Positions 1 through 64,000 of a stretch of 64,000 bases of DNA are shown in pieces. Where the stretch lies: contig NZ_CP109162.1 of the NCBI RefSeq assembly GCF_035920445.1, forward strand, positions 7,440,001 through 7,504,000, given 5' to 3'. Position numbers and translations under genes: made by a program. Within the stretch, counting starts at the first letter, position 1. Each line of letters opens with the position of its first letter. The notes beneath the pieces are model-generated. The model was not told the DNA's origin. It made no database searches and worked only from the letters and a program-made list of their open reading frames with translations. Source of the stretch: Nocardia sp. NBC_01730. GTDB taxonomy: Bacteria; Actinomycetota; Actinomycetes; Mycobacteriales; Mycobacteriaceae.

Positions 1-936
1 GCCGCGCCCTACCAGCAGCGGATCAGCGGATCGTTCAGCCGAACGGTCAGCCACTGCCTGGTAGGCCTCGCGGCCCGTGAACAGCTCGACGTCTCAGCCG
101 CCGAGCACAACTTCCGTACAGCTCGCGGGACTGCCGCGGGCTCCGCTGGCAGCCAGCCGTATCCGGCGCGAATGGCTGGTGCTCTGCTCGGCGATCTGCT
201 ATATAACCGCGATCAGCTCGACGCAGCCGAGCAACTGCTGGATGAGGTCAACGAGCTCGGAATCGAAGCCGGCTCGGTGGAATCCCTGATGGCAACCTTC
301 GCGACCGCCGCCCGGATCAAGGCGCTGCGCGGCGATCTCGATGCCGCGGAACAACGCCTGGACGAGGGCGCCCGTACCGCAAAAACGCTTGCCTTGCCGC
401 GCCTTGCCGCACGCATCACCAACGAGCAGGTCCGCCTCGGCCTCACGACCGCAACCTCCGCCGGCGAAATACCGGCCAGGAGTGAAAACGGCATCGAGAT
501 CCTGACCGCCGAACTGAACGAGGATTCTGCGATACGCACGCTGCTACGCGACCGAACCCCCACCCAGATCGCCACCGCCTGCGCACGCGCCACACGCCTG
601 CGCAATTCCATCGACGCTGCGCGCCGCCCACGAGCAGCACTGCACGCACAACTGCTGCTTGCGTCCTGCCTTGCGGCGGCCGAGCAGACCGACGAGGCCA
701 AGAACGCGCTCGTGCCGGTCGTCGCGATCTGCGCAGACACCGACCTGATCCGGCCACTGCGCGACGAGGGCCCCTGGATCACCTCCCTGCTCCGCGCGCT
801 GGAACACGATCTCCGCGAAGGCCGGTGGCACGACAGCTGGCCGAGGATTCCACACGCTTTCCTGACACTGGTGCTGGACGACCCGCAACGGCATCCTCCG
901 GCTGCACGCGAATCGGAGGATGCCGACCAGCGGTAA
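1..936 (+). CDS. C-terminal part of a TPR-rich STAND/PknK-type regulator (5' cut by window edge)
   Basis: The frame is open from base 1, so the start lies outside the window; about 311 residues are visible. The protein is made of amphipathic, Ala/Leu/Asp-rich helical pairs such as LDAAEQLLDEVNELGIEAG and LDAAEQRLDEGARTAKTLA, the pattern of TPR/MalT-type superhelical sensor regions. In actinobacteria such regions form the C-terminal half of PknK-like Ser/Thr kinases and of LuxR-type STAND ATPases. No LuxR helix-turn-helix is visible before the stop, which favours the PknK-like kind. Only the sensor portion is seen, so the family call is inference. An internal ATG at 172 is unlikely to be the true start. 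Confidence 0.5.
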   Translation, partial: AAPYQQRISGSFSRTVSHCLVGLAAREQLDVSAAEHNFRTARGTAAGSAGSQPYPARMAGALLGDLLYNRDQLDAAEQLLDEVNELGIEAGSVESLMATFATAARIKALRGDLDAAEQRLDEGARTAKTLALPRLAARITNEQVRLGLTTATSAGEIPARSENGIEILTAELNEDSAIRTLLRDRTPTQIATACARATRLRNSIDAARRPRAALHAQLLLASCLAAAEQTDEAKNALVPVVAICADTDLIRPLRDEGPWITSLLRALEHDLREGRWHDSWPRIPHAFLTLVLDDPQRHPPAARESEDADQR

Positions 937-1063
937 CCGCCACGCTACTGTCTGCCGATTCCATTCACGCTCCTGCGTTACCGTGCCAAGGACTCGCTCG
1001 GTCCCAACTGGTGGATCGGCCTGGATCGCTGGCTCTCGCTGGCATGCGGAGGAGGCGCGCTTC

Positions 1064-1679
1064 AGCACGACGCTGGTCACGCTCGGTGACTTCACCAAGG
1101 GCACGACGCTGCTTGCGCTGTTCGGGTTGCTCGTGACCGTGGTGTTCCTCGTGATCGGCTGGCACGGAGCGGTGCTGTACGGCATCGTGCTCACCGCGAT
1201 CATCGGGATCGTATGCGGGTTGGTCGACCTGCCCAATGGTGTGGTCGCCGCGCCGCAGGGGCTCGAGCACACCTTCGGTCAGGCGATCATCCATCTGCCC
1301 GATGCGTTCACCGCTCAAATGGCCGGGCGGCCGTACCGGTCTGACCGCCGTCACCACCGCGGGCTGGTTTCTGATCGCGATGTTCTGCTATCCGATCTTC
1401 GCGGTGGTCGCGGGTTCCGGTGCGGTGACCGCGCCGGCCCTGATCGTGGTCGGCATCCTCATGGCCCGCGCCTTCGGCGAGATCGAGTATTCGATTCCCG
1501 CGTTCATCACCATCGTGATGATGCCGCTGACATACTCCGTCGCCAACGGCCTCGCCATGGGAATGCTCTTCTACCCGATTGCCATGGTGGCAAGGGGCCG
1601 GGTCGAGGACGTGCACCCGGCCATGTGGGTGCTGATGGTGGTGGTGTTCCTCGGTTACTTCTTCTTCCTCGCGGAATGA
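1064..1679 (+). pseudogene. Relic of an NCS2/AzgA-type purine permease
   Basis: Two pieces of one membrane transporter lie in different frames. The first (about 1064-1318) reads LVTLGDFTKGTTLLALFGLL followed by hydrophobic segments; the second (about 1322-1679) reads GGRTGLTAVTTAGWFLIAMF and then GEIEYSIPAFITIVMMPLTY to the stop. These match the central and C-terminal parts of AzgA-like hypoxanthine/guanine permeases, where the GGRTGLTAVTT stretch follows a conserved segment of some 70 residues that is missing here. The N-terminal third is also missing. The junction near 1320 is therefore an internal deletion with a frame change. Not expected to make a functional transporter. Confidence 0.75.
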
Positions 1680-1834
1680 CTCTCCCGCGCGTCTCGGGCT
1701 GAACCATCCCACGGGCTGAAACGTGTCGAATACGACCGGAAGTCGGTGCCCTCGTGCGACGATCGGACCGCAGTCCGATTCATTGCCGAGACAAAGACCG
1801 TGTCCGGAACGACATTGCAGGGATGAGGACCAGG

Positions 1835-2374
1835 ATGACCAGGAAATCCGTACTCGAACGCACCGCGAACAACACCGCATTGGATGGAATCTCGATCGAC
1901 ATCGGACTCCTGCTGCTGCGCGTCGTCTTCGGTGGCCTGCTCGCCGCGCACGGTGCGCAGAAGCTCTTCGGATGGTTCTCGGGGCCGGGATGGCGAGCGA
2001 ACGCCGACGGCTTCGAGAAGATGGGTTACAACCCGGGCAAGGTGTTCGGGACACTGGCGGGCCTGTGCGAGTTCACCGGGGGCGTCTTGCTTCTGCTCGG
2101 TCTGCTGACTCCCCTCGCCGCGGCCATCGTGCTCGGCACGATGATCAACGTGATCAATACCACCTGGGACGGCGGGCTGCTGACCGGCAAGGGCTACGAG
2201 ATGGGACTGCTGTTCGCGGTGGCCGCCGCGGCGATCGCGTTCACCGGCCCCGGCGAGTTTTCGCTGGACGCGGGGCGTCCATGGCAGCGGCAAGGTTTCG
2301 TGTGGGGTGTCGGCGCGGTGATCCTCGCGGTCGTGGCCGGAGTATTCACCCTGATTCTGAAGTGGGTGCTCTAA
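1835..2374 (+). CDS. DoxX family membrane protein
   Basis: A protein of about 179 residues with four predicted transmembrane segments and the DoxX signature: an N-terminal LLLRVVFGGLLAAHGAQKLF helix followed by a GP-rich loop, then FTGGVLLLLGLLTPLAAAIV and an ILAVVAGVFTLILKWVL C-terminal helix. DoxX proteins are small inner-membrane proteins linked in mycobacteria to redox and membrane stress complexes; substrate unknown. The ATG at 1835 is preferred because GAGG lies about 8 bases upstream; in-frame ATGs at 1754 and 1823 are alternatives. It converges on dinG with 25 bp between stops. A second, truncated DoxX piece lies at the right end of the window. Confidence 0.85.
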   Translation: MTRKSVLERTANNTALDGISIDIGLLLLRVVFGGLLAAHGAQKLFGWFSGPGWRANADGFEKMGYNPGKVFGTLAGLCEFTGGVLLLLGLLTPLAAAIVLGTMINVINTTWDGGLLTGKGYEMGLLFAVAAAAIAFTGPGEFSLDAGRPWQRQGFVWGVGAVILAVVAGVFTLILKWVL

Positions 2375-2399
2375 GTCTGTGACACGGCCGTTTGCTGTA

Positions 2400-4442
2400 T
2401 CACAGCGTGGCCGCTGTAAGCCGTTGCAGTGCTTTGACCACGATCTCCGGGTCCGCGGTCTCCCAGTAGGGCGGCAGCGAAGCGCGCAGGTAGCTGCCAT
2501 AGCGGGCAGTGGCGAGGCGTGAGTCCAAGATGGCGACCACGCCACGATCGTCGACGCTGCGCAGCAGGCGGCCGGTGCCCTGGGCGAGCAGCAGTGCGGC
2601 GTGATTGGCCGCCACGGTCATGAACCCGTTCCCGCCGCGCAGTTCCACCGCCCGCTGCCGGGCCGCGAGCAGCGGGTCGTCCGGACGAGGGAACGGAATG
2701 CGGTCGAGGATGACCAGGCTCAGCGACGGACCCGGCACATCGACGCCCTGCCATAGCGACAGCGTGCCGAACAGCGAGGTTTCCGGATCGTCGGCGAACT
2801 TGCGGACCAGCGCGCCCGTCGCGTCGTCGCCCTGGCACAGCACCGGAGTGTCCAGTCGCCCGCGCAGCGCGTCGCTGGCGGCGCGCGCCGCGCGCATGGA
2901 GGAGAACAGGCCGAGTGTGCGCCCGCCCGCGGCCTTGATCAACCGCTCGATCTCGTCCAGGTAGGCAGGCGCCAGCCCGTCGCGGCCCGGTGCGGGCAGG
3001 TGTTTGGCGACGTACAGGATGCCGGACTTGGCGTGGTCGAAGGGCGAGCCGACGTCGAGCGAGCTCCATCGGACGATGTCGGCGTCCGAGGGAGCTTCGG
3101 CGCCGTTCGCGGTGGCCGCGTCGGTGCGATTGCCCGATTGCGCGGGCAGACCCCAGGTGATGGCGAGCCCGTCGAACGATCCGCCGATCTGCAACGTGGC
3201 CGAGGTCAGCACGACCGTCGCGGTGCCGAAGAGCCTGCTGCGCAGCAGCCCGCCCACGGCGAGCGGCGCCATGCGCAGCGAGCGGCGCACGACGCCGCGC
3301 ATCTCGTCGGCCGCCAGCCAGATGACATCGCGGCGGGAGGCTGGGTCCGGCTCGTCGAACGCGGTCAGCGCGCGGACCGCGCTGTCGTGCACCTCGTCGA
3401 TCGCGGCCACCGCCAGATTCCGGGCAGCGGCGTTCTCGGGATCGCCCTGCGCGGTGGTGCCTTGGGGCGCGAGCGCGGTGCGCGCGTTCCACGCGGCATC
3501 GCGGATGAGGGCGAGTACCGGGGCCACGCCGTCGGGCAGGTTGTCCCAGCGGGCGGCGGGCAGGTCGTCCAAGACGTCGTGCCACGACTCGGCGGCGCCC
3601 TCCAAGCGATCAAGCTCCCGCTCGTCGATGAGCTTGGCGCAGCGCCGGGCGGCCGCGCTGATCGCGGCAGGGGCAAGCTCGGCGGTTGCCACGCCGGTGA
3701 CCCGGTCGACCAGCTCGTGCGCCTCGTCGATGACCACCACGTCGTGCTCGGGCAGCACCTGGATGCCGCTGATCGCGTCGATCGCGAGCAGCGCGTGATT
3801 GGTCACCACCACGTCGGACTGCGCCGACTCGGCCCTTGCCCGCTCGGCGAAGCAGTCCTGACCGAAAGGACAGCGGGACTTGCCTAGGCATTCCCGCGAC
3901 GACACGCTGACCTGCCGCCAGGCACGATCGCTCACCCCGGGGGCGAGCTCGTCCCGGTCGCCGGTCTCGGTGTCGGAGGCCCATTCGTTGAGCCGCTGGA
4001 CCTCGCGTCCGAGTCGCGAGATCGCGAACGCGTCGAACAGCTCCGCCTCGGCCGGCTCGTCCGGAATCGCGCTATTGATCTTGTTCAAGCACAGATAGTT
4101 GTTGCGCCCCTTGAGGATCGCGTACTTCGGGGTCCGCCCCAGTGGTTTGCTCAGCGCCTCGGCGAGCCGGGGGAGATCCCGGTCGACCAGCTGGCGCTGT
4201 AGTGCGATCGTCGCCGTCGAGACCACCACGGTGCGCCCGGTGCGCACCGCGTGGCGCAGGCTCGGGACGAGATACGCCAGCGACTTGCCGGTTCCCGTCC
4301 CGGCCTGCACCGCGAGATGTTCCTTGGTGTCGATCGCGTGGTCCACCGCCGCCGCCATCGTCACCTGCCCGTCGCGTTCCTTGCCGCCGAGCGCCTGCAC
4401 GGCGGTGGCCAAAAGGTCGGAAACGGGCGGCAGTTCGGGCAC
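2400..4442 (-). CDS. dinG: ATP-dependent helicase DinG
   Basis: 680-residue superfamily 2 helicase of the XPD/DinG iron-sulfur group, homologous to mycobacterial Rv1329c; it unwinds DNA with 5'-3' polarity in repair and conflict resolution. Walker A AGTGTGKS is at residues 47-54 and the DEAH box at 239-242. Four cysteines (C118, C185, C191, C197) are spaced as expected for the 4Fe-4S cluster between motifs I and II. The C-terminal half carries TSATLQIGGSFDGLAITWGL and a QGTGRLLRS motif VI. Length is normal for the family. Start ATG at 4442. pncA and pncB follow upstream on the same strand, as part of the conserved block. Confidence 0.93.
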   Translation of the reverse strand: MPELPPVSDLLATAVQALGGKERDGQVTMAAAVDHAIDTKEHLAVQAGTGTGKSLAYLVPSLRHAVRTGRTVVVSTATIALQRQLVDRDLPRLAEALSKPLGRTPKYAILKGRNNYLCLNKINSAIPDEPAEAELFDAFAISRLGREVQRLNEWASDTETGDRDELAPGVSDRAWRQVSVSSRECLGKSRCPFGQDCFAERARAESAQSDVVVTNHALLAIDAISGIQVLPEHDVVVIDEAHELVDRVTGVATAELAPAAISAAARRCAKLIDERELDRLEGAAESWHDVLDDLPAARWDNLPDGVAPVLALIRDAAWNARTALAPQGTTAQGDPENAAARNLAVAAIDEVHDSAVRALTAFDEPDPASRRDVIWLAADEMRGVVRRSLRMAPLAVGGLLRSRLFGTATVVLTSATLQIGGSFDGLAITWGLPAQSGNRTDAATANGAEAPSDADIVRWSSLDVGSPFDHAKSGILYVAKHLPAPGRDGLAPAYLDEIERLIKAAGGRTLGLFSSMRAARAASDALRGRLDTPVLCQGDDATGALVRKFADDPETSLFGTLSLWQGVDVPGPSLSLVILDRIPFPRPDDPLLAARQRAVELRGGNGFMTVAANHAALLLAQGTGRLLRSVDDRGVVAILDSRLATARYGSYLRASLPPYWETADPEIVVKALQRLTAATL

Positions 4443-4500
4443 GCGAGCAGCCTACTTGGTGCGTCCGACACGGCAGGGCGGTCAGCGAGACCGGACGGTC

Positions 4501-5067
4501 CTATCGGTGGACGCTTCCTTCCAGGTCGACACCCGCCGTGCGCATGCGGCCCAGCGCGGCGCTGGTGGTGTCCGGCGCGACCCCTGCGGTGAGGTCGAGC
4601 AGAACACGGGTGTCGAAGCCTTCGATGCGCGCGTCGAGGGCGGTGGCGCGCACACAGTGGTCGGTGGCGATGCCGACGATGTCGACGGCATCGATGCCGT
4701 GGTCGTGCAGCCAATCGGCGAGTCCGGTGCCGTCCTCGGCGGCGCCCTCGAACCCGGAGTAGGCCGCGGAGTACGCGCCTTTGGAAAAGATCTGGTGGAT
4801 GGGCTCAGTGGTCAGTGCGGGATGGAAATCGGCGCCGGACGTGCCGACCCGGCAGTGCGGCGGCCAGCTGTCGACGTAGTCGGGGTCGTCGGCGAAGTGT
4901 TCGCCGGGGTCGATGTGGTAATCGCGGGTCGCGACGACCGCGTTGTAGCGGGTGGCCGTGAGGTGCTCGCTGATCCGCGCGGCCACCGCGGCGCCGCCGG
5001 TGACGGCGAGCGAACCGCCCTCGCAGAAATCGTTCTGGACGTCGACGATGATCAGGGCTCGGGTCAT
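4501..5067 (-). CDS. pncA: Nicotinamidase/pyrazinamidase
   Basis: Isochorismatase-fold amidohydrolase that converts nicotinamide to nicotinate for NAD salvage, and activates pyrazinamide in mycobacteria. With the ATG at 5067 the protein is 188 residues and the catalytic triad falls at D9, K96 and C138 (IVGIATDHCVR), with metal ligands D49, H51, H57 and H71, all present. A GGGAGGT ribosome binding site sits directly upstream, so this start is preferred over an ATG 23 codons earlier. It lies next to pncB, whose product uses nicotinate; the pair therefore makes a two-step salvage route from nicotinamide to nicotinate mononucleotide. In M. tuberculosis pncA is not at this position. Confidence 0.93.
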   Translation of the reverse strand: MTRALIIVDVQNDFCEGGSLAVTGGAAVAARISEHLTATRYNAVVATRDYHIDPGEHFADDPDYVDSWPPHCRVGTSGADFHPALTTEPIHQIFSKGAYSAAYSGFEGAAEDGTGLADWLHDHGIDAVDIVGIATDHCVRATALDARIEGFDTRVLLDLTAGVAPDTTSAALGRMRTAGVDLEGSVHR

Positions 5068-5212
5068 GGTGACCTCCCGCGGTGTGAACTGTGTGGCCGA
5101 TCTCGATTCTGCCGCTGAGTCGAACGACCGGTTCACGCGACTCGCGGTGAATTCCCGACCCGCGATGTAAACGCGGGCACCCCGCGCGCTGATTACTTGT
5201 GTGCCCCTGACC

Positions 5213-6541
5213 TCAGGCGAAGGTGGTCGAGATCGCGGGCTCGCCCGCGGAGAGTTTCAGGCCCTCCCACGGAAGGCTGATCAGCCCGCGGGCGACCAGG
5301 TCGCGGCCGGCGGCCAGCGTGGGCAACCCCTCGACCTGCTCGCCGGTGCGCACAAGCGGAACGAGCAGCTCGCGCGCCACCAGTCCGTCGACGGCGGGCA
5401 CGGGTCCGGTCGCCGGGTACACGATCTCCTCGACGATCGTCCCGGTGCGCCGGGCCAGGCGGACCGCCTTCTTCGTGCCGCCACGCGACTCCTTGTGACT
5501 GCTGCGCTTGGCCACCGGCAACCCGTCCACCTCGACCAGCTTGTAGACCATCCCAGCCGTCGGGGCGCCAGACCCGGTGACCAGCGCGGTGCCGACGCCG
5601 TACACGTCGACCGGCTCGGCGCGCAGCGCGGCGATGGCGTACTCGTCGAGATCGCCGGAGACCACGATGCGGGTCTTGGTGGCGCCGAGCGCGTCGAGCT
5701 GGTCGCGCACCTGCCTGGCCAGCACGCCGAGATCGCCGGAGTCGATCCGCACGCCACCCAGTTCCGGGCCCGCCACCTCGATGGCGGCCGCCACGCCCTT
5801 GGTGATGTCGAAGGTGTCCACCAGCAGAGTGGTCCCGATCCCCAGCGTTTCCACCTGGCCGCGGAACGCGGCCGCCTCGTGCGCGCCGTCGACGCCGCTG
5901 TGCAGCAGCGTGAAGGCGTGTGCGCTGGTGCCCGCGCCGGGAACCCCGTAGCGGCGCACAGCCTCGAGATTCGAGGTGGCGTCGAAACCGGCCAGGTACG
6001 CGGCGCGGGCACTGGCGGGCGCGGCCAGCTCGTGGGTGCGCCGCGAGCCCATCTCGATCATCCGGCGACCGCCCGCCGCGCTTACCATGCGTGCGGCGGC
6101 GGACGCGATGGCGCTGTCGTGGTTGAGGATCGACAGGATCAGCGTCTCCAGGACCACGCATTCGGCGAAGCTGCCGCGCACCGAGACGATCGGGGACCCC
6201 GGGAAGTACAACTCACCCTCCGCATAGCTGTCGAGATCGCCGGTGAACCGGTAGTTACGCAACCAGTCGATGGTGCGCTCATCCGAGAACGACGCCGCGA
6301 CAGCCAACTCGGCCTCGCCGAAGCGGAAGTGCCGCAGCGCATCCAGCAGCCTGCCGGTGCCTGCGACGACGCCGTAGCGGCGCCCATTCGGCAAACGTCT
6401 GGCGAATACCTCGAAGGTGCATCGTCGATGCGCCGAGCCGTCGGCGAGCGCGGCGGCGAGCATCGTCAATTCGTACTGGTCGGTGAGCAGCGCCGTGCTG
6501 GTGACGCCGTCGCGGATATCCACCCGAGTCACTGTAGACAC
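5213..6541 (-). CDS. pncB: Nicotinate phosphoribosyltransferase
   Basis: 442-residue PncB of the Rv1330c type. It condenses nicotinate with PRPP to nicotinate mononucleotide, with ATP hydrolysis, in the Preiss-Handler pathway. The N-terminus [17 protein letters not shown] is typical, as are the central [20 protein letters not shown] segment and the phosphate-binding [18 protein letters not shown] region near residues 335-355. It precedes pncA on the same strand with about 145 bp between, and is divergent from clpS, as in mycobacteria. Length and motifs are intact. Confidence 0.93.
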
Positions 6542-6684
6542 GCTGGTTCCGTAGCTCAGGCGGGCGCCTGGCCGGTGAGCTGGGCAAGGCGGCGAATCGG
6601 GGCCACGCGGGTGTTGTTTATCCGGAGTCGAGTCGTACCCTGGACGTTATGGCCTTGTGCAACATAGTCCGAGGTGACGTCGTT

Positions 6685-6999
6685 ATGGGCGCCGTGAACG
6701 TGACACTGTCGGCGGCACAGGCGACTCCAGAGGCGGTCGAGTACACCGAGGTCCTGGAGGCCGAGGACCGCCCCTGGGTGACCGTCGTCTGGGACGACCC
6801 TGTCAACCTCATGCACTACGTCGCCTATATCTTCCAAAAGCTGTTCGGCTACAGCAAAGCGAAGGCGACCGAGCTGATGCTGAAGGTGCACAACGAGGGT
6901 AAGGCGGTGGTGTCGTCGGGTTCGCGGGACAAGATGGAACACGACGTCCAGCGGCTGCACGCCGCGGGACTCTGGGCCACCATGCAACGGGACGACTGA
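6685..6999 (+). CDS. clpS: ATP-dependent Clp protease adaptor ClpS
   Basis: About 104-residue adaptor that delivers N-degron substrates to ClpC/ClpA-ClpP. The core [20 protein letters not shown], the Lys-rich helix [20 protein letters not shown] and the C-terminal [10 protein letters not shown] match Rv1331 closely. The DDPVNLM segment includes the Asn-Asp pocket residues that bind the substrate alpha-amino group. The ATG at 6685 is chosen because GAGGTG lies 8 bases upstream and the resulting length matches mycobacterial ClpS; an in-frame ATG at 6649 would add 12 residues. First gene of a rightward run (clpS, DUF2017, P1 peptidase). Confidence 0.92.
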
Positions 7000-7021
7000 C
7001 CAGAACGACTACCCTGACGCC

Positions 7022-7591
7022 GTGCGCAACTGGAGCAGGAAGAACTCGCTGAGCGGTCTCAAACTGCGTTCCGAAATGGACGCACGTGAGGCCAACGTGC
7101 TTCGGTCATTGGTCGGCGCGGTCGCCGGGCTGCTCACCGAACGCGCCGAGTCGTCCCCTGAGGACGATCTCGCCGCGTTGACCGGTCTGCGTTCCGGCAA
7201 CACGGAGCCGCCGGACGACCCGCGACTGAGCAGACTCCTCCCGGACTTCCACCGCAGCGAGCCGGGATCGCCGGATGCCGATCGCGCCGACCTCAACAGC
7301 GCGCTGCGTGGCCTGCACGAGCCGGACATCATCGATGCCAAGCTGGCGGCCGGTTCGGTCGTGCTGGACACCGTGCCGGACGCCGGCGGCAGGGTCGTAC
7401 TCACCCCCGAACAGGCCGACGCGTGGCTGACCGCGCTTACCGACGTGCGGCTCGCGCTGGGCACGGTGCTGGGCATCGACGCCGACACGCCCGACCATCT
7501 GGCCCCTGACGACCCGCGCGCCCCGCACCTGGACGTGTACCACTGGCTGACCTGGATGCAGGACTCTTTGTTGCAGGCGTTGGCGCCCTGA
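7022..7591 (+). CDS. DUF2017 family protein (Rv1332-like)
   Basis: 189-residue soluble protein starting at GTG 7022, 22 bp after clpS. The order clpS then DUF2017 is conserved across Actinobacteria, which suggests a role linked to Clp proteolysis, but no biochemical function is established. Recognisable features are the N-terminal NVLRSLVGAVAGLLTERAES helix and the C-terminal segment ending DVYHWLTWMQDSLLQALAP, typical of the family. No transmembrane segment or signal peptide. Mycobacterial Rv1332 has been annotated as a putative regulator; I see no DNA-binding motif that proves it. Confidence 0.85.
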   Translation: MRNWSRKNSLSGLKLRSEMDAREANVLRSLVGAVAGLLTERAESSPEDDLAALTGLRSGNTEPPDDPRLSRLLPDFHRSEPGSPDADRADLNSALRGLHEPDIIDAKLAAGSVVLDTVPDAGGRVVLTPEQADAWLTALTDVRLALGTVLGIDADTPDHLAPDDPRAPHLDVYHWLTWMQDSLLQALAP

Positions 7592-7658
7592 GCATGCCTC
7601 CGGTGCGAAGATCGATCGGAGCGATCGGCACGTCGTTGCGCCGTGAGGAGCAGAAATA

Positions 7659-8720
7659 GTGAATGGCGAAGCAGGGCAGCGCAATTCGCTCACCGATGTC
7701 CCCGGGCTGCTGGTCGGCCACCACCACGTGCTCGACGCCGACGCCACGCTCGGAGCCGGGGCGGCGACCGGATGCACGGTCGTGCGCATACCGGGCGCCG
7801 CGGTGGCGGCGGTCGACGTGCGCGGCGGTGGACCCGGCACCCGGGAGACCGACCTGCTCGATCCGGTGAACACCGTCCGTCAGGTCGACGCGATCCTGCT
7901 GACCGGCGGCAGCGCCTACGGCCTGGCCGCGGCCGACGGCGTGATGCGCTGGTTGGAGGAGAACGGCGCAGGCATCGTGATGGATCCGGCCGACACGAGC
8001 CGGGTGGTGCCCATCGTCCCCGGCGCGGTGATCTTCGATCTCCCCGTCGGCGCGTGGGACATCCGGCCCACCGCCGAGTTCGGCTATCGGGCGGCGGAGG
8101 CGGCGGCGACCGAATTCGCGCGGGGCTCGGTCGGCGCGGGCGTCGGTGCACGAGCCGGATCCATCAAAGGCGGTGTCGGGACCGCGAGCATCGTGCTGAG
8201 CGAAGGCGCCGCGGCCGGGATCACCGTCGCCGCGCTGATCGTGGCCAATCCCGTTGGCTCGGTGTTCGATCCGCGCACCGGGCTGCCCTGGGGGTGCGGC
8301 ACCGACGGCCCCGACTACTTCGGACTGCGCCCGCCGACCACCGAGAAACTGGCGGTGGCCAACGCGCTTCCGGTAAAAGGCACGGTGCTCAACACCACCA
8401 TCGGCGTAGTCGCCACGGACGCCCCGCTCGATCCTGCGGGATGCCGACGGATGGCGACCACCGCGCACGACGGTCTGGCCAGGGCGATCCGCCCCGCGCA
8501 CTCTCCGCTCGATGGGGACACGCTTTTCGCGCTTGCCACGGGAACCGCCGATGCGGGCTCGGACATTCCGCTCCCACCCGCCTTCCCCGCGGACCTGCTG
8601 GTCCTCGACGAACTCTGCACAGCGGCCGCGGTCTGTGTCGAACGCGCCATCGTCGACGCGATTCGCTCGGCGCGCCCGGTCGCGGGCATCCCGGCCTACC
8701 ACGACCTGTTCTGTGTTTGA
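7659..8720 (+). CDS. P1 family peptidase (DmpA/Rv1333-like aminopeptidase)
   Basis: 353-residue member of the DmpA/BapA-type autoproteolytic N-terminal nucleophile hydrolases. Features seen: LTDVPGLLVGHHHV near the N-terminus, the ILLTGGSAYGLAAADGVMRW segment around residues 80-97, and the KGGVGTAS motif at about 170-177, where self-cleavage before the Thr/Ser nucleophile is expected to create the alpha and beta subunits. Start GTG 7659 follows GAGGAG. It is the Rv1333 homologue in the conserved block. The next conserved gene, mec, is pushed about 930 bp downstream by a repeat array. Confidence 0.9.
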   Translation: MNGEAGQRNSLTDVPGLLVGHHHVLDADATLGAGAATGCTVVRIPGAAVAAVDVRGGGPGTRETDLLDPVNTVRQVDAILLTGGSAYGLAAADGVMRWLEENGAGIVMDPADTSRVVPIVPGAVIFDLPVGAWDIRPTAEFGYRAAEAAATEFARGSVGAGVGARAGSIKGGVGTASIVLSEGAAAGITVAALIVANPVGSVFDPRTGLPWGCGTDGPDYFGLRPPTTEKLAVANALPVKGTVLNTTIGVVATDAPLDPAGCRRMATTAHDGLARAIRPAHSPLDGDTLFALATGTADAGSDIPLPPAFPADLLVLDELCTAAAVCVERAIVDAIRSARPVAGIPAYHDLFCV

Positions 8721-8845
8721 TTTGCCGCGCCTGCGGCGCGGCGTGTTCGCGGCCCCCTTATGGCTCGCGTCCGAGCGGCCGCCGCTGGCGACTTCGTCGC
8801 GGACGCGGCGGCCGCTCGGACGCGAGCCGGGCCGCGAACGGGCAA
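8716..8845 (+). repeat. Dispersed hairpin repeat, copy A
   Basis: Begins right at the P1 peptidase stop. Hairpin 1 is GCCGCGCC-TGC-GGCGCGGC at 8724-8742, a perfect 8-bp stem. Hairpin 2 has perfect 23-bp arms, 8762-8784 and 8806-8828, enclosing a small stem GCGAC-TTC-GTCGC at 8788-8800; outside it, gttcgcggcc near 8747 pairs with ggccgcgaac near 8830. Related copies lie at 12978, 13217-13262 (inverted) and 15508. It may act as a terminator for the peptidase gene, but the size and recurrence point to a mobile or structural repeat family. Confidence 0.85.
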
Positions 8846-9445
8846 TGCTCGGTCTCGCTTCGCTCGGAAATCGGGGGTTGGGCCGATGTGGTTTTGTCGG
8901 GAGGCGGACTGGATATCGACTGTCCGGTTTTTGTGTGGGTGTTGGTGGTCGGCTTGTGTCCGAGTGGTCGTCGGTGGTTGCTGGGTCGTGGACGTGTTGG
9001 TCGTTCGGGGTGGGTCGCGGAGGGGGAGTGCTCGGTCTCGCTTCGCTCGGAAAACGGGGGTTGGGCCGATGTGGTTTTGTCGGGAGGCGGACTGGATATC
9101 GACTGTCCGGTTTTTGTGTGGGTGTTGGTGGTCGGCTTGTGTCCGAGTGGTCGTCGGTGGTTGCTGGGTCGTGGACGTGTCGGTCGTTCGGGGTGGGTCG
9201 CGGAGGGGGAGTGCTCGGTCTCGCTTCGCTCGGAAAACGGGGGTTGGGCCGATGTGGTTTTGTCGGGAGGCGGACTGGATATCGACTGTCCGGTTTTTGT
9301 GTGGGTGTTGGTGGTCGGCTTGTGTCCGAGTGGTCGTCGGTGGTTGCTGGGTCGTGGACGTGTCGGTCGCTCGGGGCGGGGCCGCGGACGGGAATGCTTG
9401 GTCCCGGTTCTTCGCTCGGAAACGGGGTTCGGCCGATGTATTGCA
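8846..9445 (+). repeat. Three tandem 183-bp units plus a partial fourth
   Basis: Units start at 8846, 9029 and 9212, exactly 183 bp apart, each opening with TGCTCGGTCTCGCTTCGCTC. A diverged fourth opening begins at 9395 and fades near 9445. Units 1 and 2 differ at only two positions that I can see; the last 25 or so bases of unit 3 are diverged. The top strand is very rich in G and T, with runs such as GGGGTGGG and GGGGG. The first 50 bases of the unit match the tail of the dispersed repeat, so the array seems to be an expansion of an extended copy. As 183 is a multiple of three, several frames stay open on both strands, but none resembles a real protein. The stretch to 9655 holds no recognised gene. 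Confidence 0.93.
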
Positions 9446-9655
9446 TGGTGCGGGAACTGCGGGATCCGAATGTTCTCTGCAGACCTGTTCGACGTGGACT
9501 TGTTCGGGGTCGACCGTTCGACCCCCGACGACCTCGCCCGACGTGCCGCACCGAAGGTCGCAACGGGACCGGCCGACGGCGCCGGGGGAATAGCCGAATA
9601 TCCTGGCTCGTTGTCGACTGCGATGGGTCGGCGTGTGCGGAAGGGTGTTCGAGAA

Positions 9656-10093
9656 GTGCTGGTGATCAGGGCCGACCTCGTGGAGGCGATGGTGGCGCAC
9701 GCGCGTGCCGATCACCCCGACGAGGCCTGCGGCGTCATCGCGGGACCCGAGGGCTCGGATCGCCCGGAGCGCTTCATCGCCATGGTCAACGCCGAACGCT
9801 CGCCCACCTTCTACCGCTTCGACTCCGGCGAGCAGTTGAAGGTGTGGCGCGCGATGGACGACGCCGACGAGACGCCGGTGGTGATCTACCACTCGCACAC
9901 CGCCACCGAGGCTTACCCGAGCCGGACCGACGTGTCCTACGCGTCCGAGCCCTTCGCGCACTACGTGCTGATCTCCACCCGCGATCCCGAGCGGCACGAG
10001 CTGCGCAGCTACCGGATCGTCGACGGTGAGGTCACCGAGGAGCCGGTAAAAATCGTCGACTCGTACCAGAATCAGTCCGATGCCTGTTCGTGA
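9656..10093 (+). CDS. mec: JAMM metalloprotease Mec (CysO-cysteine peptidase)
   Basis: Zn-dependent JAB1/MPN-fold peptidase, homologous to Rv1334, which releases cysteine from the CysO-Cys adduct. The JAMM residues are complete: E23 in the EACG segment and H79, H81, S89 and D92 in YHSHTATEAYPSRTD. With the GTG at 9656 the protein is 145 residues, the family length, and GGAAGGG lies about 10 bases upstream; ATG 9623 is an alternative giving 11 more residues. It forms a compact operon with cysO and cysM (gaps of 15 and 8 bp), the sulfur-carrier route to cysteine. Confidence 0.93.
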   Translation: MLVIRADLVEAMVAHARADHPDEACGVIAGPEGSDRPERFIAMVNAERSPTFYRFDSGEQLKVWRAMDDADETPVVIYHSHTATEAYPSRTDVSYASEPFAHYVLISTRDPERHELRSYRIVDGEVTEEPVKIVDSYQNQSDACS

Positions 10094-10108
10094 AACCGAG
10101 GAGTACCC

Positions 10109-11352
<1,244 letters not shown>

Positions 11353-11409
11353 CTTCCGGACGCGCCGGTACCCTCGCCATAGGCGGGGGCGCACGACGAG
11401 GAGGTGGCG

Positions 11410-12138
11410 ATGGCCGGCGGTGCGGGACTCGGGCCTTCGTTCGACCCTGATCGGATCGCGTCGATTCGAGCGCGGTTGGGTAAGCCCGCGGAGGCAACCA
11501 CGCCGTCTCCGGCGAAAACCACGGGTGGCCTCGCGGCGGTCAAACAACTCTGGTTGCGTGCCGTGGTGGTGATCATCGGATTCGTCGGGCTGCTCTACGG
11601 CATCGAGGGTGTCGACACCTTCGCCGACCATCGGCTCGACCGCGCGGGCATCGAGCCGCGTCGGGCCGAAGGACTATCCGGCATCCTGTTCGCCCCGGTG
11701 CTGCACGGTGGCTGGGACCATCTGATCGGCAACACGCTTCCGGTGCTGGTGCTCGGCTTCCTCGCGCTGCTGGCCGGTATCGGCCGCGGCCTGGCCGCGA
11801 CCGCGATCATCTGGATCGTGGCGGGTGTCGGAACCTGGCTCACCGGGGCAGCTGGCTCCGTGCACCTCGGCGCGTCGGTACTGGTGTTCGGTTGGCTGAC
11901 CTTCCTCATCTCCCGCGGCTGGTTCGCCCGCAACCCTGGTCAGATCGTGCTCGGTCTCGTCGTGCTGGCGCTCTATGGGTCGCTGCTGTGGGGAGTTCTG
12001 CCTGGACAACCCGGAATCTCTTGGCAGGGGCATCTTTTCGGGGCGGTGGGTGGGCTGCTCGCCGGCTGGGTACTCTCTGGTGATGAACGTCGACACCGCC
12101 GCGGGGATCGAGCCGGAGTCATTGTGCCGCCACGCTGA
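11410..12138 (+). CDS. Rhomboid family intramembrane serine protease
   Basis: About 242 residues with six predicted transmembrane helices, homologous to Rv1337. The loop-1 segment HGGWDHLIGNTLPVLVLG carries the oxyanion asparagine (N108). The nucleophile is S156 in HLGASVLVFGW and the base is H208 in SWQGHLFGAVGGLLAGW, so the catalytic dyad is present. The canonical GxSG has Val in place of the last Gly. The ATG at 11410 has GAGGAGG 5 bases upstream. In mycobacteria murI follows this gene; here the Rv1339 homologue follows directly. Confidence 0.9.
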   Translation: MAGGAGLGPSFDPDRIASIRARLGKPAEATTPSPAKTTGGLAAVKQLWLRAVVVIIGFVGLLYGIEGVDTFADHRLDRAGIEPRRAEGLSGILFAPVLHGGWDHLIGNTLPVLVLGFLALLAGIGRGLAATAIIWIVAGVGTWLTGAAGSVHLGASVLVFGWLTFLISRGWFARNPGQIVLGLVVLALYGSLLWGVLPGQPGISWQGHLFGAVGGLLAGWVLSGDERRHRRGDRAGVIVPPR

Positions 12139-12207
12139 GGGTGCCGCCCTGCGGGAATTGTGGGGGACCCTTTCTTGAGTGAGAAATCAGCGTGGCAGCA
12201 TGGGGGA

Positions 12208-12972
12208 ATGCGCCTTACCGTCCTCGGGTGCTCGGGCAGCGTGTCCGGCCCGGACTCTCCAGCGTCGGGTTACCTGCTGACCGGACCGGATATGTCGCCG
12301 ACGGTCATCGATTTCGGTCCGGGAGTGCTCGGCGCGCTGCAGCGCTACGCCAATCCAGGTGAGGTCGACGTCTTCCTTACCCATTTGCACGCGGACCACT
12401 GCCTGGATCTGCCCGGCCTGCTGGTATGGCGGCGCTACCACCCGAAGCCGCCGGAGGGGAAGGCGATCGTGCACGGCCCGTCGGATACCTCGCTGCGGAT
12501 CGGCAATGCCTCCGCCGAGGTCGGCGGCGAATGCGATGACTGGTCCGACGTGATCGACATGCGGCCGTGGGCGGACGGAGAGTCGGTCGAATTCGGGCCG
12601 GGTCACACTGTTACGGCGCGCCGGATGTTCCACCCGCCGGAGGCCTATGGTCTGCGAATAGTGACCGCGAGCGGGCGAACCTTCGTCTATACCGGCGACA
12701 CCGCCCTGTGCCAGGAGGTCCGCGAACTCGCCAAGGGCGCCGACATCCTGATGGCGGAGGCGTCCTGGACCCACGACCCCGCGAATCGGCCGCCGGGCAT
12801 TCATCTTTCGGGCGTCGAGGCGGGTTTGATCGCGGCCGAAGCCGGGGCGAAGGAGCTGCTGCTCACCCACATTCCGCCCTGGACCTCCCGCGAGGACGTA
12901 ATCGCCGAGGCAAAGGCGCAGTTCGCCGGACCAGTGCACGCGGTGGCGCCGGGCGAGACGTTCTCTATCTAA
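12208..12972 (+). CDS. MBL-fold phosphodiesterase (Rv1339-like)
   Basis: About 254-residue metallo-beta-lactamase-fold hydrolase. The metal site THLHADHCLDLPG gives H59, H61, D63 and H64; a later YTGDTALCQE supplies the bridging Asp and LLLTHIPP another His. Rv1339 has been described as an atypical cyclic-nucleotide phosphodiesterase; related proteins resemble RNase Z-like enzymes, so the substrate is open. The ATG at 12208 (MRLTVLGCSGS) is preferred over one at 12160 because the N-terminus matches the family and GGGGGA precedes it. Confidence 0.88.
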   Translation: MRLTVLGCSGSVSGPDSPASGYLLTGPDMSPTVIDFGPGVLGALQRYANPGEVDVFLTHLHADHCLDLPGLLVWRRYHPKPPEGKAIVHGPSDTSLRIGNASAEVGGECDDWSDVIDMRPWADGESVEFGPGHTVTARRMFHPPEAYGLRIVTASGRTFVYTGDTALCQEVRELAKGADILMAEASWTHDPANRPPGIHLSGVEAGLIAAEAGAKELLLTHIPPWTSREDVIAEAKAQFAGPVHAVAPGETFSI

Positions 12973-12977
12973 TTGGC

Positions 12978-13262
12978 TGTGTTTGTTTTGCAGCGCCTGC
13001 GGCGCTGCGTGTTCGCGGCCCCTTTATGGCTCACGTCCGAGCGGCCGCCGCTGGCGACTTCGTCGCGGACGCGTCGACCGCTCGGACGCGAGCCGGGCCG
13101 CAAACGGGCGATGCTCGGTCTCGCTTCGCTCGGAAGCGGGAGTTGAGCCGATGTGGTTGCGGTGAGTGGTATCCGCGGTGCCGGGTGCCCTGCGGCTGCT
13201 CGGACGCGAGACACCAGGGGGCCGCGAACACGCCGCGCGCAGGCGCGGCAAATCCAACACAG
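12978..13262. repeat. Composite repeat with terminal inverted copies (MITE-like)
   Basis: A 285-bp intergenic segment bounded by inverted copies of the dispersed repeat head. The left arm holds hairpin GCAGCGCC-TGC-GGCGCTGC (12990-13008) followed by GTTCGCGGCCCC; the right arm is its inverse, with GCCGCGC and GCGCGGC at 13232-13249 and GGGGCCGCGAACACG just inside. The left part also carries the long second hairpin, with decayed arms, and the tail TCTCGCTTCGCTCGG. GGCTGTG occurs at both 12974 and 13265 and could be a target duplication, or chance. It separates the Rv1339 homologue from rph. Confidence 0.8.
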
Positions 13263-13274
13263 TAGGCTGTGGCC

Positions 13275-14045
13275 GTGTCGAGACGAGCCGATGGCAGGGC
13301 GGACGATGAACTCCGCGAGGTACGGATCACCCGTGGATTTACCACGCATCCAGCCGGTTCGGTGCTGGTGGAGTTCGGCCAGACGCGGGTGATGTGCACC
13401 GCGAGCGTCACCGAGGGCGTGCCTCCGTGGCGTCGCGACTCCGGGCTGGGCTGGCTCACCGCCGAATACGCGATGTTGCCTGCCGCGACGCACACCCGCA
13501 GCGGCAGAGAGTCGGTCAAGGGCAAGGTCGGCGGACGGACCCAGGAAATCAGCCGACTGGTCGGTCGCTCGCTGCGCGCGTGCATCGACCTGGCCGCCAT
13601 CGGCGAGAACACCATCGCGATCGACTGCGACGTGCTGCAAGCCGACGGCGGAACCAGGACGGCAGCCATCACCGGTGCGTACGTCGCGCTGGCCGACGCG
13701 GTGACCTACCTCGGCGCGGCGGGCGGCCTGGCCGACCCGCAACCGATCTCGTGCGCGATCGCCGCGGTGAGCGTCGGTGTCGTCGACGGTAGGGTGCGCT
13801 TGGATCTGCCGTACGAAGAGGATTCGCGTGCCGAGGTCGACATGAACGTCGTCGCCACCGACACCGGCACACTCGTCGAGGTCCAGGGCACTGGCGAGGG
13901 CGCCACGTTCCCGCGTTCCACACTGGACAAGCTGCTCGACGCCGCGCTCGCGGGTTGTGAACAGCTGTTCGTCCTGCAGAGGGAGGCGCTGGCGCTGCCG
14001 TACCCGGGCGTGCTTCCCGAGCCGTCCGAGCCGAAGAAGAAGTGA
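13275..14045 (+). CDS. rph: Ribonuclease PH
   Basis: 256-residue phosphorolytic 3'-5' exoribonuclease that trims tRNA 3' ends; homologue of Rv1340. Matches along the whole length, including [20 protein letters not shown] at the N-terminus, the phosphate-site [20 protein letters not shown] and the [20 protein letters not shown] core, where the acidic catalytic residues lie. GTG 13275 gives the family N-terminus; GTG 13269 is an alternative. The stop overlaps the rdgB start (TGATG), so the two are translationally coupled. Confidence 0.95.
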
Positions 14046-14653
14046 TGACTCGCCTACTTGTCGCCAGTCGCAACCGCAAGAAACTGAACGAGCTGCGCCG
14101 GATCCTCGACGAGGCCGGCGTCGCGGGTATCGAGATCGTCGGGCTCGACGACGTTCCCGCCTACGATGAGGCGCCGGAGACCGGGGCGACGTTCGAGGAG
14201 AACGCGCTCGCCAAGGCACGGGACGGCGTCGGGGCCACCGGTCTGGCCTGCGTCGCGGACGACTCCGGCCTCGAGGTGGACGCGCTGAACGGTATGCCTG
14301 GTGTGCTGTCGGCGCGCTGGTCGGGTGGGCATGGTGACGACGCCGCGAACAACGCACTGCTGCTCGCACAGCTCGCCGATGTTCCGGACGAGCGGCGCGG
14401 GGCGCGGTTCGTCTCGACCTGCGCGCTGGTGGTGCCGAGCGGTGGGGAAATCGTGGTGCGGGGCGAATGGCCGGGCTCGATCGGCCGGAAGCCGGTGGGC
14501 GACGGTGGTTTCGGCTACGACCCGCTGTTCGTCCCGGAGGGCGGCGCCGTCACCGCCGCCCAGCTGACGCCCGCCCAGAAGGACGCGGTGTCACATCGGG
14601 GGCGGGCGCTGACCCGGTTGCTGCCAGAGTTGGCCGCGCTGACCGCGAGCTGA
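14045..14653 (+). CDS. rdgB: XTP/dITP diphosphatase (RdgB/HAM1)
   Basis: 202-residue house-cleaning pyrophosphatase that hydrolyses dITP, ITP and XTP to monophosphates, preventing base-analogue incorporation. Motifs: N-terminal LLVASRNRKKLNEL, catalytic VADDSGLEVDALNGMPGVLS, and GDGGFGYDPLFVPEGG for substrate binding. The ATG at 14045 overlaps the rph stop; this rph-rdgB coupling is widespread. Homologue of Rv1341. Confidence 0.95.
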   Translation: MTRLLVASRNRKKLNELRRILDEAGVAGIEIVGLDDVPAYDEAPETGATFEENALAKARDGVGATGLACVADDSGLEVDALNGMPGVLSARWSGGHGDDAANNALLLAQLADVPDERRGARFVSTCALVVPSGGEIVVRGEWPGSIGRKPVGDGGFGYDPLFVPEGGAVTAAQLTPAQKDAVSHRGRALTRLLPELAALTAS

Positions 14654-14668
14654 CGCCGGAGGCGTCAG
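14650..14668. terminator. Bidirectional terminator hairpin
   Basis: Perfect inverted repeat CTGACGCC-GGA-GGCGTCAG between the convergent rdgB and DUF3817 genes; it overlaps both stop regions. No clear T-run. Confidence 0.6.
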
Positions 14669-15030
14669 ATGCCGAAGTCCTGCTTGACCTTCTTCGCGTT
14701 GACATGCTCGACGAAGAACGACAGCAGCGGGATGGTGCCTGCGAGCAGGGTGCCGACGGTACGGAGCACTGGCCAGCGGACCTTGACCGCGAGGTCGGCG
14801 GTGACCAGCAGGTAGACGAAATAGACCCAGCCGTGCACCACGGCTATCCAGCTGGGGGTGTGCACGTCGAAGCCGTATTTGGCGATCATCTCGCCGGTGA
14901 GCAGCAGCAACCAGAGACCGGTGATCCAGGCCAGCGCGCGGTAGCGCAGCAGCGCCGAGGCGAGCTTGGCGGTGTTCGCCGTCGGCGCGGGCGCCACGGT
15001 GGTCTCGGTGGAATTCTCGCTGGTGGTCAA
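14665..15030 (-). CDS. DUF3817 membrane protein (Rv1342c-like)
   Basis: 121-residue integral membrane protein with about three transmembrane helices. The family pattern is seen in ALLRYRALAWITGLWLLLLT, a His/Trp-containing SWIAVVHGWVYFVYLLVTAD helix, and VRWPVLRTVGTLLAGTIPLLSF. Function is unknown. The ATG at 15030 overlaps the stop of the upstream Rv1343c-like gene by 4 bp, so the two are co-translated, matching the mycobacterial order Rv1343c-Rv1342c. Confidence 0.88.
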   Translation of the reverse strand: MTTSENSTETTVAPAPTANTAKLASALLRYRALAWITGLWLLLLTGEMIAKYGFDVHTPSWIAVVHGWVYFVYLLVTADLAVKVRWPVLRTVGTLLAGTIPLLSFFVEHVNAKKVKQDFGI

Positions 15031-15500
15031 CCGGCGCTCCTCTCGGGTGTGTTCAGGCCCGCCGCGCGGACCTGGTCATCGGTGTCCTGGGCGTGCAGCG
15101 CTGCGAGGTACCGGTTGTACTCGGTGAGTACGGGGTCTTCGTCCCGCACGGCCTTCGGGCGCTCGGGGAGCAGGCCCGCCGGAAGCTCCTTGGGTGCAGC
15201 GGGTTTCGCGGCAATCCTGGCCTCGACGGGTTCGTGCTCCGCGGCGTCGGCCAGCTTGTCGTTCTGTTCGGCCTCGCGCTCGAGCCGGACGAACCGGAAG
15301 TAGGCGAATACGGCAAACGCCGCGAACAGCGGCCATTGCAGCGCGTACCCGAGATTCTGACCGGTGCCGCCGGCGGATTCGAACCGCTCCCACTGCCACC
15401 AAGCCAGCGCCAGGCAGCCCAGCGCAGCGACAACCACCAGCACGATGAGGGCCGGGCGATTGTGTGCCGAGCGGCGGGGTGAGGCGGACACGGCCTCCAC
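15027..15500 (-). CDS. Rv1343c-like membrane protein
   Basis: 157 residues, with two transmembrane segments near the N-terminus (ALIVLVVVAALGCLALAWWQ and GYALQWPLFAAFAVFAYFRF) separated by a short GGTGQN loop, then a charged cytosolic tail ending in a TEYNRYLAALHAQD helix. The double-helix arrangement with the GTGxNLGYALQWP loop matches mycobacterial Rv1343c (LprD). I see no lipobox, so lipoprotein status is not supported. GTG 15500 is used; GTG 15491 is an alternative. Confidence 0.82.
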   Translation of the reverse strand: MEAVSASPRRSAHNRPALIVLVVVAALGCLALAWWQWERFESAGGTGQNLGYALQWPLFAAFAVFAYFRFVRLEREAEQNDKLADAAEHEPVEARIAAKPAAPKELPAGLLPERPKAVRDEDPVLTEYNRYLAALHAQDTDDQVRAAGLNTPERSAG

Positions 15501-15507
15501 GGTACCC

Positions 15508-15590
15508 GTGTTGGTTTTGCCAGCGCCTGCGGCGTTGCCTGTCTCGCTGCGTTCGAAATCGGGAGTGGGGCCGATGTGGTTGCGCTGCGC
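15508..15590 (+). repeat. Dispersed hairpin repeat, short copy D
   Basis: Reads GTGTTGGTTTTGCCAGCGCC and keeps hairpin 1 as CAGCGCC-TGC-GGCGTTG (15521-15537, with one G-T pair). It then jumps directly to the tail (GTCTCGCTGCGTTCG and GGGGCCGATGTGGTTGCG). The long second hairpin of copies A and B is missing. It lies upstream of the Rv1343c-like gene and downstream of the SDR gene. Confidence 0.75.
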
Positions 15591-15621
15591 CCTCAGGACG
15601 ACGCGGGCGGGCCGGTGGCGA

Positions 15622-16497
15622 TCAGAACTTGTAGGTGACCCCGGTCAGCCGCTCGGATTCGGCCCACAGCCGCTTCCACAGGTCCTTGTTCTTCGACAGC
15701 CGAGAGGACGGCGACGCGCCCACCGGGCCTCGGGTCTGGAGCAGTCGGGACGGGCCCCAGTACACCTCGGGGTCGGCGTCGGGCATGGTCGCTGCGAACA
15801 GCGTCGAGTGCGCGGCCTTCGCGGGCGAGTGTCCGATCAGGCGGATGAACGGCTTGGCGATCCAGTCGATCGGCGTCTCGGTGTGCGCGAACAGGTCGGT
15901 GGCCGAGACGCCGGGGTGCACGCTGTAGGAGCGCTTCGCCGAGCCAGCTTCGGCCAGCCTGCGCTGGAGCTCCCGTGCGAACATGAGGTTGCACAGCTTG
16001 GACTGCGCGTACGCGAGATTGCGCTGATAGCGACGGTGCTCGTAGTCGAGGTCGTCGATCCGGAGTTTAGGGGTCTGCTTGTGCGCGATGCTGGCCAGCG
16101 TCACCACCCGGTCGGTGATCCGGTCCAGCAGTAGTCCGGTCAGCGTGAAGTGGCCGAGATGGTTGACGCCCCACTGGGTTTCGAAGCCGTCCTCGGTCCG
16201 CGAGAACGGGACGTTCATCAGGCCGGCATTGTTGATCAGTACGTCGAATTCGGCGCTGCCCTCGGCGAATTCGCGGATCGAGGCCAGGTCGGCCAGGTTC
16301 AGTTCGGCCACCCGCACGTCACCCTCGATGCCGTCGGCGACCTTCTTCGCCTTCTCCGCGTTGCGGCAGGCCATGATGACGGTAGCGCCTTTGGTCGCGA
16401 GGACTCTGGTGGTGACGGCACCCAGTCCGCCGTTCGCGCCGGTGATCACATAGGTGCGTCCGGTTTGGTCTGGGATTTCAGTAAGTCGCCACGCCAT
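15622..16497 (-). CDS. SDR family oxidoreductase (retinol dehydrogenase/POR-like)
   Basis: 291-residue short-chain dehydrogenase. The Rossmann motif TGANGGLG is at residues 19-26, NNAG occurs in DVLINNAGLMNVPF, and the catalytic pair is in YAQSKLCNLMFARELQRRL. The extended C-terminal part (VHPGVSATDLF and then HSPAKAAHSTLFAATMPDAD) is typical of the RDH/protochlorophyllide reductase-like group that acts on lipophilic alcohols or aldehydes; substrate unknown. A palindrome lies 10 bp upstream of the start and a TetR gene is divergent, so repression by a nearby regulator is likely. Confidence 0.9.
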   Translation of the reverse strand: MAWRLTEIPDQTGRTYVITGANGGLGAVTTRVLATKGATVIMACRNAEKAKKVADGIEGDVRVAELNLADLASIREFAEGSAEFDVLINNAGLMNVPFSRTEDGFETQWGVNHLGHFTLTGLLLDRITDRVVTLASIAHKQTPKLRIDDLDYEHRRYQRNLAYAQSKLCNLMFARELQRRLAEAGSAKRSYSVHPGVSATDLFAHTETPIDWIAKPFIRLIGHSPAKAAHSTLFAATMPDADPEVYWGPSRLLQTRGPVGASPSSRLSKNKDLWKRLWAESERLTGVTYKF

Positions 16498-16506
16498 GAA
16501 GACAAC

Positions 16507-16522
16507 CTTACTCTTGAGTAAG
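16507..16522. promoter_or_regulatory. Palindromic operator upstream of the SDR gene
   Basis: CTTACTC-TT-GAGTAAG, perfect 7-bp arms with a 2-base centre, 10 bp upstream of the SDR ATG. This is the usual shape of a TetR-family site. The half-site TTACTC recurs in the operator before the PadR gene at 17934. Confidence 0.65.
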
Positions 16523-16955
16523 TTCTGAGGGAAGTCGCGCGGGTGACCTCGCGCCGATTGTCACGGGCGGAAATATCCTTGTCGCCGGACGGAATTCGAT
16601 GACATGGACACCGCGCTCGGCTGGCGTCCGCTGGTTGAAGGTGGGTGCGAGGAGGGTGCCCACGGTTTCGCCCCGCACCTGACCGGTGGCGGGGTCCTGC
16701 GTCATCAGCCGACCTGCGAAGCGGTCCTTCGCCGCTACGGTCAGGGGGGTGAGCAACTTCGCGGTGTGCCTGCGGGAAGTGACCACGCGAGAACCTCTTC
16801 GTTCCACGGCGACATATGTGATCCCGTTTGGTTTCAGACTGTGTCGATTATGCCCGGTTATGATCCGTATCACAACCACCGCCTGTCGCGGGCGTTCGCT
16901 CGGGGGTCGCCGGCACGGATAGTCCGTGGTCCGTGGTTTCGCTACGGTGAGAGGT
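16523..16955. other. Intergenic region, no gene recognised
   Basis: About 430 bp between the SDR operator and the TetR start. Open frames exist on both strands, but their translations are not protein-like and lack good ribosome sites. It probably contains the TetR promoter. Confidence 0.5.
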
Positions 16956-17615
16956 GTGACGGCAATAGGGGGAAGGCAATACGGCGGGCGTGCCGTCGTA
17001 GAGCGGAAGGCCGAGCGGCGCCAGCGGTTTCTCGAGGCGGCGACCCGGATCTTCGCCGACCGCGGCTACGCGAACTGCTCGCTGGCCGACGTGTGTGCCG
17101 CCGCGGGCCTGTCCAAGCGGCAGTTCTACGAGGAGTTCCAGACCAGGGAGGACGTGCTGGTCGCGGCCTACGACCGGATCCAGGACGAGGCCGTCGCCGC
17201 GGTGCTGGCGAGGATTGGTGAGCTCGACCCCCGATTCGACCTGGCCGCCGCGATGACCGCCGTGGTCACCGCGTATCTCGAATCGATCGGCTCCGACCCG
17301 TATCGAGCCGGGGTCGCCTTCGTCGAAGTGGTCGGAGTGAGCGACCGGATGGAGCGGCACCGCCGCGTGCGGCGGCACGCCTGGGCGTCGGTGCTGGAGT
17401 CCGCCGTTGTCCCGGTCGTCGCGCCCGGCGCGCGGGTGCGTGGCGGTCCCGGTTGGGCTGCGAGCGCTCTCATCGGTGCGATCAATGGGCTCGCGCACGA
17501 GTGGGTCCTCGCCGATCCGCGTCCGACGGTCACCGAGCTGGTGGATCTTCTGGTCCCGGTCGCGCTGTCGCTGATCGAGGGGCCGGGGGTGGCTCAGTCG
17601 CCGCGCATGGCGTAA
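16956..17615 (+). CDS. TetR/AcrR family transcriptional regulator
   Basis: About 219 residues. The N-terminal helix-turn-helix is clear: RRQRFLEAATRIFADRGYAN, then SLADVCAAAGLSKRQFYEEF and TREDVLVAAYDRI. The C-terminal ligand-binding domain is all-helical and contains AVVTAYLESIGSDPYRAGVA. It is divergent from the SDR gene and probably controls it through the palindrome near 16507, though that site is about 430 bp away and close to the SDR start. GTG 16956 is chosen from the length of the N-terminus; GTG 16926 is possible. Confidence 0.88.
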   Translation: MTAIGGRQYGGRAVVERKAERRQRFLEAATRIFADRGYANCSLADVCAAAGLSKRQFYEEFQTREDVLVAAYDRIQDEAVAAVLARIGELDPRFDLAAAMTAVVTAYLESIGSDPYRAGVAFVEVVGVSDRMERHRRVRRHAWASVLESAVVPVVAPGARVRGGPGWAASALIGAINGLAHEWVLADPRPTVTELVDLLVPVALSLIEGPGVAQSPRMA

Positions 17616-17723
17616 TCGGCCGGGCCTCCGGTTGCTGGCGCGGGCCACAAGCCGCCCGGCGAGCCGATCGAGCCGATCCACGGCCAGGTCGGCGCCGAGG
17701 GGTGCCTCGTGCCAAGGGGTGCA

Positions 17724-17960
17724 GCTGCGGCTTACCAATGCCGGCGCAGCCGCGATCGACCGGGTCCTAGCCGCCTGGTGGCGCTGGCTCGGCAGCAGGC
17801 TGGACGACTGGGACTACGCGGACCCGGCTGATCGCGCGCTGCTCGACCGAAGCGCTGGGAAGCATCGCGACGAAGCTGATCGAGGACGAGGCGCGCGAGC
17901 AGGAAAGTGTGGTCGTCGGACGCTTGCGGCCGATTACTCGCTTGCGTATATTCGTATGCG
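17724..17960 (+). pseudogene. MarR-family C-terminal relic
   Basis: One frame reads VQLRLTNAGAAAIDRVLAAW and on through SRLDDWDYADPADRALLDR, the wing and dimerisation helix pattern of MarR regulators. The match then continues in another frame as ALGSIATKLIEDEAREQ to a stop. The DNA-binding N-terminus is missing. A truncated, frameshifted gene is the simplest reading; the family call rests on this short stretch. Confidence 0.45.
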
Positions 17961-17965
17961 AGTAA
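17934..17965. promoter_or_regulatory. Inverted repeat operator before the PadR gene
   Basis: TTACTCGC (17934-17941) and GCGAGTAA (17958-17965) are perfect 8-bp arms 16 bp apart, ending 12 bp before the PadR GTG. The layout suits autoregulation by a PadR dimer. Confidence 0.65.
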
Positions 17966-17977
17966 TGAGGAGGTGCC

Positions 17978-18628
17978 GTGGCCAAGAAGCGCAAGGTGAA
18001 CAACTTGCTCGCACTCGCGGTGCTCTCCGCGATCGTCGAGCGCCCGATGCACCGGTACGAGATCGCGCAGACCCTGCGGGACCGGGGCAAAGAGCACGAC
18101 ATGGATATCAAGTGGGGCTCGCTCTACACCGTCGTGCAAAACATGGAGAAGGTCGGCTTCCTCGAGGTCGTCGGCAGCGAGCGCGACGGTGCACGGCCGG
18201 AGCGGGTGATCTATCGGATCACCGACGTGGGTCGTGCCGAGATGGCCGACTGGACCAGGGAATTGCTCGCCACCCCCGAACCGGAACATCACCGGTTCGT
18301 CGCGGGCCTGTCCATTCTCGCGGTGCTGCCGCCTGCGGAGGTGATCGAGCTGCTGGACCGGCGTCTCGACGCGCTGGGGCATCACGTCGAGGCTGTCCGC
18401 CGCGAACTCGACGAACTCGCCGCCGCGAAGCTGCCGCGACTGTTCGTCGTCGAGTCCGAATTCGGGCTCGCGATGCTGGAAGCCGAAGCGGCATGGACGC
18501 GTTCGCTGCGCGACGAGCTGAACGAGGGCACCTTCCCCGGACTGACGCAGTGGCGGGACTGGCACGAGCGTGGCATGGACCCGTCCGAAGTCGCCGAGCT
18601 GGTGGAGAGGGGGATGACCCAGAACTAG
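17978..18628 (+). CDS. PadR family transcriptional regulator
   Basis: 216 residues. The N-terminal winged helix is typical of PadR: NNLLALAVLSAIVERPMHRY followed by IKWGSLYTVVQNMEKVGFLE and ERVIYRITDVGRAEM. The C-terminal part is a long helical dimerisation domain (Vir/AphA-like). The GTG start follows GAGGAGGT. The inverted repeat just upstream suggests self-control, and the FAD monooxygenase 180 bp downstream is a likely target, since PadR proteins often control neighbouring detoxification or efflux genes. Confidence 0.92.
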   Translation: MAKKRKVNNLLALAVLSAIVERPMHRYEIAQTLRDRGKEHDMDIKWGSLYTVVQNMEKVGFLEVVGSERDGARPERVIYRITDVGRAEMADWTRELLATPEPEHHRFVAGLSILAVLPPAEVIELLDRRLDALGHHVEAVRRELDELAAAKLPRLFVVESEFGLAMLEAEAAWTRSLRDELNEGTFPGLTQWRDWHERGMDPSEVAELVERGMTQN

Positions 18629-18808
18629 CCGAAAACCGGACCCGGCGGGGTGCGGCAACACCGCCGCCGGGCCCGATCGAACAGTCTCGAACCGTGCCCG
18701 CGAACGCGCACCCGGCTACAAGGCTGGCAACCACAGGATAACCAGGTGGATGACGCGCGGATCGGTTCGGGAATCGCAACCCGTATCGCACAGATCCTGG
18801 AGACACCT

Positions 18809-20020
18809 ATGTCCACAACACGTACCGCCCTCGTGATCGGCGGCGGCATCGCCGGACCCGTCGTCGCGACAGCCCTCCGCAAAGCGGGCATCGAAGCCCG
18901 CGTCTACGAGGCCTATCCCGGCCCGTCCTATGGCATCGGCAGTGGGCTCGCGCTGGCGCCGAATGGCGTCGCCGCCCTCGACCTCATCGGCGCGGGCGAT
19001 CCCGTGCGCGACATCGCGCTGCCTGTCACGGGGATGAACATGTCCGTCGGCGGCAAGCTCTTGCAGATGCCCGGTCTGGCCGATGTCCCGCCCCTACAAG
19101 TGGTCGATCGCAGCGAACTGCACCGGGCGTTGCACCAGCACGCGGTCGCCGCCGGCGTCCCCTTCGAGTACAACAAGCGCCTGGCCGACGTGCGCGAGGG
19201 CAACTCGGGTATCACCGCCCGGTTCGCCGACGGGAGCGCGTCCACCGCGGACGTGCTCATCGGCGCCGACGGCATCCGCTCGACGGTGCGCGACCTGATC
19301 GACCCGAACGCGCCAGGTCCCGACTACCTCGGCATGCTCGGCTTCGGCGCGATCACCGAGTGTGACGCCGACGTACGGCCCGACACCATGACTTTCGCAT
19401 TCGGCAAGCGGGCGTACTACCTCTACTGGCCGACCGCAGACGGGAGGGTGGCGTGGGGCGCCAACCTGCCGCACAAGGAGTACTTGTCGCTCACCGCGGC
19501 ACGGGCTATCCCGAAAACGCACTGGCTCGAGATCCTGCGCGAGACCTACCGCGACGACAATCCCGGCGGTGAACTGGCCAGGCGCACCACCGAGGACCAG
19601 CTCGAAGTGGTCGGCGCGCTGCACATCATGCCGCCGGTGCCGCACTGGTACCGCGGGCGGATGGTGCTGGTCGGCGACGCGGTGCACGCGCCGTCCAACA
19701 GCTCAGGACAGGGCGCGTCGCTGGCGATCGAGAGCGCCATACAGCTGGCCCGGTGCCTGCGTGATCTGCCGACACCCGCCGAGGCGTTCGCTGTCTACGA
19801 GCGGCTGCGGCGCGGCCGGGTGGAAGGGGTCGCGGCACGCGCCGCGAAGATCAACCACAGCAAGACGCCGGGGCCGGTGGCGCGCAAAGCGATGCAGGTG
19901 CTGATGCCGCTCATGGTCAAAACACTGATGAACCCGGAGAAGACCATGGGGCCCGAGCAGCGTTATCGGATCGACTGGGACGCGCCTGCCGACGACGAAC
20001 TCGCGACGAGCTCGGTTTAG
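18809..20020 (+). CDS. FAD-dependent aromatic-type monooxygenase
   Basis: 403-residue single-component flavin hydroxylase of the p-hydroxybenzoate hydroxylase fold. The N-terminal dinucleotide motif is ALVIGGGIAGPVVATALRKA; the DG motif appears as LIGADGIRSTVRDLI; the GD motif is MVLVGDAVHAPSNSSGQGAS followed by an IESAIQLARCL helix. It resembles the TetX-like/6-hydroxynicotinate-monooxygenase group; substrate unknown. GGAG precedes the ATG. Convergent with the XRE gene, sharing a terminator hairpin. Confidence 0.9.
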   Translation: MSTTRTALVIGGGIAGPVVATALRKAGIEARVYEAYPGPSYGIGSGLALAPNGVAALDLIGAGDPVRDIALPVTGMNMSVGGKLLQMPGLADVPPLQVVDRSELHRALHQHAVAAGVPFEYNKRLADVREGNSGITARFADGSASTADVLIGADGIRSTVRDLIDPNAPGPDYLGMLGFGAITECDADVRPDTMTFAFGKRAYYLYWPTADGRVAWGANLPHKEYLSLTAARAIPKTHWLEILRETYRDDNPGGELARRTTEDQLEVVGALHIMPPVPHWYRGRMVLVGDAVHAPSNSSGQGASLAIESAIQLARCLRDLPTPAEAFAVYERLRRGRVEGVAARAAKINHSKTPGPVARKAMQVLMPLMVKTLMNPEKTMGPEQRYRIDWDAPADDELATSSV

Positions 20021-20892
20021 GCGAGTGGTCCTGCCGGTCCCTCGGACCGGCAGGACTTGTCCGATCCGGATCGCAGCGCGGCGCGCTCGCGCAGGACCCG
20101 CGCGGTCTGCTCGTTTGCGGGCAGAAACGCTTCCAACTGCAGCTCGGCAAGCGTGATGTCGACGGCGGTGGCGAACGAGGTGATGGTAGTGATCAAACGC
20201 AGCTCGTCCTCGTTGCCGCGCAGGCGCAAAGGTACCGCGAAGCCGAGATGATCCTGGCCCGGATCGGTCTGTGGCAGATAGCCTTCCAGCTCGGCGATTA
20301 GCGCGTCCAAGGCGGGGTCGGGGCTGCGGGCGACTCTGCTCCGTAGCGCCTCGGTGACGTGCCTGCCCCATTCCGGCAGGTTGAGCACCCTGGCCGCCAA
20401 TCCATCCGGGTGCAGCGCGAGCCGCAGCACATTGACCGGGGGTTCGAGCAGCCACGGTGCGGCGCCCTCGGTGAGTAGGTCGAATGCGGCGTTGGCGGCG
20501 AGCAGGACGCCGTAGGGCCGGGCGATCAGCGCCGGGTACGGGAGGTGGCCGTCCAGGATGGCCGTCAGTGCCTCCAGCGCCGGTGCCAATTCCGCAGTGT
20601 CCAGGTCGGATTCGGGAAAGACCGGAGCGTAGCCCGCGGCGAGCAGCAGCCCGTTGCGCTCGCGCAGGGACAAGTCGAGCGACTCGGCGAGCCGCACCAC
20701 CATGGTGCGCCCCGGCCGCGACCGTCCTTGCTCCAGATAGCTCAGATGCCGTTGCGTGGTGTCGGCGCGGATCGCGAGGTCGAGCTGGCTGACCCGGCGC
20801 AGGGTCCGCCAGTGTTTGAGCTGCCGAGCGAACCCGGACTCGATCGCCGTCGTCATCTCAGCAGTATCGATGCCGTTGGGTTGCTCCGCCAT
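20017..20892 (-). CDS. XRE-type regulator with MmyB-like ligand-binding domain
   Basis: About 291 residues. The N-terminal HTH is FARQLKHWRTLRRVSQLDLA and then TTQRHLSYLEQGRSRPGRTM. The C-terminal domain carries the PAS-like MmyB/MLTR pattern (LPYPALIARPYGVLLAANAA, then VNVLRLALHPDGLAARVLNL), seen in many actinobacterial regulators that sense fatty-acid-like or aromatic ligands. ATG 20892 is used; ATG 20856 is possible and would place the nearby palindrome fully in the leader. It is divergent from the NTF2-like and dehydrogenase genes, its probable targets. Confidence 0.88.
   Translation of the reverse strand: MAEQPNGIDTAEMTTAIESGFARQLKHWRTLRRVSQLDLAIRADTTQRHLSYLEQGRSRPGRTMVVRLAESLDLSLRERNGLLLAAGYAPVFPESDLDTAELAPALEALTAILDGHLPYPALIARPYGVLLAANAAFDLLTEGAAPWLLEPPVNVLRLALHPDGLAARVLNLPEWGRHVTEALRSRVARSPDPALDALIAELEGYLPQTDPGQDHLGFAVPLRLRGNEDELRLITTITSFATAVDITLAELQLEAFLPANEQTARVLRERAALRSGSDKSCRSEGPAGPLA
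20028..20056. terminator. Strong bidirectional terminator hairpin
   Basis: Perfect inverted repeat GTCCTGCCGGTCC-CTC-GGACCGGCAGGAC (13-bp stem, 3-base loop). It serves the FAD monooxygenase and lies inside the last codons of the convergent XRE gene, so it also encodes that protein's C-terminus. Confidence 0.8.
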
Positions 20893-20906
20893 TCCCCGCG
20901 GGGAAT
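20891..20906. promoter_or_regulatory. 16-bp perfect palindrome at the XRE start
   Basis: ATTCCCCGCGGGGAAT lies between the divergent XRE and NTF2-like genes, touching the XRE ATG at 20892. It is well placed for autorepression and control of the 20942 operon. Confidence 0.7.
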
Positions 20907-20941
20907 CGCACGCGACAACGCGACCGGCGAAACTCTGTCGC

Positions 20942-21385
20942 ATGAGCAACCAAACCGATGACCAGCAGCTGACGGACTTCACCGACCGGTACGTCGCGAT
21001 GTGGAACGAGCCCGACGCCGAAATCCGGCACAAGCGGGTCAGGGAGCTGTGGGCGGTGGACGGCGCGCAGGTGCTGGTGGATCCGCCGCAGGCACTGCGC
21101 GAGGCGCTCACCGCGCTGTCCTTCCCGATCCCGACCGTGGAGATCCGCGGCTACGAAGCATTGGACCGTCGTGTCGGCCGCGCCTACGAAATGTTCATCG
21201 CTCCCGGCGAGCACATGTTCACGCCGAGCGGGCCGACGGTCCGCCTGTCGGCCAACCTGATCGGCCTCAGCTGGCGGATGGTGACCAGGGAAGACAGGGC
21301 GGTTGCCGGCGGCGGATACGACGTCGTCGCGCTCGACGGCGAGGGCCGGATCCGGTGGGACCACCAGTACATCGGGGTCGCGTGA
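20942..21385 (+). CDS. NTF2-like/SnoaL-type protein
   Basis: 147 residues with the pattern of the nuclear transport factor 2-like fold: an N-terminal helix FTDRYVAMWNEPDAEIRHKR, a VRELWAVDGAQ strand start, and a C-terminal VVALDGEGRIRWDHQYIGVA strand pair. Such proteins are small-molecule binding domains or isomerases; no catalytic residues can be assigned. Its stop overlaps the dehydrogenase GTG (GTGA), so the two form an operon behind the palindromic operator. Confidence 0.82.
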   Translation: MSNQTDDQQLTDFTDRYVAMWNEPDAEIRHKRVRELWAVDGAQVLVDPPQALREALTALSFPIPTVEIRGYEALDRRVGRAYEMFIAPGEHMFTPSGPTVRLSANLIGLSWRMVTREDRAVAGGGYDVVALDGEGRIRWDHQYIGVA

Positions 21386-22401
21386 TCAGCGCGGTTGCCT
21401 ACCACCTGGACTCGACGCACGGCGCGGCCGGTCTGACCACCGCACCGCAGCCGACGCCGGAGCCGGGTTCGCACCAGGTCGTGATTCGCGTGCTCGCCGC
21501 GTCGCTGAACCGGCGCGACCTGATGCTGCTGGACGGTACCTATCCGCTGCCGGCCGCGCCTGGGATCGTGCCGCTCTCCGATGGCGTCGGCGAAGTGATC
21601 GCGGTTGGCGACAAGGTGTCCCGTGCCGCAGTGGGCGACCGGGTGACCGCGACGTATTTCGTCCGGTGGATCGACGGTCCGCAACGGCAGTCTCATGTCC
21701 TGGAACAGTACGGCGCCACCTATCACGGCATGCTCGCCACGTACGCGGTGCTGGAGGAGGATTCGGTGGTGCACGTCCCCGGGCATCTCACCGACGTCGA
21801 AGCGGCTACGCTGACCTGCGCGGGCGTGGTGGCCTGGGCGGCGCTCACCGCGCCGCTTCCGGTCTTGCCGGGGGAGACCGTACTGATCGTCGGCAGCGGA
21901 GCAGTCGCGCTGTTCGGTGTGCAGCACGCCAAAATGCTGGGAGCCGAGGTTGTTTCGGTTACCTCCAACGAGGGCAAGGCCGAGCGGCTGCGCAAGCTCG
22001 GCGCCGACGAGGTGATCGATCGGAGCCGGACGCCGGACTGGGAGCGGGCCGTGCTGGACCGCACCGGCGGCGACGGCGTGGAACACGTTCTGGATGCGGT
22101 GGGGTTGCCGACATTGGCGAGATCTGTGCGGTCGGGTGCGTACAACGCACGGATCACGATGGTCGGCGCAATGCCCGCCGAGGATGCGCCCACCGGCAAC
22201 CTATTCGGGACGTCGTATCTGTCCATTCGTCGGATCGCGGTAGGCAGCAGAGCCGATTTCGAAGCAATGAACCGATCGATTACCGAGCATCGGATGCGTC
22301 CGGTGATCGATCAGGTCTTTCCCTTCGACGAAGCGGAGGCCGCCTACCACCACCTGCGCACCGGTGATCCATTCGGCAAGGTGGTCGTCGAGTTGTTGTA
22401 G
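21382..22401 (+). CDS. Zinc-type alcohol dehydrogenase/quinone oxidoreductase (MDR family)
   Basis: 339-residue medium-chain dehydrogenase/reductase. The N-terminal GroES-like domain reads VIRVLAASLNRRDLMLLDGT and VPLSDGVGEVIAVGDKVSRA; the Rossmann motif is GSGAVALFGVQHAKMLGAEV. The Cys/His catalytic zinc ligands of true alcohol dehydrogenases are not obvious, so a quinone oxidoreductase-like (zinc-free) enzyme is more likely. GTG 21382 overlaps the previous stop. Probably regulated by the XRE protein. Confidence 0.88.
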   Translation: MISAVAYHLDSTHGAAGLTTAPQPTPEPGSHQVVIRVLAASLNRRDLMLLDGTYPLPAAPGIVPLSDGVGEVIAVGDKVSRAAVGDRVTATYFVRWIDGPQRQSHVLEQYGATYHGMLATYAVLEEDSVVHVPGHLTDVEAATLTCAGVVAWAALTAPLPVLPGETVLIVGSGAVALFGVQHAKMLGAEVVSVTSNEGKAERLRKLGADEVIDRSRTPDWERAVLDRTGGDGVEHVLDAVGLPTLARSVRSGAYNARITMVGAMPAEDAPTGNLFGTSYLSIRRIAVGSRADFEAMNRSITEHRMRPVIDQVFPFDEAEAAYHHLRTGDPFGKVVVELL

Positions 22402-22404
22402 TGG

Positions 22405-23124
22405 TCAGGGGCAGGTGCTCAGTTTCTGGATCATGACATCTTTTTCGGGCTGGGTGACCCAGAGCCGATAGGCCGCTTTCACCTGGATTTGCCTGGTCAG
22501 GTACGCGCAGTGGTAGCCCTTGTTCGGTGGCAGCCAGGACGCTGCGTCGGAATCGCTCTTGGACTGGTTGGTCGGTCCGTCAACCGCCTGCAGGTTCAGT
22601 GGGTCGTTGGCCAGGTCGCGGCGGCGTTCGGCGGAAAGCTGCTGTGCGCCTTTCTGCCAGGCGTCCGACAGCGCGATGACGTGATCGATCTGCACCTCGT
22701 CGGAGGTCTTGGTGCCACGCACGAAGTGGATGGTCTTTCCCGTGTAGAGGTCGTTCAGCGTGCCGGTCGCGACGACGCACTTGCCCGACTTGAACGCCAC
22801 GTCGGTAAGGTCGCGCTGCAGGATGTCGTTTCGGGTGTCACAGCCGTTGTCGCCGCCGGGCACCGAGACGTCGTCGGACCAGGGCGGGCCGAATTCGTCA
22901 CGGCTGTAACCGGTTTTGGCCGCGCGGCCCGCGACACGCAGGGAATCGAGCAGCGCGAGCGCGTCGCGGCTGGGTACAGGTGCCGGCGTGTCGCTGCACG
23001 CGCGGCCGGAACCGCACGCCACTTTCGCGGCCGAGTCGCCGCAGCCGACGGAAAGCCATGCCAGTCCGACGAATGCCGCGACCACGAGGGCTATCCGAGC
23101 CAGTTGTTGTGCTGTGAACTTCAT
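22405..23124 (-). CDS. Secreted HNH endonuclease family protein (DUF1524), putative lipoprotein
   Basis: 239 residues. The N-terminus has a signal helix (ARIALVVAAFVGLAWLSVGC) ending in a lipobox-like LSVGC. The mature part carries the DUF1524 HNH nuclease core: VQIDHVIALSDAWQKGAQQL followed by RRDLANDPLNLQAVDGPTNQ and a late PNKGYHCAYL. Such exported nucleases are common in actinobacteria and may degrade extracellular DNA. ATG 23124 has AGGAAG upstream. It converges with the dehydrogenase gene, with only 3 bp between stops. Confidence 0.87.
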   Translation of the reverse strand: MKFTAQQLARIALVVAAFVGLAWLSVGCGDSAAKVACGSGRACSDTPAPVPSRDALALLDSLRVAGRAAKTGYSRDEFGPPWSDDVSVPGGDNGCDTRNDILQRDLTDVAFKSGKCVVATGTLNDLYTGKTIHFVRGTKTSDEVQIDHVIALSDAWQKGAQQLSAERRRDLANDPLNLQAVDGPTNQSKSDSDAASWLPPNKGYHCAYLTRQIQVKAAYRLWVTQPEKDVMIQKLSTCP

Positions 23125-23798
23125 CGAACTTCCTAACGCCAACGCACTCCAACTGTAACCGGCGCCAAGGTATCCGGTGGCCGTGACGAAATAACCGAAC
23201 GGCGCCTATGAGATTCGGCACAGCTGGACGATATTCGCCGGTATGCCAAGGTGGCTGGTCAGGTCGATAGGGATGCGGGCCCGCCCCCGAGCCGCCGTGC
23301 CGGCGCCGACTCGGGGACGGCTACTCACGAGGGAGACCGGTGGCGCGGCTGTGCGGACGGGTGTCCAGTCCGAGAACCGCACTCTACGGCACCACGGGGC
23401 TGATGAGGGGAGGTCCCGAGGTGTCGAGCCGCACCGACTCCGAGCTCGCTCGTGATGATCAGGGGTGAATCGGAATCCGGTCCGTGTCGGCTGCCTGGGT
23501 TACCCGTAACCGGTTGCTCACCAGTCGCTGCCGCACCGTTGTTTCTCCGTCTCGACTACGCTTCGTGCTACGTATCAAGACAGTAGATAGCTCGTGGTGG
23601 CCTTGGCAAGCGTGCGGCGCTGCGCCCGAAAGTTTCTCAGCTGATCTTCAGTATCCGCAAACCCGCCTACTGCATTCCCGCGGATGTCTCCGGCCCTCCG
23701 GGGTGTGACAAGCGTCACTTGAAGGGCGGTCACAACCTACCGTGATCGTGTGTCGAAAACAGGCATAGGGAGCAAGCCGATACCTGGAGGACAACCTT
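23125..23798. other. Long intergenic region with two regulatory-type sites
   Basis: About 670 bp without a credible gene. It holds a perfect inverted repeat GGTTAC-CC-GTAACC at 23498-23511 and a CRP-like box at 23704. The rest shows no protein-like frame or RNA structure that I could recognise. Confidence 0.5.
23704..23719 (+). promoter_or_regulatory. CRP/GlxR-type site upstream of the dehalogenase
   Basis: TGTGA-CAAGCG-TCACT matches the TGTGA-N6-TCACA consensus at nine of ten positions, 80 bp before the dehalogenase ATG. Confidence 0.5.
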
Positions 23799-24674
23799 AT
23801 GCCTACCGTCGACATTCTCGACTCGTTCATCAACTACCGCGACACCGGCGAGGGGACGGTGCCGGTGGTGTTCCTGCATGGCAACCCGACGTCGTCGCAC
23901 CTGTGGCGCAACGTGGTACCGCACGTCGCGGATCGGACCAGGGCGCTGGCGCCCGACCTGATCGGGATGGGGGAGTCGGGCAAGCCCGATATCGGCTACC
24001 GCTTCACCGAGCACGCCACGTACCTGGATGCCTGGTTCGACGCGCTCGGGCTGGACCAGGTGGTCCTGGTCGGCCACGACTGGGGTGGAGCGCTCGGTAT
24101 GGACTGGGCCGCACGGCATCCCGGCCGGGTTCGCGGCATCGCGCTGATCGAGACCTTCCTGCGGCCGATGCGCTGGGACGAACTGCCCGGGCTCGGCGCC
24201 GAGCTGTTCCGCAAGTTCCGCTCGGCCGAGGGCGAGCGAATGGTGTTGGAGGAGAACACCTTCATCGAGTTCAACCTTCCCAGGGGAGTGGCCGATCTCT
24301 CCGCCGAGGACCACGACGTGTACCGGGCGCCGTATCCGACCCGGGCCTCGCGCAAGCCGCTGCTGGTGTGGCCCAGGGAGTTCCCGCTCGACGGCGAACC
24401 CGCCGACGTCGTCGCCATCGTGCGAAATTACGGCACCTGGGCAGCCGCGACGCCCGAGGTGCCCAAACTGGTGATGGCGCTGGAGAACGGGGTCGGGCTC
24501 GGGTCGCCAGAGGTGGTCGAGTGGGCCGCGACCACATTCGCGAGCGCCGAGGTCGCGCCGATCGGCCCGGCCGGGCACCACGCGCCGGAGGACAGGCCGG
24601 AGGAGATCGGCCGGGCGGTCGCGGACTGGCTGGACCGGCATGCTGTGCTCGGTGCGCCCGCCGTACGGTCCTGA
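23799..24674 (+). CDS. Haloalkane dehalogenase (alpha/beta hydrolase)
   Basis: 291-residue HLD-II-type enzyme that hydrolyses carbon-halogen bonds to alcohols. All catalytic positions can be placed: nucleophile D94 in GHDWGG, halide-stabilising N29 (HGNP) and W95, acid E118 in ALIETFLRPMRWDE (as E130 of DhaA), and the base His in GPAGHHAPEDRPEEIG. GGAGG precedes the ATG. Substrate range cannot be judged. Mycobacteria and Rhodococcus carry homologues (DmbA, DhaA). Confidence 0.93.
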   Translation: MPTVDILDSFINYRDTGEGTVPVVFLHGNPTSSHLWRNVVPHVADRTRALAPDLIGMGESGKPDIGYRFTEHATYLDAWFDALGLDQVVLVGHDWGGALGMDWAARHPGRVRGIALIETFLRPMRWDELPGLGAELFRKFRSAEGERMVLEENTFIEFNLPRGVADLSAEDHDVYRAPYPTRASRKPLLVWPREFPLDGEPADVVAIVRNYGTWAAATPEVPKLVMALENGVGLGSPEVVEWAATTFASAEVAPIGPAGHHAPEDRPEEIGRAVADWLDRHAVLGAPAVRS

Positions 24675-24729
24675 CCTCACCTGATCAGTGCTTCTTGCGC
24701 GTTCCGATGGCACGCCGAATGATGGCCGA

Positions 24730-25584
24730 ATGGGCACGGAGCACGACCTGGGCGCGGACGAGGAGAAGGCCGTGGTCGCCCGCGCGGTCGCGGGCGACCG
24801 GGAGGCTGTGGCACAGGTGGTGCGGCTGCTGCAGGACCCGCTCTACCGGCTGGCCCTGCGCATGGTCTGGCGGCCTTCGGAGGCCGAGGACGCGACGCAG
24901 GAGATCCTGCTGCGCGTCCTCGGCCACCTGCACACCTGGCGTGCCGAGGCGAAGCTGCTCACCTGGGCCTACCGGATCGGCGTCAACTACCTGCTGAATC
25001 TGAAGCGGCAGACCCCGCAGGAGGCCGCGCAGGTCAGCCTCGACACCTATCGGGAAGGGCTGGCCGATGGGCTGGCGGACGCCGACTACCGCGGGCCGGA
25101 GGCGACGCTGCTGACCGCCGAAGTGCGGCTCAACTGCAGCCAGGCCATGTTGCAATGTCTGGTTCGCGACGAGCGGATCGCCTTCGTGCTCGGCGAGGTG
25201 TTCGAGCTGACCTCCGTCGATTCCGCGTGGATCCTCGACATCACTCCTGTCGCCTACCGAAAACGGTTGGAGCGGGCCAAGAAACGGCTCGGCAACTTCT
25301 TGAACGCGACCTGTGGTCTCATCGACCCGACGGCGTTCTGCCGCTGTTCGCGCCGGGTAGACAAGGCGCTCGCCCTCGGTCGCGTCGACCCGCGTGCGCC
25401 GGTTTTCGCCAGGCATGCGGTAAGCCGAGGCGGGCGCACCGCGGCGGTGGCCGAACAGCAGATGATCCAGCTGCACGATGCGGCGTCGGTGCTGCGCGCG
25501 CACCCGGATTACGCGGCGCCGCAAGCGAAGTTGGACGCGATCGCCGGGTTGCTCGACTCGGGCCGGTTCCCGCTGCTCGACTAG
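24730..25584 (+). CDS. ECF-type RNA polymerase sigma factor with Cys-containing C-terminal extension
   Basis: About 284 residues. Region 2 is seen in VRLLQDPLYRLALRMVWRPS, AEDATQEILLRVLGHLHTWR and the region 2.4-like LLTWAYRIGVNYLLNLKRQT; region 4 includes AYRKRLERAKKRLGNFL. It continues beyond region 4 with CGLIDPTAFCRCSRRV and a helical tail of some 90 residues, an extension found in one ECF subgroup and possibly metal binding or redox sensing. No anti-sigma gene lies next to it. The start is chosen by homology to region 2; ATG 24688 is possible. Confidence 0.88.
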   Translation: MGTEHDLGADEEKAVVARAVAGDREAVAQVVRLLQDPLYRLALRMVWRPSEAEDATQEILLRVLGHLHTWRAEAKLLTWAYRIGVNYLLNLKRQTPQEAAQVSLDTYREGLADGLADADYRGPEATLLTAEVRLNCSQAMLQCLVRDERIAFVLGEVFELTSVDSAWILDITPVAYRKRLERAKKRLGNFLNATCGLIDPTAFCRCSRRVDKALALGRVDPRAPVFARHAVSRGGRTAAVAEQQMIQLHDAASVLRAHPDYAAPQAKLDAIAGLLDSGRFPLLD

Positions 25585-25775
25585 GAGTTGCAGCCTGACG
25601 CACCGAGTACCGCCGCAGGAGAGCGGTATGCGGGAAAACACCGGCGTGGGTGCCGACGACAACCACCGATACGCCCATCTCCGCGAGTTGGATCCGCTCC
25701 CGGAAGGGCGAGCGGAAATGCGACGACAATCGCGGCATCGACCTTGCGCCGCAGCGCTGCGATGACTCTATATAG

Positions 25776-25787
25776 GCAAACGTTTAC
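25776..25787. promoter_or_regulatory. LacI-family operator before the sugar operon
   Basis: GCAAACGTTTAC is a near-perfect palindrome of the AAACGTTT class bound by LacI-type sugar repressors, 21 bp upstream of the GH13 ATG. The preceding TATATAG may be the -10 element. No LacI gene lies in the window. Confidence 0.7.
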
Positions 25788-25808
25788 GTAGCGTCTCGAG
25801 GAGATTCG

Positions 25809-26271
25809 ATGTCCCAGTCCGTGCAGTCGGCCGCAAACCCCCCTACGGCCCGTGAAACGGAACCGTGGTGGAAGACGGCCGTCGTCTACCAGGTCTACAT
25901 CCGCAGCTTCGCCGACGGGAACGGCGACGGCATAGGCGATCTGACCGGATTGCGATCGAAGCTCCCGTACCTGGCTGCACTCGGTATCGATGCCGTGTGG
26001 ATCAACCCGTGGTACCCGTCGCCGATGGCCGACGCCGGCTACGACGTCGCCGACTTCCGGAACGTCGAACCGTCATACGGCACCCTCGAGCAGGGCGAGG
26101 CCTTCATCGCCGAGGCCCACGAGCTGGGCATCCGGGTAGTTCTCGACATCGTTCCCAACCACACCTCCAGCGACCACCGCTGGTTCCAGGCCGCGTTGCG
26201 CGACGAGCCGGGCGCCCGTGACCGGTACCTCTTCCGTCCTGGCCGCGGGCAGGGCGGCGACCAGCCGCCCT
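25809..26271 (+). pseudogene. GH13 alpha-glucosidase/trehalose-synthase-like gene, N-terminal fragment
   Basis: The first 154 codons of a GH13 enzyme: WWKTAVVYQVYIRSFADGNG, then LAALGIDAVWINPWYPSP and IRVVLDIVPNHTSSDHRWF (conserved region I, with DxxxxH). The match runs to FRPGRGQGGDQPP, where the family continues with NNW; here a TAG follows, at the TnpB element junction. The catalytic Asp and Glu of regions II and III are lost. The last 20 codons of the same gene survive beyond the element at 27521-27583, reading PPADTSVWLTEPEHDR and a TGA. An AGGAG ribosome site and LacI operator remain upstream. Confidence 0.85.
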
Positions 26272-27520
26272 AGTATTGGGGTGTGCAGCTTCGGTACAAC
26301 TTCCGCTTGAATCCCTCTGTGGGACAACAGCGGTCGTTGGCGAAGGCATTCGGATGTGCCCGTGTGGTGTACAACGATGCACTGCACGCCCGGCGGGAAG
26401 CTTTCGGGACCGGGCGGCGAATCAGCGACGGCGATTTGTCGAAGCGGCTCACCGAGTCGAAGCGAACTCCGGAGCGGGAATGGCTCCGGGAAGTGTCGTC
26501 CGTGGTTCTTCAACAGGCTCTTGCCGACCTGAATACCGCGTACCGGAACTTCTTCGCCTCGGTGAGCGGCAAGCGGAAGGGCGCGAAGGTTGCGCCCCCG
26601 AAGTTCCGGTCCCGCAAGGACAATCGGCAGGCGATCAGGTTCACGAAGAACTCACGGTTTGCGGTGACATCGGGCCGGAAGCTGAGGTTGCCGAAGATCG
26701 GAGATGTTCGCGTCCGCTGGTCGCGGGAGTTGCCGACGGACCCGTCGAGCGTGACGGTGATCAAGGATACGTCGGGCAGGTATTTCGCGTCGTTCGTGGT
26801 CGAGGTAGAGACCGTGGCGCTGCCGCAGTCGGATTCCGAGGTCGGTATCGATCTGGGGTTGACCTCGTTCGCGGTGTTGTCGAACGGGACGATGATCGAC
26901 AATCCGAGGTTCCTTCGCCGCGCGGAACGCAAGCTCCGCGAGGCGCAACAGTCGTTGTCGCGCAAGCAGAAAGGCTCGGCGAACCGGGGTAAGGCACGGC
27001 TGCGGGTCGCCAAGGCACACGCCAAAGTGTCCGATACGCGCAGGGATTGGATGCACAAGCAGTCCACGATGATCATCCGCGACAACCAAGCGGTGTACGT
27101 CGAGGACCTGTGCGTCAAGGGTCTTGCGCGTACCAGGTTGGCGAAGTCGGTTCACGATGCGGGCTGGGCGATGTTCACCCGCATGTTGGAGGAGAAGTCC
27201 GCGCGGTACGGCCGACACTATCGCAAGGTGGATCGCTGGTTCCCGTCCACGCAGCTGTGCTCGGTGTGCGGCACGCTGTCGGGCAAGAAACCCCTGCACG
27301 TCCGCGCATGGACCTGCACGTGCGGCACAACCCATGATCGGGATTCGAACGCCGCAAAGAACATTCTGGCCGCAGGACGTGCGGACAGCCCAACGCCTGT
27401 GGAGCTGGTGTCAGACTCGGTTTCGGCCGAGCGACCGGCGGTGAAGCAGGAACCCACCGGAAGCGCGGCTCAGCCCGCACAGACCGGAATCTCCCGCCTT
27501 CAGGCGGGAAAGGACGTCAA
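26272..27520 (+). mobile_element. IS200/IS605-family tnpB-only element (IS1341 type) inserted in GH13
   Basis: The left junction is set where the GH13 match stops, about 11 bp before the tnpB start. The right end is set after the hairpin TCCCGCCT-TC-AGGCGGGA (27492-27509) and GGACGTCAA, a right-end arrangement common in this family. No tnpA is present, so it cannot move unaided. The two flanks correspond to residue 154 and to the last 20 codons of GH13, so more than 1 kb of host gene is missing rather than simply split. Confidence 0.75.
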
Positions 27521-27560
27521 TCTCGCTCGCAGCCCCCGGCCGACACCTCGGTATGGCTGA
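26283..27560 (+). CDS. tnpB: TnpB RNA-guided nuclease
   Basis: 425-residue TnpB, ancestor type of Cas12. The RuvC residues are all present: D190 in VGIDLGLTSFAV, E274 in VYVEDLCVKGL and D354 in THDRDSNAAKN. The zinc ribbon has C326, C329, C345 and C347. The N-terminal WED-type segment begins LRYNFRLNPSVGQQRSLAKA. The protein is full length and probably active. The frame reads about 13 codons past the predicted element end into host DNA (ending RYG). Start GTG 26283, with GGGG directly upstream. It may be expressed from the LacI-controlled sugar promoter. Confidence 0.92.
   Translation: MQLRYNFRLNPSVGQQRSLAKAFGCARVVYNDALHARREAFGTGRRISDGDLSKRLTESKRTPEREWLREVSSVVLQQALADLNTAYRNFFASVSGKRKGAKVAPPKFRSRKDNRQAIRFTKNSRFAVTSGRKLRLPKIGDVRVRWSRELPTDPSSVTVIKDTSGRYFASFVVEVETVALPQSDSEVGIDLGLTSFAVLSNGTMIDNPRFLRRAERKLREAQQSLSRKQKGSANRGKARLRVAKAHAKVSDTRRDWMHKQSTMIIRDNQAVYVEDLCVKGLARTRLAKSVHDAGWAMFTRMLEEKSARYGRHYRKVDRWFPSTQLCSVCGTLSGKKPLHVRAWTCTCGTTHDRDSNAAKNILAAGRADSPTPVELVSDSVSAERPAVKQEPTGSAAQPAQTGISRLQAGKDVNLARSPRPTPRYG
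27380..27540 (+). ncRNA. Predicted omega RNA (3' end of tnpB plus guide)
   Basis: TnpB elements encode their guide RNA at the right end, overlapping the tnpB 3' coding region. Here the scaffold would end with the 27492-27509 hairpin and GACGTCAA, and the guide would be the host bases after 27520 (TCTCGCTCGCAGCCCCCGGC), which are GH13 sequence. The 5' limit is a guess from typical lengths. Confidence 0.5.
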
Positions 27561-27583
27561 CGGAACCGGAACACGACCGATGA
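27521..27583 (+). pseudogene. GH13 C-terminal fragment
   Basis: Twenty codons in one frame, SRSQPPADTSVWLTEPEHDR and a TGA, resembling the PPDTAVWL terminus of GH13 glucosidases. The TGA overlaps the ATG of the substrate-binding protein (ATGA), showing the original translational coupling of the operon. Confidence 0.65.
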
Positions 27584-28845
27584 GACATGGCGCGATCGCA
27601 CTGCTCGCCGCCGGAATCATGCTGGCCGCGACGTCCTGTGCGGACCAGGGAATCAGGGCTGCCGCGCAAGCAGAACACGACAACCTCGACGGACGCGGAC
27701 CCATCACCTATGTGCAGGGCAAGGACAACTCGAACGTCATCCGGCCCCTCATCGACGCATGGAACGCGACCCACCCCGGCGAGGAGGTGACGCTCGAAGA
27801 ACAATCCAACAAGCCCGACCAGCAGCACGAAGACCTGGTACAGCACTTCCAGTCCCGCGACACCGGGTACGACGTCGTCGTCGTCGACCTCGTCTGGACG
27901 GCCGAGTTCGCGGCCCGCGGATGGCTGCAGCCGCTCGAGGGCCAGATGGGAATCGACACCGCCGAGCTGCTCGAGCCCACCGTGACGAGCGCACGCTACG
28001 GCGACATCTTGTACGCGGCCCCGCAGGTCAGCGACGGCGCACTGCTCTACTACCGCACCGATCTCGTGGACCACCCGCCCGCCACCTGGGATGAGCTGAT
28101 CGCGCGGTGTAGTACCGCGCGGTCCGCCGGAATCGGGTGTTACGCCGGTCAGTACGCCAAGTACGAGGGTCTCACCGTGAACGCGGCCGAAGCCATCACC
28201 ACGGCGGGCGGCTCGATCATCGGTGCGGACGGGCTGACACCGACCATCGACAGCCCCGAGGCCAAGGCCGGACTACAGTCGCTCGTCGACGCCTACCGGA
28301 ACGGCGACATCCCGCGCGAGGCGGTCACGTTCCAGGAGGAGCAGGCCCGCCAGGCCTTCCAGAGCGGCAACCTGATGTTCATGCGTAATTGGCCTTACGC
28401 GTACAGCCTGATGAACGGGCAGGGTAGCTCCGCGGTGGCAGGCAAGTTCGCCGTCGCCCCGCTGCCCGGAAAGACCGGGACCGGCAGCTCCAGCCTCGGC
28501 GGCCACAACGTCGCGATCAACGTGTACTCCGGGCACAAGGCCACTGCCCATGACTTCCTGACTTTCATGATGAACAAGAAGACCCAGGAATTCTTTCTGT
28601 CGCAGGGCTCCCTCGCACCGGTACACGCCGACGTCTACGACGACCAGGAGCTGATTGCGCAGCACCCGTATCTCCCCACGTTGAAGACGTCGATCGAGAA
28701 CGCGGTCCCACGTCCGATCACCCCCTTCTACCCTGCGGTGACGCGGGCGGTTCAGAACAACGCCTATGCCGCGATCAGGGGTGAGAAGACAGTGGACCAA
28801 GCCGTCGCCGACATTCGATCCGCCATCGCGGCGGCCGGGTCCTAG
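27580..28845 (+). CDS. ABC transporter sugar-binding lipoprotein
   Basis: 421-residue extracellular solute-binding protein of family 1 (maltose/trehalose type). The N-terminus is a lipoprotein signal ending in the lipobox LAATSC (MRHGAIALLAAGIMLAATSC). The mature protein has ITYVQGKDNSNVIRPLIDAW and YDVVVVDLVWTAEFAARGWL typical of the LpqY/MalE group, and a ligand-side PATWDEL segment. ATG 27580 is chosen over ATG 27553 because it gives the signal peptide start and overlaps the old GH13 stop. Likely ligand: an alpha-glucoside such as trehalose or maltose, inferred from the GH13 partner. Confidence 0.92.
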   Translation: MRHGAIALLAAGIMLAATSCADQGIRAAAQAEHDNLDGRGPITYVQGKDNSNVIRPLIDAWNATHPGEEVTLEEQSNKPDQQHEDLVQHFQSRDTGYDVVVVDLVWTAEFAARGWLQPLEGQMGIDTAELLEPTVTSARYGDILYAAPQVSDGALLYYRTDLVDHPPATWDELIARCSTARSAGIGCYAGQYAKYEGLTVNAAEAITTAGGSIIGADGLTPTIDSPEAKAGLQSLVDAYRNGDIPREAVTFQEEQARQAFQSGNLMFMRNWPYAYSLMNGQGSSAVAGKFAVAPLPGKTGTGSSSLGGHNVAINVYSGHKATAHDFLTFMMNKKTQEFFLSQGSLAPVHADVYDDQELIAQHPYLPTLKTSIENAVPRPITPFYPAVTRAVQNNAYAAIRGEKTVDQAVADIRSAIAAAGS

Positions 28846-28857
28846 AGGAGATGTGTG

Positions 28858-29895
28858 ATGAGCCTGCAAGATCTGCCCGTTGAGAGACCGGCCGAGACCG
28901 TGCTCCACCCGGATGATCTTCCGACCGGCGAACCGCCATCGGCACAACGCAAGGGGTGGAGCAAGGCGGCGATTCTGCTGATTCTGCCGACGATGATCCT
29001 GCTCGGCGTCGTCATTCTCTACCCGGTGGTCAGCGCCATGGTGCTGTCGCTGTTCAAGGACCCGACGATCGACCCGGTCACCGGCAAGTTCGTCGACCAG
29101 GGCTTCGCCGGCCTGTCCAACTACAGCCACTGGCTGCTGCAGCGGTGCACCGACTCCACCGGCGCCGCGGTCTCGTGCCCCAGCGGCACCCTCGGCTCCC
29201 TGTTCTGGCAGTCGATGTGGGTCACCGTGTTCTTCACCGTCGTCACCGTCGCCATCGAGGTCGCGCTGGGACTGTGGTTCGCCACGATCATGAATCGCGC
29301 GTTCCGCGGCCGGGCGCTGCTGCGCACCAGCATCCTCGTGGCCTGGGCGATCCCGACGGCCGTGACCGCGAAGCTGTGGTACTTCGTCTTCGCCTATGAC
29401 GGCATCGCCAACAGGATCCTCGGCACCGAGATCCTGTGGACCGGCGACACGTGGCCCGCACGGTTCGCCGTCGTCGTCGCCGACGCCTGGAAGACCACCC
29501 CGTTCGTGGCCCTCCTCATCCTGGCCGGACTGCAGACGGTCCCCGCCGAGGTATATGAGGCCGCGCGGGTGGACGGTGCGAGTGCCTGGCAGCGGTTCCG
29601 GCTGATCACACTTCCACTGATCAAACCGGCGATCTTCGTCGCGGTCCTCTTCCGTGTGCTCGACGTGCTGCGGATCTACGACCTGCCGGCCATCCTCACC
29701 GGCGGTGGCGGCGGCGACGGCACCGCGACAACGACGCTCTCGATCCTCGTCATCGACCAGATGCGGCAGGGGTTCAACAGCGCCTCCGCCTTGTCGACGA
29801 TCACGTTCCTGTTCATCTTCGCCGTCGCCTACGCGCTCGTGAAGGTGATGGGCGTCAACGTGGTCGAGACCCAAGAGCAGCAGCGAAAGGCCTGA
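28858..29895 (+). CDS. ABC transporter permease (SugA/MalF type)
   Basis: 345 residues, six transmembrane helices. The N-terminus is cytoplasmic and the first helix is AAILLILPTMILLGVVILYP. The EAA loop reads VYEAARVDGASAWQRFRLIT, which docks the ATPase. GAGGAG lies 8 bases before ATG 28858. It follows the binding protein by 12 bp and is followed by the second permease after 4 bp. Confidence 0.92.
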   Translation: MSLQDLPVERPAETVLHPDDLPTGEPPSAQRKGWSKAAILLILPTMILLGVVILYPVVSAMVLSLFKDPTIDPVTGKFVDQGFAGLSNYSHWLLQRCTDSTGAAVSCPSGTLGSLFWQSMWVTVFFTVVTVAIEVALGLWFATIMNRAFRGRALLRTSILVAWAIPTAVTAKLWYFVFAYDGIANRILGTEILWTGDTWPARFAVVVADAWKTTPFVALLILAGLQTVPAEVYEAARVDGASAWQRFRLITLPLIKPAIFVAVLFRVLDVLRIYDLPAILTGGGGGDGTATTTLSILVIDQMRQGFNSASALSTITFLFIFAVAYALVKVMGVNVVETQEQQRKA

Positions 29896-29899
29896 CGTC

Positions 29900-30784
29900 A
29901 TGTCCACAGCAGTCGTCACCCGAGGCGGGCTTTCGCCGGTGCGGCGCCGCCTCGGCACGCGATTCGCGTCGGCCCATACCTACCTCGGGCTCGCCGTGAT
30001 CGTCGCCTGGGGCCTTGGCCCGGTCTACTGGATGGTGGTCACCGCCTTCCGGCACTCCGACTACACATTCGACACCACCCCATGGCCCACCCACGTCACC
30101 TTGGAGAACTTCGCGAGCGTGTTCTCCACCGACACCGGTAACCACTTCGCCCAGGCGCTGATCAACAGCACCATCATCGGCGCAGTCACCACCGGGATCG
30201 GTCTCGTGTTCGGGATCTTCACCGCTTACGCACTTGCCCGGTTGAACTTCCGCGGCAAGCACCTCGTCCTCGGCATTGTGCTCGCGGCGTCGATGTTCCC
30301 CGGCGTCGCGCTCTTGACGCCATTGTTCCAGCTGTTCACCACGATCGGGTGGTTCGGCACGTACCAGGCGCTGGTAGTCCCGGACATCTCCTTCGTGCTG
30401 CCCCTCACCGTCTACACGCTCACGGCGTTCTTCAAGGAACTGCCGTGGGAGCTCGAGGAATCGGCCCGGATCGACGGAGCCACCCGGGCACAGGCCTTCC
30501 GGATGGTGTTGCTGCCCCTGGCCGCGCCGGGTGTGTTCACGACGGCGATCCTGGCGTTCATCGCGTCCTGGAACGAGTACCTGATCTCCAGTCAGCTGTC
30601 GAACGACGTGACTCAACCGGTCACCGTGGCGATCGCCCAGTTCGCGGGTAGCAAACCACATGAGGAGCCGTTCACCTCCGTGATGGCCGCGGGCACCGTC
30701 GTCACCATCCCGCTCGTGATCATCGTTGTCCTCCTCCAGCGCCGCATCGTCTCCGGCCTCACGGCCGGCGGGGTGAAGGGCTGA
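29900..30784 (+). CDS. ABC transporter permease (SugB/MalG type)
   Basis: 294 residues, six transmembrane helices. Typical start YLGLAVIVAWGLGPVYWMVV and EAA loop LEESARIDGATRAQAFRMVL. It pairs with the upstream permease to form the membrane channel of the sugar importer. No ATPase gene (SugC/MsmK type) follows; a shared ATPase encoded elsewhere is likely, as in Streptomyces. The operon ends here. Confidence 0.92.
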   Translation: MSTAVVTRGGLSPVRRRLGTRFASAHTYLGLAVIVAWGLGPVYWMVVTAFRHSDYTFDTTPWPTHVTLENFASVFSTDTGNHFAQALINSTIIGAVTTGIGLVFGIFTAYALARLNFRGKHLVLGIVLAASMFPGVALLTPLFQLFTTIGWFGTYQALVVPDISFVLPLTVYTLTAFFKELPWELEESARIDGATRAQAFRMVLLPLAAPGVFTTAILAFIASWNEYLISSQLSNDVTQPVTVAIAQFAGSKPHEEPFTSVMAAGTVVTIPLVIIVVLLQRRIVSGLTAGGVKG

Positions 30785-30867
30785 TGATTCACGTCATGCC
30801 GTGGCCGCGCGCCTCCGAGGTGGCCGATCCGCCGTCCGACGGATTCGTCCGGTGTTACCGTCGCCGC

Positions 30868-31263
30868 ATGCCGAACATGCGCGATATTCAGCATCGGGTG
30901 GTGACGGCGTTCCAGCGCCGGGTCGGCAACCCGATCCTTCGCAGGCTGCCCGGGCAGCCCCTCCTGGAAACCACCGGCCGGGTCAGTGGGCAGCCGCGCG
31001 TAACCCCGATCGGCGGCCGCGAGATCGGACGGGAGTTCTGGCTCGTCTCCGAGTTCGGGGAGCGCTCGCAGTACGTCCGGAACATCAAGGTGGACAACCG
31101 GGTTCGGCTTCGCCTACACGGACGCTGGCGCACCGGCACCGCGCACCTGCTGCCCGGCGACGACCCGCGCGCCCGGCTCGCCGCCCTGCCGCGCGCCAAT
31201 AGCGCGGCCGTCCGGCTCGTCGGCACCGACCTGCTCACCGTGCGGATTGATCTGGACGACTGA
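30868..31263 (+). CDS. Nitroreductase/deazaflavin-dependent oxidoreductase family protein (DUF385-like)
   Basis: About 131 residues of the split-barrel, F420- or FMN-binding family related to mycobacterial Ddn. Family pattern: PLLETTGRVSGQPRVTPIGG, FWLVSEFGERSQYVRNIKVD and VRLRLHGRWRTGTAHLLPGD. Likely an F420H2-dependent reductase; substrate unknown. ATG 30868 is chosen by N-terminal match; a start at 30784 is also open. Confidence 0.85.
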   Translation: MPNMRDIQHRVVTAFQRRVGNPILRRLPGQPLLETTGRVSGQPRVTPIGGREIGREFWLVSEFGERSQYVRNIKVDNRVRLRLHGRWRTGTAHLLPGDDPRARLAALPRANSAAVRLVGTDLLTVRIDLDD

Positions 31264-31325
31264 ACCGGCAGTCGGGGGAGTAGCGGTTGTTCAGCTGTCC
31301 GATATGCGAGTAATTTGCTGGGACG

Positions 31326-32435
31326 ATGGTGGGTATGATCCGTGTTTCGATCGCCCGCTGGACCGTTCTCGTTCCTGTCCTCGCTCTCCTCGCCCTCGCA
31401 GCCACTTGGGGGCGCAGTCTGCCGGGCATCGCGGTAACAGTCGTGGTGATCGCGTTGATCGGCGTGGTGCTCTCGGCGGTGCACCACGCCGAGGCGGTCG
31501 CGCATCGCGTCGATGAACCATTCGGATCGCTGGTGCTCGCGATCGCGGTGACCGTGATCGAGGTCGCGCTCATTCTCACGCTGATGAGCTCGGGCGGCGA
31601 CAAGACCTCCACGCTGGCCCGCGACACGGTCTTCGCGGCGGTCATGATCACCTGCAACGGAATCTTCGGCCTCGCGCTGCTCATCGGTGCTTTGCGCAGG
31701 CGGATCGCCGTGTTCAACGCCGAGGGCACCGGCGCGGCGCTGGCCACGGTCGCGACGCTTGCCACGCTCAGCCTGGTGCTGCCGACTTTCACCACCAGTA
31801 AGCCGGGTCCGGAATTCTCCACCGCGCAGTTGGCCTTCGCCGCGGTGGCGTCGCTCGCGCTGTACGGACTGTTCGTGCTGGTGCAGACCGTGCGCCACCG
31901 GGACGATTTCCTGCCCGTCGAAAGCGGCATCGTCATCACCGCCGACGACGAGCACGACCAGCACGTCGAGCGACCCAGCGTGCGGGCTGCCCTCCGCAGC
32001 CTCGCGTTGCTGCTCGTCTCGCTGGTCTGCGTTGTCGGTCTGGCCAAGGTGGTGTCACCGGCCGTCGAGTCGGCCGTGGAGTCGGCGGGTCTGCCGCAGT
32101 CGGCGGTCGGTGTGGTGATCGCGCTGCTGGTGCTGCTGCCCGAAACACTCGCCGCGGTCAGGGCCGCCCGCCGCGACCGAGTGCAGATCGGCCTCAACCT
32201 CGCGCTGGGGTCGGCCATGGCGAGTATCGGCCTGACCATTCCGGCGATCGCTGTGGCAAGCATCTGGCTGGACGGTCCACTGGTGCTCGGGCTCGGCGCG
32301 ACTCAGATGGTTCTGCTCGCCCTGACCGTCGTGGTGGGCGGGCTCACGGTTCTGCCAGGGCGGGCCACCCTCCTGCAAGGCGGCGTCCATCTGGCTCTGT
32401 TCTCGGCTTTTGTCTTCCTCGCGGCCAGTCCCTAG
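31326..32435 (+). CDS. Calcium/proton antiporter of the CaCA/ChaA type
   Basis: 369 residues with about 11 transmembrane helices. The two alpha-repeats are visible: FGSLVLAIAVTVIEVALILT in the first half and LLVLLPETLAAVRAARRDRV followed by IGLNLALGSAMASIGLTIP in the second, with the conserved acidic residues E in each. A short acidic/His loop (DDEHDQHVE) separates the halves. Expected to export Ca2+ or Na+ in exchange for protons. Confidence 0.9.
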   Translation: MVGMIRVSIARWTVLVPVLALLALAATWGRSLPGIAVTVVVIALIGVVLSAVHHAEAVAHRVDEPFGSLVLAIAVTVIEVALILTLMSSGGDKTSTLARDTVFAAVMITCNGIFGLALLIGALRRRIAVFNAEGTGAALATVATLATLSLVLPTFTTSKPGPEFSTAQLAFAAVASLALYGLFVLVQTVRHRDDFLPVESGIVITADDEHDQHVERPSVRAALRSLALLLVSLVCVVGLAKVVSPAVESAVESAGLPQSAVGVVIALLVLLPETLAAVRAARRDRVQIGLNLALGSAMASIGLTIPAIAVASIWLDGPLVLGLGATQMVLLALTVVVGGLTVLPGRATLLQGGVHLALFSAFVFLAASP

Positions 32436-32635
32436 CTCCGCTTCTTTGCGTCGCCGACGGTGCGATCAACGTGCCGAAAGCATTTCAGTTAATTCTGGGT
32501 GACTTTTTAAATGCTTGCTGAGCTGGTAAGACGCTTCTATTGAAAGCCGATCTGTCAATCGGCAAACTTCGGTAGCCTACTGTACAGGCGTGCTGTTCGT
32601 GACGGTAGTTCCCACTCGGCAGCGAAGGCGAATCG

Positions 32636-33124
32636 ATGGTCACATCCGGCAGCGGTCGCGGATCCGACGATGACGATCGTGGCGGCGATAGTTCACGCAT
32701 CCTCCCCAACGCGGCGTTGATCACCGCTCTCCTCGCACTCGTGGTCGGGATCGTCGTCCTGCTGCAGCCGGTCGGCGACTCGGCCGACGGCAAGCCGCCG
32801 CACTCGACAGTCGCCACGGTGACGCGGGCGCGCGACTGGCCGCACGCCAAGTCCCTCCAGGCGCCGACGCCGCCCGAGCTGGTGCCCCTGCGACCCGCGC
32901 GCGAGGTCGGTGGCGATTGTTCGGCGGGCGGCGTCTCCGCGTACTGGGACATGCGTGACGGGCAGTGGACGTGCGTGCCGCGAAACGAACATCTGATCGG
33001 TGACGACTGCTCGCACAGCGGTGTCATCGCGCACTGGGACCTGACGCCGGACCGACAGTGGGTCTGTGTTCCACAGGAGCGGGGTGGCCCCGAGCCGCCG
33101 CCTACGACGCCTGGCGGCTTCTGA
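32636..33124 (+). CDS. Membrane-anchored protein with two Cys-Trp repeats
   Basis: 162 residues, family not recognised. A cytosolic acidic N-terminus is followed by one transmembrane helix (LITALLALVVGIVVLLQPVG, residues 29-48). The outer part contains a tandem duplication: GGDCSAGGVSAYWDMRDGQW then TCVP, and GDDCSHSGVIAHWDLTPDRQ then WVCVP. Each unit has a Cys pair that could form a disulfide. The C-terminus is Pro-rich. The start has AAGG upstream. Confidence 0.75.
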   Translation: MVTSGSGRGSDDDDRGGDSSRILPNAALITALLALVVGIVVLLQPVGDSADGKPPHSTVATVTRARDWPHAKSLQAPTPPELVPLRPAREVGGDCSAGGVSAYWDMRDGQWTCVPRNEHLIGDDCSHSGVIAHWDLTPDRQWVCVPQERGGPEPPPTTPGGF

Positions 33125-33252
33125 GCGCGAAAACCCTACGGGCGCGGGGGTCTCGGCGCTGCCGTCGCATGTTACGAAGCTCCTCGAGATCTGCCGACAT
33201 CTCCGCGCAGGAATGCGGCCGACGTGTCTGGTTGGTCGATACCGTGAGACAC

Positions 33253-34254
33253 ATGCGCTACGCCCAGGGTCGACCACGCATTCGCGAATGGGACGCCGTC
33301 CGTGGTTTCGCGCTGTGCGGGATCTTGCCGGTCGATATCTGGCAGATCACCGATATGGCTGCTACGACAGGACCGGGCGAGATGGTTCCGGTCCGGCATG
33401 TGCTGTCGGTGTCGTTCGAAGGACGGTTCTTTCCGATCTTCTCGTTCCTATTCGGGTTGAGCTTCGCCCTGTTCCTGGACGACGCGGCCGAGCAGACCGA
33501 CCGACCGCGACTTGTCCTGGTCCGCCGCCTGCTCGCGCTCGGGGCCATCGGTCTGGTCCACCACCAGTTCCAACCGGGGGAGGCGCTGCTGCCGTACGCG
33601 ATCGTCGGGTTGGTGATTTTGCTGCCCGCGTTTGCGCTGCCGAACTGGGTGGTGCTGAGCGTGGGCACGGCAGTCACCCTCGCCGTGGCGCTGACCCTCG
33701 GCGGCGGGCTGGCCATGGTGCCAGGGCTGTTCCTGCTCGGCCTGGCCACCGCCCGCTACGGGATCGCCGACACCCTGGACGAGCGCGGCTGGCAGATCGG
33801 AGCGGTCTTCGCCCTCGCGCTGCCCGCCGCCGTCCTGGCGGACCGGTGGGAGTACCGCACGCCCTACCTCGAGCTGTGGTCCACCCCCGCCTCGCCGGTT
33901 GCAGGCCTGTTCGGCGCGCTCGCCTACCTCACCGGCCTGTTGCTGTTGATGCGTATCGAGCCGGGGCAGGTGCTGTCGGAAGTGCTCGAGCCGCTCGGGC
34001 GCATGGCATTGACCAATTATGTCTGCGCCACCGCGGTGATCCTGCTCGCGGATCCGTGGCTGGGACTGTCCGGCTCCGACAACTACGCGGCGCTGCTGGG
34101 CTCGGCGGTCGCGATCATCGCGGCGCAAGCGATCGTCAGCGCTGTGTGGTTGCGGTTCTTCCGTTACGGGCCGCTCGAATGGGTGTGGCGCTGTGTCACC
34201 TGGTGGGAGTGGGTGCCTGCCCGGCCTGTTCGGGTCCCGAGCCGCCGCTACTGA
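33253..34254 (+). CDS. DUF418 family membrane protein
   Basis: About 333 residues with eight or more transmembrane helices. The N-terminus RIREWDAVRGFALCGILPVD and the SFEGRFFPIFSFLFGLSFAL segment are DUF418/YeiB-like hallmarks. The C-terminal part contains PLGRMALTNYVCATAVILLA, the paired signature of the family. The function is unproven; related proteins resemble acyltransferase-3-like membrane proteins. ATG 33253 is chosen from the family N-terminus. Confidence 0.88.
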   Translation: MRYAQGRPRIREWDAVRGFALCGILPVDIWQITDMAATTGPGEMVPVRHVLSVSFEGRFFPIFSFLFGLSFALFLDDAAEQTDRPRLVLVRRLLALGAIGLVHHQFQPGEALLPYAIVGLVILLPAFALPNWVVLSVGTAVTLAVALTLGGGLAMVPGLFLLGLATARYGIADTLDERGWQIGAVFALALPAAVLADRWEYRTPYLELWSTPASPVAGLFGALAYLTGLLLLMRIEPGQVLSEVLEPLGRMALTNYVCATAVILLADPWLGLSGSDNYAALLGSAVAIIAAQAIVSAVWLRFFRYGPLEWVWRCVTWWEWVPARPVRVPSRRY

Positions 34255-34420
34255 GATCACGGGGGAGCGAGGTCACCGGTCGACTCCGGTGCGGCTGATA
34301 CCGCGGGAACAAGCGGTGCGGTGTCGAACCGCCGCGCGTGTTCGGTGGTGTCGGTGATGATCGCGAGCTGGTCGCCAGGGTATCGCGGGCTCGTGGGGGC
34401 GACGCCGACGGCAGCAGCGT

Positions 34421-34519
34421 CGAATTCGCCCAGCCGAGCAGGCGTTCGCGAGTCGGTCCTTCGAGGCCGAGCAGTCCGGCTCGCACGTCGCGGTACCTGG
34501 TCACCAACCAGGCCGGGGG
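34421..34519 (-). pseudogene. Possible cytochrome P450 N-terminal relic
   Basis: On the minus strand a short frame reads AWLVTRYRDVRAGLLGLEG, the motif that in P450s precedes the first substrate contacts, then ERLLGWANS. The frame then breaks. The surrounding 34255-34658 interval has no intact gene. The match is short and the call tentative. Confidence 0.3.
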
Positions 34520-34658
34520 ACCGGTCCATCACCGGGTCATCATCGCGCATGTGGCGGCGAACGCACGTCGGTGATGCGGACTGTTCATCCGCGTTACGTG
34601 GTGGCGCTGATTTCCGCACGCGCTGCCTCGATGGCGGCAGCGCCTGTCGCCGCTTCGG

Positions 34659-34850
34659 TCAGGAGGCGGCGACGCCGGTCTGGCGGATCGCGTCGAGGAC
34701 CTCGCCGTAGGTGAGAGTGGAATTCACTATGGCACGCTCCGAGGGCACATCGATGTCGACCGAGTCGATGCCGTTGACGCCGCGCAGGTTCGCTTCGATC
34801 GCCGAGGCGGACTCGCGGGTGACGTTGGGCAGAGTAATGGTGTACGTCAT
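34659..34850 (-). CDS. HMA-like small protein without CxxC
   Basis: 63 residues with the beta-alpha-beta-beta-alpha-beta pattern of heavy-metal-associated domains: MTYTITLPNVTRESASAIEA, GVNGIDSVDIDVPSERAIVN and YGEVLDAIRQTGVAA. The metal-binding CxxC normally found after the first strand is absent (NVTRESAS in its place). It may therefore bind no metal or use other ligands. GGAAAG precedes ATG 34850. Divergent from the small-protein cluster at 34965. Confidence 0.75.
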   Translation of the reverse strand: MTYTITLPNVTRESASAIEANLRGVNGIDSVDIDVPSERAIVNSTLTYGEVLDAIRQTGVAAS

Positions 34851-34964
34851 GCTTTCCGCATAGACCGATTCGCCCGGCTCAAACTTTTCGATGTGCCGGG
34901 TTTGACTCTTCTGCCGCCGGGAATAGCGGAGTTGTAATACAAAATCGACGTAATAGGGATTGTC

Positions 34965-35417
34965 ATGATCATCATCATCGGGCTCGTAGTTTTGATCGCG
35001 GCAGTGATCATCGGGGTCGCCGCTGTGGTTGGCAACATCGGTGAAGCCCAGCAATTGACGAGCGACTTCGCGGCGTTCGATTACCACTTCCACGGCTCCA
35101 CGGGAGCGCTGTTCGGGTACGGGATCGTGCTCGGTGCGATCGGGATGCTCGGGCTCGCGCTCGTGCTGACCGGTGCGTGGCGGGTTACGCGGCGTGGCGC
35201 GGCAGCTCGTCGCGAACTTCGGCAGTCACGTCGTGAAATGGCGGCGGTCCGGCGCGATCTCGCGGCAAGCACACCTGGGGAACGTCGGCAGACCGAACCG
35301 AAGGCGACCCACGAGCCGGCCTGGCGCCGGCTGTTCGGCAAGCCGGCGACAGCTCCTGCCGGTGATGCTCCGCGCAGCGGAAGCACCCGCAGCGTGCAGG
35401 CATCGACGTCGAAATAG
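34965..35417 (+). CDS. Two-helix membrane protein, family not recognised
   Basis: 150 residues. Helix 1 is IIIIGLVVLIAAVIIGVAAV at the very N-terminus and helix 2 is YGIVLGAIGMLGLALVLTGA around residues 51-70; a basic, probably coiled-coil region (RRELRQSRREMAAVRRDL) and a disordered tail follow. The short outer loop between the helices ends FHGSTGALF. It is first in a run with DUF6131 and CsbD genes, suggesting a stress-related envelope role. Confidence 0.75.
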   Translation: MIIIIGLVVLIAAVIIGVAAVVGNIGEAQQLTSDFAAFDYHFHGSTGALFGYGIVLGAIGMLGLALVLTGAWRVTRRGAAARRELRQSRREMAAVRRDLAASTPGERRQTEPKATHEPAWRRLFGKPATAPAGDAPRSGSTRSVQASTSK

Positions 35418-35441
35418 TTATCGAGAAAAGGAAATGCGACC

Positions 35442-35597
35442 ATGATTGTTCTCGGCCTTGTCCTTCTCGTCGTCGGATGGTTGCTCGGAATTTCGTTGCT
35501 CACCACGGCGGGCATCATCGTCTTGGTCATCGGCCTCGTGCTGATGCTGGCCGGTGCGATGGGCCGCCCAGTCGGTGGCCGCCGTTGGTACTACTAG
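35442..35597 (+). CDS. DUF6131-like small membrane protein
   Basis: 51 residues, almost entirely two hydrophobic helices (MIVLGLVLLVVGWLLGISLL and IIVLVIGLVLMLAGAMGRPV) with the C-terminus GGRRWYY. It matches a small actinobacterial family of unknown function with the same GRPVGGRR ending. AAAGGAAA precedes the ATG. It lies 24 bp after the upstream gene. Confidence 0.8.
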   Translation: MIVLGLVLLVVGWLLGISLLTTAGIIVLVIGLVLMLAGAMGRPVGGRRWYY

Positions 35598-35606
35598 GAA
35601 TTTGTC

Positions 35607-35783
35607 ATGATGAAGTTCGATGATCGGATCGCGCACCGGGTGCAGGCCACCCGGGGCAGTGTCAGGAAATTTCTCGGCAAAGCGACCGGGGACCCCCGTC
35701 TGGAAGCCGAAGGACGGCGTGAGCGGACCCGTGGAAACGTCAAACGTGCCGCGGACAAATTACGGGACGCATTCAAGCGCTGA
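35607..35783 (+). CDS. CsbD-like stress protein
   Basis: 58 residues, hydrophilic. RGSVRKFLGKATGDPRLEAE then GRRERTRGNVKRAADKLRDA is the CsbD repeat-like pattern, seen in general-stress proteins. ATG 35607 (or 35610) follows AGGAA, 9 bp after the DUF6131 stop, so the two are co-transcribed. A strong terminator follows. Confidence 0.8.
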   Translation: MMKFDDRIAHRVQATRGSVRKFLGKATGDPRLEAEGRRERTRGNVKRAADKLRDAFKR

Positions 35784-35818
35784 TCTCCGACCGGCCGCTG
35801 GTCCGTCGAGCGGAGCCG

Positions 35819-35852
35819 AATGGCGGCTGGGGCAACCGCCCCAGCCGCCATT
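35819..35852. terminator. Perfect 15-bp terminator hairpin
   Basis: AATGGCGGCTGGGGC and GCCCCAGCCGCCATT around the loop AACC, followed by TT. Placed between the CsbD gene and the convergent VIT1 gene; likely bidirectional. Confidence 0.85.
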
Positions 35853-35882
35853 TCACCTCGACCACTTCTGCACCGGCGTTTC

Positions 35883-36611
35883 TCACACTCCGGCAATCTG
35901 GGCCAGCTGTCCGATGCCGTACGTCACCGCCATGGCCAGCGCACCACCGAGCACGACCCGCACTACGGCCCTGCCGCGGGCGCTTCCACCGAGGCGGGCG
36001 CTGACCGAACCGGTGAGGGCGAGCGCGGCCAGCACGGCGGCGAAGGTCACCGGAATGCGCGTGGTGACCGGCGGGAGCAGGATGGCCAGCAGCGGCAGCA
36101 TGGCACCGATCGTGAACGCCACCGCCGAGGAGAACGCCGCCTGCCAGGGATTGGTCAGCGCCTTCGGATTCAGGCCGAGTTCGGCCTCGGCGTGCGCGGT
36201 GAACGCGTCGTGCGCCGTGAACTCCTCCGCGACCTTGCGCGCGGTTGCCGGGGACAGGCCCTTGGCCTCATAGATCCCTGCGAGTTCGGCCAGCTCGTAG
36301 TCCGGCTCGTCGGTGAGTTCCCTGCGTTCTTTGGCCAGCTGCGCTCGCTCCGAATCGCGCTGGGTGCTGACCGAGACGTATTCGCCGACCGCCATCGAGA
36401 TCGCTCCCGACAACAGGCCCGCTATGCCTGCGGTGACGAGGGCACCCGTGCTGGTGGTCGCCGCGGCGACGCCGACGACGAGGCCCGCGGTGGACACGAT
36501 GCCGTCGTTCGCGCCGAGCACGCCCGCGCGCAGCCAGTTCAACTTGGACGCGGCACCCTCGCCGTGTGGCTCGTAAGGATGGGCCCGCGATGCGCCGGTC
36601 GTTCCGTCCAT
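35883..36611 (-). CDS. VIT1/CCC1 family iron/manganese transporter
   Basis: About 242 residues with five transmembrane helices. The first is preceded by LNWLRAGVLGANDGIVSTAG, the family signature, followed by GLLSGAISMAVGEYVSVSTQ. The cytosolic domain DSERAQLAKERRELTDEPDY carries the acidic metal-binding helix. The C-terminal helices follow SAVAFTIGAMLPLLAILLPP. Predicted to move Fe2+ or Mn2+ out of the cytosol. ATG 36611 is set at the predicted cytosolic leader. Confidence 0.9.
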   Translation of the reverse strand: MDGTTGASRAHPYEPHGEGAASKLNWLRAGVLGANDGIVSTAGLVVGVAAATTSTGALVTAGIAGLLSGAISMAVGEYVSVSTQRDSERAQLAKERRELTDEPDYELAELAGIYEAKGLSPATARKVAEEFTAHDAFTAHAEAELGLNPKALTNPWQAAFSSAVAFTIGAMLPLLAILLPPVTTRIPVTFAAVLAALALTGSVSARLGGSARGRAVVRVVLGGALAMAVTYGIGQLAQIAGV

Positions 36612-36703
36612 GAGGCGCACACTATGCCACTGCGAGCCGAGGTGCCGGTGGGCAGGGCGCCCGTGCCGGTGCGCGTAACCGCCGACTTTGCGCGGCGGGG
36701 TGG

Positions 36704-37078
36704 CTATTCGGACGGATGGTGGCGGACCGGCAGGGGATAGGGCAGGAACTTCCGGTGGACGACCTGCAGAATCAGCAGGAACAGCACCGACAACACCGCG
36801 GTGGTGTAATCGCCGAGCAGCAGGGCGAGGAGCGTGAACGCGCCGAACATCGGGACCTCCAGCGCTGCGCACCACCGCAGTACCCGGAGCCGTCTGGCAT
36901 TGGCGGCCAGCCGCTCGACGCCATCGTCGATGATGTCCAGCGCGGTGTCGTAGCGAACCAGTCCGTCGCCGAACTGAACGAACATGTGCACCGCCTGGTC
37001 GCGGGTCAGTTCGCCAAGCCAAGCTCGGTCGATCAGCCGCTTGCCCTCCTCGGCGACCTCCTTGATGACCGTGTCCAT
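36704..37078 (-). CDS. Small membrane protein, family not recognised
   Basis: 124 residues: a soluble helical N-terminal half (EEGKRLIDRAWLGELTRDQA, VRYDTALDIIDDGVERLAAN) and a hydrophobic pair of helices (CAALEVPMFGAFTLLALLLG and TAVLSVLFLLILQVVHRKFL). GAGAAGGGG precedes the ATG. About 90 bp upstream of the VIT1-like gene on the same strand, so possibly co-transcribed. Confidence 0.7.
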   Translation of the reverse strand: MDTVIKEVAEEGKRLIDRAWLGELTRDQAVHMFVQFGDGLVRYDTALDIIDDGVERLAANARRLRVLRWCAALEVPMFGAFTLLALLLGDYTTAVLSVLFLLILQVVHRKFLPYPLPVRHHPSE

Positions 37079-37166
37079 GCGGGCCCCTTCTCAGTCGATC
37101 CAGAGGATTCTATGCGGCCGATCCGTGCCTTCCCAGTAATGATTGAGGCGTCTCCACGGCCGCCCG

Positions 37167-38183
37167 CTAAGTCGGTCCGCGCGCGCCGTCGCGTCGCAAT
37201 GCGGTCGGCGTTGTTCCCCACCATCTTCGGGCGCACCGGGTGAATGTCGCCTGCTCCGACAGTCCGATCAGCGAGGCGACCTGACTCATCGGCATACCTG
37301 TTGTGGTCAGATACCGCCGCGCCGCGTCGCGGCGGACGTCGTCGAGGATCGTGGCGAACGAGGTGTTCTCGGCGGCGAGGCGTCGCTGCAGGGTGCGTGG
37401 ATGAATGGTCAGAAGGCCTGCGACAGCGCCTATTTCGGGCGGTGCGGTACCGAGTAGCTGTTGCGCGGCGGCGCGCACCTTCGGTTCGATCGCGGCGTCC
37501 GCGCCGCCGGATTGTTCGGCGAGGAACGCCATGGCCAGCCGGTGCAGGTTCTCGTCGCCGCCGGTCAGCGGCCGGGTCGGCAGGTTGCTCGGCACCCGAA
37601 GCGCCGCCGATGGCCGGTCGACACGCACCGGCGCGCCGAAGAACTCCTCATAGGTCGCGATCGGCGCACGCGGCCGATAGGGGAGTTCGACCGAGCGCAG
37701 CCCGTAGCGGTCGTCCACCAAGCGTTGCATGGTGCGATGCACGAACGCGAGCCCGAGATCCGTGCCTTGGATGGGTGTCGGCATTCCCGGCTGCACGCCG
37801 TAGCGCAACGCGATGACGCCGCGGTCGCCGTACGGGTCGGGCTCCAGCGTCAGGCTCAGCGAACGCGCGTGCAGGAACAGGTACCGCGACGAGCATTCGA
37901 GCACGTCGGCCAGCGAGGGCGAGTTCCGGATCGCGAGCGCCAGTGGGCCGAGCATGTCCAGGTCTTGGCGCTTGGAGATCCGCAGTCCGAGATCGGGGCA
38001 GTTCAGCTGGTGTGCGGCCAGCTCGAGCGCCGCGGCCACCGCCTGATCCGGAACCAGCAGGTCGTCGGTGTCGAGCGCGGCGACCGGCAATCCGCATGCT
38101 ATGGCCAGCGCCTCGGCGTCTCCGCCCAGCTCGGCCACCGTGGCGCGAAACCCGCGCAACCCCGCCGACCGAATCACCGACAT
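37167..38183 (-). CDS. AraC family transcriptional regulator
   Basis: About 338 residues. The N-terminal half matches the arabinose-binding-like domain of the ArgR/OruR-type AraC group (LGLRISKRQDLDMLGPLALA and then SLADVLECSSRYLFLHARSL). The C-terminal HTH pair is IHPRTLQRRLAAENTSFATI and TTGMPMSQVASLIGLSEQAT. It is divergent from the flavin monooxygenase, 70 bp away; in mycobacteria such AraC/FMO pairs (VirS-MymA) are regulator and target. Confidence 0.9.
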   Translation of the reverse strand: MSVIRSAGLRGFRATVAELGGDAEALAIACGLPVAALDTDDLLVPDQAVAAALELAAHQLNCPDLGLRISKRQDLDMLGPLALAIRNSPSLADVLECSSRYLFLHARSLSLTLEPDPYGDRGVIALRYGVQPGMPTPIQGTDLGLAFVHRTMQRLVDDRYGLRSVELPYRPRAPIATYEEFFGAPVRVDRPSAALRVPSNLPTRPLTGGDENLHRLAMAFLAEQSGGADAAIEPKVRAAAQQLLGTAPPEIGAVAGLLTIHPRTLQRRLAAENTSFATILDDVRRDAARRYLTTTGMPMSQVASLIGLSEQATFTRCARRWWGTTPTALRRDGARGPT

Positions 38184-38252
38184 GTCGTTCAGGATCAAAT
38201 AGTTGTCGCGCAAAGTCAAGGAAGCCGACCCGACGGATCGCACACTGGAACC

Positions 38253-39758
38253 ATGACCGACACCGTCGCAGCTCCGGAACACCTCGATGTCGTGATCGTC
38301 GGGGCGGGCCTATCCGGCATCGGCGCGGCCTACCGGCTGCAGACCGAGTGCCGCGGCAAGACCTACGCCATCCTGGAGGCGCGTGACACCCTGGGCGGCA
38401 CCTGGGACTTGTTCCGGTATCCGGGCATCCGCTCGGACTCGGACATGTTCACGCTCGGCTACCCGTTCAAACCGTGGCGCGACGCCGAAGCCATCGCCGA
38501 CGGCTCGTCGATCCTGCGCTATATCGAGGAGACCGCGACGGAATACGGCATCGACCGGCATATCCGTTACCGCACCAAAGTCGTCTCCGCCGACTGGTCC
38601 AGCGCGACCGCCCGCTGGACGCTGACGCTCGAACACCGCGACGAGGCCGGCGGTATCGAGTTGCGTACCCTCACCTGCGGCTTCCTCTACGCCTGCGCCG
38701 GGTACTACAACTACGACCAGCCGTACACGCCTGAATTCCCCGGTATCTCCTCGTTCACCGGCCAGGTGGTGCACCCGCAGTTCTGGCCGGAGCACCTCGA
38801 CTACGCCGGCAGGCGCGTCGTCGTGATCGGCAGCGGCGCCACCGCGGTCACCCTGGTCCCTGCGATGGCCGAGCAGGCCGAACTGGTGACGATGCTGCAG
38901 CGCTCGCCGACCTGGATCAGCGCCGTCCCTGGCCGGGACAAGCAGGCCGACAAGATCCGCGAACTGCTCCCGCCGCGACTGGCGCACCGGGTGATCCGCA
39001 CCAAGAACATCCTGTTCAACATCGGCTTCTACCAGTACTGCCGCCGCCGCCCGGAGTCCGCGCGCAAACTGCTGACCGGTCTCACCACTCGAATCCTCAA
39101 GGACGACAAGGCCGTAGCCGAGCATTTCACGCCCACCTACAACCCGTGGGATCAGCGACTGTGCGCCGTGCCCGACGCCGACTTCTTCAAGGCGATGAAG
39201 AAGGGCAAGGCCGATGTGGTCACCGACCATATCGATAGCTTTGTGCCGGAAGGTATTCGGCTGCGGTCGGGGCGGGTGCTGGAGGCGGACGTCGTGATCA
39301 CCGCCACCGGGCTGCAACTGCTCGCCTTCGGTGGCATCGTCCCGAGCGTCGACGGCAGGCGGGTCGACCTGGCCGAGCAGTTCGTCTGGCAGGGCACCAT
39401 GATCACCGGTGTCCCCAATTTCGCCGTCTGCATCGGCTATACGAACGCTTCCTGGACTCTGCGCGCCGACCTCACCTCCCGGCTGATCTGCAAGGTCCTC
39501 AACCACATGGATCGCAAGGGCTACGCCGCCGTAGTCCCCGAACCGCATGGCGAGCTCGACGAGCACCCGCTGCTCGATCTCGCCTCCGGCTACATCCAGC
39601 GGTCGATCGGCGACTTCCCGCGCCAGGGCGACCGCCACCCGTGGAAGGTCCGGCAGAATTACCTGCTCGATTCGGCCACCACCCTGCGCACAGATTTGTC
39701 CAAGACGCTCACCCCGACGCCGAAATCCGCTGTCCGGGAACCGGTACCGGTTCCCTAG
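38253..39758 (+). CDS. Flavin-containing (Baeyer-Villiger type) monooxygenase
   Basis: 501 residues. The FAD motif is VVIVGAGLSGIGAAYRLQTE and the NADPH motif is VVVIGSGATAVTLVPAMAEQ. The FMO/BVMO fingerprint region is present in FTGQVVHPQFWPEHLDYAG. A TATGLQ segment marks the C-terminal domain. It resembles EthA/MymA-type enzymes that oxidise ketones, thioethers or prodrugs. Probably controlled by the divergent AraC regulator. Confidence 0.92.
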   Translation: MTDTVAAPEHLDVVIVGAGLSGIGAAYRLQTECRGKTYAILEARDTLGGTWDLFRYPGIRSDSDMFTLGYPFKPWRDAEAIADGSSILRYIEETATEYGIDRHIRYRTKVVSADWSSATARWTLTLEHRDEAGGIELRTLTCGFLYACAGYYNYDQPYTPEFPGISSFTGQVVHPQFWPEHLDYAGRRVVVIGSGATAVTLVPAMAEQAELVTMLQRSPTWISAVPGRDKQADKIRELLPPRLAHRVIRTKNILFNIGFYQYCRRRPESARKLLTGLTTRILKDDKAVAEHFTPTYNPWDQRLCAVPDADFFKAMKKGKADVVTDHIDSFVPEGIRLRSGRVLEADVVITATGLQLLAFGGIVPSVDGRRVDLAEQFVWQGTMITGVPNFAVCIGYTNASWTLRADLTSRLICKVLNHMDRKGYAAVVPEPHGELDEHPLLDLASGYIQRSIGDFPRQGDRHPWKVRQNYLLDSATTLRTDLSKTLTPTPKSAVREPVPVP

Positions 39759-39842
39759 CGCTGGCCAAACACCCTTCCTGGTGGACTTGGCTTCGGGTCA
39801 CGTCGCAGTGACCCGAACGTCCAACCGAAAGGGTCATTCGAC

Positions 39843-40220
39843 ATGACGAGATTCGTTCGAGCCACCGTGGCACTCGGCGGCTTGGTCGCCGCGAGCGCTC
39901 TGCTGATCCCGGCGACCGCCTCCGCGCAGCCCGGCCCGGGCGCCCTGCTCGAGACGACGTGCAGCTTCGCGCAGATCGATGCCGCCGTCCATGCCCAGTT
40001 CCCCGAATTCGCCGCCCGCCTCGACGCGAACCCCGACCGCAAGGCGAAGCTCCAGGAGTTCCTCAACCTCCCGGTCGACCAGCGCAAGCAGCGGGCCCAG
40101 GAGTTCTTGGACACGCACCCGGACGCCAAGCGCAAGTTCGAGGAGCGCCGCGACTCGCCGCAGGCTCAGGAGCGCATCCAGAACCTGCGCACTGTCGCCG
40201 ACACCTGCCACAACTACTGA
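39843..40220 (+). CDS. Secreted hemophore-related protein
   Basis: 125 residues. A clear Sec signal peptide (VALGGLVAASALLIPATASA) is followed by a small helical domain with two cysteines (CSFAQIDAAV near 40 and TCHNY at the end), matching the actinobacterial hemophore-like group related to Rv0203. These carry heme or other hydrophobic ligands outside the cell. Its own transcript is closed by a hairpin at 40225. Confidence 0.82.
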   Translation: MTRFVRATVALGGLVAASALLIPATASAQPGPGALLETTCSFAQIDAAVHAQFPEFAARLDANPDRKAKLQEFLNLPVDQRKQRAQEFLDTHPDAKRKFEERRDSPQAQERIQNLRTVADTCHNY

Positions 40221-40224
40221 TCCT

Positions 40225-40258
40225 GGGGCGGGCGGGTGTCGGACTCGCCCGCATCCCC
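40225..40258. terminator. Terminator hairpin between convergent genes
   Basis: GCGGGCG (40228-40234) and CGCCCGC (40246-40252), with extra outer GGG/CCC pairing around a 2-base bulge. Confidence 0.6.
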
Positions 40259-40317
40259 TTCGGATTTCGTCGAGGGTGCGCCCGTGGCAGCGGCGACGGT
40301 TGGGTCGAGTGCTCGCA

Positions 40318-41490
40318 CTATCGGCTGGTGACCGGGAGGACGACCGTCACGGTGAGCCCGCCGTCGGGGCGCGCCACCGCACAGACCCCTCCACCGTGTG
40401 CCTGCGCGACCGAGCGGACGATCGACAACCCGAGCCCGGCGCCGCGAGTGCCGGAGTCGGCGAGGCGCTCGGACGAGGCCAGTCGGCGGAACGGCTCGAA
40501 CAGCCCGTTGACCTCGAAGGTCGGGACAGCCGGGCCACGGTTCTCGACCGTGAGCTCGGCTCGGTCGCCGATCGACCGGGACCGCACCGACACCCAGCCG
40601 TGCTCGGGAACGTTGTAGCGCACGGCGTTGTCGAGCAGGTTCTGGATGAGTCGTTCCAACAACAGCGGATCACCGACCACAGGGGCTGCTTCGAGGTCCG
40701 CGGTGATCCGTACGCCCGCCCCTTCCGCCGCTTTCGTCGCGACCGTGACCGCGCTGCGGGCGATGTCGGCGAGATCGGCACGGTCGTGCTGGGTCAGTCG
40801 TTGTTCGCTGGTAGCCAGCAGCAGCAGGCCATCGATGAGTCGTTCGTGGCGGTGATTGACCTCGAGCAGCGTCGTCCCGAGCCTGCGGGTGTATTCCGGC
40901 GCGTCCGGGTCGTCGAGGGCGACTTCGATCAGCGTCCGGTTGATCGTCAGCGGTGTGCGCAGTTCGTGTGAGGCGTTCGCGACGAACCTGCGTTGCCCGT
41001 CGAACGCGCGATCCAGGCGCTCCAGCATCGCGTCGAAAGTGTCGGCCAAGTCCTTGATCTCGTCTTCCGGCCCCTCGAGCGCAATGCGTTCGTGCAGGCT
41101 GGTGTCGGCAACGCGCCGCGCGGTCGCCGTGATCCGCTGCAACGGGTGCAGGGCACGTCCGGCCATCAACCATCCGAATCCGCCCGCGGCGATACCCACC
41201 GCCCCCAGGCACACCAACGACCACATGAGCATGGCGCGCAACGTCTCCCGCCGATTCTGTTCGGCCTGCTCGAGCAGCGCCTTGTACAGCTCCTCCGAGG
41301 ACGGCGTTCGGGTCCGCCCCGCTCGCTCGACGAGATACTCCCGAACCAACTTCTGCGCACCGACTCCTGGCCGTCGCTCCAGCGACTGGTTCAGATAGAA
41401 GTACATGAGCGCGATGAGCACCGCGCCGGCCAGGAAGAAGGCCACCGCGTACAGCAGGGTGAGCCGCAGCCGAATCGTGCGTCCTCTCAT
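40318..41490 (-). CDS. Sensor histidine kinase
   Basis: About 390 residues. TM1 is LTLLYAVAFFLAGAVLIALM and TM2 is MLMWSLVCLGAVGIAAGGFG with a short outer loop of about 55 residues. Then a HAMP region (GRALHPLQRITATARRVADT), the phosphoacceptor H175 in RRFVANASHELRTPLTIN, N-box LIQNLLDNAVRYN and G-box GTRGAGLGLSIVRSVAQAHG. ATG 41490 overlaps the response regulator stop by 4 bp. Signal unknown. Confidence 0.93.
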   Translation of the reverse strand: MRGRTIRLRLTLLYAVAFFLAGAVLIALMYFYLNQSLERRPGVGAQKLVREYLVERAGRTRTPSSEELYKALLEQAEQNRRETLRAMLMWSLVCLGAVGIAAGGFGWLMAGRALHPLQRITATARRVADTSLHERIALEGPEDEIKDLADTFDAMLERLDRAFDGQRRFVANASHELRTPLTINRTLIEVALDDPDAPEYTRRLGTTLLEVNHRHERLIDGLLLLATSEQRLTQHDRADLADIARSAVTVATKAAEGAGVRITADLEAAPVVGDPLLLERLIQNLLDNAVRYNVPEHGWVSVRSRSIGDRAELTVENRGPAVPTFEVNGLFEPFRRLASSERLADSGTRGAGLGLSIVRSVAQAHGGGVCAVARPDGGLTVTVVLPVTSR

Positions 41491-42143
41491 CGGATCCGGT
41501 ACCCCACGCCGGGTTCGGTCTCGATCACCTGCGGCCCGCCGAGCTTCCGGCGCACGTTCATGATGGTGTACCGCACCACGCCGGTGAAGGGGTCGATGTG
41601 CTCGTCCCATGCTTTCTCCAAAAGCTGTTCGGCCGATACCACGCCGCCATCCGCCCGCAGCAGCTCGGCGAGCACCGCGAACTCCTTGCGCGATAACGAC
41701 ACCGGCTCACCGTCCCGGGTCACGGCGAAGCGGTACGGGTCCAGCCGGATTCCGGAACGTTCCAGCACTGGGGGAGTGGCGGCGCGTGCCCGTCGCCCCA
41801 ACGCCTGGATTCGTGCGACCAGCTCCGCGAACGCGAATGGCTTCGTCAAATAGTCGTCGGCCCCGAGCCCGAGGCCCGACACGCGCTCGGCCACGGCGCT
41901 CGCGGCCGTCAGCATAAGAATCCGGGCCTGGCCACCCGCCTCGATCAGCGTGCCGCAAACAATGTCACCGGAGACCTTCGGGAGATCCCGGTCCAGCACG
42001 ACCACGTCGTAGTCATTGACGCCCGCTCGCTCCAGCGCCGCAGCTCCGTCGTACGCGACGTCGACCGCCATCGCATGCCGACGCAGTCCGTCCGCAATCG
42101 CGTCGGCCAGCAACTTCTCGTCTTCGACCACCAGCACTCGCAC
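41487..42143 (-). CDS. OmpR/PhoB-type response regulator
   Basis: 218 residues. Receiver domain with D51 in VVVLDRDLPKVSGD and the conserved Lys in DDYLTKPFAFAELVARIQAL; the C-terminal winged helix has SRKEFAVLAELLRADGGVVS and the recognition helix RYTIMNVRRKLGG. GTG start. Two-gene operon with the kinase. The target genes cannot be inferred. Confidence 0.95.
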   Translation of the reverse strand: MRVLVVEDEKLLADAIADGLRRHAMAVDVAYDGAAALERAGVNDYDVVVLDRDLPKVSGDIVCGTLIEAGGQARILMLTAASAVAERVSGLGLGADDYLTKPFAFAELVARIQALGRRARAATPPVLERSGIRLDPYRFAVTRDGEPVSLSRKEFAVLAELLRADGGVVSAEQLLEKAWDEHIDPFTGVVRYTIMNVRRKLGGPQVIETEPGVGYRIR

Positions 42144-42423
42144 ACCGCTATCGTGCCTGTTCTCGCTGTTGGTTTGCTGTTAGCCCCGGCCTAAGCCAGT
42201 GCGCGATTTGCGTCTTCACCGGACGCGGGCACCGATCCGACCGCACGCCTTGTCTACTCGGCGACAGCCGATGCGCGTTCACGCACCATGATCGACGCGT
42301 TCTTGTCGCAGACACTGCCCTAGCCTGCTGTCAGCCCGGCTGAGCTACTTCGATACGCCACCGATGTGGCTTCTTAGCGGGGCAGGCGCCGAACGAGAAC
42401 TCTCGGAGACAACCCACCGAACC

Positions 42424-43437
42424 TCAGCCCGGCGCGATACCGGTGATCAGAGTCTGGCTCGAGCCCGTCCGGGTGGTGACGATCTGTGTGAACGTGCTCG
42501 GCTGCTCATCCGGGAACTGCTGGGTCAACCGGACCTCCCACCGCGCCTGCCCGTCGGCGCCGTCCCCGGCGCGGGTGATCAGCACGCAGTAGCGGGTGCC
42601 GGCAGGCACCTGATTGATGCCGCGTTGGATCTGCTCGGCGGGCGCGACCGCCGCGTCCGGGGCGACCACCGCGCGGGCTCGGTACCCGGAGCGCTCGGCG
42701 TAGTAGGCGTACTCGAAGGCCAGGATGGCGTCGGGGCCGTTGCCGGTGCCGCCGGGGTCGGTGCCGGAGATGATGTCGGCGGTGCGCCGCTGCTCGCAGC
42801 CGGGCGTCGCGATGGCCCACGGTGGTCTGGCCCATGTCGTTGTCGCCGAGGTGATTTGCGTGGAACCCGATGCACGCGCGGGTGAACTCGCCGCGGTCGT
42901 GCGCGAATTCGATCCGGAACCGTAGAGGATGGTCAGCGCGATCGAGACGGCCGCGACCACGACCCCGAGCACGATCAGGACCGCCAGCGGACGATTGTTG
43001 CGTTGCTGATCCGTTCGCCGGGGACGGCGAACCGGAGTGCCGGGGTGGATTCCGGATCGGTTGACGATCGTAGGCACTTGGACGGCGTTGTCTTCGGCCT
43101 TCGGTGGTTCGTCATCGAGGGCGGGCATATGCCGGTTCTGTTCGACGGGTGGGTCGGGCAGCTCCTCGCTCGGGGCCGCAGGTTCGAGCCACTCCTCCCA
43201 CTCCCCGAATCGCGGCCTCGCACTCGCCTTGTCCGGCGGTGACGGTTCGGGAAGGTCGAGTTCCGGTGGGGGAAGATCGAGTTCCGGTTCGCGGCGACGG
43301 ACCGGTCTGCGGCGGCCGGGTGGGCGTCGGCGCTTCGACCCCTTGCCCGCGGGCGTGCGCAGCATCGGCAGACCCGTGTCGAACGGATTGCTCTGGGCCG
43401 CGCCCTGACTCGGATGCTCCCGGTCAGGGGGCGTCAT
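42424..43437 (-). CDS. Single-pass membrane protein of the type VII-like cluster
   Basis: 337 residues. A Pro- and charge-rich cytosolic region (1-148) is followed by one transmembrane helix (LAVLIVLGVVVAAVSIALTI, about 151-170). The outer domain then begins TAASSPARASGSTQITSATT and contains a Cys pair (GCEQRRTADI and TRYCVLITRAG). Its start overlaps the stop of the previous gene by 14 bp. The architecture resembles accessory proteins in nocardial secretion loci; no established family function is claimed. Confidence 0.75.
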   Translation of the reverse strand: MTPPDREHPSQGAAQSNPFDTGLPMLRTPAGKGSKRRRPPGRRRPVRRREPELDLPPPELDLPEPSPPDKASARPRFGEWEEWLEPAAPSEELPDPPVEQNRHMPALDDEPPKAEDNAVQVPTIVNRSGIHPGTPVRRPRRTDQQRNNRPLAVLIVLGVVVAAVSIALTILYGSGSNSRTTAASSPARASGSTQITSATTTWARPPWAIATPGCEQRRTADIISGTDPGGTGNGPDAILAFEYAYYAERSGYRARAVVAPDAAVAPAEQIQRGINQVPAGTRYCVLITRAGDGADGQARWEVRLTQQFPDEQPSTFTQIVTTRTGSSQTLITGIAPG

Positions 43438-44713
43438 CGTCGAATTCGCCCAGCACAGGCACGACGGCGGTCGCCATGGACGGCACGGTCACGCCGAGCT
43501 GGCCGCCGCGGGGTTTGTGCTCCTGGTCGGTCCCGGTCGGGGGCGGCGTCGGCGGAATCACCATGCCGCCTGCGGGTCCCGGGCGGGCCTGCTGGTCCGG
43601 GCGGGTGGCAGGCGCCGGGGCGGATTCGGCAAACGGCCCCGTCCCGGGAATGGGCCTGCTCTGCGGCTTCGGCGCGTCCGACTTCGCGGTGGGCGCGGAA
43701 GTGGACGCGCCGGGACCGGTCGACGTCCCGGGTTTGCTGTCCTGCGCCCCACCGCCGAAGTCGAACAGTTTCGAGGAGTTGGGCGAGCTCTTCGAGCTGT
43801 CGTCATGGGTGGTGGAGCCGGGGTGGATCGCCTCGGAAATGGCCTTGTCCGCCGACGCCGCAACGGTGTCGATGGTGTGTAGGCCGACCTCGGCGATCTT
43901 GTCGATGATGTGCGTGCCGATGTCGACGCCCGCGCTGATGCCCGCGGTGCCGATCTGCACCCCCGCGGAGATGAGCTGCTGCTGCAATTGGAGCTGCGCG
44001 GCCAGCGCCGGGTCCATCGGCTGCCCGGTCCCCTGCGCTGCGGTGCCGGGCACGAATTGTCCTGCGGCGCCGGGTTGGCCGGCTTGCCCCTGCGCCACCC
44101 CCGCCGGTGTGGTGACCGTGAGCGGTCCCATGCCATCCAGCTTTCTGGTGTGGTCGTCCATCTCCGATCGCGCGTTCGTAACCGTGGCGAGGGCGTCGCG
44201 CAGCGCCTGGGTGGCGCGTGTGATGACGGCGTCGGTGTCCGGGGCGGTGGTCGCGTTGCCGAGGATCTCGCGCGCGTCGCGCCGGAATTCCGCGATGATC
44301 TGGTCGACGCGCTGCGCCGCGCGCCCGGAGGTGGCGTGCGCGTCGGTGAGCACGGACAGGTAGGCCGGGCCCCGGTCGGAGATGTCGCCGATCTGGGTCT
44401 GCGTCGTGCGCAGTGCGGGCACCGCGGCGTCGGCGGCGCGCGAGGTCCAGGTCGACTCCAGCGCATGGAGGCCGTCGCGATGCGGGCCCTCGGTATCGGC
44501 CGCCTTGGTGGACGCGGACGACAAGGCGCTGGTCGCGGTCTCGTTCGGAATGCCGACGCCGGTGCCGAGCGAGGAACGTAACGCCAGCAGCGGGCGCACC
44601 AGCGCGGCCACGATCGGTGGGTCGACGCTCGGATCGGCGCTCAGCGGCCTGGCGGTCTCGGCGGAGGTCTGCGTGGCCTGTGCGCGTTTCCGCAGTCCCA
44701 TCAGGCTTCTCAT
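43424..44713 (-). CDS. Large secreted-type protein with helical head and disordered tail
   Basis: About 429 residues. The N-terminal 190 are helical (VDPPIVAALVRPLLALRSSL, VDQIIAEFRRDAREIL, TQALRDALATVTNARSEMDD), then comes a Gly/Gln-rich linker and a Ser/Pro/Thr-rich disordered tail from about residue 300. The pattern is like ESX-associated substrates (EspB/EspA style) but no diagnostic motif is certain. ATG 44713 overlaps the upstream small gene's stop by 4 bp. Confidence 0.7.
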   Translation of the reverse strand: MRSLMGLRKRAQATQTSAETARPLSADPSVDPPIVAALVRPLLALRSSLGTGVGIPNETATSALSSASTKAADTEGPHRDGLHALESTWTSRAADAAVPALRTTQTQIGDISDRGPAYLSVLTDAHATSGRAAQRVDQIIAEFRRDAREILGNATTAPDTDAVITRATQALRDALATVTNARSEMDDHTRKLDGMGPLTVTTPAGVAQGQAGQPGAAGQFVPGTAAQGTGQPMDPALAAQLQLQQQLISAGVQIGTAGISAGVDIGTHIIDKIAEVGLHTIDTVAASADKAISEAIHPGSTTHDDSSKSSPNSSKLFDFGGGAQDSKPGTSTGPGASTSAPTAKSDAPKPQSRPIPGTGPFAESAPAPATRPDQQARPGPAGGMVIPPTPPPTGTDQEHKPRGGQLGVTVPSMATAVVPVLGEFDDDAP

Positions 44714-45033
44714 GCCAGTGCCTCCCCCGCCTGGTCGATGGCGCCCGCGGTGTCTGCGTCGGCGTCTTGTGCTTTCGCGCTGTAATCGCGCAGGACCTGC
44801 CCGTAGGCGCCGACCAGCTGTCCCGCGGTCGACAACGCCTGCGCGTGTTCGGACACGGCCGTAGCGAACCGTGCCGCGAATTCCGCGCCCACGAGGCCGA
44901 GATCGGCGGTCAGCTGGTCGGGATTCACCGCGTCGGACGCGACCGCCGCCGCCGACGCCAATTGTCTGGACACCGCGTCCGCGATCGCGGTGTAGGCGGC
45001 CACCGCCGCCGGGTCGAGCCTGAGCGTATCCAC
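44710..45033 (-). CDS. ESX-1 secretion-associated/type VII secretion target protein
   Basis: 107 residues forming a helical hairpin (LDPAAVAAYTAIADAVSRQL and FAARFATAVSEHAQALSTAG), the DUF2580/EspC-like fold of small type VII substrates. The C-terminal YSAKAQDADADTAGAI may hold the secretion signal (Tyr then an acidic residue several positions later, rather than strict YxxxD/E). GTG 45033 follows GGAGGGGAAC. First gene of the three-gene operon. Confidence 0.75.
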   Translation of the reverse strand: MDTLRLDPAAVAAYTAIADAVSRQLASAAAVASDAVNPDQLTADLGLVGAEFAARFATAVSEHAQALSTAGQLVGAYGQVLRDYSAKAQDADADTAGAIDQAGEALA

Positions 45034-45389
45034 TGTTCCCCTCCCGGATCCCAGTCTGTCGCTGCCGCGCCATGATTCATCGCCAAGCGTACTGTGCGAC
45101 CCGGGCACTACGCGGCCGATCCTCGGTGTCCGTTCCGATCGAGTGCGCCCGCAGACGCCGGCGGCGGATCCGATGGCGGCCGTCCGGTCCCTTTCCGGCA
45201 TCGGAGTACCGGTGAGGAACCGGACAGCCGACGAGCCTGCTCAGAAGCGCTCGCGGCCCGCGCGTCGTTGGCCCGAGAAGGCCTTCACCTGAGCGAAGGC
45301 TCACGTGTCGAAATTGTCATCGGGAACCACAAGCCGCCTGTCCCGGACATCATATTGTGCGCCGTGTCACAGTCGAATATGTTGCCGGG
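45034..45389. other. Intergenic region, no gene recognised
   Basis: About 356 bp between the start of the type VII-like operon and the P450 stop. It must hold the operon promoter; no convincing protein frame, hairpin or operator was seen. Confidence 0.5.
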
Positions 45390-46523
45390 TCATGCGTCGA
45401 GGACCACCGGAAGTGCGACCAGACCGTGTGCACGCCAAGAGTTTCGGTAGGCCGACTCGGCTGGCGGGACGGCGAGTCGCGCCCGCGGGTGCCGCGCGAA
45501 GAATTCCGGTACGACGGCGTCCACGATGAGGTCGGCGGTTCGCGCGCCCAGGCAGTAGTGCGGGCCACGGCCGAACATGAGGCTCGGCCTTCCCGCGCGG
45601 GCGGGATCGGAGTCGGCGCCGAACACCGAGAGCAAGACGGTGTCACCGCGAGGGATGGTGTGGCCGCCGACGGTCAGATCGGTTACCGCGAAGCGGCGGA
45701 TGGCGAACGGCAGCGGGTTCGCCCGTTCCATCAGGTCGCGACGGCGGGCGGCCCAATCGGTCGCGGTGATGCCTCCTGAGCCGAGCAGCGCGGCGATCAG
45801 GTTGCCACACAGGTGTACCGCGTTCTCCAGACCGGCCAGCATCATCAGGAAGGCGAGCGAGACGAGTTCATCACCGGTGAGCGTCTCGTCGTCGGCGGCG
45901 CGGATCCATCCGCTGAGCAAATCGTCGCCGGCCTCGGCGCGCTTCGCGTCGATCAGCGCAGTGAAGGTCGTGGTCAACCAGCCGATCGCCGAGCCGAGCC
46001 GCCTGCCGGACTCCTTCGACGCCGCGTCGAAGGTCACCATGGCCGTCGCGGCATCCCGAAGGCCGGGATGGAGATCGGCGGGCACGCCGAGCAAGTCGCC
46101 GATGACCAACGCGGGAACCGGAACGCACAACCGGTCCAACAGGTCTACCGTCTCGCCCGCGGACTCGGCCAGCGCGGCGAATGTCTCGTCGGCGATCCGG
46201 CGCACCACGAGCTCGAGGCTCTCGGTCGAGCGTCGCGAGAACGCGGGCACCGCGAGCCGTCTGATCCTGCCGTGCTCGTCACCGTCCATGTTCAGCAGGT
46301 TGCGGTCCAGCGCGGGCGGCAGCGCGAAGCCCGCGTACCCGCCGCCGGAGTGCCGTTTGTCCAGGCTCAGCCGTTCGTCGGCGAGTAGCGCGGTCACCTC
46401 GTTGTATCCCGAGATCACCCAAACCTGTTGGCCACCAGGGAGTTCCGCGAGCTGGACCGCCCCGCGCCAGCTCGCGTGCTCTTCCCACCGTCGCTGCGCC
46501 GTTGTTCCGATCGTCCGCACCAT
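45390..46523 (-). CDS. Atypical cytochrome P450
   Basis: 377 residues. The heme-binding loop is intact: LMFGRGPHYCLGARTADLIV with C324 as thiolate ligand. Two other hallmarks deviate. The I-helix reads MLAGLENAVHLCGN where AGxxT is expected, and the K-helix ExxR is replaced by RRDLMERANPLPF, with no Glu three before the Arg. ATG 46523 follows GAGG; an earlier ATG at 46574 is possible. It is downstream of the acyltransferase on the same strand, with the 68-bp repeat array between. Both may act on one acylated metabolite (inference). Confidence 0.88.
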   Translation of the reverse strand: MVRTIGTTAQRRWEEHASWRGAVQLAELPGGQQVWVISGYNEVTALLADERLSLDKRHSGGGYAGFALPPALDRNLLNMDGDEHGRIRRLAVPAFSRRSTESLELVVRRIADETFAALAESAGETVDLLDRLCVPVPALVIGDLLGVPADLHPGLRDAATAMVTFDAASKESGRRLGSAIGWLTTTFTALIDAKRAEAGDDLLSGWIRAADDETLTGDELVSLAFLMMLAGLENAVHLCGNLIAALLGSGGITATDWAARRRDLMERANPLPFAIRRFAVTDLTVGGHTIPRGDTVLLSVFGADSDPARAGRPSLMFGRGPHYCLGARTADLIVDAVVPEFFARHPRARLAVPPAESAYRNSWRAHGLVALPVVLDA

Positions 46524-46560
46524 CACCCAAACCTCACTGCCGCCGTCCTGGCAGAATAGG

Positions 46561-46764
46561 CGGCTGCCTCGCATTCGCTCGGCCCGGCGCAGGGCTGTAG
46601 TCGGACTTCGTCCGGCTCTGCCTATCAGCGGCTGCCTCGCATTCGCTCGGCCCGGCGCAGGGCTGTAGTCGGACTTCGTCCGGCTCTGCCTATCAGCGGC
46701 TGCCTCGCCTTGGCTCGGCCCGGCGCAGGGTTGTGGTCGGACTTCGTCCGGCTGTGCCTGTCAG
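46561..46764. repeat. Three tandem 68-bp repeats
   Basis: Copies start at 46561, 46629 and 46697 with CGGCTGCCTCGC; the first two look identical and the third has several substitutions. Each unit contains GTCGGAC-TTC-GTCCGGC, a short hairpin. It fills the gap between the acyltransferase stop (46777) and the P450 start (46523), so it may act as a transcription attenuator or a spacer. Confidence 0.9.
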
Positions 46765-46776
46765 GCGGTGGTCGGA

Positions 46777-48021
46777 TTACTGGGCGCCCAAGGCGCTGCA
46801 CGCGGAGAGGTGCGAAGTGAGTAGTCGGACTCGGGCCCGCTGCTGGATGGTGGTCTCCTCGGGATGGTGGATCTCGATGCTCAGCCGGTCGTCGAAGGTG
46901 CTGATGATGATGGTTCCGCTGGGCTGCTGCAGCCGGTGTCCGGTCTTGTCGGGCTTTCCCAGCATGATCGAGCGGAAGTCGTTGACCCGTAGGTCATCCG
47001 GGACCTGGGGTCGTCGCACGCGACCCCAGTTGGTGGCGAGGACGATTCCCGGCGCGGACGGCGGGGGTCCGCCCGCGATATCCGGAATGTGCAGTGGGGT
47101 CTGCTGCACGACACCTGCCGCGAGTTCGGCGCACAGGGAGTCGCTGATGCCGCGGGCCAAGCCGACGAGCGTGCCTGCCCCAGGAGCGGGGACGAAGTTC
47201 GCGAAGCCGAGGACGTTGGTGCCCTCGGTCATGCCGATCCGCTGCGCCACGCGGGTACGCAGGTCGACGGAATAGGTGTAGCTCAGCTCGGACAGGGGTA
47301 GCTCACGCAGCTCGGCCTCGGTCAGCAAGATCGCGGCGGAGGCGAGCCCATTGATCGTGGTGTTCTCCCGGTGCCCCAGTTCGGCCAGCGCCGCAGTCTG
47401 CGCTCTCGTCAGCCTGCATCGTGCCGTGCGGGGCAGTAGATAGCCGGGATCATCTGGGCCGCAGGGAGTTCGGGCCTCCGCAGTGGGCCGGGGCGGCATT
47501 GCGGGTGTATCGAACTTTTCGATGCCGCGCACGGTCAGCAGTTCCTCCACCGAACTCGGGTAACCATGCGGCTCCAGCTCGGGTGCGCGGCCCCTGGCCA
47601 GATCGGCGTAGCTGGACCAGAGCTCGGCGAACACGGCCAGCGAATGACAGGCATCCGCGATGCTGTGGTGGGTGACCAGCGTGACGCCCGCATTGTCGCC
47701 ATCACGCACGACGCACAGCGCGCAGAGCGTTCTGCGCTGATCCAGCCGCGCGCCGGCCAGCAACCGTTCCGGATCTCCCTCGGCGACCGAGATCTCCGGT
47801 GGCGCGCCTGGCGATTCGAGCAGGACGTGTCCGCCCTGTCCATCCGGCTCCAAGCGGGCGCCGAGGATCGGGCGAGCGCGAACAACCGCCTCGAACGCTG
47901 CCGCCAGCGCGGCCAGGTTCAACCGGCCCGTTACTCGAACCGAATAGCCGACGAAGACTTCGCTGTTGGCGAAGATCTCCTCACTCGGAGCCAGCGGACG
48001 GATGACGATTGCCGTGGTCAT
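46777..48021 (-). CDS. PapA/condensation-domain acyltransferase
   Basis: 414 residues, chloramphenicol acetyltransferase-like fold as in PapA5 and NRPS condensation domains. The catalytic motif is HHSIAD (H118, H119, D123) in VTLVTHHSIADACHSLAVFA. The second half contains YSVDLRTRVAQRIGMTEGTN and NVLGFANFVPAPG, which shape the substrate channel. It probably esterifies an alcohol with an acyl-CoA or carrier-bound acyl group. No NRPS or PKS gene lies in the window, so the substrate is unknown. Confidence 0.87.
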   Translation of the reverse strand: MTTAIVIRPLAPSEEIFANSEVFVGYSVRVTGRLNLAALAAAFEAVVRARPILGARLEPDGQGGHVLLESPGAPPEISVAEGDPERLLAGARLDQRRTLCALCVVRDGDNAGVTLVTHHSIADACHSLAVFAELWSSYADLARGRAPELEPHGYPSSVEELLTVRGIEKFDTPAMPPRPTAEARTPCGPDDPGYLLPRTARCRLTRAQTAALAELGHRENTTINGLASAAILLTEAELRELPLSELSYTYSVDLRTRVAQRIGMTEGTNVLGFANFVPAPGAGTLVGLARGISDSLCAELAAGVVQQTPLHIPDIAGGPPPSAPGIVLATNWGRVRRPQVPDDLRVNDFRSIMLGKPDKTGHRLQQPSGTIIISTFDDRLSIEIHHPEETTIQQRARVRLLTSHLSACSALGAQ

Positions 48022-48234
48022 GTCGATTCCTCCACCTGAGCTCCTCCCAGACGCCAGCCCGAGGCCAGTGCGCCGGTCTCCTTCGACATCATCGCTTCTG
48101 TCGTCTATCGCGACATCCGGCGGTGCTGTTTCTCATCGATGCCACAGCGACATCTCGCCTGGTACTCGGCGACAGTACGGTCGAGTCCGGCCAGTAGCGT
48201 GCGGCTCAGGAGAGCCGCACCAACGGAGGTTCTC

Positions 48235-48520
48235 ATGACCGGACATGTCACCTATCGACTCGACGGCGGCATCGCCGCGATCACGCTGGACGACGGCAAG
48301 CGAACGTGATGTCCGGGAACATGATTCGCGGCATCGCCGCGTCGCTGGACCGGACGGAGGCGGATCGGGCCGTCGTCCTGTTCGCAGGGCGGCGGAGCGT
48401 GTTCTCGGCTGGCGACGACCTGGCGACCTTCTCCCGCCCCGTGGACGTCCGCCGGACCCTGTGAGTTCGCAGGCTGCTCGGTTTCCCGTTCCTGGTGGTC
48501 GCCGCGTGGGCCGTAGATGA
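48235..48520 (+). pseudogene. Enoyl-CoA hydratase relic
   Basis: The gene begins intact (MTGHVTYRLDGGIAAITLDD) with AACGGAGG upstream, but a single-base deletion near 48300 (AAGCGAAC for AAGGCGAAC) shifts the frame to a TGA. The reading continues one frame over as NVMSGNMIRGIAASLDRTEA then VFSAGDDLATF. A second stop follows, then RRLLGFPFLVVAA, and the match ends. The rest of the crotonase fold is gone. Confidence 0.8.
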
Positions 48521-48669
48521 TTGGTCCGCGCGATCCACTGGGCGGGCAGCGAAACCGCCATCGAGTGGGTCGGGCTACCTCGGGGGCGCGATTCGCTCCG
48601 GCGAGCCCGCGGCCACCGAAGTGCCGGCGGCACAGGAAACGGCGGAATGAATCGCTCGGCATCGGCCGA

Positions 48670-49143
48670 ATGCTGGTTCAGCTGTCGGCGAGGGATCACA
48701 ATGGAGGGGTGTTCCAGCGGATCGTGGTGGGATACGACGACTCGCCCGGCGCCCGGGCCGCCTTGGAGATGGCGCTCGAACTGGCGGCGGTGCACCACTC
48801 CGCGCTCGTCGTAGTCGCTGTCGAAGAGTATCTGCCGCACTACGGTCCGGTGGTCGGCGAAATAGAGGATGAGCGTTCGATCGGGGAGCTCGCCTGCCGC
48901 CGGTGGCTGAGCACGGCCGCCGAGGCCGCCGGAAAGCGGGGCATCGAGGTGCATGCGGAGATCCGGGCCGGGCAAGCGGCGCGAGAACTGGCCACCTCCG
49001 CGGCCGACCACGCCGCCGACCTTTTGGTTCTGGGACGGAGCGGGCATTCCGGTATCTGGGGTCGTTTCATCGGCAGCACCGCGGAGAAGGCCGCCCGGCA
49101 TGCCGACTGCTCGGTCCTAGTCGCCCACGGCGGCAACGGCTAG
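48670..49143 (+). CDS. Universal stress protein (UspA family)
   Basis: About 144-157 residues. The fold begins FQRIVVGYDDSPGARAALEM. The ATP-binding motif G-x2-G-x9-G-S is complete in GRSGHSGIWGRFIGSTAEKA, placing it in the nucleotide-binding group linked to hypoxia and dormancy in mycobacteria. The start is uncertain: ATG 48670 has no good ribosome site, while GTG 48709 has GGAGG very close. Confidence 0.88.
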   Translation: MLVQLSARDHNGGVFQRIVVGYDDSPGARAALEMALELAAVHHSALVVVAVEEYLPHYGPVVGEIEDERSIGELACRRWLSTAAEAAGKRGIEVHAEIRAGQAARELATSAADHAADLLVLGRSGHSGIWGRFIGSTAEKAARHADCSVLVAHGGNG

Positions 49144-49249
49144 CCCGATCACCAGTCAGCGCATCGGGACACCTCGACTCCGGAATTCGGCCGTCGCAGC
49201 CCCGTCCGTGTCTCCGATCGCGCTCCCGAGTGGACTATCCTTGCCGCAA

Positions 49250-49318
49250 CGCGGCGGTGGGGCTCGCCGCTCCGATACCCGGAACAACCGCGGCAGACCG
49301 CCGCCGACAGTCCCTATT
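49250..49318 (+). promoter_or_regulatory. Fluoride riboswitch candidate (crcB motif)
   Basis: Directly upstream of crcB. Stem 1 is GCGGC (49251-49255) with GCCGC (49266-49270) around the loop GGTGGGGCTC. Stem 2 is GCGGC (49290-49294) with GCCGC (49300-49304), followed by CGACAGTCCCTAT. The loop bases GGGGC can pair with GTCCC downstream, giving the pseudoknot of the fluoride riboswitch fold. The layout, and the gene it precedes, fit; some consensus bases (GATG, TGATG) differ. Confidence 0.6.
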
Positions 49319-49348
49319 CGAACCGCAACGTTCGTGTAGGAGACATCC

Positions 49349-49843
49349 GTGCCTGGTGAACCGACCGAAGAAACGATCGACGCCGACATCGCCGCGCGAG
49401 GGCCGGCACACCGCTGGCAACTCTGGCGCACCCACGGCACCGTGCTGCTGGTCGTGGCAGCGGGTGGTGCCTTCGGCGCGCTGGCTCGCTACGGTCTCGC
49501 GCAGTGGTTGCCCGCCCGGCACGGCCATGTGCCGTGGGCCACGTTCCTCACCAATGTCACCGGCTGCTTTCTGATCGGCGTGCTCATGGTCGCGGTCACC
49601 GAGATCTGGGCGGCGCATCCGCTGGTCCGTCTATTCCTCGGCGTTGGCGTGCTCGGCGGGTTCACCACCTTCTCCACCTACGTCAGCGAGATCCGCGACC
49701 TGCTGCGGCCCGGCACGATCGCCGTCGCGTTCGGCTACCTGGCGGGCACGCTGATCTGCGCCCTGCTCGCCACGCTCGCGGCGATGTGGGTCACCCGGGC
49801 CTGGTACGAGCGCCTGCACCACGCGCGGGAGGGGTCGGCGTGA
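49349..49843 (+). CDS. crcB: Fluoride channel CrcB/Fluc, first subunit
   Basis: 164 residues with four transmembrane helices after a cytosolic N-terminal extension. Family motifs: GGAFGALARYGLAQWLP, TNVTGCFLIGVLMVAVTEIW and GGFTTFSTYVSEIRDLL. Exports fluoride passively. GTG 49349 follows TAGGAG. It overlaps the next crcB by GTGA; in actinobacteria the two subunits usually make a heterodimeric channel. Confidence 0.93.
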   Translation: MPGEPTEETIDADIAARGPAHRWQLWRTHGTVLLVVAAGGAFGALARYGLAQWLPARHGHVPWATFLTNVTGCFLIGVLMVAVTEIWAAHPLVRLFLGVGVLGGFTTFSTYVSEIRDLLRPGTIAVAFGYLAGTLICALLATLAAMWVTRAWYERLHHAREGSA

Positions 49844-50208
49844 TCGTGTTGCTGGTCGTCCTCGGCGGCGCGATCGGGGCGCCGCTCCGCTATCTCACCG
49901 ACCGGGCGGTGCAGAACCGCTGGGACGTCCTGTTCCCGTGGGGCACCTTCGTCGTCAATCTGGTCGGATGCCTCGTGCTCGGCGGCCTCACCGGCGCGGG
50001 GAGCGCGTTGTCGACGCCACTGTTCGTTCTGCTCGGCACCGGCTTCTGCGGCGCGCTGACCACCTACAGCACCTTCAGCTACGAAACCGTGCGGTTGGCC
50101 GAACGTGGCGCCTATTTCTATGCCGCGATGAACGTCGTGGTCAGCGTTGTCGCCGGGCTGGGCACAACCCTCGCGTCCTATGCGGCGGTGCACGCCGTGT
50201 TCGGCTGA
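49840..50208 (+). CDS. crcB: Fluoride channel CrcB/Fluc, second subunit
   Basis: 122 residues, four helices: GGAIGAPLRYLTDRAVQNRW, TFVVNLVGCLVLGGLTGAGS and TGFCGALTTYSTFSYETVRL, including the Phe-box STFSYE. The GTG start overlaps the stop of the first crcB (GTGA), so translation is coupled. Confidence 0.93.
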   Translation: MIVLLVVLGGAIGAPLRYLTDRAVQNRWDVLFPWGTFVVNLVGCLVLGGLTGAGSALSTPLFVLLGTGFCGALTTYSTFSYETVRLAERGAYFYAAMNVVVSVVAGLGTTLASYAAVHAVFG

Positions 50209-50386
50209 CCGATGGGTAGGTGCTCATTCATGCGGTTGAGTTCCGACCTTGTCGATCAGTCGAGTCCGCTGGTGGGCGCGTGTCGCGTTGCGAGTGAAAC
50301 GGCTGGATAGTAGGAGTGATCCAGGTCACTCTATGGGGATGCTGCGGACCGCTCAGGGTGAGCTAAGCTGTCGTAACAGATGCAGA

Positions 50387-50396
50387 TATGCGCATA
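50387..50396. promoter_or_regulatory. ArsR/SmtB-like operator before the CDF exporter
   Basis: TATGCGCATA is a perfect 10-bp palindrome 30 bp before the CDF start. It fits the core of metal-sensing ArsR-family sites (ATATGC/GCATAT type). Confidence 0.5.
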
Positions 50397-50425
50397 CGTC
50401 ACCGAGATGAAAGCGGGCTGGGTCG

Positions 50426-51439
50426 ATGGGACATGAGCACGAGCATGATCACACACACGGACACGGGGTGTCCGTCGATGCCGACCGGAGGTGGCTGACC
50501 GTAGCGCTGGTGCTGATCGGCGGCTTTATGGTGGTCGAGGTCGTGGTCGGTCTGCTGGCCAACTCACTGGCGCTGCTGTCCGACGCGGCGCACATGCTCA
50601 CCGACGCCGCTTCGATCGTGCTGGCGCTCGGCGCCATCCGACTCGCCGCCCGTCCCGCGCGCGGCAAGTACACCTACGGTTACAAACGCGCCGAGATCCT
50701 GTCGGCGCAGGCGAACGGCATCACGCTGCTCGTGCTTGCCGGCTGGCTGACCTACGAGGCCGTCCGGCGTCTGCTCGAGCCGCCGGAGGTGACCGGCGGG
50801 CTCGTGGTGGTGACCGCGCTGGTCGGCATCGTGGTCAATATCGCGGCCACGTGGGCGATCAGCAAGGCGAACCGGTCCAGCCTCAACGTTGAGGGCGCCT
50901 TCCAGCACGTGCTCAACGATCTGTACGGATTCATCGCGACCGCCGTGGCCGGACTCGTCGTGCTGTTTACCGGATTCGCCAGAGCGGATGCGATCGCCAC
51001 GCTGATCGTGGTCGCGCTGATGGTCAAGGCGGGGCTCGGGCTGGTGCGCGAATCCGGCCGGATCTTCCTGGAGGCGGCGCCCGCGGGCGTCGATCCGGAC
51101 GTGCTCGGGCACCGGCTGGTCGAGATCGACGGCGTCGATGAGGTGCACGACCTGCACGTCTGGCAGATCACCTCCGGTGACATCGCGCTGTCGGCGCACG
51201 TGCTGGTCCGGGCCGGCGCGGACTGCCACGGATTGCGTCAGCGGATCGAGCGGCTGCTCGATCACGACTACGACATCACCCACACCACCTTGCAGGTCGA
51301 CCACAGTCATGTCATCGATGCGGCACCAGCCGCCGACCCGCAGCGCCTGCTGCCGGTGCTGGACGACCACTGCGACGACGCCCACGGCCCGGTGCACCGC
51401 GACCGCCCGGCGTCCACGGCGGGTATCGGCGCGCCGTGA
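50426..51439 (+). CDS. Cation diffusion facilitator (Zn2+-type exporter)
   Basis: 337 residues. A His/Glu-rich cytosolic N-terminus (MGHEHEHDHTHGHG) precedes six helices. The transport-site motifs are LLSDAAHMLTDAASIVLALG in TM2 and FQHVLNDLYGFIATAV in TM5. The C-terminal dimer domain has LHVWQITSGDIALSAHVLVR and a late HTTLQVDHSHV. Expected to export Zn2+, perhaps Cd2+ or Co2+, against protons. A palindrome of the ArsR type lies just upstream. Confidence 0.92.
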   Translation: MGHEHEHDHTHGHGVSVDADRRWLTVALVLIGGFMVVEVVVGLLANSLALLSDAAHMLTDAASIVLALGAIRLAARPARGKYTYGYKRAEILSAQANGITLLVLAGWLTYEAVRRLLEPPEVTGGLVVVTALVGIVVNIAATWAISKANRSSLNVEGAFQHVLNDLYGFIATAVAGLVVLFTGFARADAIATLIVVALMVKAGLGLVRESGRIFLEAAPAGVDPDVLGHRLVEIDGVDEVHDLHVWQITSGDIALSAHVLVRAGADCHGLRQRIERLLDHDYDITHTTLQVDHSHVIDAAPAADPQRLLPVLDDHCDDAHGPVHRDRPASTAGIGAP

Positions 51440-51489
51440 CCTCCTGGCGGCGGCCCGAGGGGACTGCGTGTGAGCCATAAGCAGGGGGG

Positions 51490-52003
51490 CGGTTCGAACT
51501 CGCCCCCACCCCGGAACAAGCCATCGTGATGGGTCGGCACTGCGGGCTGTCGCGGGTGGTGGAGAACCTCCGGCTGACGGCCGCGCCCGCATCCTCGGGG
51601 CGACGGTCCGGGAACAGGCCGGAAGGTGGTGGATCTCCTGCCAACTCGCGATCGACCGCACCGACATCAATATCCGCCACCGAGTGTCTGCCGATGCTCC
51701 GAAATGCGGAATCGACCTGGGGCTTGCGACATTCGCCGTCATTACCAGCAGCGATGGCGCCACCGAAGGCATCCATGGCCCCAAACCGCTGAAAGCCGCG
51801 CAACGCGCGTTGAAGCGAGTCAACCGGAAACTGGCCCGATCCGAACCCGACTCCAACAACCGGGCAAGGGCCCGCGAGCGTGTGGCCCGGCTGCACCTGC
51901 GGGTCGCCGAACGGCGGCGCGACTTTCTGCACAAGACCACCACCAGGCTGGCGAGAACCAAGTCGGCCATCGCGCCGAGCGAGCGCGAGTTCGCGTTCAC
52001 CGT
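51490..52003 (+). pseudogene. TnpB relic
   Basis: Two broken pieces of a TnpB unlike the one at 26283. The N-terminal piece (51493-51567) reads FELAPTPEQAIVMGRHCGLS. A second piece in another frame reads TVREQAGRWWISCQLAI, then KCGIDLGLATFAVITSSDGA (RuvC-I Asp) and RDFLHKTTTRLARTKSAI, where it ends. The second and third RuvC segments and the zinc ribbon are absent, so it cannot cut DNA. Confidence 0.8.
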
Positions 52004-52180
52004 TTTTGGCGCTACGTCTTCGAGCCCGTCGAGGGCGGCACCGAGGTGACCGAGTCGTTCCAGCTGCACAGCAACCCGGTTCTGCGGCTGTACTGGCTGC
52101 TGGCCGGATGGACCCGCGGCAAGACGAACGTCGAGGGGATGCGGGAGACGCTGAATCGGATCAAGGCCGTCGTCGAATAG
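52004..52180 (+). pseudogene. SRPBCC-family C-terminal relic
   Basis: In the frame following the TnpB relic, RYVFEPVEGGTEVTESFQLH then LLAGWTRGKTNVEGMRETLN and RIKAVVE to a stop match the last part of SRPBCC/polyketide cyclase-like lipid-binding proteins. The first two thirds of the gene are missing, replaced by the TnpB relic. Confidence 0.7.
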
Positions 52181-52205
52181 CGCACGGATCAGAGCATGCG
52201 GTCCG

Positions 52206-53831
52206 CTAGTTCACGCAGGGCACCGTGTTGCCGATGGTGGTGGTGACCGGCTTGCCCGCGTCGGGCGTCGGCGGAGCGGAACCGCTCGGCGTGGATGCGG
52301 TGTCCGCAGAGGTCGAGTCGAATTCGGCGGGCATGGAGAAGTCGCTTCCGAGGACGATCTTGACGTGGCCGGCCGGGACGTCGGGTGACGCGGTGACAGT
52401 GAATCCGCCGAGGACGTCGGCCAGCTGGGTGGCGTCGGTCTCGGCGCCGGTGCCGTAGGTGATCGTGGTGGTGGAGCCGTCGGCGTAGGTGGCGTTGGCC
52501 ACGGTGCCCTGCTGGTAGCCGCGGCCGGCCAGCGCGGAGGAGAGCTTGCCGGCCCGGCCTGCGACGTGGCTGGCGTTGTGTACATCGACGATGCTGGTCG
52601 GCACGCGCACCGAGGTAGGCTGCGGCTGGTCGACGTCGAACGCGGCGCGCACCTCCTTCTTGATGGCCGCCGCGTCGACGATATTGACGTCCTGGCCGTC
52701 GATGTTGTCGTAGCGCAGCACCGGCAGCGTGCGGAACTCGACCGACATCGCCCCCGCCGTGCCCAGTTCGCGTGCGAAGTCGAGCAGGTTCCAGTCGTCG
52801 GAGAGCACGACGTCGCGATGCGCCACGTCCATCAGCTGGGAGAGCTTGCCGATATTGGTCAGCGTCCCGGAATCCTGCAGCGACTTGGCCACCGAAGTGA
52901 GGAACGCCTGCTGGCGGTGGGTGCGGTCGAGGTCGCCGTTTTCCAGGCCGTGGCGCTGCCGGACGAACGCCAGCGCCTCGGAGCCGTCGAGATGCTGCGG
53001 TCCGGCCGGGAAGGTGGCACCCGAGTAGTAGCTGTCGTCCACGGCGTGGTTCAGGCAGACGTCCACGCCGCCGAGTGTCGTGGCGAGGTCGTAGAACCCG
53101 GCCAGCGAGATCTCGGCGAAGCGGTCGATCGGGACGCCGACCAGGTTGCGCACGGTCGACACGATAGACGCGCGTCCGGCCTCCCGGCCCTCGCGTTCCA
53201 AGGTGACCTGATCCTTCTCTCCCGAGGCGATCAGCTTGGCCTGGGTGGCGGCCTTCTTCAGGCCGTACGCCTCTTTGATCTTGGCGTGGTCGTAGCCGGG
53301 GATGCCGGAGACGGGGACGTAGTCGTCACGCGGAATGGAGAACGCAACGATCTTCTTCATGTCCGCCGGAATATGCAGCAGGATCAGCGAATTCGCGTTG
53401 TAGCCGCCCTCTTCGCCATCGCCTGCGTGCAACTGGTCGAGGATCGTCTTCGGCAGATCGTCGCCGTTCTGGTCCTTGCGGGTGTCAAGGCCGATCAGCA
53501 GGATGTTCAGGTCGCCGCCGAGGGAGCGGGGCGCGTCCGCGCCGATCGCGTCGGTGCGGGTGAACCCGTGGTCGAAGTCGGTCTTGGCGGACCAGGCGAA
53601 GCCGCTTCCGGCCAGGATCCCGAGGGCGGAGGCCGCCGCGACCAGCCGGGTCGCGATGCGGGCCGCGCGCAGGGTTCGCCGGTGCCGCTCGGTTCCGGGG
53701 TGACGACGGGCGTCGGTGCGGCGGTGGCGGGGTGCGGCGGCGCGCGGTGGCGCGCTGATCCTGGCAAAAGGGATGGTGTCGTCGTCGCTCTGTGCAGCGG
53801 TTCTCCTGGCCGGCATCCGTTCTCGTTCCAT
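52206..53831 (-). CDS. LytR-CpsA-Psr (LCP) family cell wall ligase
   Basis: 541 residues. A basic cytosolic N-terminus, one transmembrane helix (IATRLVAAASALGILAGSGF), the LCP domain with LNILLIGLDTRKD, VAFSIPRDDYVPVSG and GPQHLDGSEALAFVRQRHGL (catalytic Arg/Asp), then a LytR_C domain (TSIVDVHNASHVAGRAGKLS). It attaches arabinogalactan-type polymers to peptidoglycan in mycolata. AAGGAGCGAT precedes ATG 53831. Divergent from the HxlR regulator. Confidence 0.92.
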   Translation of the reverse strand: MERERMPARRTAAQSDDDTIPFARISAPPRAAAPRHRRTDARRHPGTERHRRTLRAARIATRLVAAASALGILAGSGFAWSAKTDFDHGFTRTDAIGADAPRSLGGDLNILLIGLDTRKDQNGDDLPKTILDQLHAGDGEEGGYNANSLILLHIPADMKKIVAFSIPRDDYVPVSGIPGYDHAKIKEAYGLKKAATQAKLIASGEKDQVTLEREGREAGRASIVSTVRNLVGVPIDRFAEISLAGFYDLATTLGGVDVCLNHAVDDSYYSGATFPAGPQHLDGSEALAFVRQRHGLENGDLDRTHRQQAFLTSVAKSLQDSGTLTNIGKLSQLMDVAHRDVVLSDDWNLLDFARELGTAGAMSVEFRTLPVLRYDNIDGQDVNIVDAAAIKKEVRAAFDVDQPQPTSVRVPTSIVDVHNASHVAGRAGKLSSALAGRGYQQGTVANATYADGSTTTITYGTGAETDATQLADVLGGFTVTASPDVPAGHVKIVLGSDFSMPAEFDSTSADTASTPSGSAPPTPDAGKPVTTTIGNTVPCVN

Positions 53832-53928
53832 CGGATCGCTCCTTGCACCGCACCATCGCCCTCGACTCGACAGTACCCACGGTTCGGCGCGACGGTCTGG
53901 CCCGCGCTCGCACGTCGCGGTCGCGATA

Positions 53929-54405
53929 GTGTTACCGCTCGGCGTCGGCATTCGCGCGGTCGCGGTGCAGATCAACGGCGTGCTCGGCGACCGGTGGACC
54001 ATTCTGCTCATCGCCGAGGCGTTCTTCGGCGTACACCGATTCAGCGATTTCGCCCGCGATATCGGCATCACCAATCGCAACCTGCTCACCAGCCGCCTGC
54101 GCATGCTGATCGACGCGGGCATCCTCACCCGCACCGACCACGGGGGCGGCCGCGTCGACTACCGCCTCACCGCGGCGGGGCGCGACCTGTATCCGATCGT
54201 CATCGCGATGATGGTCTGGGGAGACAACCATCTGATCGGACCGGAGGGTCCGCCGGTCGTCCTCGAACACCGCCCGTGCGGGCACGCCACCTCGCCGGTG
54301 CTGGTCTGCGACCACTGCCGCGAACCACTCGACCCGCGTGACGTCGACGCCACGGCGGGCCCGGGGTTCCAGCAGCCGCTTGGCGCCGACGAGCAGGTCT
54401 CCTGA
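53929..54405 (+). CDS. HxlR-type winged helix regulator
   Basis: About 158 residues. Domain: GVLGDRWTILLIAEAFFGVH, SDFARDIGITNRNLLTSRLR and a wing GGGRVDYRLTAAGRDLYPIV, followed by a Cys-containing tail (HRPCGHATSPVLVCDHCREP) that looks like a small zinc-binding knuckle. The usual N-terminal Cys of redox-sensing HxlR proteins is not visible. The start is uncertain: GTG 53929 is used. Confidence 0.85.
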   Translation: MLPLGVGIRAVAVQINGVLGDRWTILLIAEAFFGVHRFSDFARDIGITNRNLLTSRLRMLIDAGILTRTDHGGGRVDYRLTAAGRDLYPIVIAMMVWGDNHLIGPEGPPVVLEHRPCGHATSPVLVCDHCREPLDPRDVDATAGPGFQQPLGADEQVS

Positions 54406-54512
54406 GCGAGGGTCCGGCGGAGCCGCAATAGGATGTGGGCATGGCTCACCGATCACCGTGGACCGGGCGCGGCTGAGCTTCCGCCCCACCCTGTGCTGCG
54501 GCGTATAAGTCG

Positions 54513-55736
54513 CTAGCGCAGCGCGCTGCCCTGCACCCACTGGTCCCACGGCAGACCCCAGTCGCCGTTCTGCCAGACCTCGAGTGGGGCGCCGCCGGTG
54601 TTGCGGATCTCCACCACGTCACCGGGGACGGCAAAGGTGAAGAACCACTGGGCGTTCTCGCCGCTGAGGTTGAGACAACCGTGCGAGACGTCGGTGTTGC
54701 CCTGGGCCCAGATGGTGGAGTCGAGCTGATGCAGGTAGATGCCGTCGGTGCTGATCCGGGTTGCCCAGCCGATGGCCTCCTTGTAGCCGAGGCGGGAGTT
54801 GATCGGCAGGCCGTAGGTAGAGGAGTCCATGATCACCGGATTGGCTTTGTCCATCACGGTGTAGACACCGGGCTGGGTCCAGAAGGTGAGCGTCTTGCCC
54901 GCGATCACTTCGCGACCGCCCATGCCCATCGAGGTCGGCATCGTGCGAATCAGCTTGCCGTTCTCGAAGACCTGGATCTGCTTGGTGTTGTCGTCGGCGA
55001 TCGAGACGTGCGAGGCGCCGATGGCGAACGTGGTCTTGGTGTCCTCCTGGCCGTAGAGGCCATGGCCGAGTTCCTGGCCGTAGATGTTCGCCGCGACGGC
55101 GACCTTGGTGCCCGGGGCGTAATACTCCTTCGGGCGCCAGTGGGCGTTGCGATCGTCCAGCCAGTACCAGGAGCCTTCGACCGGCGGGTCGGTGGTCACC
55201 GAGAGCCGCTTCTCGGCGGCGGTGTGGTCGGGGATGTCCTCGTCGAAGTGGGCCACCACGACGGTGCCGACGCCGAACGTGCCGCCATCGGCCAGCGGCG
55301 TGCCGCCGGTGGTTGTCAGGTACACCTTGGTCTGGTTGTTAGGCTTCAGCGTGGCGAACGTAGAGCTGGTGGGACCGATCCTGCCGGTGATGGTGAGCCC
55401 CTCGGCGGTGACGGTGTAGGTGTGTCCGTAGCCGAGGGGTTCGACGGGCTTCCAGGTCGTCTTGTCCGGGGTCAGGATGCCGTCGACCGCCTTGCCCTGT
55501 TCGTTCGTCATCGCGACCGAGGTCAGCATGCCGTCGGTCGCGCTCACCTGGACCGGCGCGAGCGGATCGACGTTCTCGCCGCCGGACCCCGGCGTGATGG
55601 CGATGGGCGCGGCCGCCGGGCCGGTGGCGCCCGGCGCGGGTTTCGGTGTCGACGAGGACGAGCACGCCGCCACGACGAGCGCCATCACCAAGGCGAACCC
55701 CGCGATGACACCGGATCGGAAGCGGGGGGTCGCCAT
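54513..55736 (-). CDS. L,D-transpeptidase lipoprotein (LdtMt2-type)
   Basis: 407 residues. Signal peptide with lipobox (ALVMALVVAACSS), two Ig-like domains, then the YkuD catalytic domain with the motif TDVSHGCLNLSGENAQWFF, nucleophile C354 and upstream YLHQLDSTIWAQG His. It makes 3-3 peptidoglycan cross-links, the target of carbapenems. The Trp-rich C-terminus (WGLPWDQWVQG) is typical. It lies 3' to 3' with the HxlR gene. Confidence 0.94.
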   Translation of the reverse strand: MATPRFRSGVIAGFALVMALVVAACSSSSTPKPAPGATGPAAAPIAITPGSGGENVDPLAPVQVSATDGMLTSVAMTNEQGKAVDGILTPDKTTWKPVEPLGYGHTYTVTAEGLTITGRIGPTSSTFATLKPNNQTKVYLTTTGGTPLADGGTFGVGTVVVAHFDEDIPDHTAAEKRLSVTTDPPVEGSWYWLDDRNAHWRPKEYYAPGTKVAVAANIYGQELGHGLYGQEDTKTTFAIGASHVSIADDNTKQIQVFENGKLIRTMPTSMGMGGREVIAGKTLTFWTQPGVYTVMDKANPVIMDSSTYGLPINSRLGYKEAIGWATRISTDGIYLHQLDSTIWAQGNTDVSHGCLNLSGENAQWFFTFAVPGDVVEIRNTGGAPLEVWQNGDWGLPWDQWVQGSALR

Positions 55737-55992
55737 GAATTCTCCTGTGTTCGCCGTGCGCTACCCATAGCGCACCCTCGTACTGTCCCGGGCCGTAGTT
55801 TACCGGTCACCCAAGCAGTGAAACGCCTGCGACAGAGGCTCACGGCAGGTTCCCAGCCGCTCCACAGGAACGGTCTGAGCGATCGTGGAATCGGCGCCGT
55901 TCTACTTCGATTCCTGCCGGTTCCGGTCGACGGCAGCAGGGTTGTCGCGCCTGCGGGATGTGGGATGGGGGCGCGGACGGCGCCCGCGCGGG

Positions 55993-56667
55993 CTAGTTGC
56001 GGCGAATCCTGGCCAGCCAGGCAGCGACGTCGACCAGGCCGGACTCGGAGACGTCCAGTTGGGCTGCTTCCTGGGCCACGACGTCGGTGATCCGCCCGCG
56101 GTAGCGCGTAGGCCGCAGGTCCTCGACTTCCCAGCCGTCGCGAAAGGAGTCCCGGATCACCGAGTCGCTGATCCGTGGGCCGAACCCTGGTTCGGTATCC
56201 GAGAGAGCGAGGATATGGACCGCGCCGCCCGGCTTGCAGATCGCGTGCAGACTGCGGACATAGGCAGCTCGCGCCTCGTCCTCGCTGCCGAAAACATGGA
56301 ACAGGGCGCTGTCCACGATGGTGTCGAACGCGGGTGCGGAGCCGGGCGGATCACCGGCGAAGTCCGGACGGTCGCCGAGCGCGAGCGCGTCGGCCACCTC
56401 GAATACGGCGGTGGGGATCTTCTGTTCGGCGGCATTGGCACGGGCGTAGGCGACGGCGCTGGGCGACATGTCGACACCTAGTACGTCGTAACCGAGTCTC
56501 GTCAACAGAATCGTGTGTTCGCCCGCACCGGAACCGGGGTCGAGCACCCGTCCCCTGATCCATCCGTCACGTTCGAGCGCGACGATGGCGGGCTGTGGTG
56601 CGCCGATCACCCATGGTGCGGTGTCGTTGTCGTAGACGGTGTTCCAGAATTCGGCGGGACGTGTCAT
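55993..56667 (-). CDS. Class I SAM-dependent methyltransferase
   Basis: About 224 residues. Motif I is RVLDPGSGAGEHTILLTRLG (with Pro in place of the usual Gly/Val), motif II YDVLGVDMSPSAVAYARANA, and an acidic motif FDTIVDSALFHVF. Similar small methyltransferases include thiopurine- and tellurite-resistance types. Substrate unknown. ATG 56667 (MTRPAEFWNTVYDNDTAPWV) matches the family N-terminus. Confidence 0.88.
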   Translation of the reverse strand: MTRPAEFWNTVYDNDTAPWVIGAPQPAIVALERDGWIRGRVLDPGSGAGEHTILLTRLGYDVLGVDMSPSAVAYARANAAEQKIPTAVFEVADALALGDRPDFAGDPPGSAPAFDTIVDSALFHVFGSEDEARAAYVRSLHAICKPGGAVHILALSDTEPGFGPRISDSVIRDSFRDGWEVEDLRPTRYRGRITDVVAQEAAQLDVSESGLVDVAAWLARIRRN

Positions 56668-56756
56668 GGTCTCCATGGTCCATCCTGAACCGGGGTTGAG
56701 GTCAACCCTGCGGGTCGTGGCCGGGCAAGAACACGGTCGGCGCCAGGTGGGCGGGT

Positions 56757-58436
56757 TCAGGCGACGGCGACCAGCCGGGCCGCGTTCGCGGACTCGTCGT
56801 CGGCCGCCTGGTTGGCGGCCAGTTCGGCGTGCACCCGGTCGCGGTAGCGGGTGATCTCGCGGTCCGTGTCCGCGGCGTCCCAGCTGAGGCGAGCGCCGAC
56901 GAGCCAGGCCACCGCGGGTGCGGCGGCCAGTCCACGGTCCGCGGCCTCGATGGAGATGCGGGTGCGGCGGGTGAGCACGTCGTCCAGGTGCAGGGCGCCC
57001 TCATGGGTCACCGCGTACACGGCTTCGGCGCCGAGGTAGCCGGGCGCCCCGGTCAGCGGCTCGGCCAGTTCGGGCTCGTCAGCGATCAGGTCGAACAGGT
57101 CGGCGATCGCCGAGCCGTAGCGGCCGAGCAGGCGTTCGACCGTCGCCTTCGGCAGCCCGCGGCGCTGCGCGAGGCTGTCCACGTCGGCGGCGAGTTCGTG
57201 GTAGCCCACCGCGCCGAGAATCGGCAGGCGCTCGGTCACCGACGGGTCGACCGCCCGGCCGAGCCCCTCGACCGCCGCATCCACCACGTCGGCGGCCATC
57301 ACGCGATAGGTGGTGTACTTGCCGCCCGCGATCACGAACAGGCCCGGTGCGGGCTCGGCGACCGCGTGCTCCCGTGACAGCGTCGCGGTATCGGCCGACG
57401 CACCGGACAGCAGCGGGCGCAGCCCCGCGTAGGTGCCGACGATGTCGTCGCGGGTCAGCGGCTCACGCAGCACCCGGTTGACGTGGTCGAGCAGGTACTG
57501 CACGTCGGCGTCGCTGGCGGTCGGGTGGTCCCGGTCCAGCGACCAGTCCGTGTCGGTGGTGCCGATGATCCAGTGCCGGTCCCACGGAATGACGAACAGC
57601 ACGCTCTTCTCGGTGCGCGTGATCAGCCCCGTGTCCAGGTCGAGGCGCTCGCGCGGAACCAGGATGTGCACACCCTTGGACATACGGACGTGGAACGGGA
57701 ATTCGACGCCGGTCATCCGGTTCATCTCGTCGGTCCAGACGCCGGTCGCGCTGATCACCCGGCGCGCGCGGATGGTGTGCACCCGGCCGGTCTCCAGATC
57801 GGTGACGTCCGCGCCGACGACCCGCTCGCTGTCGCGCAGCAGGCCGGTCACCTTGGTGCGCGTCAGCACCGTCGCGCCGTGCTGGGCCGCGGTGCGCGCG
57901 AGCATCATGGTGTGGCGGGCGTCGTCGACTTGGGCGTCGAAGTAGCGGATGGCGCCGGTCAGCGCGTCGGGGCGCAGCGCGGGCGCCGATTCCAGTGCGC
58001 GCGTGCGGGACAGGTGTCGGTGCATGGGCAGTGCGCGGGCGCCGCCGATGGTGTCGTACAGCGCGACACCCGCACCGATGTAGGCGCGTTCCCACACCCG
58101 ATGTCGCAGCGGCAGCAGGAACGGCACCGGCCGCACCAGGTGCGGTGCGAGGCTGTGCAGCAGCAGGCGGCGCTCCCGCAACGCCTCACGCACCAGCCAG
58201 AAGTCGAGCTGCTCCAGGTAGCGCAGGCCGCCGTGGATGAGCTTGCTGGAGCGGCTCGAGGTGCCCGCCGCGAAATCCCTGGCCTCCACCAGGGTCACGG
58301 TCAGGCCGCGGGAGGCGGCGTCGAGAGCGGCGCCCGCGCCGACCACGCCGCCGCCGATAACGAGGACGTCGATCTCGGTATCGCCGAGCGAAGCCACTGC
58401 TCGGGTGCGGTATTGGGGGTCTAATCGTGCGGACAC
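56757..58436 (-). CDS. glpD: Aerobic glycerol-3-phosphate dehydrogenase
   Basis: 559-residue FAD enzyme that oxidises glycerol-3-phosphate to dihydroxyacetone phosphate and passes electrons to the quinone pool at the membrane. Motifs: FAD site DVLVIGGGVVGAGAALDAAS, SSRSSKLIHGGLRYLEQLDF and GTYAGLRPLLSGASADTATL; the C-terminal domain ends in DTDREITRYRDRVHAELAAN. GTG 58436 follows AAGGAGA. No glycerol kinase or transporter is adjacent. Confidence 0.93.
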   Translation of the reverse strand: MSARLDPQYRTRAVASLGDTEIDVLVIGGGVVGAGAALDAASRGLTVTLVEARDFAAGTSSRSSKLIHGGLRYLEQLDFWLVREALRERRLLLHSLAPHLVRPVPFLLPLRHRVWERAYIGAGVALYDTIGGARALPMHRHLSRTRALESAPALRPDALTGAIRYFDAQVDDARHTMMLARTAAQHGATVLTRTKVTGLLRDSERVVGADVTDLETGRVHTIRARRVISATGVWTDEMNRMTGVEFPFHVRMSKGVHILVPRERLDLDTGLITRTEKSVLFVIPWDRHWIIGTTDTDWSLDRDHPTASDADVQYLLDHVNRVLREPLTRDDIVGTYAGLRPLLSGASADTATLSREHAVAEPAPGLFVIAGGKYTTYRVMAADVVDAAVEGLGRAVDPSVTERLPILGAVGYHELAADVDSLAQRRGLPKATVERLLGRYGSAIADLFDLIADEPELAEPLTGAPGYLGAEAVYAVTHEGALHLDDVLTRRTRISIEAADRGLAAAPAVAWLVGARLSWDAADTDREITRYRDRVHAELAANQAADDESANAARLVAVA

Positions 58437-58599
58437 AGCGGTATTTCTCCTTGCTTCAGTGATATCTCGAGTATCTCGGGCAATTCGGGCATCGGTGTCA
58501 CCGGGGTTGGTGATCACGCACCGCGCCGACTCGCAGGAGCCCGAGTGCATCCGTAGCGGGCGAAGGACGTCGCGGTGGATGCGGTGGGGTTGTCGGGCG

Positions 58600-58968
58600 T
58601 CAGCGCCGCCAGCCGGGTCGGCCGTCCACCCACACGACCGGCGCGGGGATAGTTCCGTCGCCGATGCACAGCCACAGCGTGATCCAGTTGACCCGGTACG
58701 CACGGCGCATCTCGGCGGTGTCCGCGAAGCGCCGGCATTCGGGCCTGCCGAACGGCGTGTGGTCCAGTGCGATCCAGTGCTGGACACACGGTTGCGACCA
58801 CCCTGGCCAGCGGCCGACCTGGATGTCCGGCGAAGGCACCCACACCGGTCCGCAGTGGCGCCAGCGCAGAAGGGTGTGGTAGTTGATTCCGGCAAGCGTG
58901 GCCATGCGGCCCATACCGAGGAAAGAGCGGATCCCGGCATCGTTGTGGTGTGGCGCTGGTTGCGTCAT
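58600..58968 (-). CDS. Small helix-turn-helix protein (MerR/excisionase-like)
   Basis: 122 residues. The segment MATLAGINYHTLLRWRHCGP followed by SPDIQVGRWPGWSQPCVQHW resembles the winged HTH of AlpA/excisionase-type proteins, which recognise DNA through a short helix and a Gly-Arg wing. The second half (NWITLWLCIGDGTIPAPVVW) is not recognised. GAGGACGAC precedes the ATG. It stands alone between glpD and the DUF72 gene. Confidence 0.6.
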   Translation of the reverse strand: MTQPAPHHNDAGIRSFLGMGRMATLAGINYHTLLRWRHCGPVWVPSPDIQVGRWPGWSQPCVQHWIALDHTPFGRPECRRFADTAEMRRAYRVNWITLWLCIGDGTIPAPVVWVDGRPGWRR

Positions 58969-59164
58969 ACGTCGTCCTCGTCGGTCATGCCGATTCTATT
59001 GCTGTGCGACAAGTTTCGTCAGAAGTCGGGGTGATGCTGCAATCGTCTGACCATCGGCTGTGCCGCGGTCCGAGCCGCTGGCAGGTCGTTGGGCTACGGA
59101 TCCGGCGAGGTGTGGGTGTCGTGCGAATCCGCTCGTGTCGGCTGCCTGCGTTAGCGTCGAAAGT

Positions 59165-60004
59165 ATGCGGCTTCATGTGGGATGTGCGATGTGGACGCAC
59201 GCGGCATGGCAAGGGCGGCAGCTCGCACAGGGGGAGCGGCTGCGCTGGTACGCCACGTGGTGCAACGCGGTCGAGGGCAATACGACGTTCTACGCGACGC
59301 CGTCGCCTCGCACGGTGGAATCGTGGGCCGCTCAGTCCGATCCCGAATTCCGATTCGTGATCAAGCTGCCCAAGCCGATCACACACGAGCGCAGGTTGAT
59401 CGGCGCCGACGAAGCACTGCGGTCGTTCCGCACCTCGATGGAGCCGCTCGGCGAGCGCATCCACGCGTTGTGGGTCCAGCTGCCCAGCTCGTTCGGCCCG
59501 ACCGATCTCGGTGCGCTCGCCGGATTCCTGCGGCGGCTGCCTGCCGCCTACCGGCCCGCGGTAGAGGTCCGGCACCCCGCCTTCTTCGCCGACGAGCAGG
59601 CAGCGCGCAGGCTCGAATACGTGCTGTCGCGAGTCGGCGCCGAGTGGATACCGTTCGATACCACAGTGCTTTTCGATGGTCCGCCCACCAGCGCGGGCGA
59701 GCAGGAAGCGGCGGCGAAGAAGCCACGCCTGCCGCGCCGGACGCGCGCGCTGACGGAATATCCGATCGTGCGGTATCACGGGCGTGACGACATCGCACGG
59801 ACTGTCGAGGGCTGGCAACAGTGGGTCGGCGTGGTCACCGAATGGCTGTGCGAAGGCAGGTCGCCGACGGTGTTCTTGCACACTCCGGACAACGCCGAGG
59901 CATTGGGCCTGGCCCGCCGTTTTCACGACGAGGTTCGTGCGCGGCTGCCCGAGCTCGATCCGCTCCCCGAGCCGACGCCGACCGAACCGATGACCTTGTT
60001 CTGA
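59165..60004 (+). CDS. DUF72 family protein
   Basis: 279 residues, TIM-barrel family of unknown function. Typical features: VGCAMWTHAAWQGRQL start, CNAVEGNTTFYATPSPRTVE, FRFVIKLPKPITHERRLIGA and YRPAVEVRHPAFFADEQAAR. ATG 59165. It ends 11 bp before a strong terminator and converges on the YceI gene. Confidence 0.9.
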   Translation: MRLHVGCAMWTHAAWQGRQLAQGERLRWYATWCNAVEGNTTFYATPSPRTVESWAAQSDPEFRFVIKLPKPITHERRLIGADEALRSFRTSMEPLGERIHALWVQLPSSFGPTDLGALAGFLRRLPAAYRPAVEVRHPAFFADEQAARRLEYVLSRVGAEWIPFDTTVLFDGPPTSAGEQEAAAKKPRLPRRTRALTEYPIVRYHGRDDIARTVEGWQQWVGVVTEWLCEGRSPTVFLHTPDNAEALGLARRFHDEVRARLPELDPLPEPTPTEPMTLF

Positions 60005-60015
60005 CCGAAAAGGAC

Positions 60016-60047
60016 GTTCCCGCAGGAGAACGAACGCCTGCGGGAAC
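60016..60047. terminator. Bidirectional terminator hairpin
   Basis: GTTCCCGCAGG and CCTGCGGGAAC, a perfect 11-bp stem with a 10-base loop, between the convergent DUF72 and YceI genes. Confidence 0.8.
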
Positions 60048-60057
60048 CTTTGGCTGG

Positions 60058-60606
60058 TCAGGACTGCAAGCCGACCTCGACCTCGAGGCTCAGCGTGATC
60101 TTGTCGCCGATCACCGCGCCGCCGTCGGGCAGCGGCATGTCGATGGTGATGCCGAAGTCACGGCGGTTGATCACGGTCTTGGCCTCGAATCCCGCGACCG
60201 GGCCGTGGCCCATGCCGGGGTTGACGCCCAGGAACTCGACGTCGAGCGAGACCGGCTTGGTGACACCGCGGATGGTGAACTCGCCGTCCACCACGAAGTC
60301 GGCGCCGTTCACCCGGAACCCGGTGGACTTGAAGGTGGCTACTGGGAAGTCCTTGGCATGGAAGAAGTCCGCGGTGCGCAGGTGTTCATCGCGCTGTTCG
60401 TTGTCGGTGGTGACCGAGTCGACCCGGATCTCGGCCTCTGCCGAGGTGGTGCCGTCCTCGCCGATGACCAGCTTGCCGGAGAAGTCGGTGAAGCGGCCGC
60501 GAACCTTGCTGACCATCAGGTGGCGTACCGAGAAGCCGAGGGTGGAGTGGGTGGGATCGATGGCCCAGGTGCCCGCGGTCAGGGCGTTGGTGGTTCCGGT
60601 CGTCAT
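60058..60606 (-). CDS. YceI family protein
   Basis: 182 residues forming an elongated beta-barrel that binds isoprenoid-like lipids. Family pattern: GTWAIDPTHSTLGFSVRHLM, KVRGRFTDFSGKLVIGED, DEHLRTADFFHAKDFPVATF and FTIRGVTKPVSLDVEFLG. No signal peptide, so cytosolic, as in many actinobacteria. GAGGAGA precedes ATG 60606. Confidence 0.92.
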   Translation of the reverse strand: MTTGTTNALTAGTWAIDPTHSTLGFSVRHLMVSKVRGRFTDFSGKLVIGEDGTTSAEAEIRVDSVTTDNEQRDEHLRTADFFHAKDFPVATFKSTGFRVNGADFVVDGEFTIRGVTKPVSLDVEFLGVNPGMGHGPVAGFEAKTVINRRDFGITIDMPLPDGGAVIGDKITLSLEVEVGLQS

Positions 60607-60677
60607 AGTGTTCTCCTCATATAGTTGAGATTTCAATTACTTGCGCGTGCGTTGGATCTGTGGATGCCGGTTGAGGG

Positions 60678-61277
60678 TCAGGGGGTGCCGAGCAGCTGTG
60701 CGAACGGTACCGGGTCTTCGGACGGATCGGAAGTGCGCCGAGCTTTGCCGAGCACTGTTGCGAATTCTGCTGCGGCGCGGTCGATTCGAGCACGCAAACC
60801 GTCCGCGTCCGCCGATGCCCAGTCTTCGGATGCCGCGTAGACCGACGTCGGCACGACCATCGCGCGCAGGTAGCTGAACATCGGTCGCACGGCGTGCTCG
60901 AGCGCGAGGGAATGCCGAGAGGAGCCGCCGGTCGCGCCGATCAGCACCGGCATCCCGGTGAACGAATCCGGTTCCAGCACATCGAAGAACGTCTTGAACA
61001 GGCCGCTGTAGGAGGCGTTGAAGATCGGCGTGACGGCGATCAGGCCGTCGGCCGCGCCGACGGTGTCGAGCACCTCCCGCAGTCCGCCCGCCGCGAATCC
61101 GGTCAGCAGGTTGTTTGCCAACTCGTGGGCGTGGCCGCGCACTTCGACGACGTCGAACGTCGCGCCCCGGCCGGACGCTGTCAGCGCGCGGTCGGTGGCC
61201 GCGGCCAGCCGATCGGCCAACAGCCGGGTCGACGAGGGCTGGGACAGGCCCGCGGAGACGACGGCGATGCGGGTCAT
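60678..61277 (-). CDS. FMN reductase (CE1759-like)
   Basis: 199-residue flavodoxin-fold NADPH-dependent FMN reductase. Pattern: IAVVSAGLSQPSSTRLLADR, VTPIFNASYSGLFKTFFDVL and MPVLIGATGGSSRHSLALEH. It is the partner of the upstream luciferase-like monooxygenase, whose stop overlaps its ATG by 4 bp; together they form a two-component flavin monooxygenase that works through free reduced FMN. Confidence 0.92.
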   Translation of the reverse strand: MTRIAVVSAGLSQPSSTRLLADRLAAATDRALTASGRGATFDVVEVRGHAHELANNLLTGFAAGGLREVLDTVGAADGLIAVTPIFNASYSGLFKTFFDVLEPDSFTGMPVLIGATGGSSRHSLALEHAVRPMFSYLRAMVVPTSVYAASEDWASADADGLRARIDRAAAEFATVLGKARRTSDPSEDPVPFAQLLGTP

Positions 61278-62368
61278 CGGATTGCCTCCACCGCGGCGTC
61301 GCGCGCGGTAACCATGGACGCGTGCGTCGGCGCGTCCGGTACCTGGGCCGGTCGCCGCGCGTCGAATTCCTTACGCAGCACCGGGACTACTTCCTCGCCG
61401 AGTAGATCCAGTTGCTCCAGTACCGTTTTCAGCGGAAGGCCCGCGTGGTCCATCAAGAACAGCTGGCGCTGGTAGTCGCCGAACGACTCGCGGAAGGTGA
61501 GCGTCTTGTCGATGACTTCCTGCGGGCTGCCCACGGTCAGCGGTGTCTGCTCGGTGAACTCCTCCAGCGAAGGTCCGTGTCCGTACACCGGCGCGTTGTC
61601 GAAGTAGGGGCGGAACTCGCGGACCGCGTCCTGGGAGTTCTTGCGCATGAACACCTGTCCGCCCAGGCCGACGATGGCCTGGTCGGCCGAGCCGTGTCCG
61701 TAGTGTTCATACCGCTGCCGGTACAGCGCGATCAGCCGTTGGAAGTGTTCCTTCGGCCAGAAGATGTTATTTGCGAAGAACCCATCGCCGTAGTAGGCCG
61801 CCTGCTCGGCGATATCAGGGCTGCGAATCGAGCCGTGCCAGACGAAAGGCGGCACGCCGTCCAGTGGGCGCGGGGTCGAGGTGAACGACTGCAGCGGCGT
61901 GCGGAACTTACCCTCCCAGTCGACCACGTCCTCCCGCCAGAGCCGGTGCAGCAGGTGGTAGTTCTCGATCGCCAGCGGGATCCCGTCGCGAATGTCCTTG
62001 CCGAACCAGGGATACACCGGTCCGGTGTTACCGCGGCCGAGCATCAGGTCGACGCGGCCCTCGGCCAGATGCTGCAGCATCGCGAAGTCCTCGGCGATCT
62101 TCACCGGATCGTTCGTGGTGATGAGCGTCGTCGCGGTGGACAGCTGCAGCCGCTCGGTCCGCGCCGCGATGTAGCCGAGCATCGTCGTCGGCGACGACGG
62201 CACGAACGGCGGGTTGTGGTGTTCGCCGGTGGCGAACACGTCCAGCCCGACCTCCTCGGCCTTGCGCGCGATCGTCACCATCGCCGTGATGCGCTCGTGC
62301 TCACTCGGCGTCCGGCCGGTGGTCGGATCGGTCGTCACATCACCGACCGTGAAAATCCCGAACTGCAC
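61274..62368 (-). CDS. Luciferase-like (LLM class) flavin-dependent monooxygenase (CE1758-like)
   Basis: 364-residue TIM-barrel monooxygenase that uses reduced FMN from the adjacent reductase. Pattern: FGIFTVGDVTTDPTTGRTPS, VGLDVFATGEHHNPPFVPSS and LAEGRVDLMLGRGNTGPVYP. GTG 62368 follows GAGGAGG. Substrate unknown; a desulfurisation or aldehyde oxidation role would be speculation. Confidence 0.92.
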   Translation of the reverse strand: MQFGIFTVGDVTTDPTTGRTPSEHERITAMVTIARKAEEVGLDVFATGEHHNPPFVPSSPTTMLGYIAARTERLQLSTATTLITTNDPVKIAEDFAMLQHLAEGRVDLMLGRGNTGPVYPWFGKDIRDGIPLAIENYHLLHRLWREDVVDWEGKFRTPLQSFTSTPRPLDGVPPFVWHGSIRSPDIAEQAAYYGDGFFANNIFWPKEHFQRLIALYRQRYEHYGHGSADQAIVGLGGQVFMRKNSQDAVREFRPYFDNAPVYGHGPSLEEFTEQTPLTVGSPQEVIDKTLTFRESFGDYQRQLFLMDHAGLPLKTVLEQLDLLGEEVVPVLRKEFDARRPAQVPDAPTHASMVTARDAAVEAIR

Positions 62369-62470
62369 GATGCCTCCTCGATTCCCAGTCTGACAGTAAA
62401 TTGGTGGATATGGCAACCAAGACAACCGGCGGAAGTGCCCGGCTATTCCCGCAGCGGCCGGTGGCGTCGG

Positions 62471-62620
62471 TTACGGCAGGTATTCCCGCAGCCAGGTCAC
62501 CTGCCCCGTGTCGAGTTCGGTGGCGTCGAAGTGCGTGAACGGGACGGTCAGGGCGAAGGGGACCCATACGCCCATCGCTGTGCGTGCCGCCGGATAGTCT
62601 CGGATTCCCGGCTGCGGCCG
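62471..62620 (-). pseudogene. Short C-terminal fragment of an unrecognised gene
   Basis: A minus-strand frame reads DYPAARTAMGVWVPFALTVP and on through THFDATELDTGQVTWLREYL to a stop. It looks protein-like but is preceded by a stop and has no start with a ribosome site. The rest of the 62369-62874 gap holds nothing recognised. Confidence 0.25.
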
Positions 62621-62874
62621 CTACTCGCTCGTCGGTCGTCGGTCGTCCACGATCTCCGCCTCGGATGGGTGAGTGCCGACTCCAACATAGGGGTGCCCGG
62701 TGCCTTCGCCCGTGTCCGGCAACTACAGGCTCAGCGACAGCGGGCCGCTGGACATGCGCGTGTGAGTGGGGCGCGCTACCGGAATCAGGTAGCCGACTAC
62801 CCACGACATCCTGTGGCATGTCCGCAGAATTGGCCGCCTCAGGGTTGTAGCAATTGGGGTCGAAGGGGTGTCAC

Positions 62875-63420
62875 ATGGCTGGATATCGCGATTGGCTGTC
62901 GCCTGCTCCGAATCCGGAACCGCCGTTGGAAAGTCGTCGCCGCGCCGAGGTTGAGCGGGCGGCAGGGAATCCGGCGGCGCGCGCATTACCGTGCCGGACC
63001 CGCCCGCACGCCGCCGAGCCGGGACGGGTGGGTGCGGGTGTGCGGCACGCGATGCGGAAGGGACATTCGGGCGACACTCGGATCGACCACGAAAACTACT
63101 CGGCAGCACGACATTTCGCTGAGGCTGCGGTGCGGGTCGCGTTGGAGGTGCTCGACCGCAGAAGATCGGTGGCGCAGCTGGCCGCGGTCGCCGACCCGAC
63201 GGTGATCGCCGCGGTGCGCACCTTGATTGGTGCCGATCTCGTGCCGGGCCGCTCGCTCGGCGTCGCGGTGCCGATCCGGGTGAGCGTGACGCTGGTGGAC
63301 GCCAAGACCGCCGAGGTCTACGCCGGATATGCCCGCGGCAGGCGGCATTTCGCGCTGGCGGCGCGTATCGCACGCACCCGATCCGCGGGGTGGCGGCTGA
63401 CAGCATTGCGGATCAGGTGA
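62875..63420 (+). CDS. Rv3235-family protein
   Basis: 181 residues. The conserved part is the C-terminal half: FAEAAVRVALEVLDRRRSVA, LAAVADPTVIAAVRTLIGAD and ALAARIARTRSAGWRLTALR, as in the family, where the gene usually lies near secA. The N-terminal third is Pro/Arg-rich and disordered. AAGGGG precedes ATG 62875. Function unknown. Confidence 0.82.
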   Translation: MAGYRDWLSPAPNPEPPLESRRRAEVERAAGNPAARALPCRTRPHAAEPGRVGAGVRHAMRKGHSGDTRIDHENYSAARHFAEAAVRVALEVLDRRRSVAQLAAVADPTVIAAVRTLIGADLVPGRSLGVAVPIRVSVTLVDAKTAEVYAGYARGRRHFALAARIARTRSAGWRLTALRIR

Positions 63421-63469
63421 CGAGAGGCCGCGGCGTGGGTTCGTTTCCGCGTAGCGGCCGGACGGCGGG

Positions 63470-63629
63470 TCAGTTGCGCAACAGCAGGAAGGTGCCCGCG
63501 ACGAGGAGTGCGAGGATCACCGATGCGACGCCGTACGCCAAGCGATGGTCGCGCACGCCGGGGATGGCGCGGTCGAGGGCGTAGCGGCCGGGGCCGGTCA
63601 GGGTGATCGCGGTGGCGGCAAGGGTGAGC
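63470..63629 (-). pseudogene. DoxX C-terminal relic
   Basis: The frame reads LTLAATAITLTGPGRYALDR and then VASVILALLVAGTFLLLRN to a stop, the last helix pair of DoxX-type proteins. Everything before it is missing, and the LigB gene ends at 63635 immediately upstream on the same strand. Confidence 0.6.
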
Positions 63630-63634
63630 GGCGC

Positions 63635-64000
63635 TCAGCCGAGTTGAATGGATCGGCGGGCCATGCCGAACCAGTAACCGTCGATGACGGTGCGCAGCGA
63701 GTCGAGGTCGTTCTCGCCGGCACCGAGTGAGACGAACAGCGGTGCGAAGTGATCGGTGCGCGGATGGGCGAGGCCCGCCGCGGGCGCCTTGTGCTCGAAG
63801 TCGAGCACCGCGTCCAGGTCGCGGGCGGCCAGCGCTTCGCGGCCCCACTCGTCGAATTCCACGGTGTATGCGTGGACGTGCTCGTCGTCGGTCGTCATGG
63901 CGCGCAGGTTGTGGGTGAAGAATCCGCTGCCGACGATCAGGACACCCTCGTCGCGCAGCGGAGCCAGCCTGCGACCGATGTCCATCAGCGCCCGCGGGTC
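63635..64000 (-). CDS. LigB-type dioxygenase (DODA family), cut by window edge
   Basis: The last 121 codons are visible and the frame is open to base 64000. EGVLIVGSGFFTHNLRAM is the conserved strand holding an active-site His, and LAHPRTDHFAPLFVSLGAGE carries the second His pair, as in 4,5-DOPA dioxygenase-like class III extradiol enzymes. It ends with YWFGMARRSIQLG. The start is outside the window. Confidence 0.9.
   Translation of the reverse strand, partial: DPRALMDIGRRLAPLRDEGVLIVGSGFFTHNLRAMTTDDEHVHAYTVEFDEWGREALAARDLDAVLDFEHKAPAAGLAHPRTDHFAPLFVSLGAGENDLDSLRTVIDGYWFGMARRSIQLG

Follow-up and report, generated by a model that had tools for sequence, protein, structure and literature searches.

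A 183-bp tandem array upstream of mec in Nocardia as a probable by-product of a dispersed MITE-like palindromic element

MIRUs (MIRU-VNTR) are short dispersed intergenic repeats of actinobacteria that are apparently mobile and insert at gene borders, and they form tandem arrays. MITEs are defined as short, non-coding elements with inverted terminal repeats that are dispersed and nested. The palindromes of REP/BIME systems, with their RAYT (Y1) transposases, are extragenic, lie next to stop codons, and occur singly and in tandem. The Nocardia element described in this study resembles all three. It shares a short dispersed intergenic form, apparent mobility, insertion at gene borders, and tandem arrays with MIRUs; small size, no visible coding capacity, inverted terminal repeats in the fuller copies, dispersal, and nesting with MITEs; and extragenic palindromes beside stop codons, single and tandem, with REP/BIME. 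MIRUs are described as inserting at start codons, with an internal ORF coupled to the gene (PMC12548453). In contrast, many ends of the Nocardia element adjoin a stop codon or the upstream side of a -10-like box, in both orientations, and MIRU-type insertion at start codons was not encountered among them. The Nocardia unit, moreover, is 183 bp long and dominated by a large palindrome.

A 64,000-nt stretch of Nocardia sp. NBC_01730 DNA (the window) was analyzed, together with the rest of the genome and related genomes. The family is real; the array itself is ordinary, and its parent elements are natural experiments. With a probability of roughly 0.8, the array arose by nested MITE-like insertions, strand-biased decay, and recent local amplification, and has no function of its own. 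A non-autonomous palindromic element is dispersed in Nocardia genomes, and one copy overlaps the S58 peptidase stop codon. The sequence downstream would be the remnant of an older copy, its palindrome worn by C-to-T changes on the leading strand. The conserved tails would then have served for recombination or replication slippage, which produced "tail + spacer + worn palindrome" three times, as near-identical 183-bp units. The array would be a by-product, and mec is probably served by its own SigH-type promoter. The features of the locus are as follows; neighboring genes were called by Pfam, and the names mec, cysO, and cysM were given by homology.

7659..8720, + strand: peptidase S58 ("P1") gene (Pfam PF03576, E 7e-70)
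8711..8756, + strand: 5' terminal repeat of the element, consisting of CTGTGTTTGATTTGCC, a short hairpin (GCCGCGCC/GGCGCGGC), and GTGTTCGCGGCCCC
8743..8839, + strand: main palindrome of the intact copy, with 24-bp perfect arms at 8762-8785 and 8805-8828
8846..9028, + strand: array unit 1 (near-consensus tail, then spacer, then decayed palindrome)
9029..9211, + strand: array unit 2 (2 differences from unit 1)
9212..9394, + strand: array unit 3 (10 differences from unit 2; matched up to 9392 in the genome search)
9395..9439, + strand: degraded fourth tail/head (81% match to the unit head)
9587..9612, + strand: SigH-type promoter motif, GGAATA-N17-GTT, between the array and mec (putative function)
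9656..10093, + strand: mec (Prok-JAB), followed by cysO (ThiS) and cysM (PALP)

Tandem Repeats Finder delimited the array at 8846-9439, with a period of 183, 3.2 copies, and 95% matches; this corresponds to three full units (8846-9394) and a degraded fourth head. Over the 183 positions, unit 2 differs from unit 1 at 2 and from unit 3 at 10, every one of the 10 within the last 25 bases; 12 differences separate unit 1 from unit 3. The 25-mer TGCTCGGTCTCGCTTCGCTCGGAAA matched four times in the window at up to three mismatches (three times in the array and once at 13112; expected 0.00). When the unit was compared with its own genome, 56 matches were obtained, with 40 of 83 candidate places scored; the array locus alone was matched at full length, and the remaining matches mostly covered no more than the first 24-98 bases of the unit, with one covering bases 101-163. 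A sequence-only reading had proposed three near-identical units between the peptidase gene and mec, a unit head matching the tail of a dispersed repeat, and descent of the array from that repeat family. The first was borne out by the repeat search and the unit comparison. The second held for about the first 48 bases, and the unit-head matches elsewhere in the genome support the third. Near-identity of the units also supports the recent local amplification or homogenization that it had put forward. It placed the array correctly, but the related sequence begins earlier than it had claimed, at 8711.

The array is the downstream part of the dispersed element, which begins at 8711 with CTGTGTTTGATTTGCC across the stop codon of the S58 peptidase gene. 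The TGA (8718-8720) forms element bases 8-10, and the peptidase ends in DLFCV* here and in, for example, DLFGV* or DLFGG* in relatives. Positions 8711-8756 matched a terminal-repeat query derived from the copies at 100% over 46 bases, and the hairpin appears in the fold. The RNA fold of the intact copy (8711-8893) has an energy of -126.1 kcal/mol and a z-score of -6.84. In intact copies, a strong, covarying palindrome is accompanied by a conserved tail; in a sub-family with a different tail (GCTCGTAAGACTCGC) the palindrome is the same. Of the 37 palindrome pairs compared in 45 intact copies, 10 were changed on both sides, compared with 2.3 in shuffles and 0-2 with slid partners. Further pair types numbered 15, not above shuffles (14.2), and one variable pair was unpaired in 9 of the 45 copies. 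We read the palindrome as probably maintained at the DNA level because two-sided cells (38) far outnumber one-sided ones (6); arm-to-arm correction without selection would produce an identical covariation picture.

Two further copies lie in the window.

12977..13262, + strand: second, fuller element copy with inverted terminal repeats at both ends
15508..15587, + strand: degenerate element copy with terminal repeat and tail

The fuller copy sits between a metallo-beta-lactamase-fold gene and rph, both recognized by Pfam. Its right end adjoins TAGGCT, a -10-like box 6 nt before the likely GTG start of rph. In the rph spacers of four relatives (L109, L114, L116, and L120), the terminal repeat or a variant of it ends at the same place, as judged by eye.

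Of 77 ends with a CTGTG-type terminus, 20 were assigned to the interior of another copy, using suffixes picked by eye, and 24 were unclassified. At least 17 of the 77 lie at the stop codon of a coding-like frame; among 7440 positions drawn at random from the fetched loci, coding sequence included, 88 did so (1.2%). Genes near copies were called with a home-made codon scorer. The end at 8711 is among the unclassified ones and overlaps the peptidase stop codon by annotation. Another 16 of the 77 lie 0-5 nt before TANNNT, followed after 4-8 nt by ATG or GTG, and 300 flank shuffles gave a mean of 0.65 and a maximum of 3 such placements. Copies ending at a -10-like box suggest that the promoter sequence upstream of the box can be replaced without loss. 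TA occurs 0-2 nt from 18 of 57 non-nested ends and is also raised at 3-5 nt; across ten 3-nt steps 8-37 nt away, the count was 0-6 (mean 2.1). Stop codons and -10 boxes are where TA would be expected to accumulate in GC-rich DNA, and a transposase that prefers TA would be guided to them; much the same placement would follow from purifying selection against insertion elsewhere.

The position at the stop codon raises the reading that element and array act as a transcription barrier, in which the palindrome ends the peptidase transcripts and insulates the SigH-type promoter of mec. The palindrome starts just past the stop codon, folds strongly in the intact copy, and covaries, and the excess of element ends at stop codons over random positions points the same way. 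However, the sole terminator-like site in 8600-9800 (8870-8887) lies off the palindrome and within the shuffle expectation of 1.7, the preponderance of two-sided changes fits a DNA palindrome better than a G-U-tolerant RNA, element-like sequence was found in only 6 of 67 relatives' spacers, and the reading concerns the first copy rather than the array. We regard a barrier as rather unlikely.

The family is widespread in the genome (8.68 Mb, one contig). The tail pattern GGYCTCGCTKCGCTCGGAA matched at 77 places with up to two mismatches (49 exact and 21 with one mismatch, giving 70 at one mismatch or fewer), and the reversed control matched once. Tandem pairs or triplets, spaced 104-201 bp, make up 14 of 55 tail loci, and the other 41 are single. 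The 549-base whole-array query matched 30 of 148 genomes of the genus, its own included, with four candidate places scored per genome. No report of this family was recognized among the papers listed in searches of the open-licence PMC literature, as judged by title or the start of the abstract. Several loci bear near-identical arrays, which may be of use as typing markers. Longer tail arrays of up to six copies, spaced 121-138 bp, were seen in one relative (G053; C1:1711789-1712482, 1780700-1781207, and 7128541-7129043). Elsewhere in the genome of the window (L195:3487-3806, about 6666486-6666805), one end of a copy consists of 16 head-to-tail repeats of the element's terminal 20 bases (CTGTGTTTGATTGGCCGCGG).

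The units differ from the intact copy of the same locus in a biased manner. Over 138 aligned bases, 14 C>T, 6 C>G, 3 A>G, 2 G>T, 1 T>G, and 1 T>A changes were counted, with no G>A or T>C. In the first copy of the locus, 7 of 181 scored positions are off consensus; in the next copy, 47 of 172 are. The same comparison was made at the 14 tandem loci of the genome. C>T exceeded G>A in the second copies of all eight loci on the leading strand, and G>A exceeded C>T in five of six on the lagging strand (Fisher p 0.003 versus leading). The exception, at 4635106, is poorly aligned, with 64 of 159 positions differing. A per-copy comparison of 72 copies (72 of the 77 tail matches at up to two mismatches, taken from stretches fetched for having matches) agreed, with a Mann-Whitney p of 6e-5, in which copies within one array are not independent. 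Because little-diverged copies show an excess of G>A over C>T on both strands (75:43 leading and 108:35 lagging), the consensus is an imperfect ancestor. The split was also made by flanking-gene direction; the biases of transcription and replication are disentangled only in part. On both replication arms, second copies preserve a record of strand-specific mutation. Element-specific or transcription-coupled C-to-T hypermutation was considered and dropped, as the bias flips with the replication strand across copies.

The sequence-only reading had described a G+T-rich top strand with quadruplex potential. The composition was confirmed (G 45.5%, T 28.8%), and we read it as probable mutational wear tied to the replication strand, since the bias of second copies tracks that strand. 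Quadruplex formation was rejected, with no G3+N1-7 motif on either strand of the array compared with an average of 2.7 in single-base shuffles. The wear has also abolished the fold, which falls from a z-score of -6.84 in the intact copy to +1.07 in the unit; 174 of 200 shuffles folded equally well, and the suggestion of a structured transcript was rejected. No Rfam family matched the window at gathering thresholds.

In units with a strongly decayed palindrome, the 48-bp tail has stayed near consensus, a contrast biased by the gathering of copies through tail matches. Gene conversion may have preserved the tail, and selection on it is possible. The latter is the basis of a further reading, an array for protein binding or homologous recombination kept by selection on the tail motif. 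Near-identical tails in all three units, and a tail pattern found at 70 to 77 places depending on the mismatches allowed with a single control match, are in its favor, but the 41 single tail loci and the absence of the array from every orthologous spacer measured make it very improbable. Under the preferred reading, that of decay followed by amplification, a worn unit would most simply have been multiplied by unequal exchange or slippage between the tails.

Among the 79 corresponding loci of relatives, the spacer between the S58 peptidase gene and mec could be measured in 67; the other 12 gave no mec match. None of the 67 spacers contains the 183-bp array, and six contain element-like sequence. 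The element is forward in N. sp. CY41, which has its own 122-bp duplication (x 2), N. beijingensis, and N. niwae; it is reversed in N. pneumoniae and in one of two N. amamiensis strains (BJ06-0157), and N. araoensis has a fragment. In the close relatives N. gamkensis, N. exalbida, and N. arthritidis, the 109-110 bp spacers gave no element match. By eye, short spacers of relatives open with bases resembling a piece of the tail, and they may be deletion remnants instead of virgin sites. The sequence-only reading had named in advance the findings that would point to a chance local duplication, and the outcome was mixed: related species are without the array and the unit is without a fold, but the unit head recurs at tens of other places.

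The spacer is about 935 bp long in the window, 70-215 bp in 52 of 63 Nocardia, and 6-10 bp in three of six Mycobacterium loci, those in which mec was found. Its mec-proximal end is conserved. The motif GGRAYW-N15-21-SGTT is present in 52 of 68 stretches upstream of mec, the own one included, compared with 1.6% of single-base shuffles, the 68 stretches being interrelated. In M. tuberculosis, the SigH consensus is GGAAYR-N17-GTT, and Rv1334-Rv1336 (mec-cysO-cysM) is directly regulated by SigH (PMC4803200). Because the conserved motif at 9587-9612 coincides with SigH regulation of these genes in M. tuberculosis, mec probably has its own SigH-type stress promoter downstream of the array. The description of the array as lying inside a conserved operon was misleading, given the mostly long Nocardia spacers and this motif.

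The same motif bears on translation of the array as an N-terminal repeat extension of Mec, at 61 codons per unit. An 816-aa frame from 7643 to 10093 is indeed open through the array into mec, but other frames on both strands are open too, as expected of GC-rich DNA. A SigH-type promoter motif between the array and mec argues against such an extension, as do the spacings of 104, 142, 164, 170, 194, and 199 at other tandem loci, which are not multiples of 3. This reading is barely credible.

The label MITE-like rests on terminal repeats, nesting, and variable presence, and transposition of the element is putative. Presence varies among relatives at the peptidase/mec spacer, in both orientations, and at the rph spacer, although deletion of copies would leave a similar pattern. 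Both ends bear clear inverted terminal repeats at 12977-13262 and several other loci. Unlike in MITEs, many copies, including that at 8711, show the 5' terminal repeat only, with no 3' repeat seen, no paired target-site duplication was demonstrated at the ends examined, and no autonomous partner was found in the one facing pair of ends examined. This pair lies 4.4 kb apart (5239010/5243376); among ORFs of at least 220 aa inspected by eye, it encloses an HtpX-like protease and another protein, and no transposase was recognized. The genome has three partial PF01797 (Y1-type transposase) matches, and unlike in REP/BIME-RAYT systems, the surroundings of the two examined (L228 and L229), to a distance of about 1.5 kb, contained no element terminal repeat. 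At orthologous sites (peptidase/mec spacers L118 and L167; rph spacer L109), the element interior has opposite orientations between species, as if inverted or replaced between the terminal repeats.

Element copies are clustered around the origin of replication. With dnaA at 5.983 Mb, all 70 tail matches with one mismatch or fewer fall in a zone from 3.53 to 8.37 Mb that covers 57% of the chromosome and extends no more than 2.46 Mb from dnaA; two of the seven two-mismatch matches fall outside it. Sampling of 18 stretches of 20 kb from 0.1 to 3.52 Mb gave no match in 17 and just a tail in the last; two samples taken within the zone were likewise without a match. For a different part of the element, there were 73 exact matches, 71 of them at 3.53-8.39 Mb. 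Of the other two, the one at 2.89 Mb is a genuine copy belonging to the second sub-family, and the other resembles a chance match, as do at least two of the 71. In a search of five relatives, the matches listed lie within about 2.7 Mb of dnaA in G053 and 2.9 Mb in G104, G023 and G111 had only 12 and 3 matches, and G062 was the fifth. Three species show copies clustered within 2.5-2.9 Mb of dnaA, with hardly any towards the terminus.

This pattern raises the question of whether old intergenic repeats merely follow the conserved core or are kept out of the terminus. A plain account, old intergenic repeats lying between conserved genes that are concentrated near the origin, is possible. Alternatively, the parent elements would mark gene borders, their ends lying at stop codons or immediately ahead of the -10 boxes of leaderless genes, would be kept almost only on the origin side, and could be genome-wide boundary or chromosome-organizing palindromes, with arrays as over-grown, worn boundaries; we consider this decidedly unlikely. 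A family of 68-70 bp tandem repeats, with 12 loci among 23 matches and two outside the zone, is too small to serve as a control.

That dispersed family is separate from the element and has the motif CTCGCATTCGCTCGG. In the window, it forms a tandem array of 68 bp x 3 at 46560-46764, and similar arrays of 69-70 bp were seen at 2.66, 4.03, 5.70, and 7.38 Mb of the same genome.
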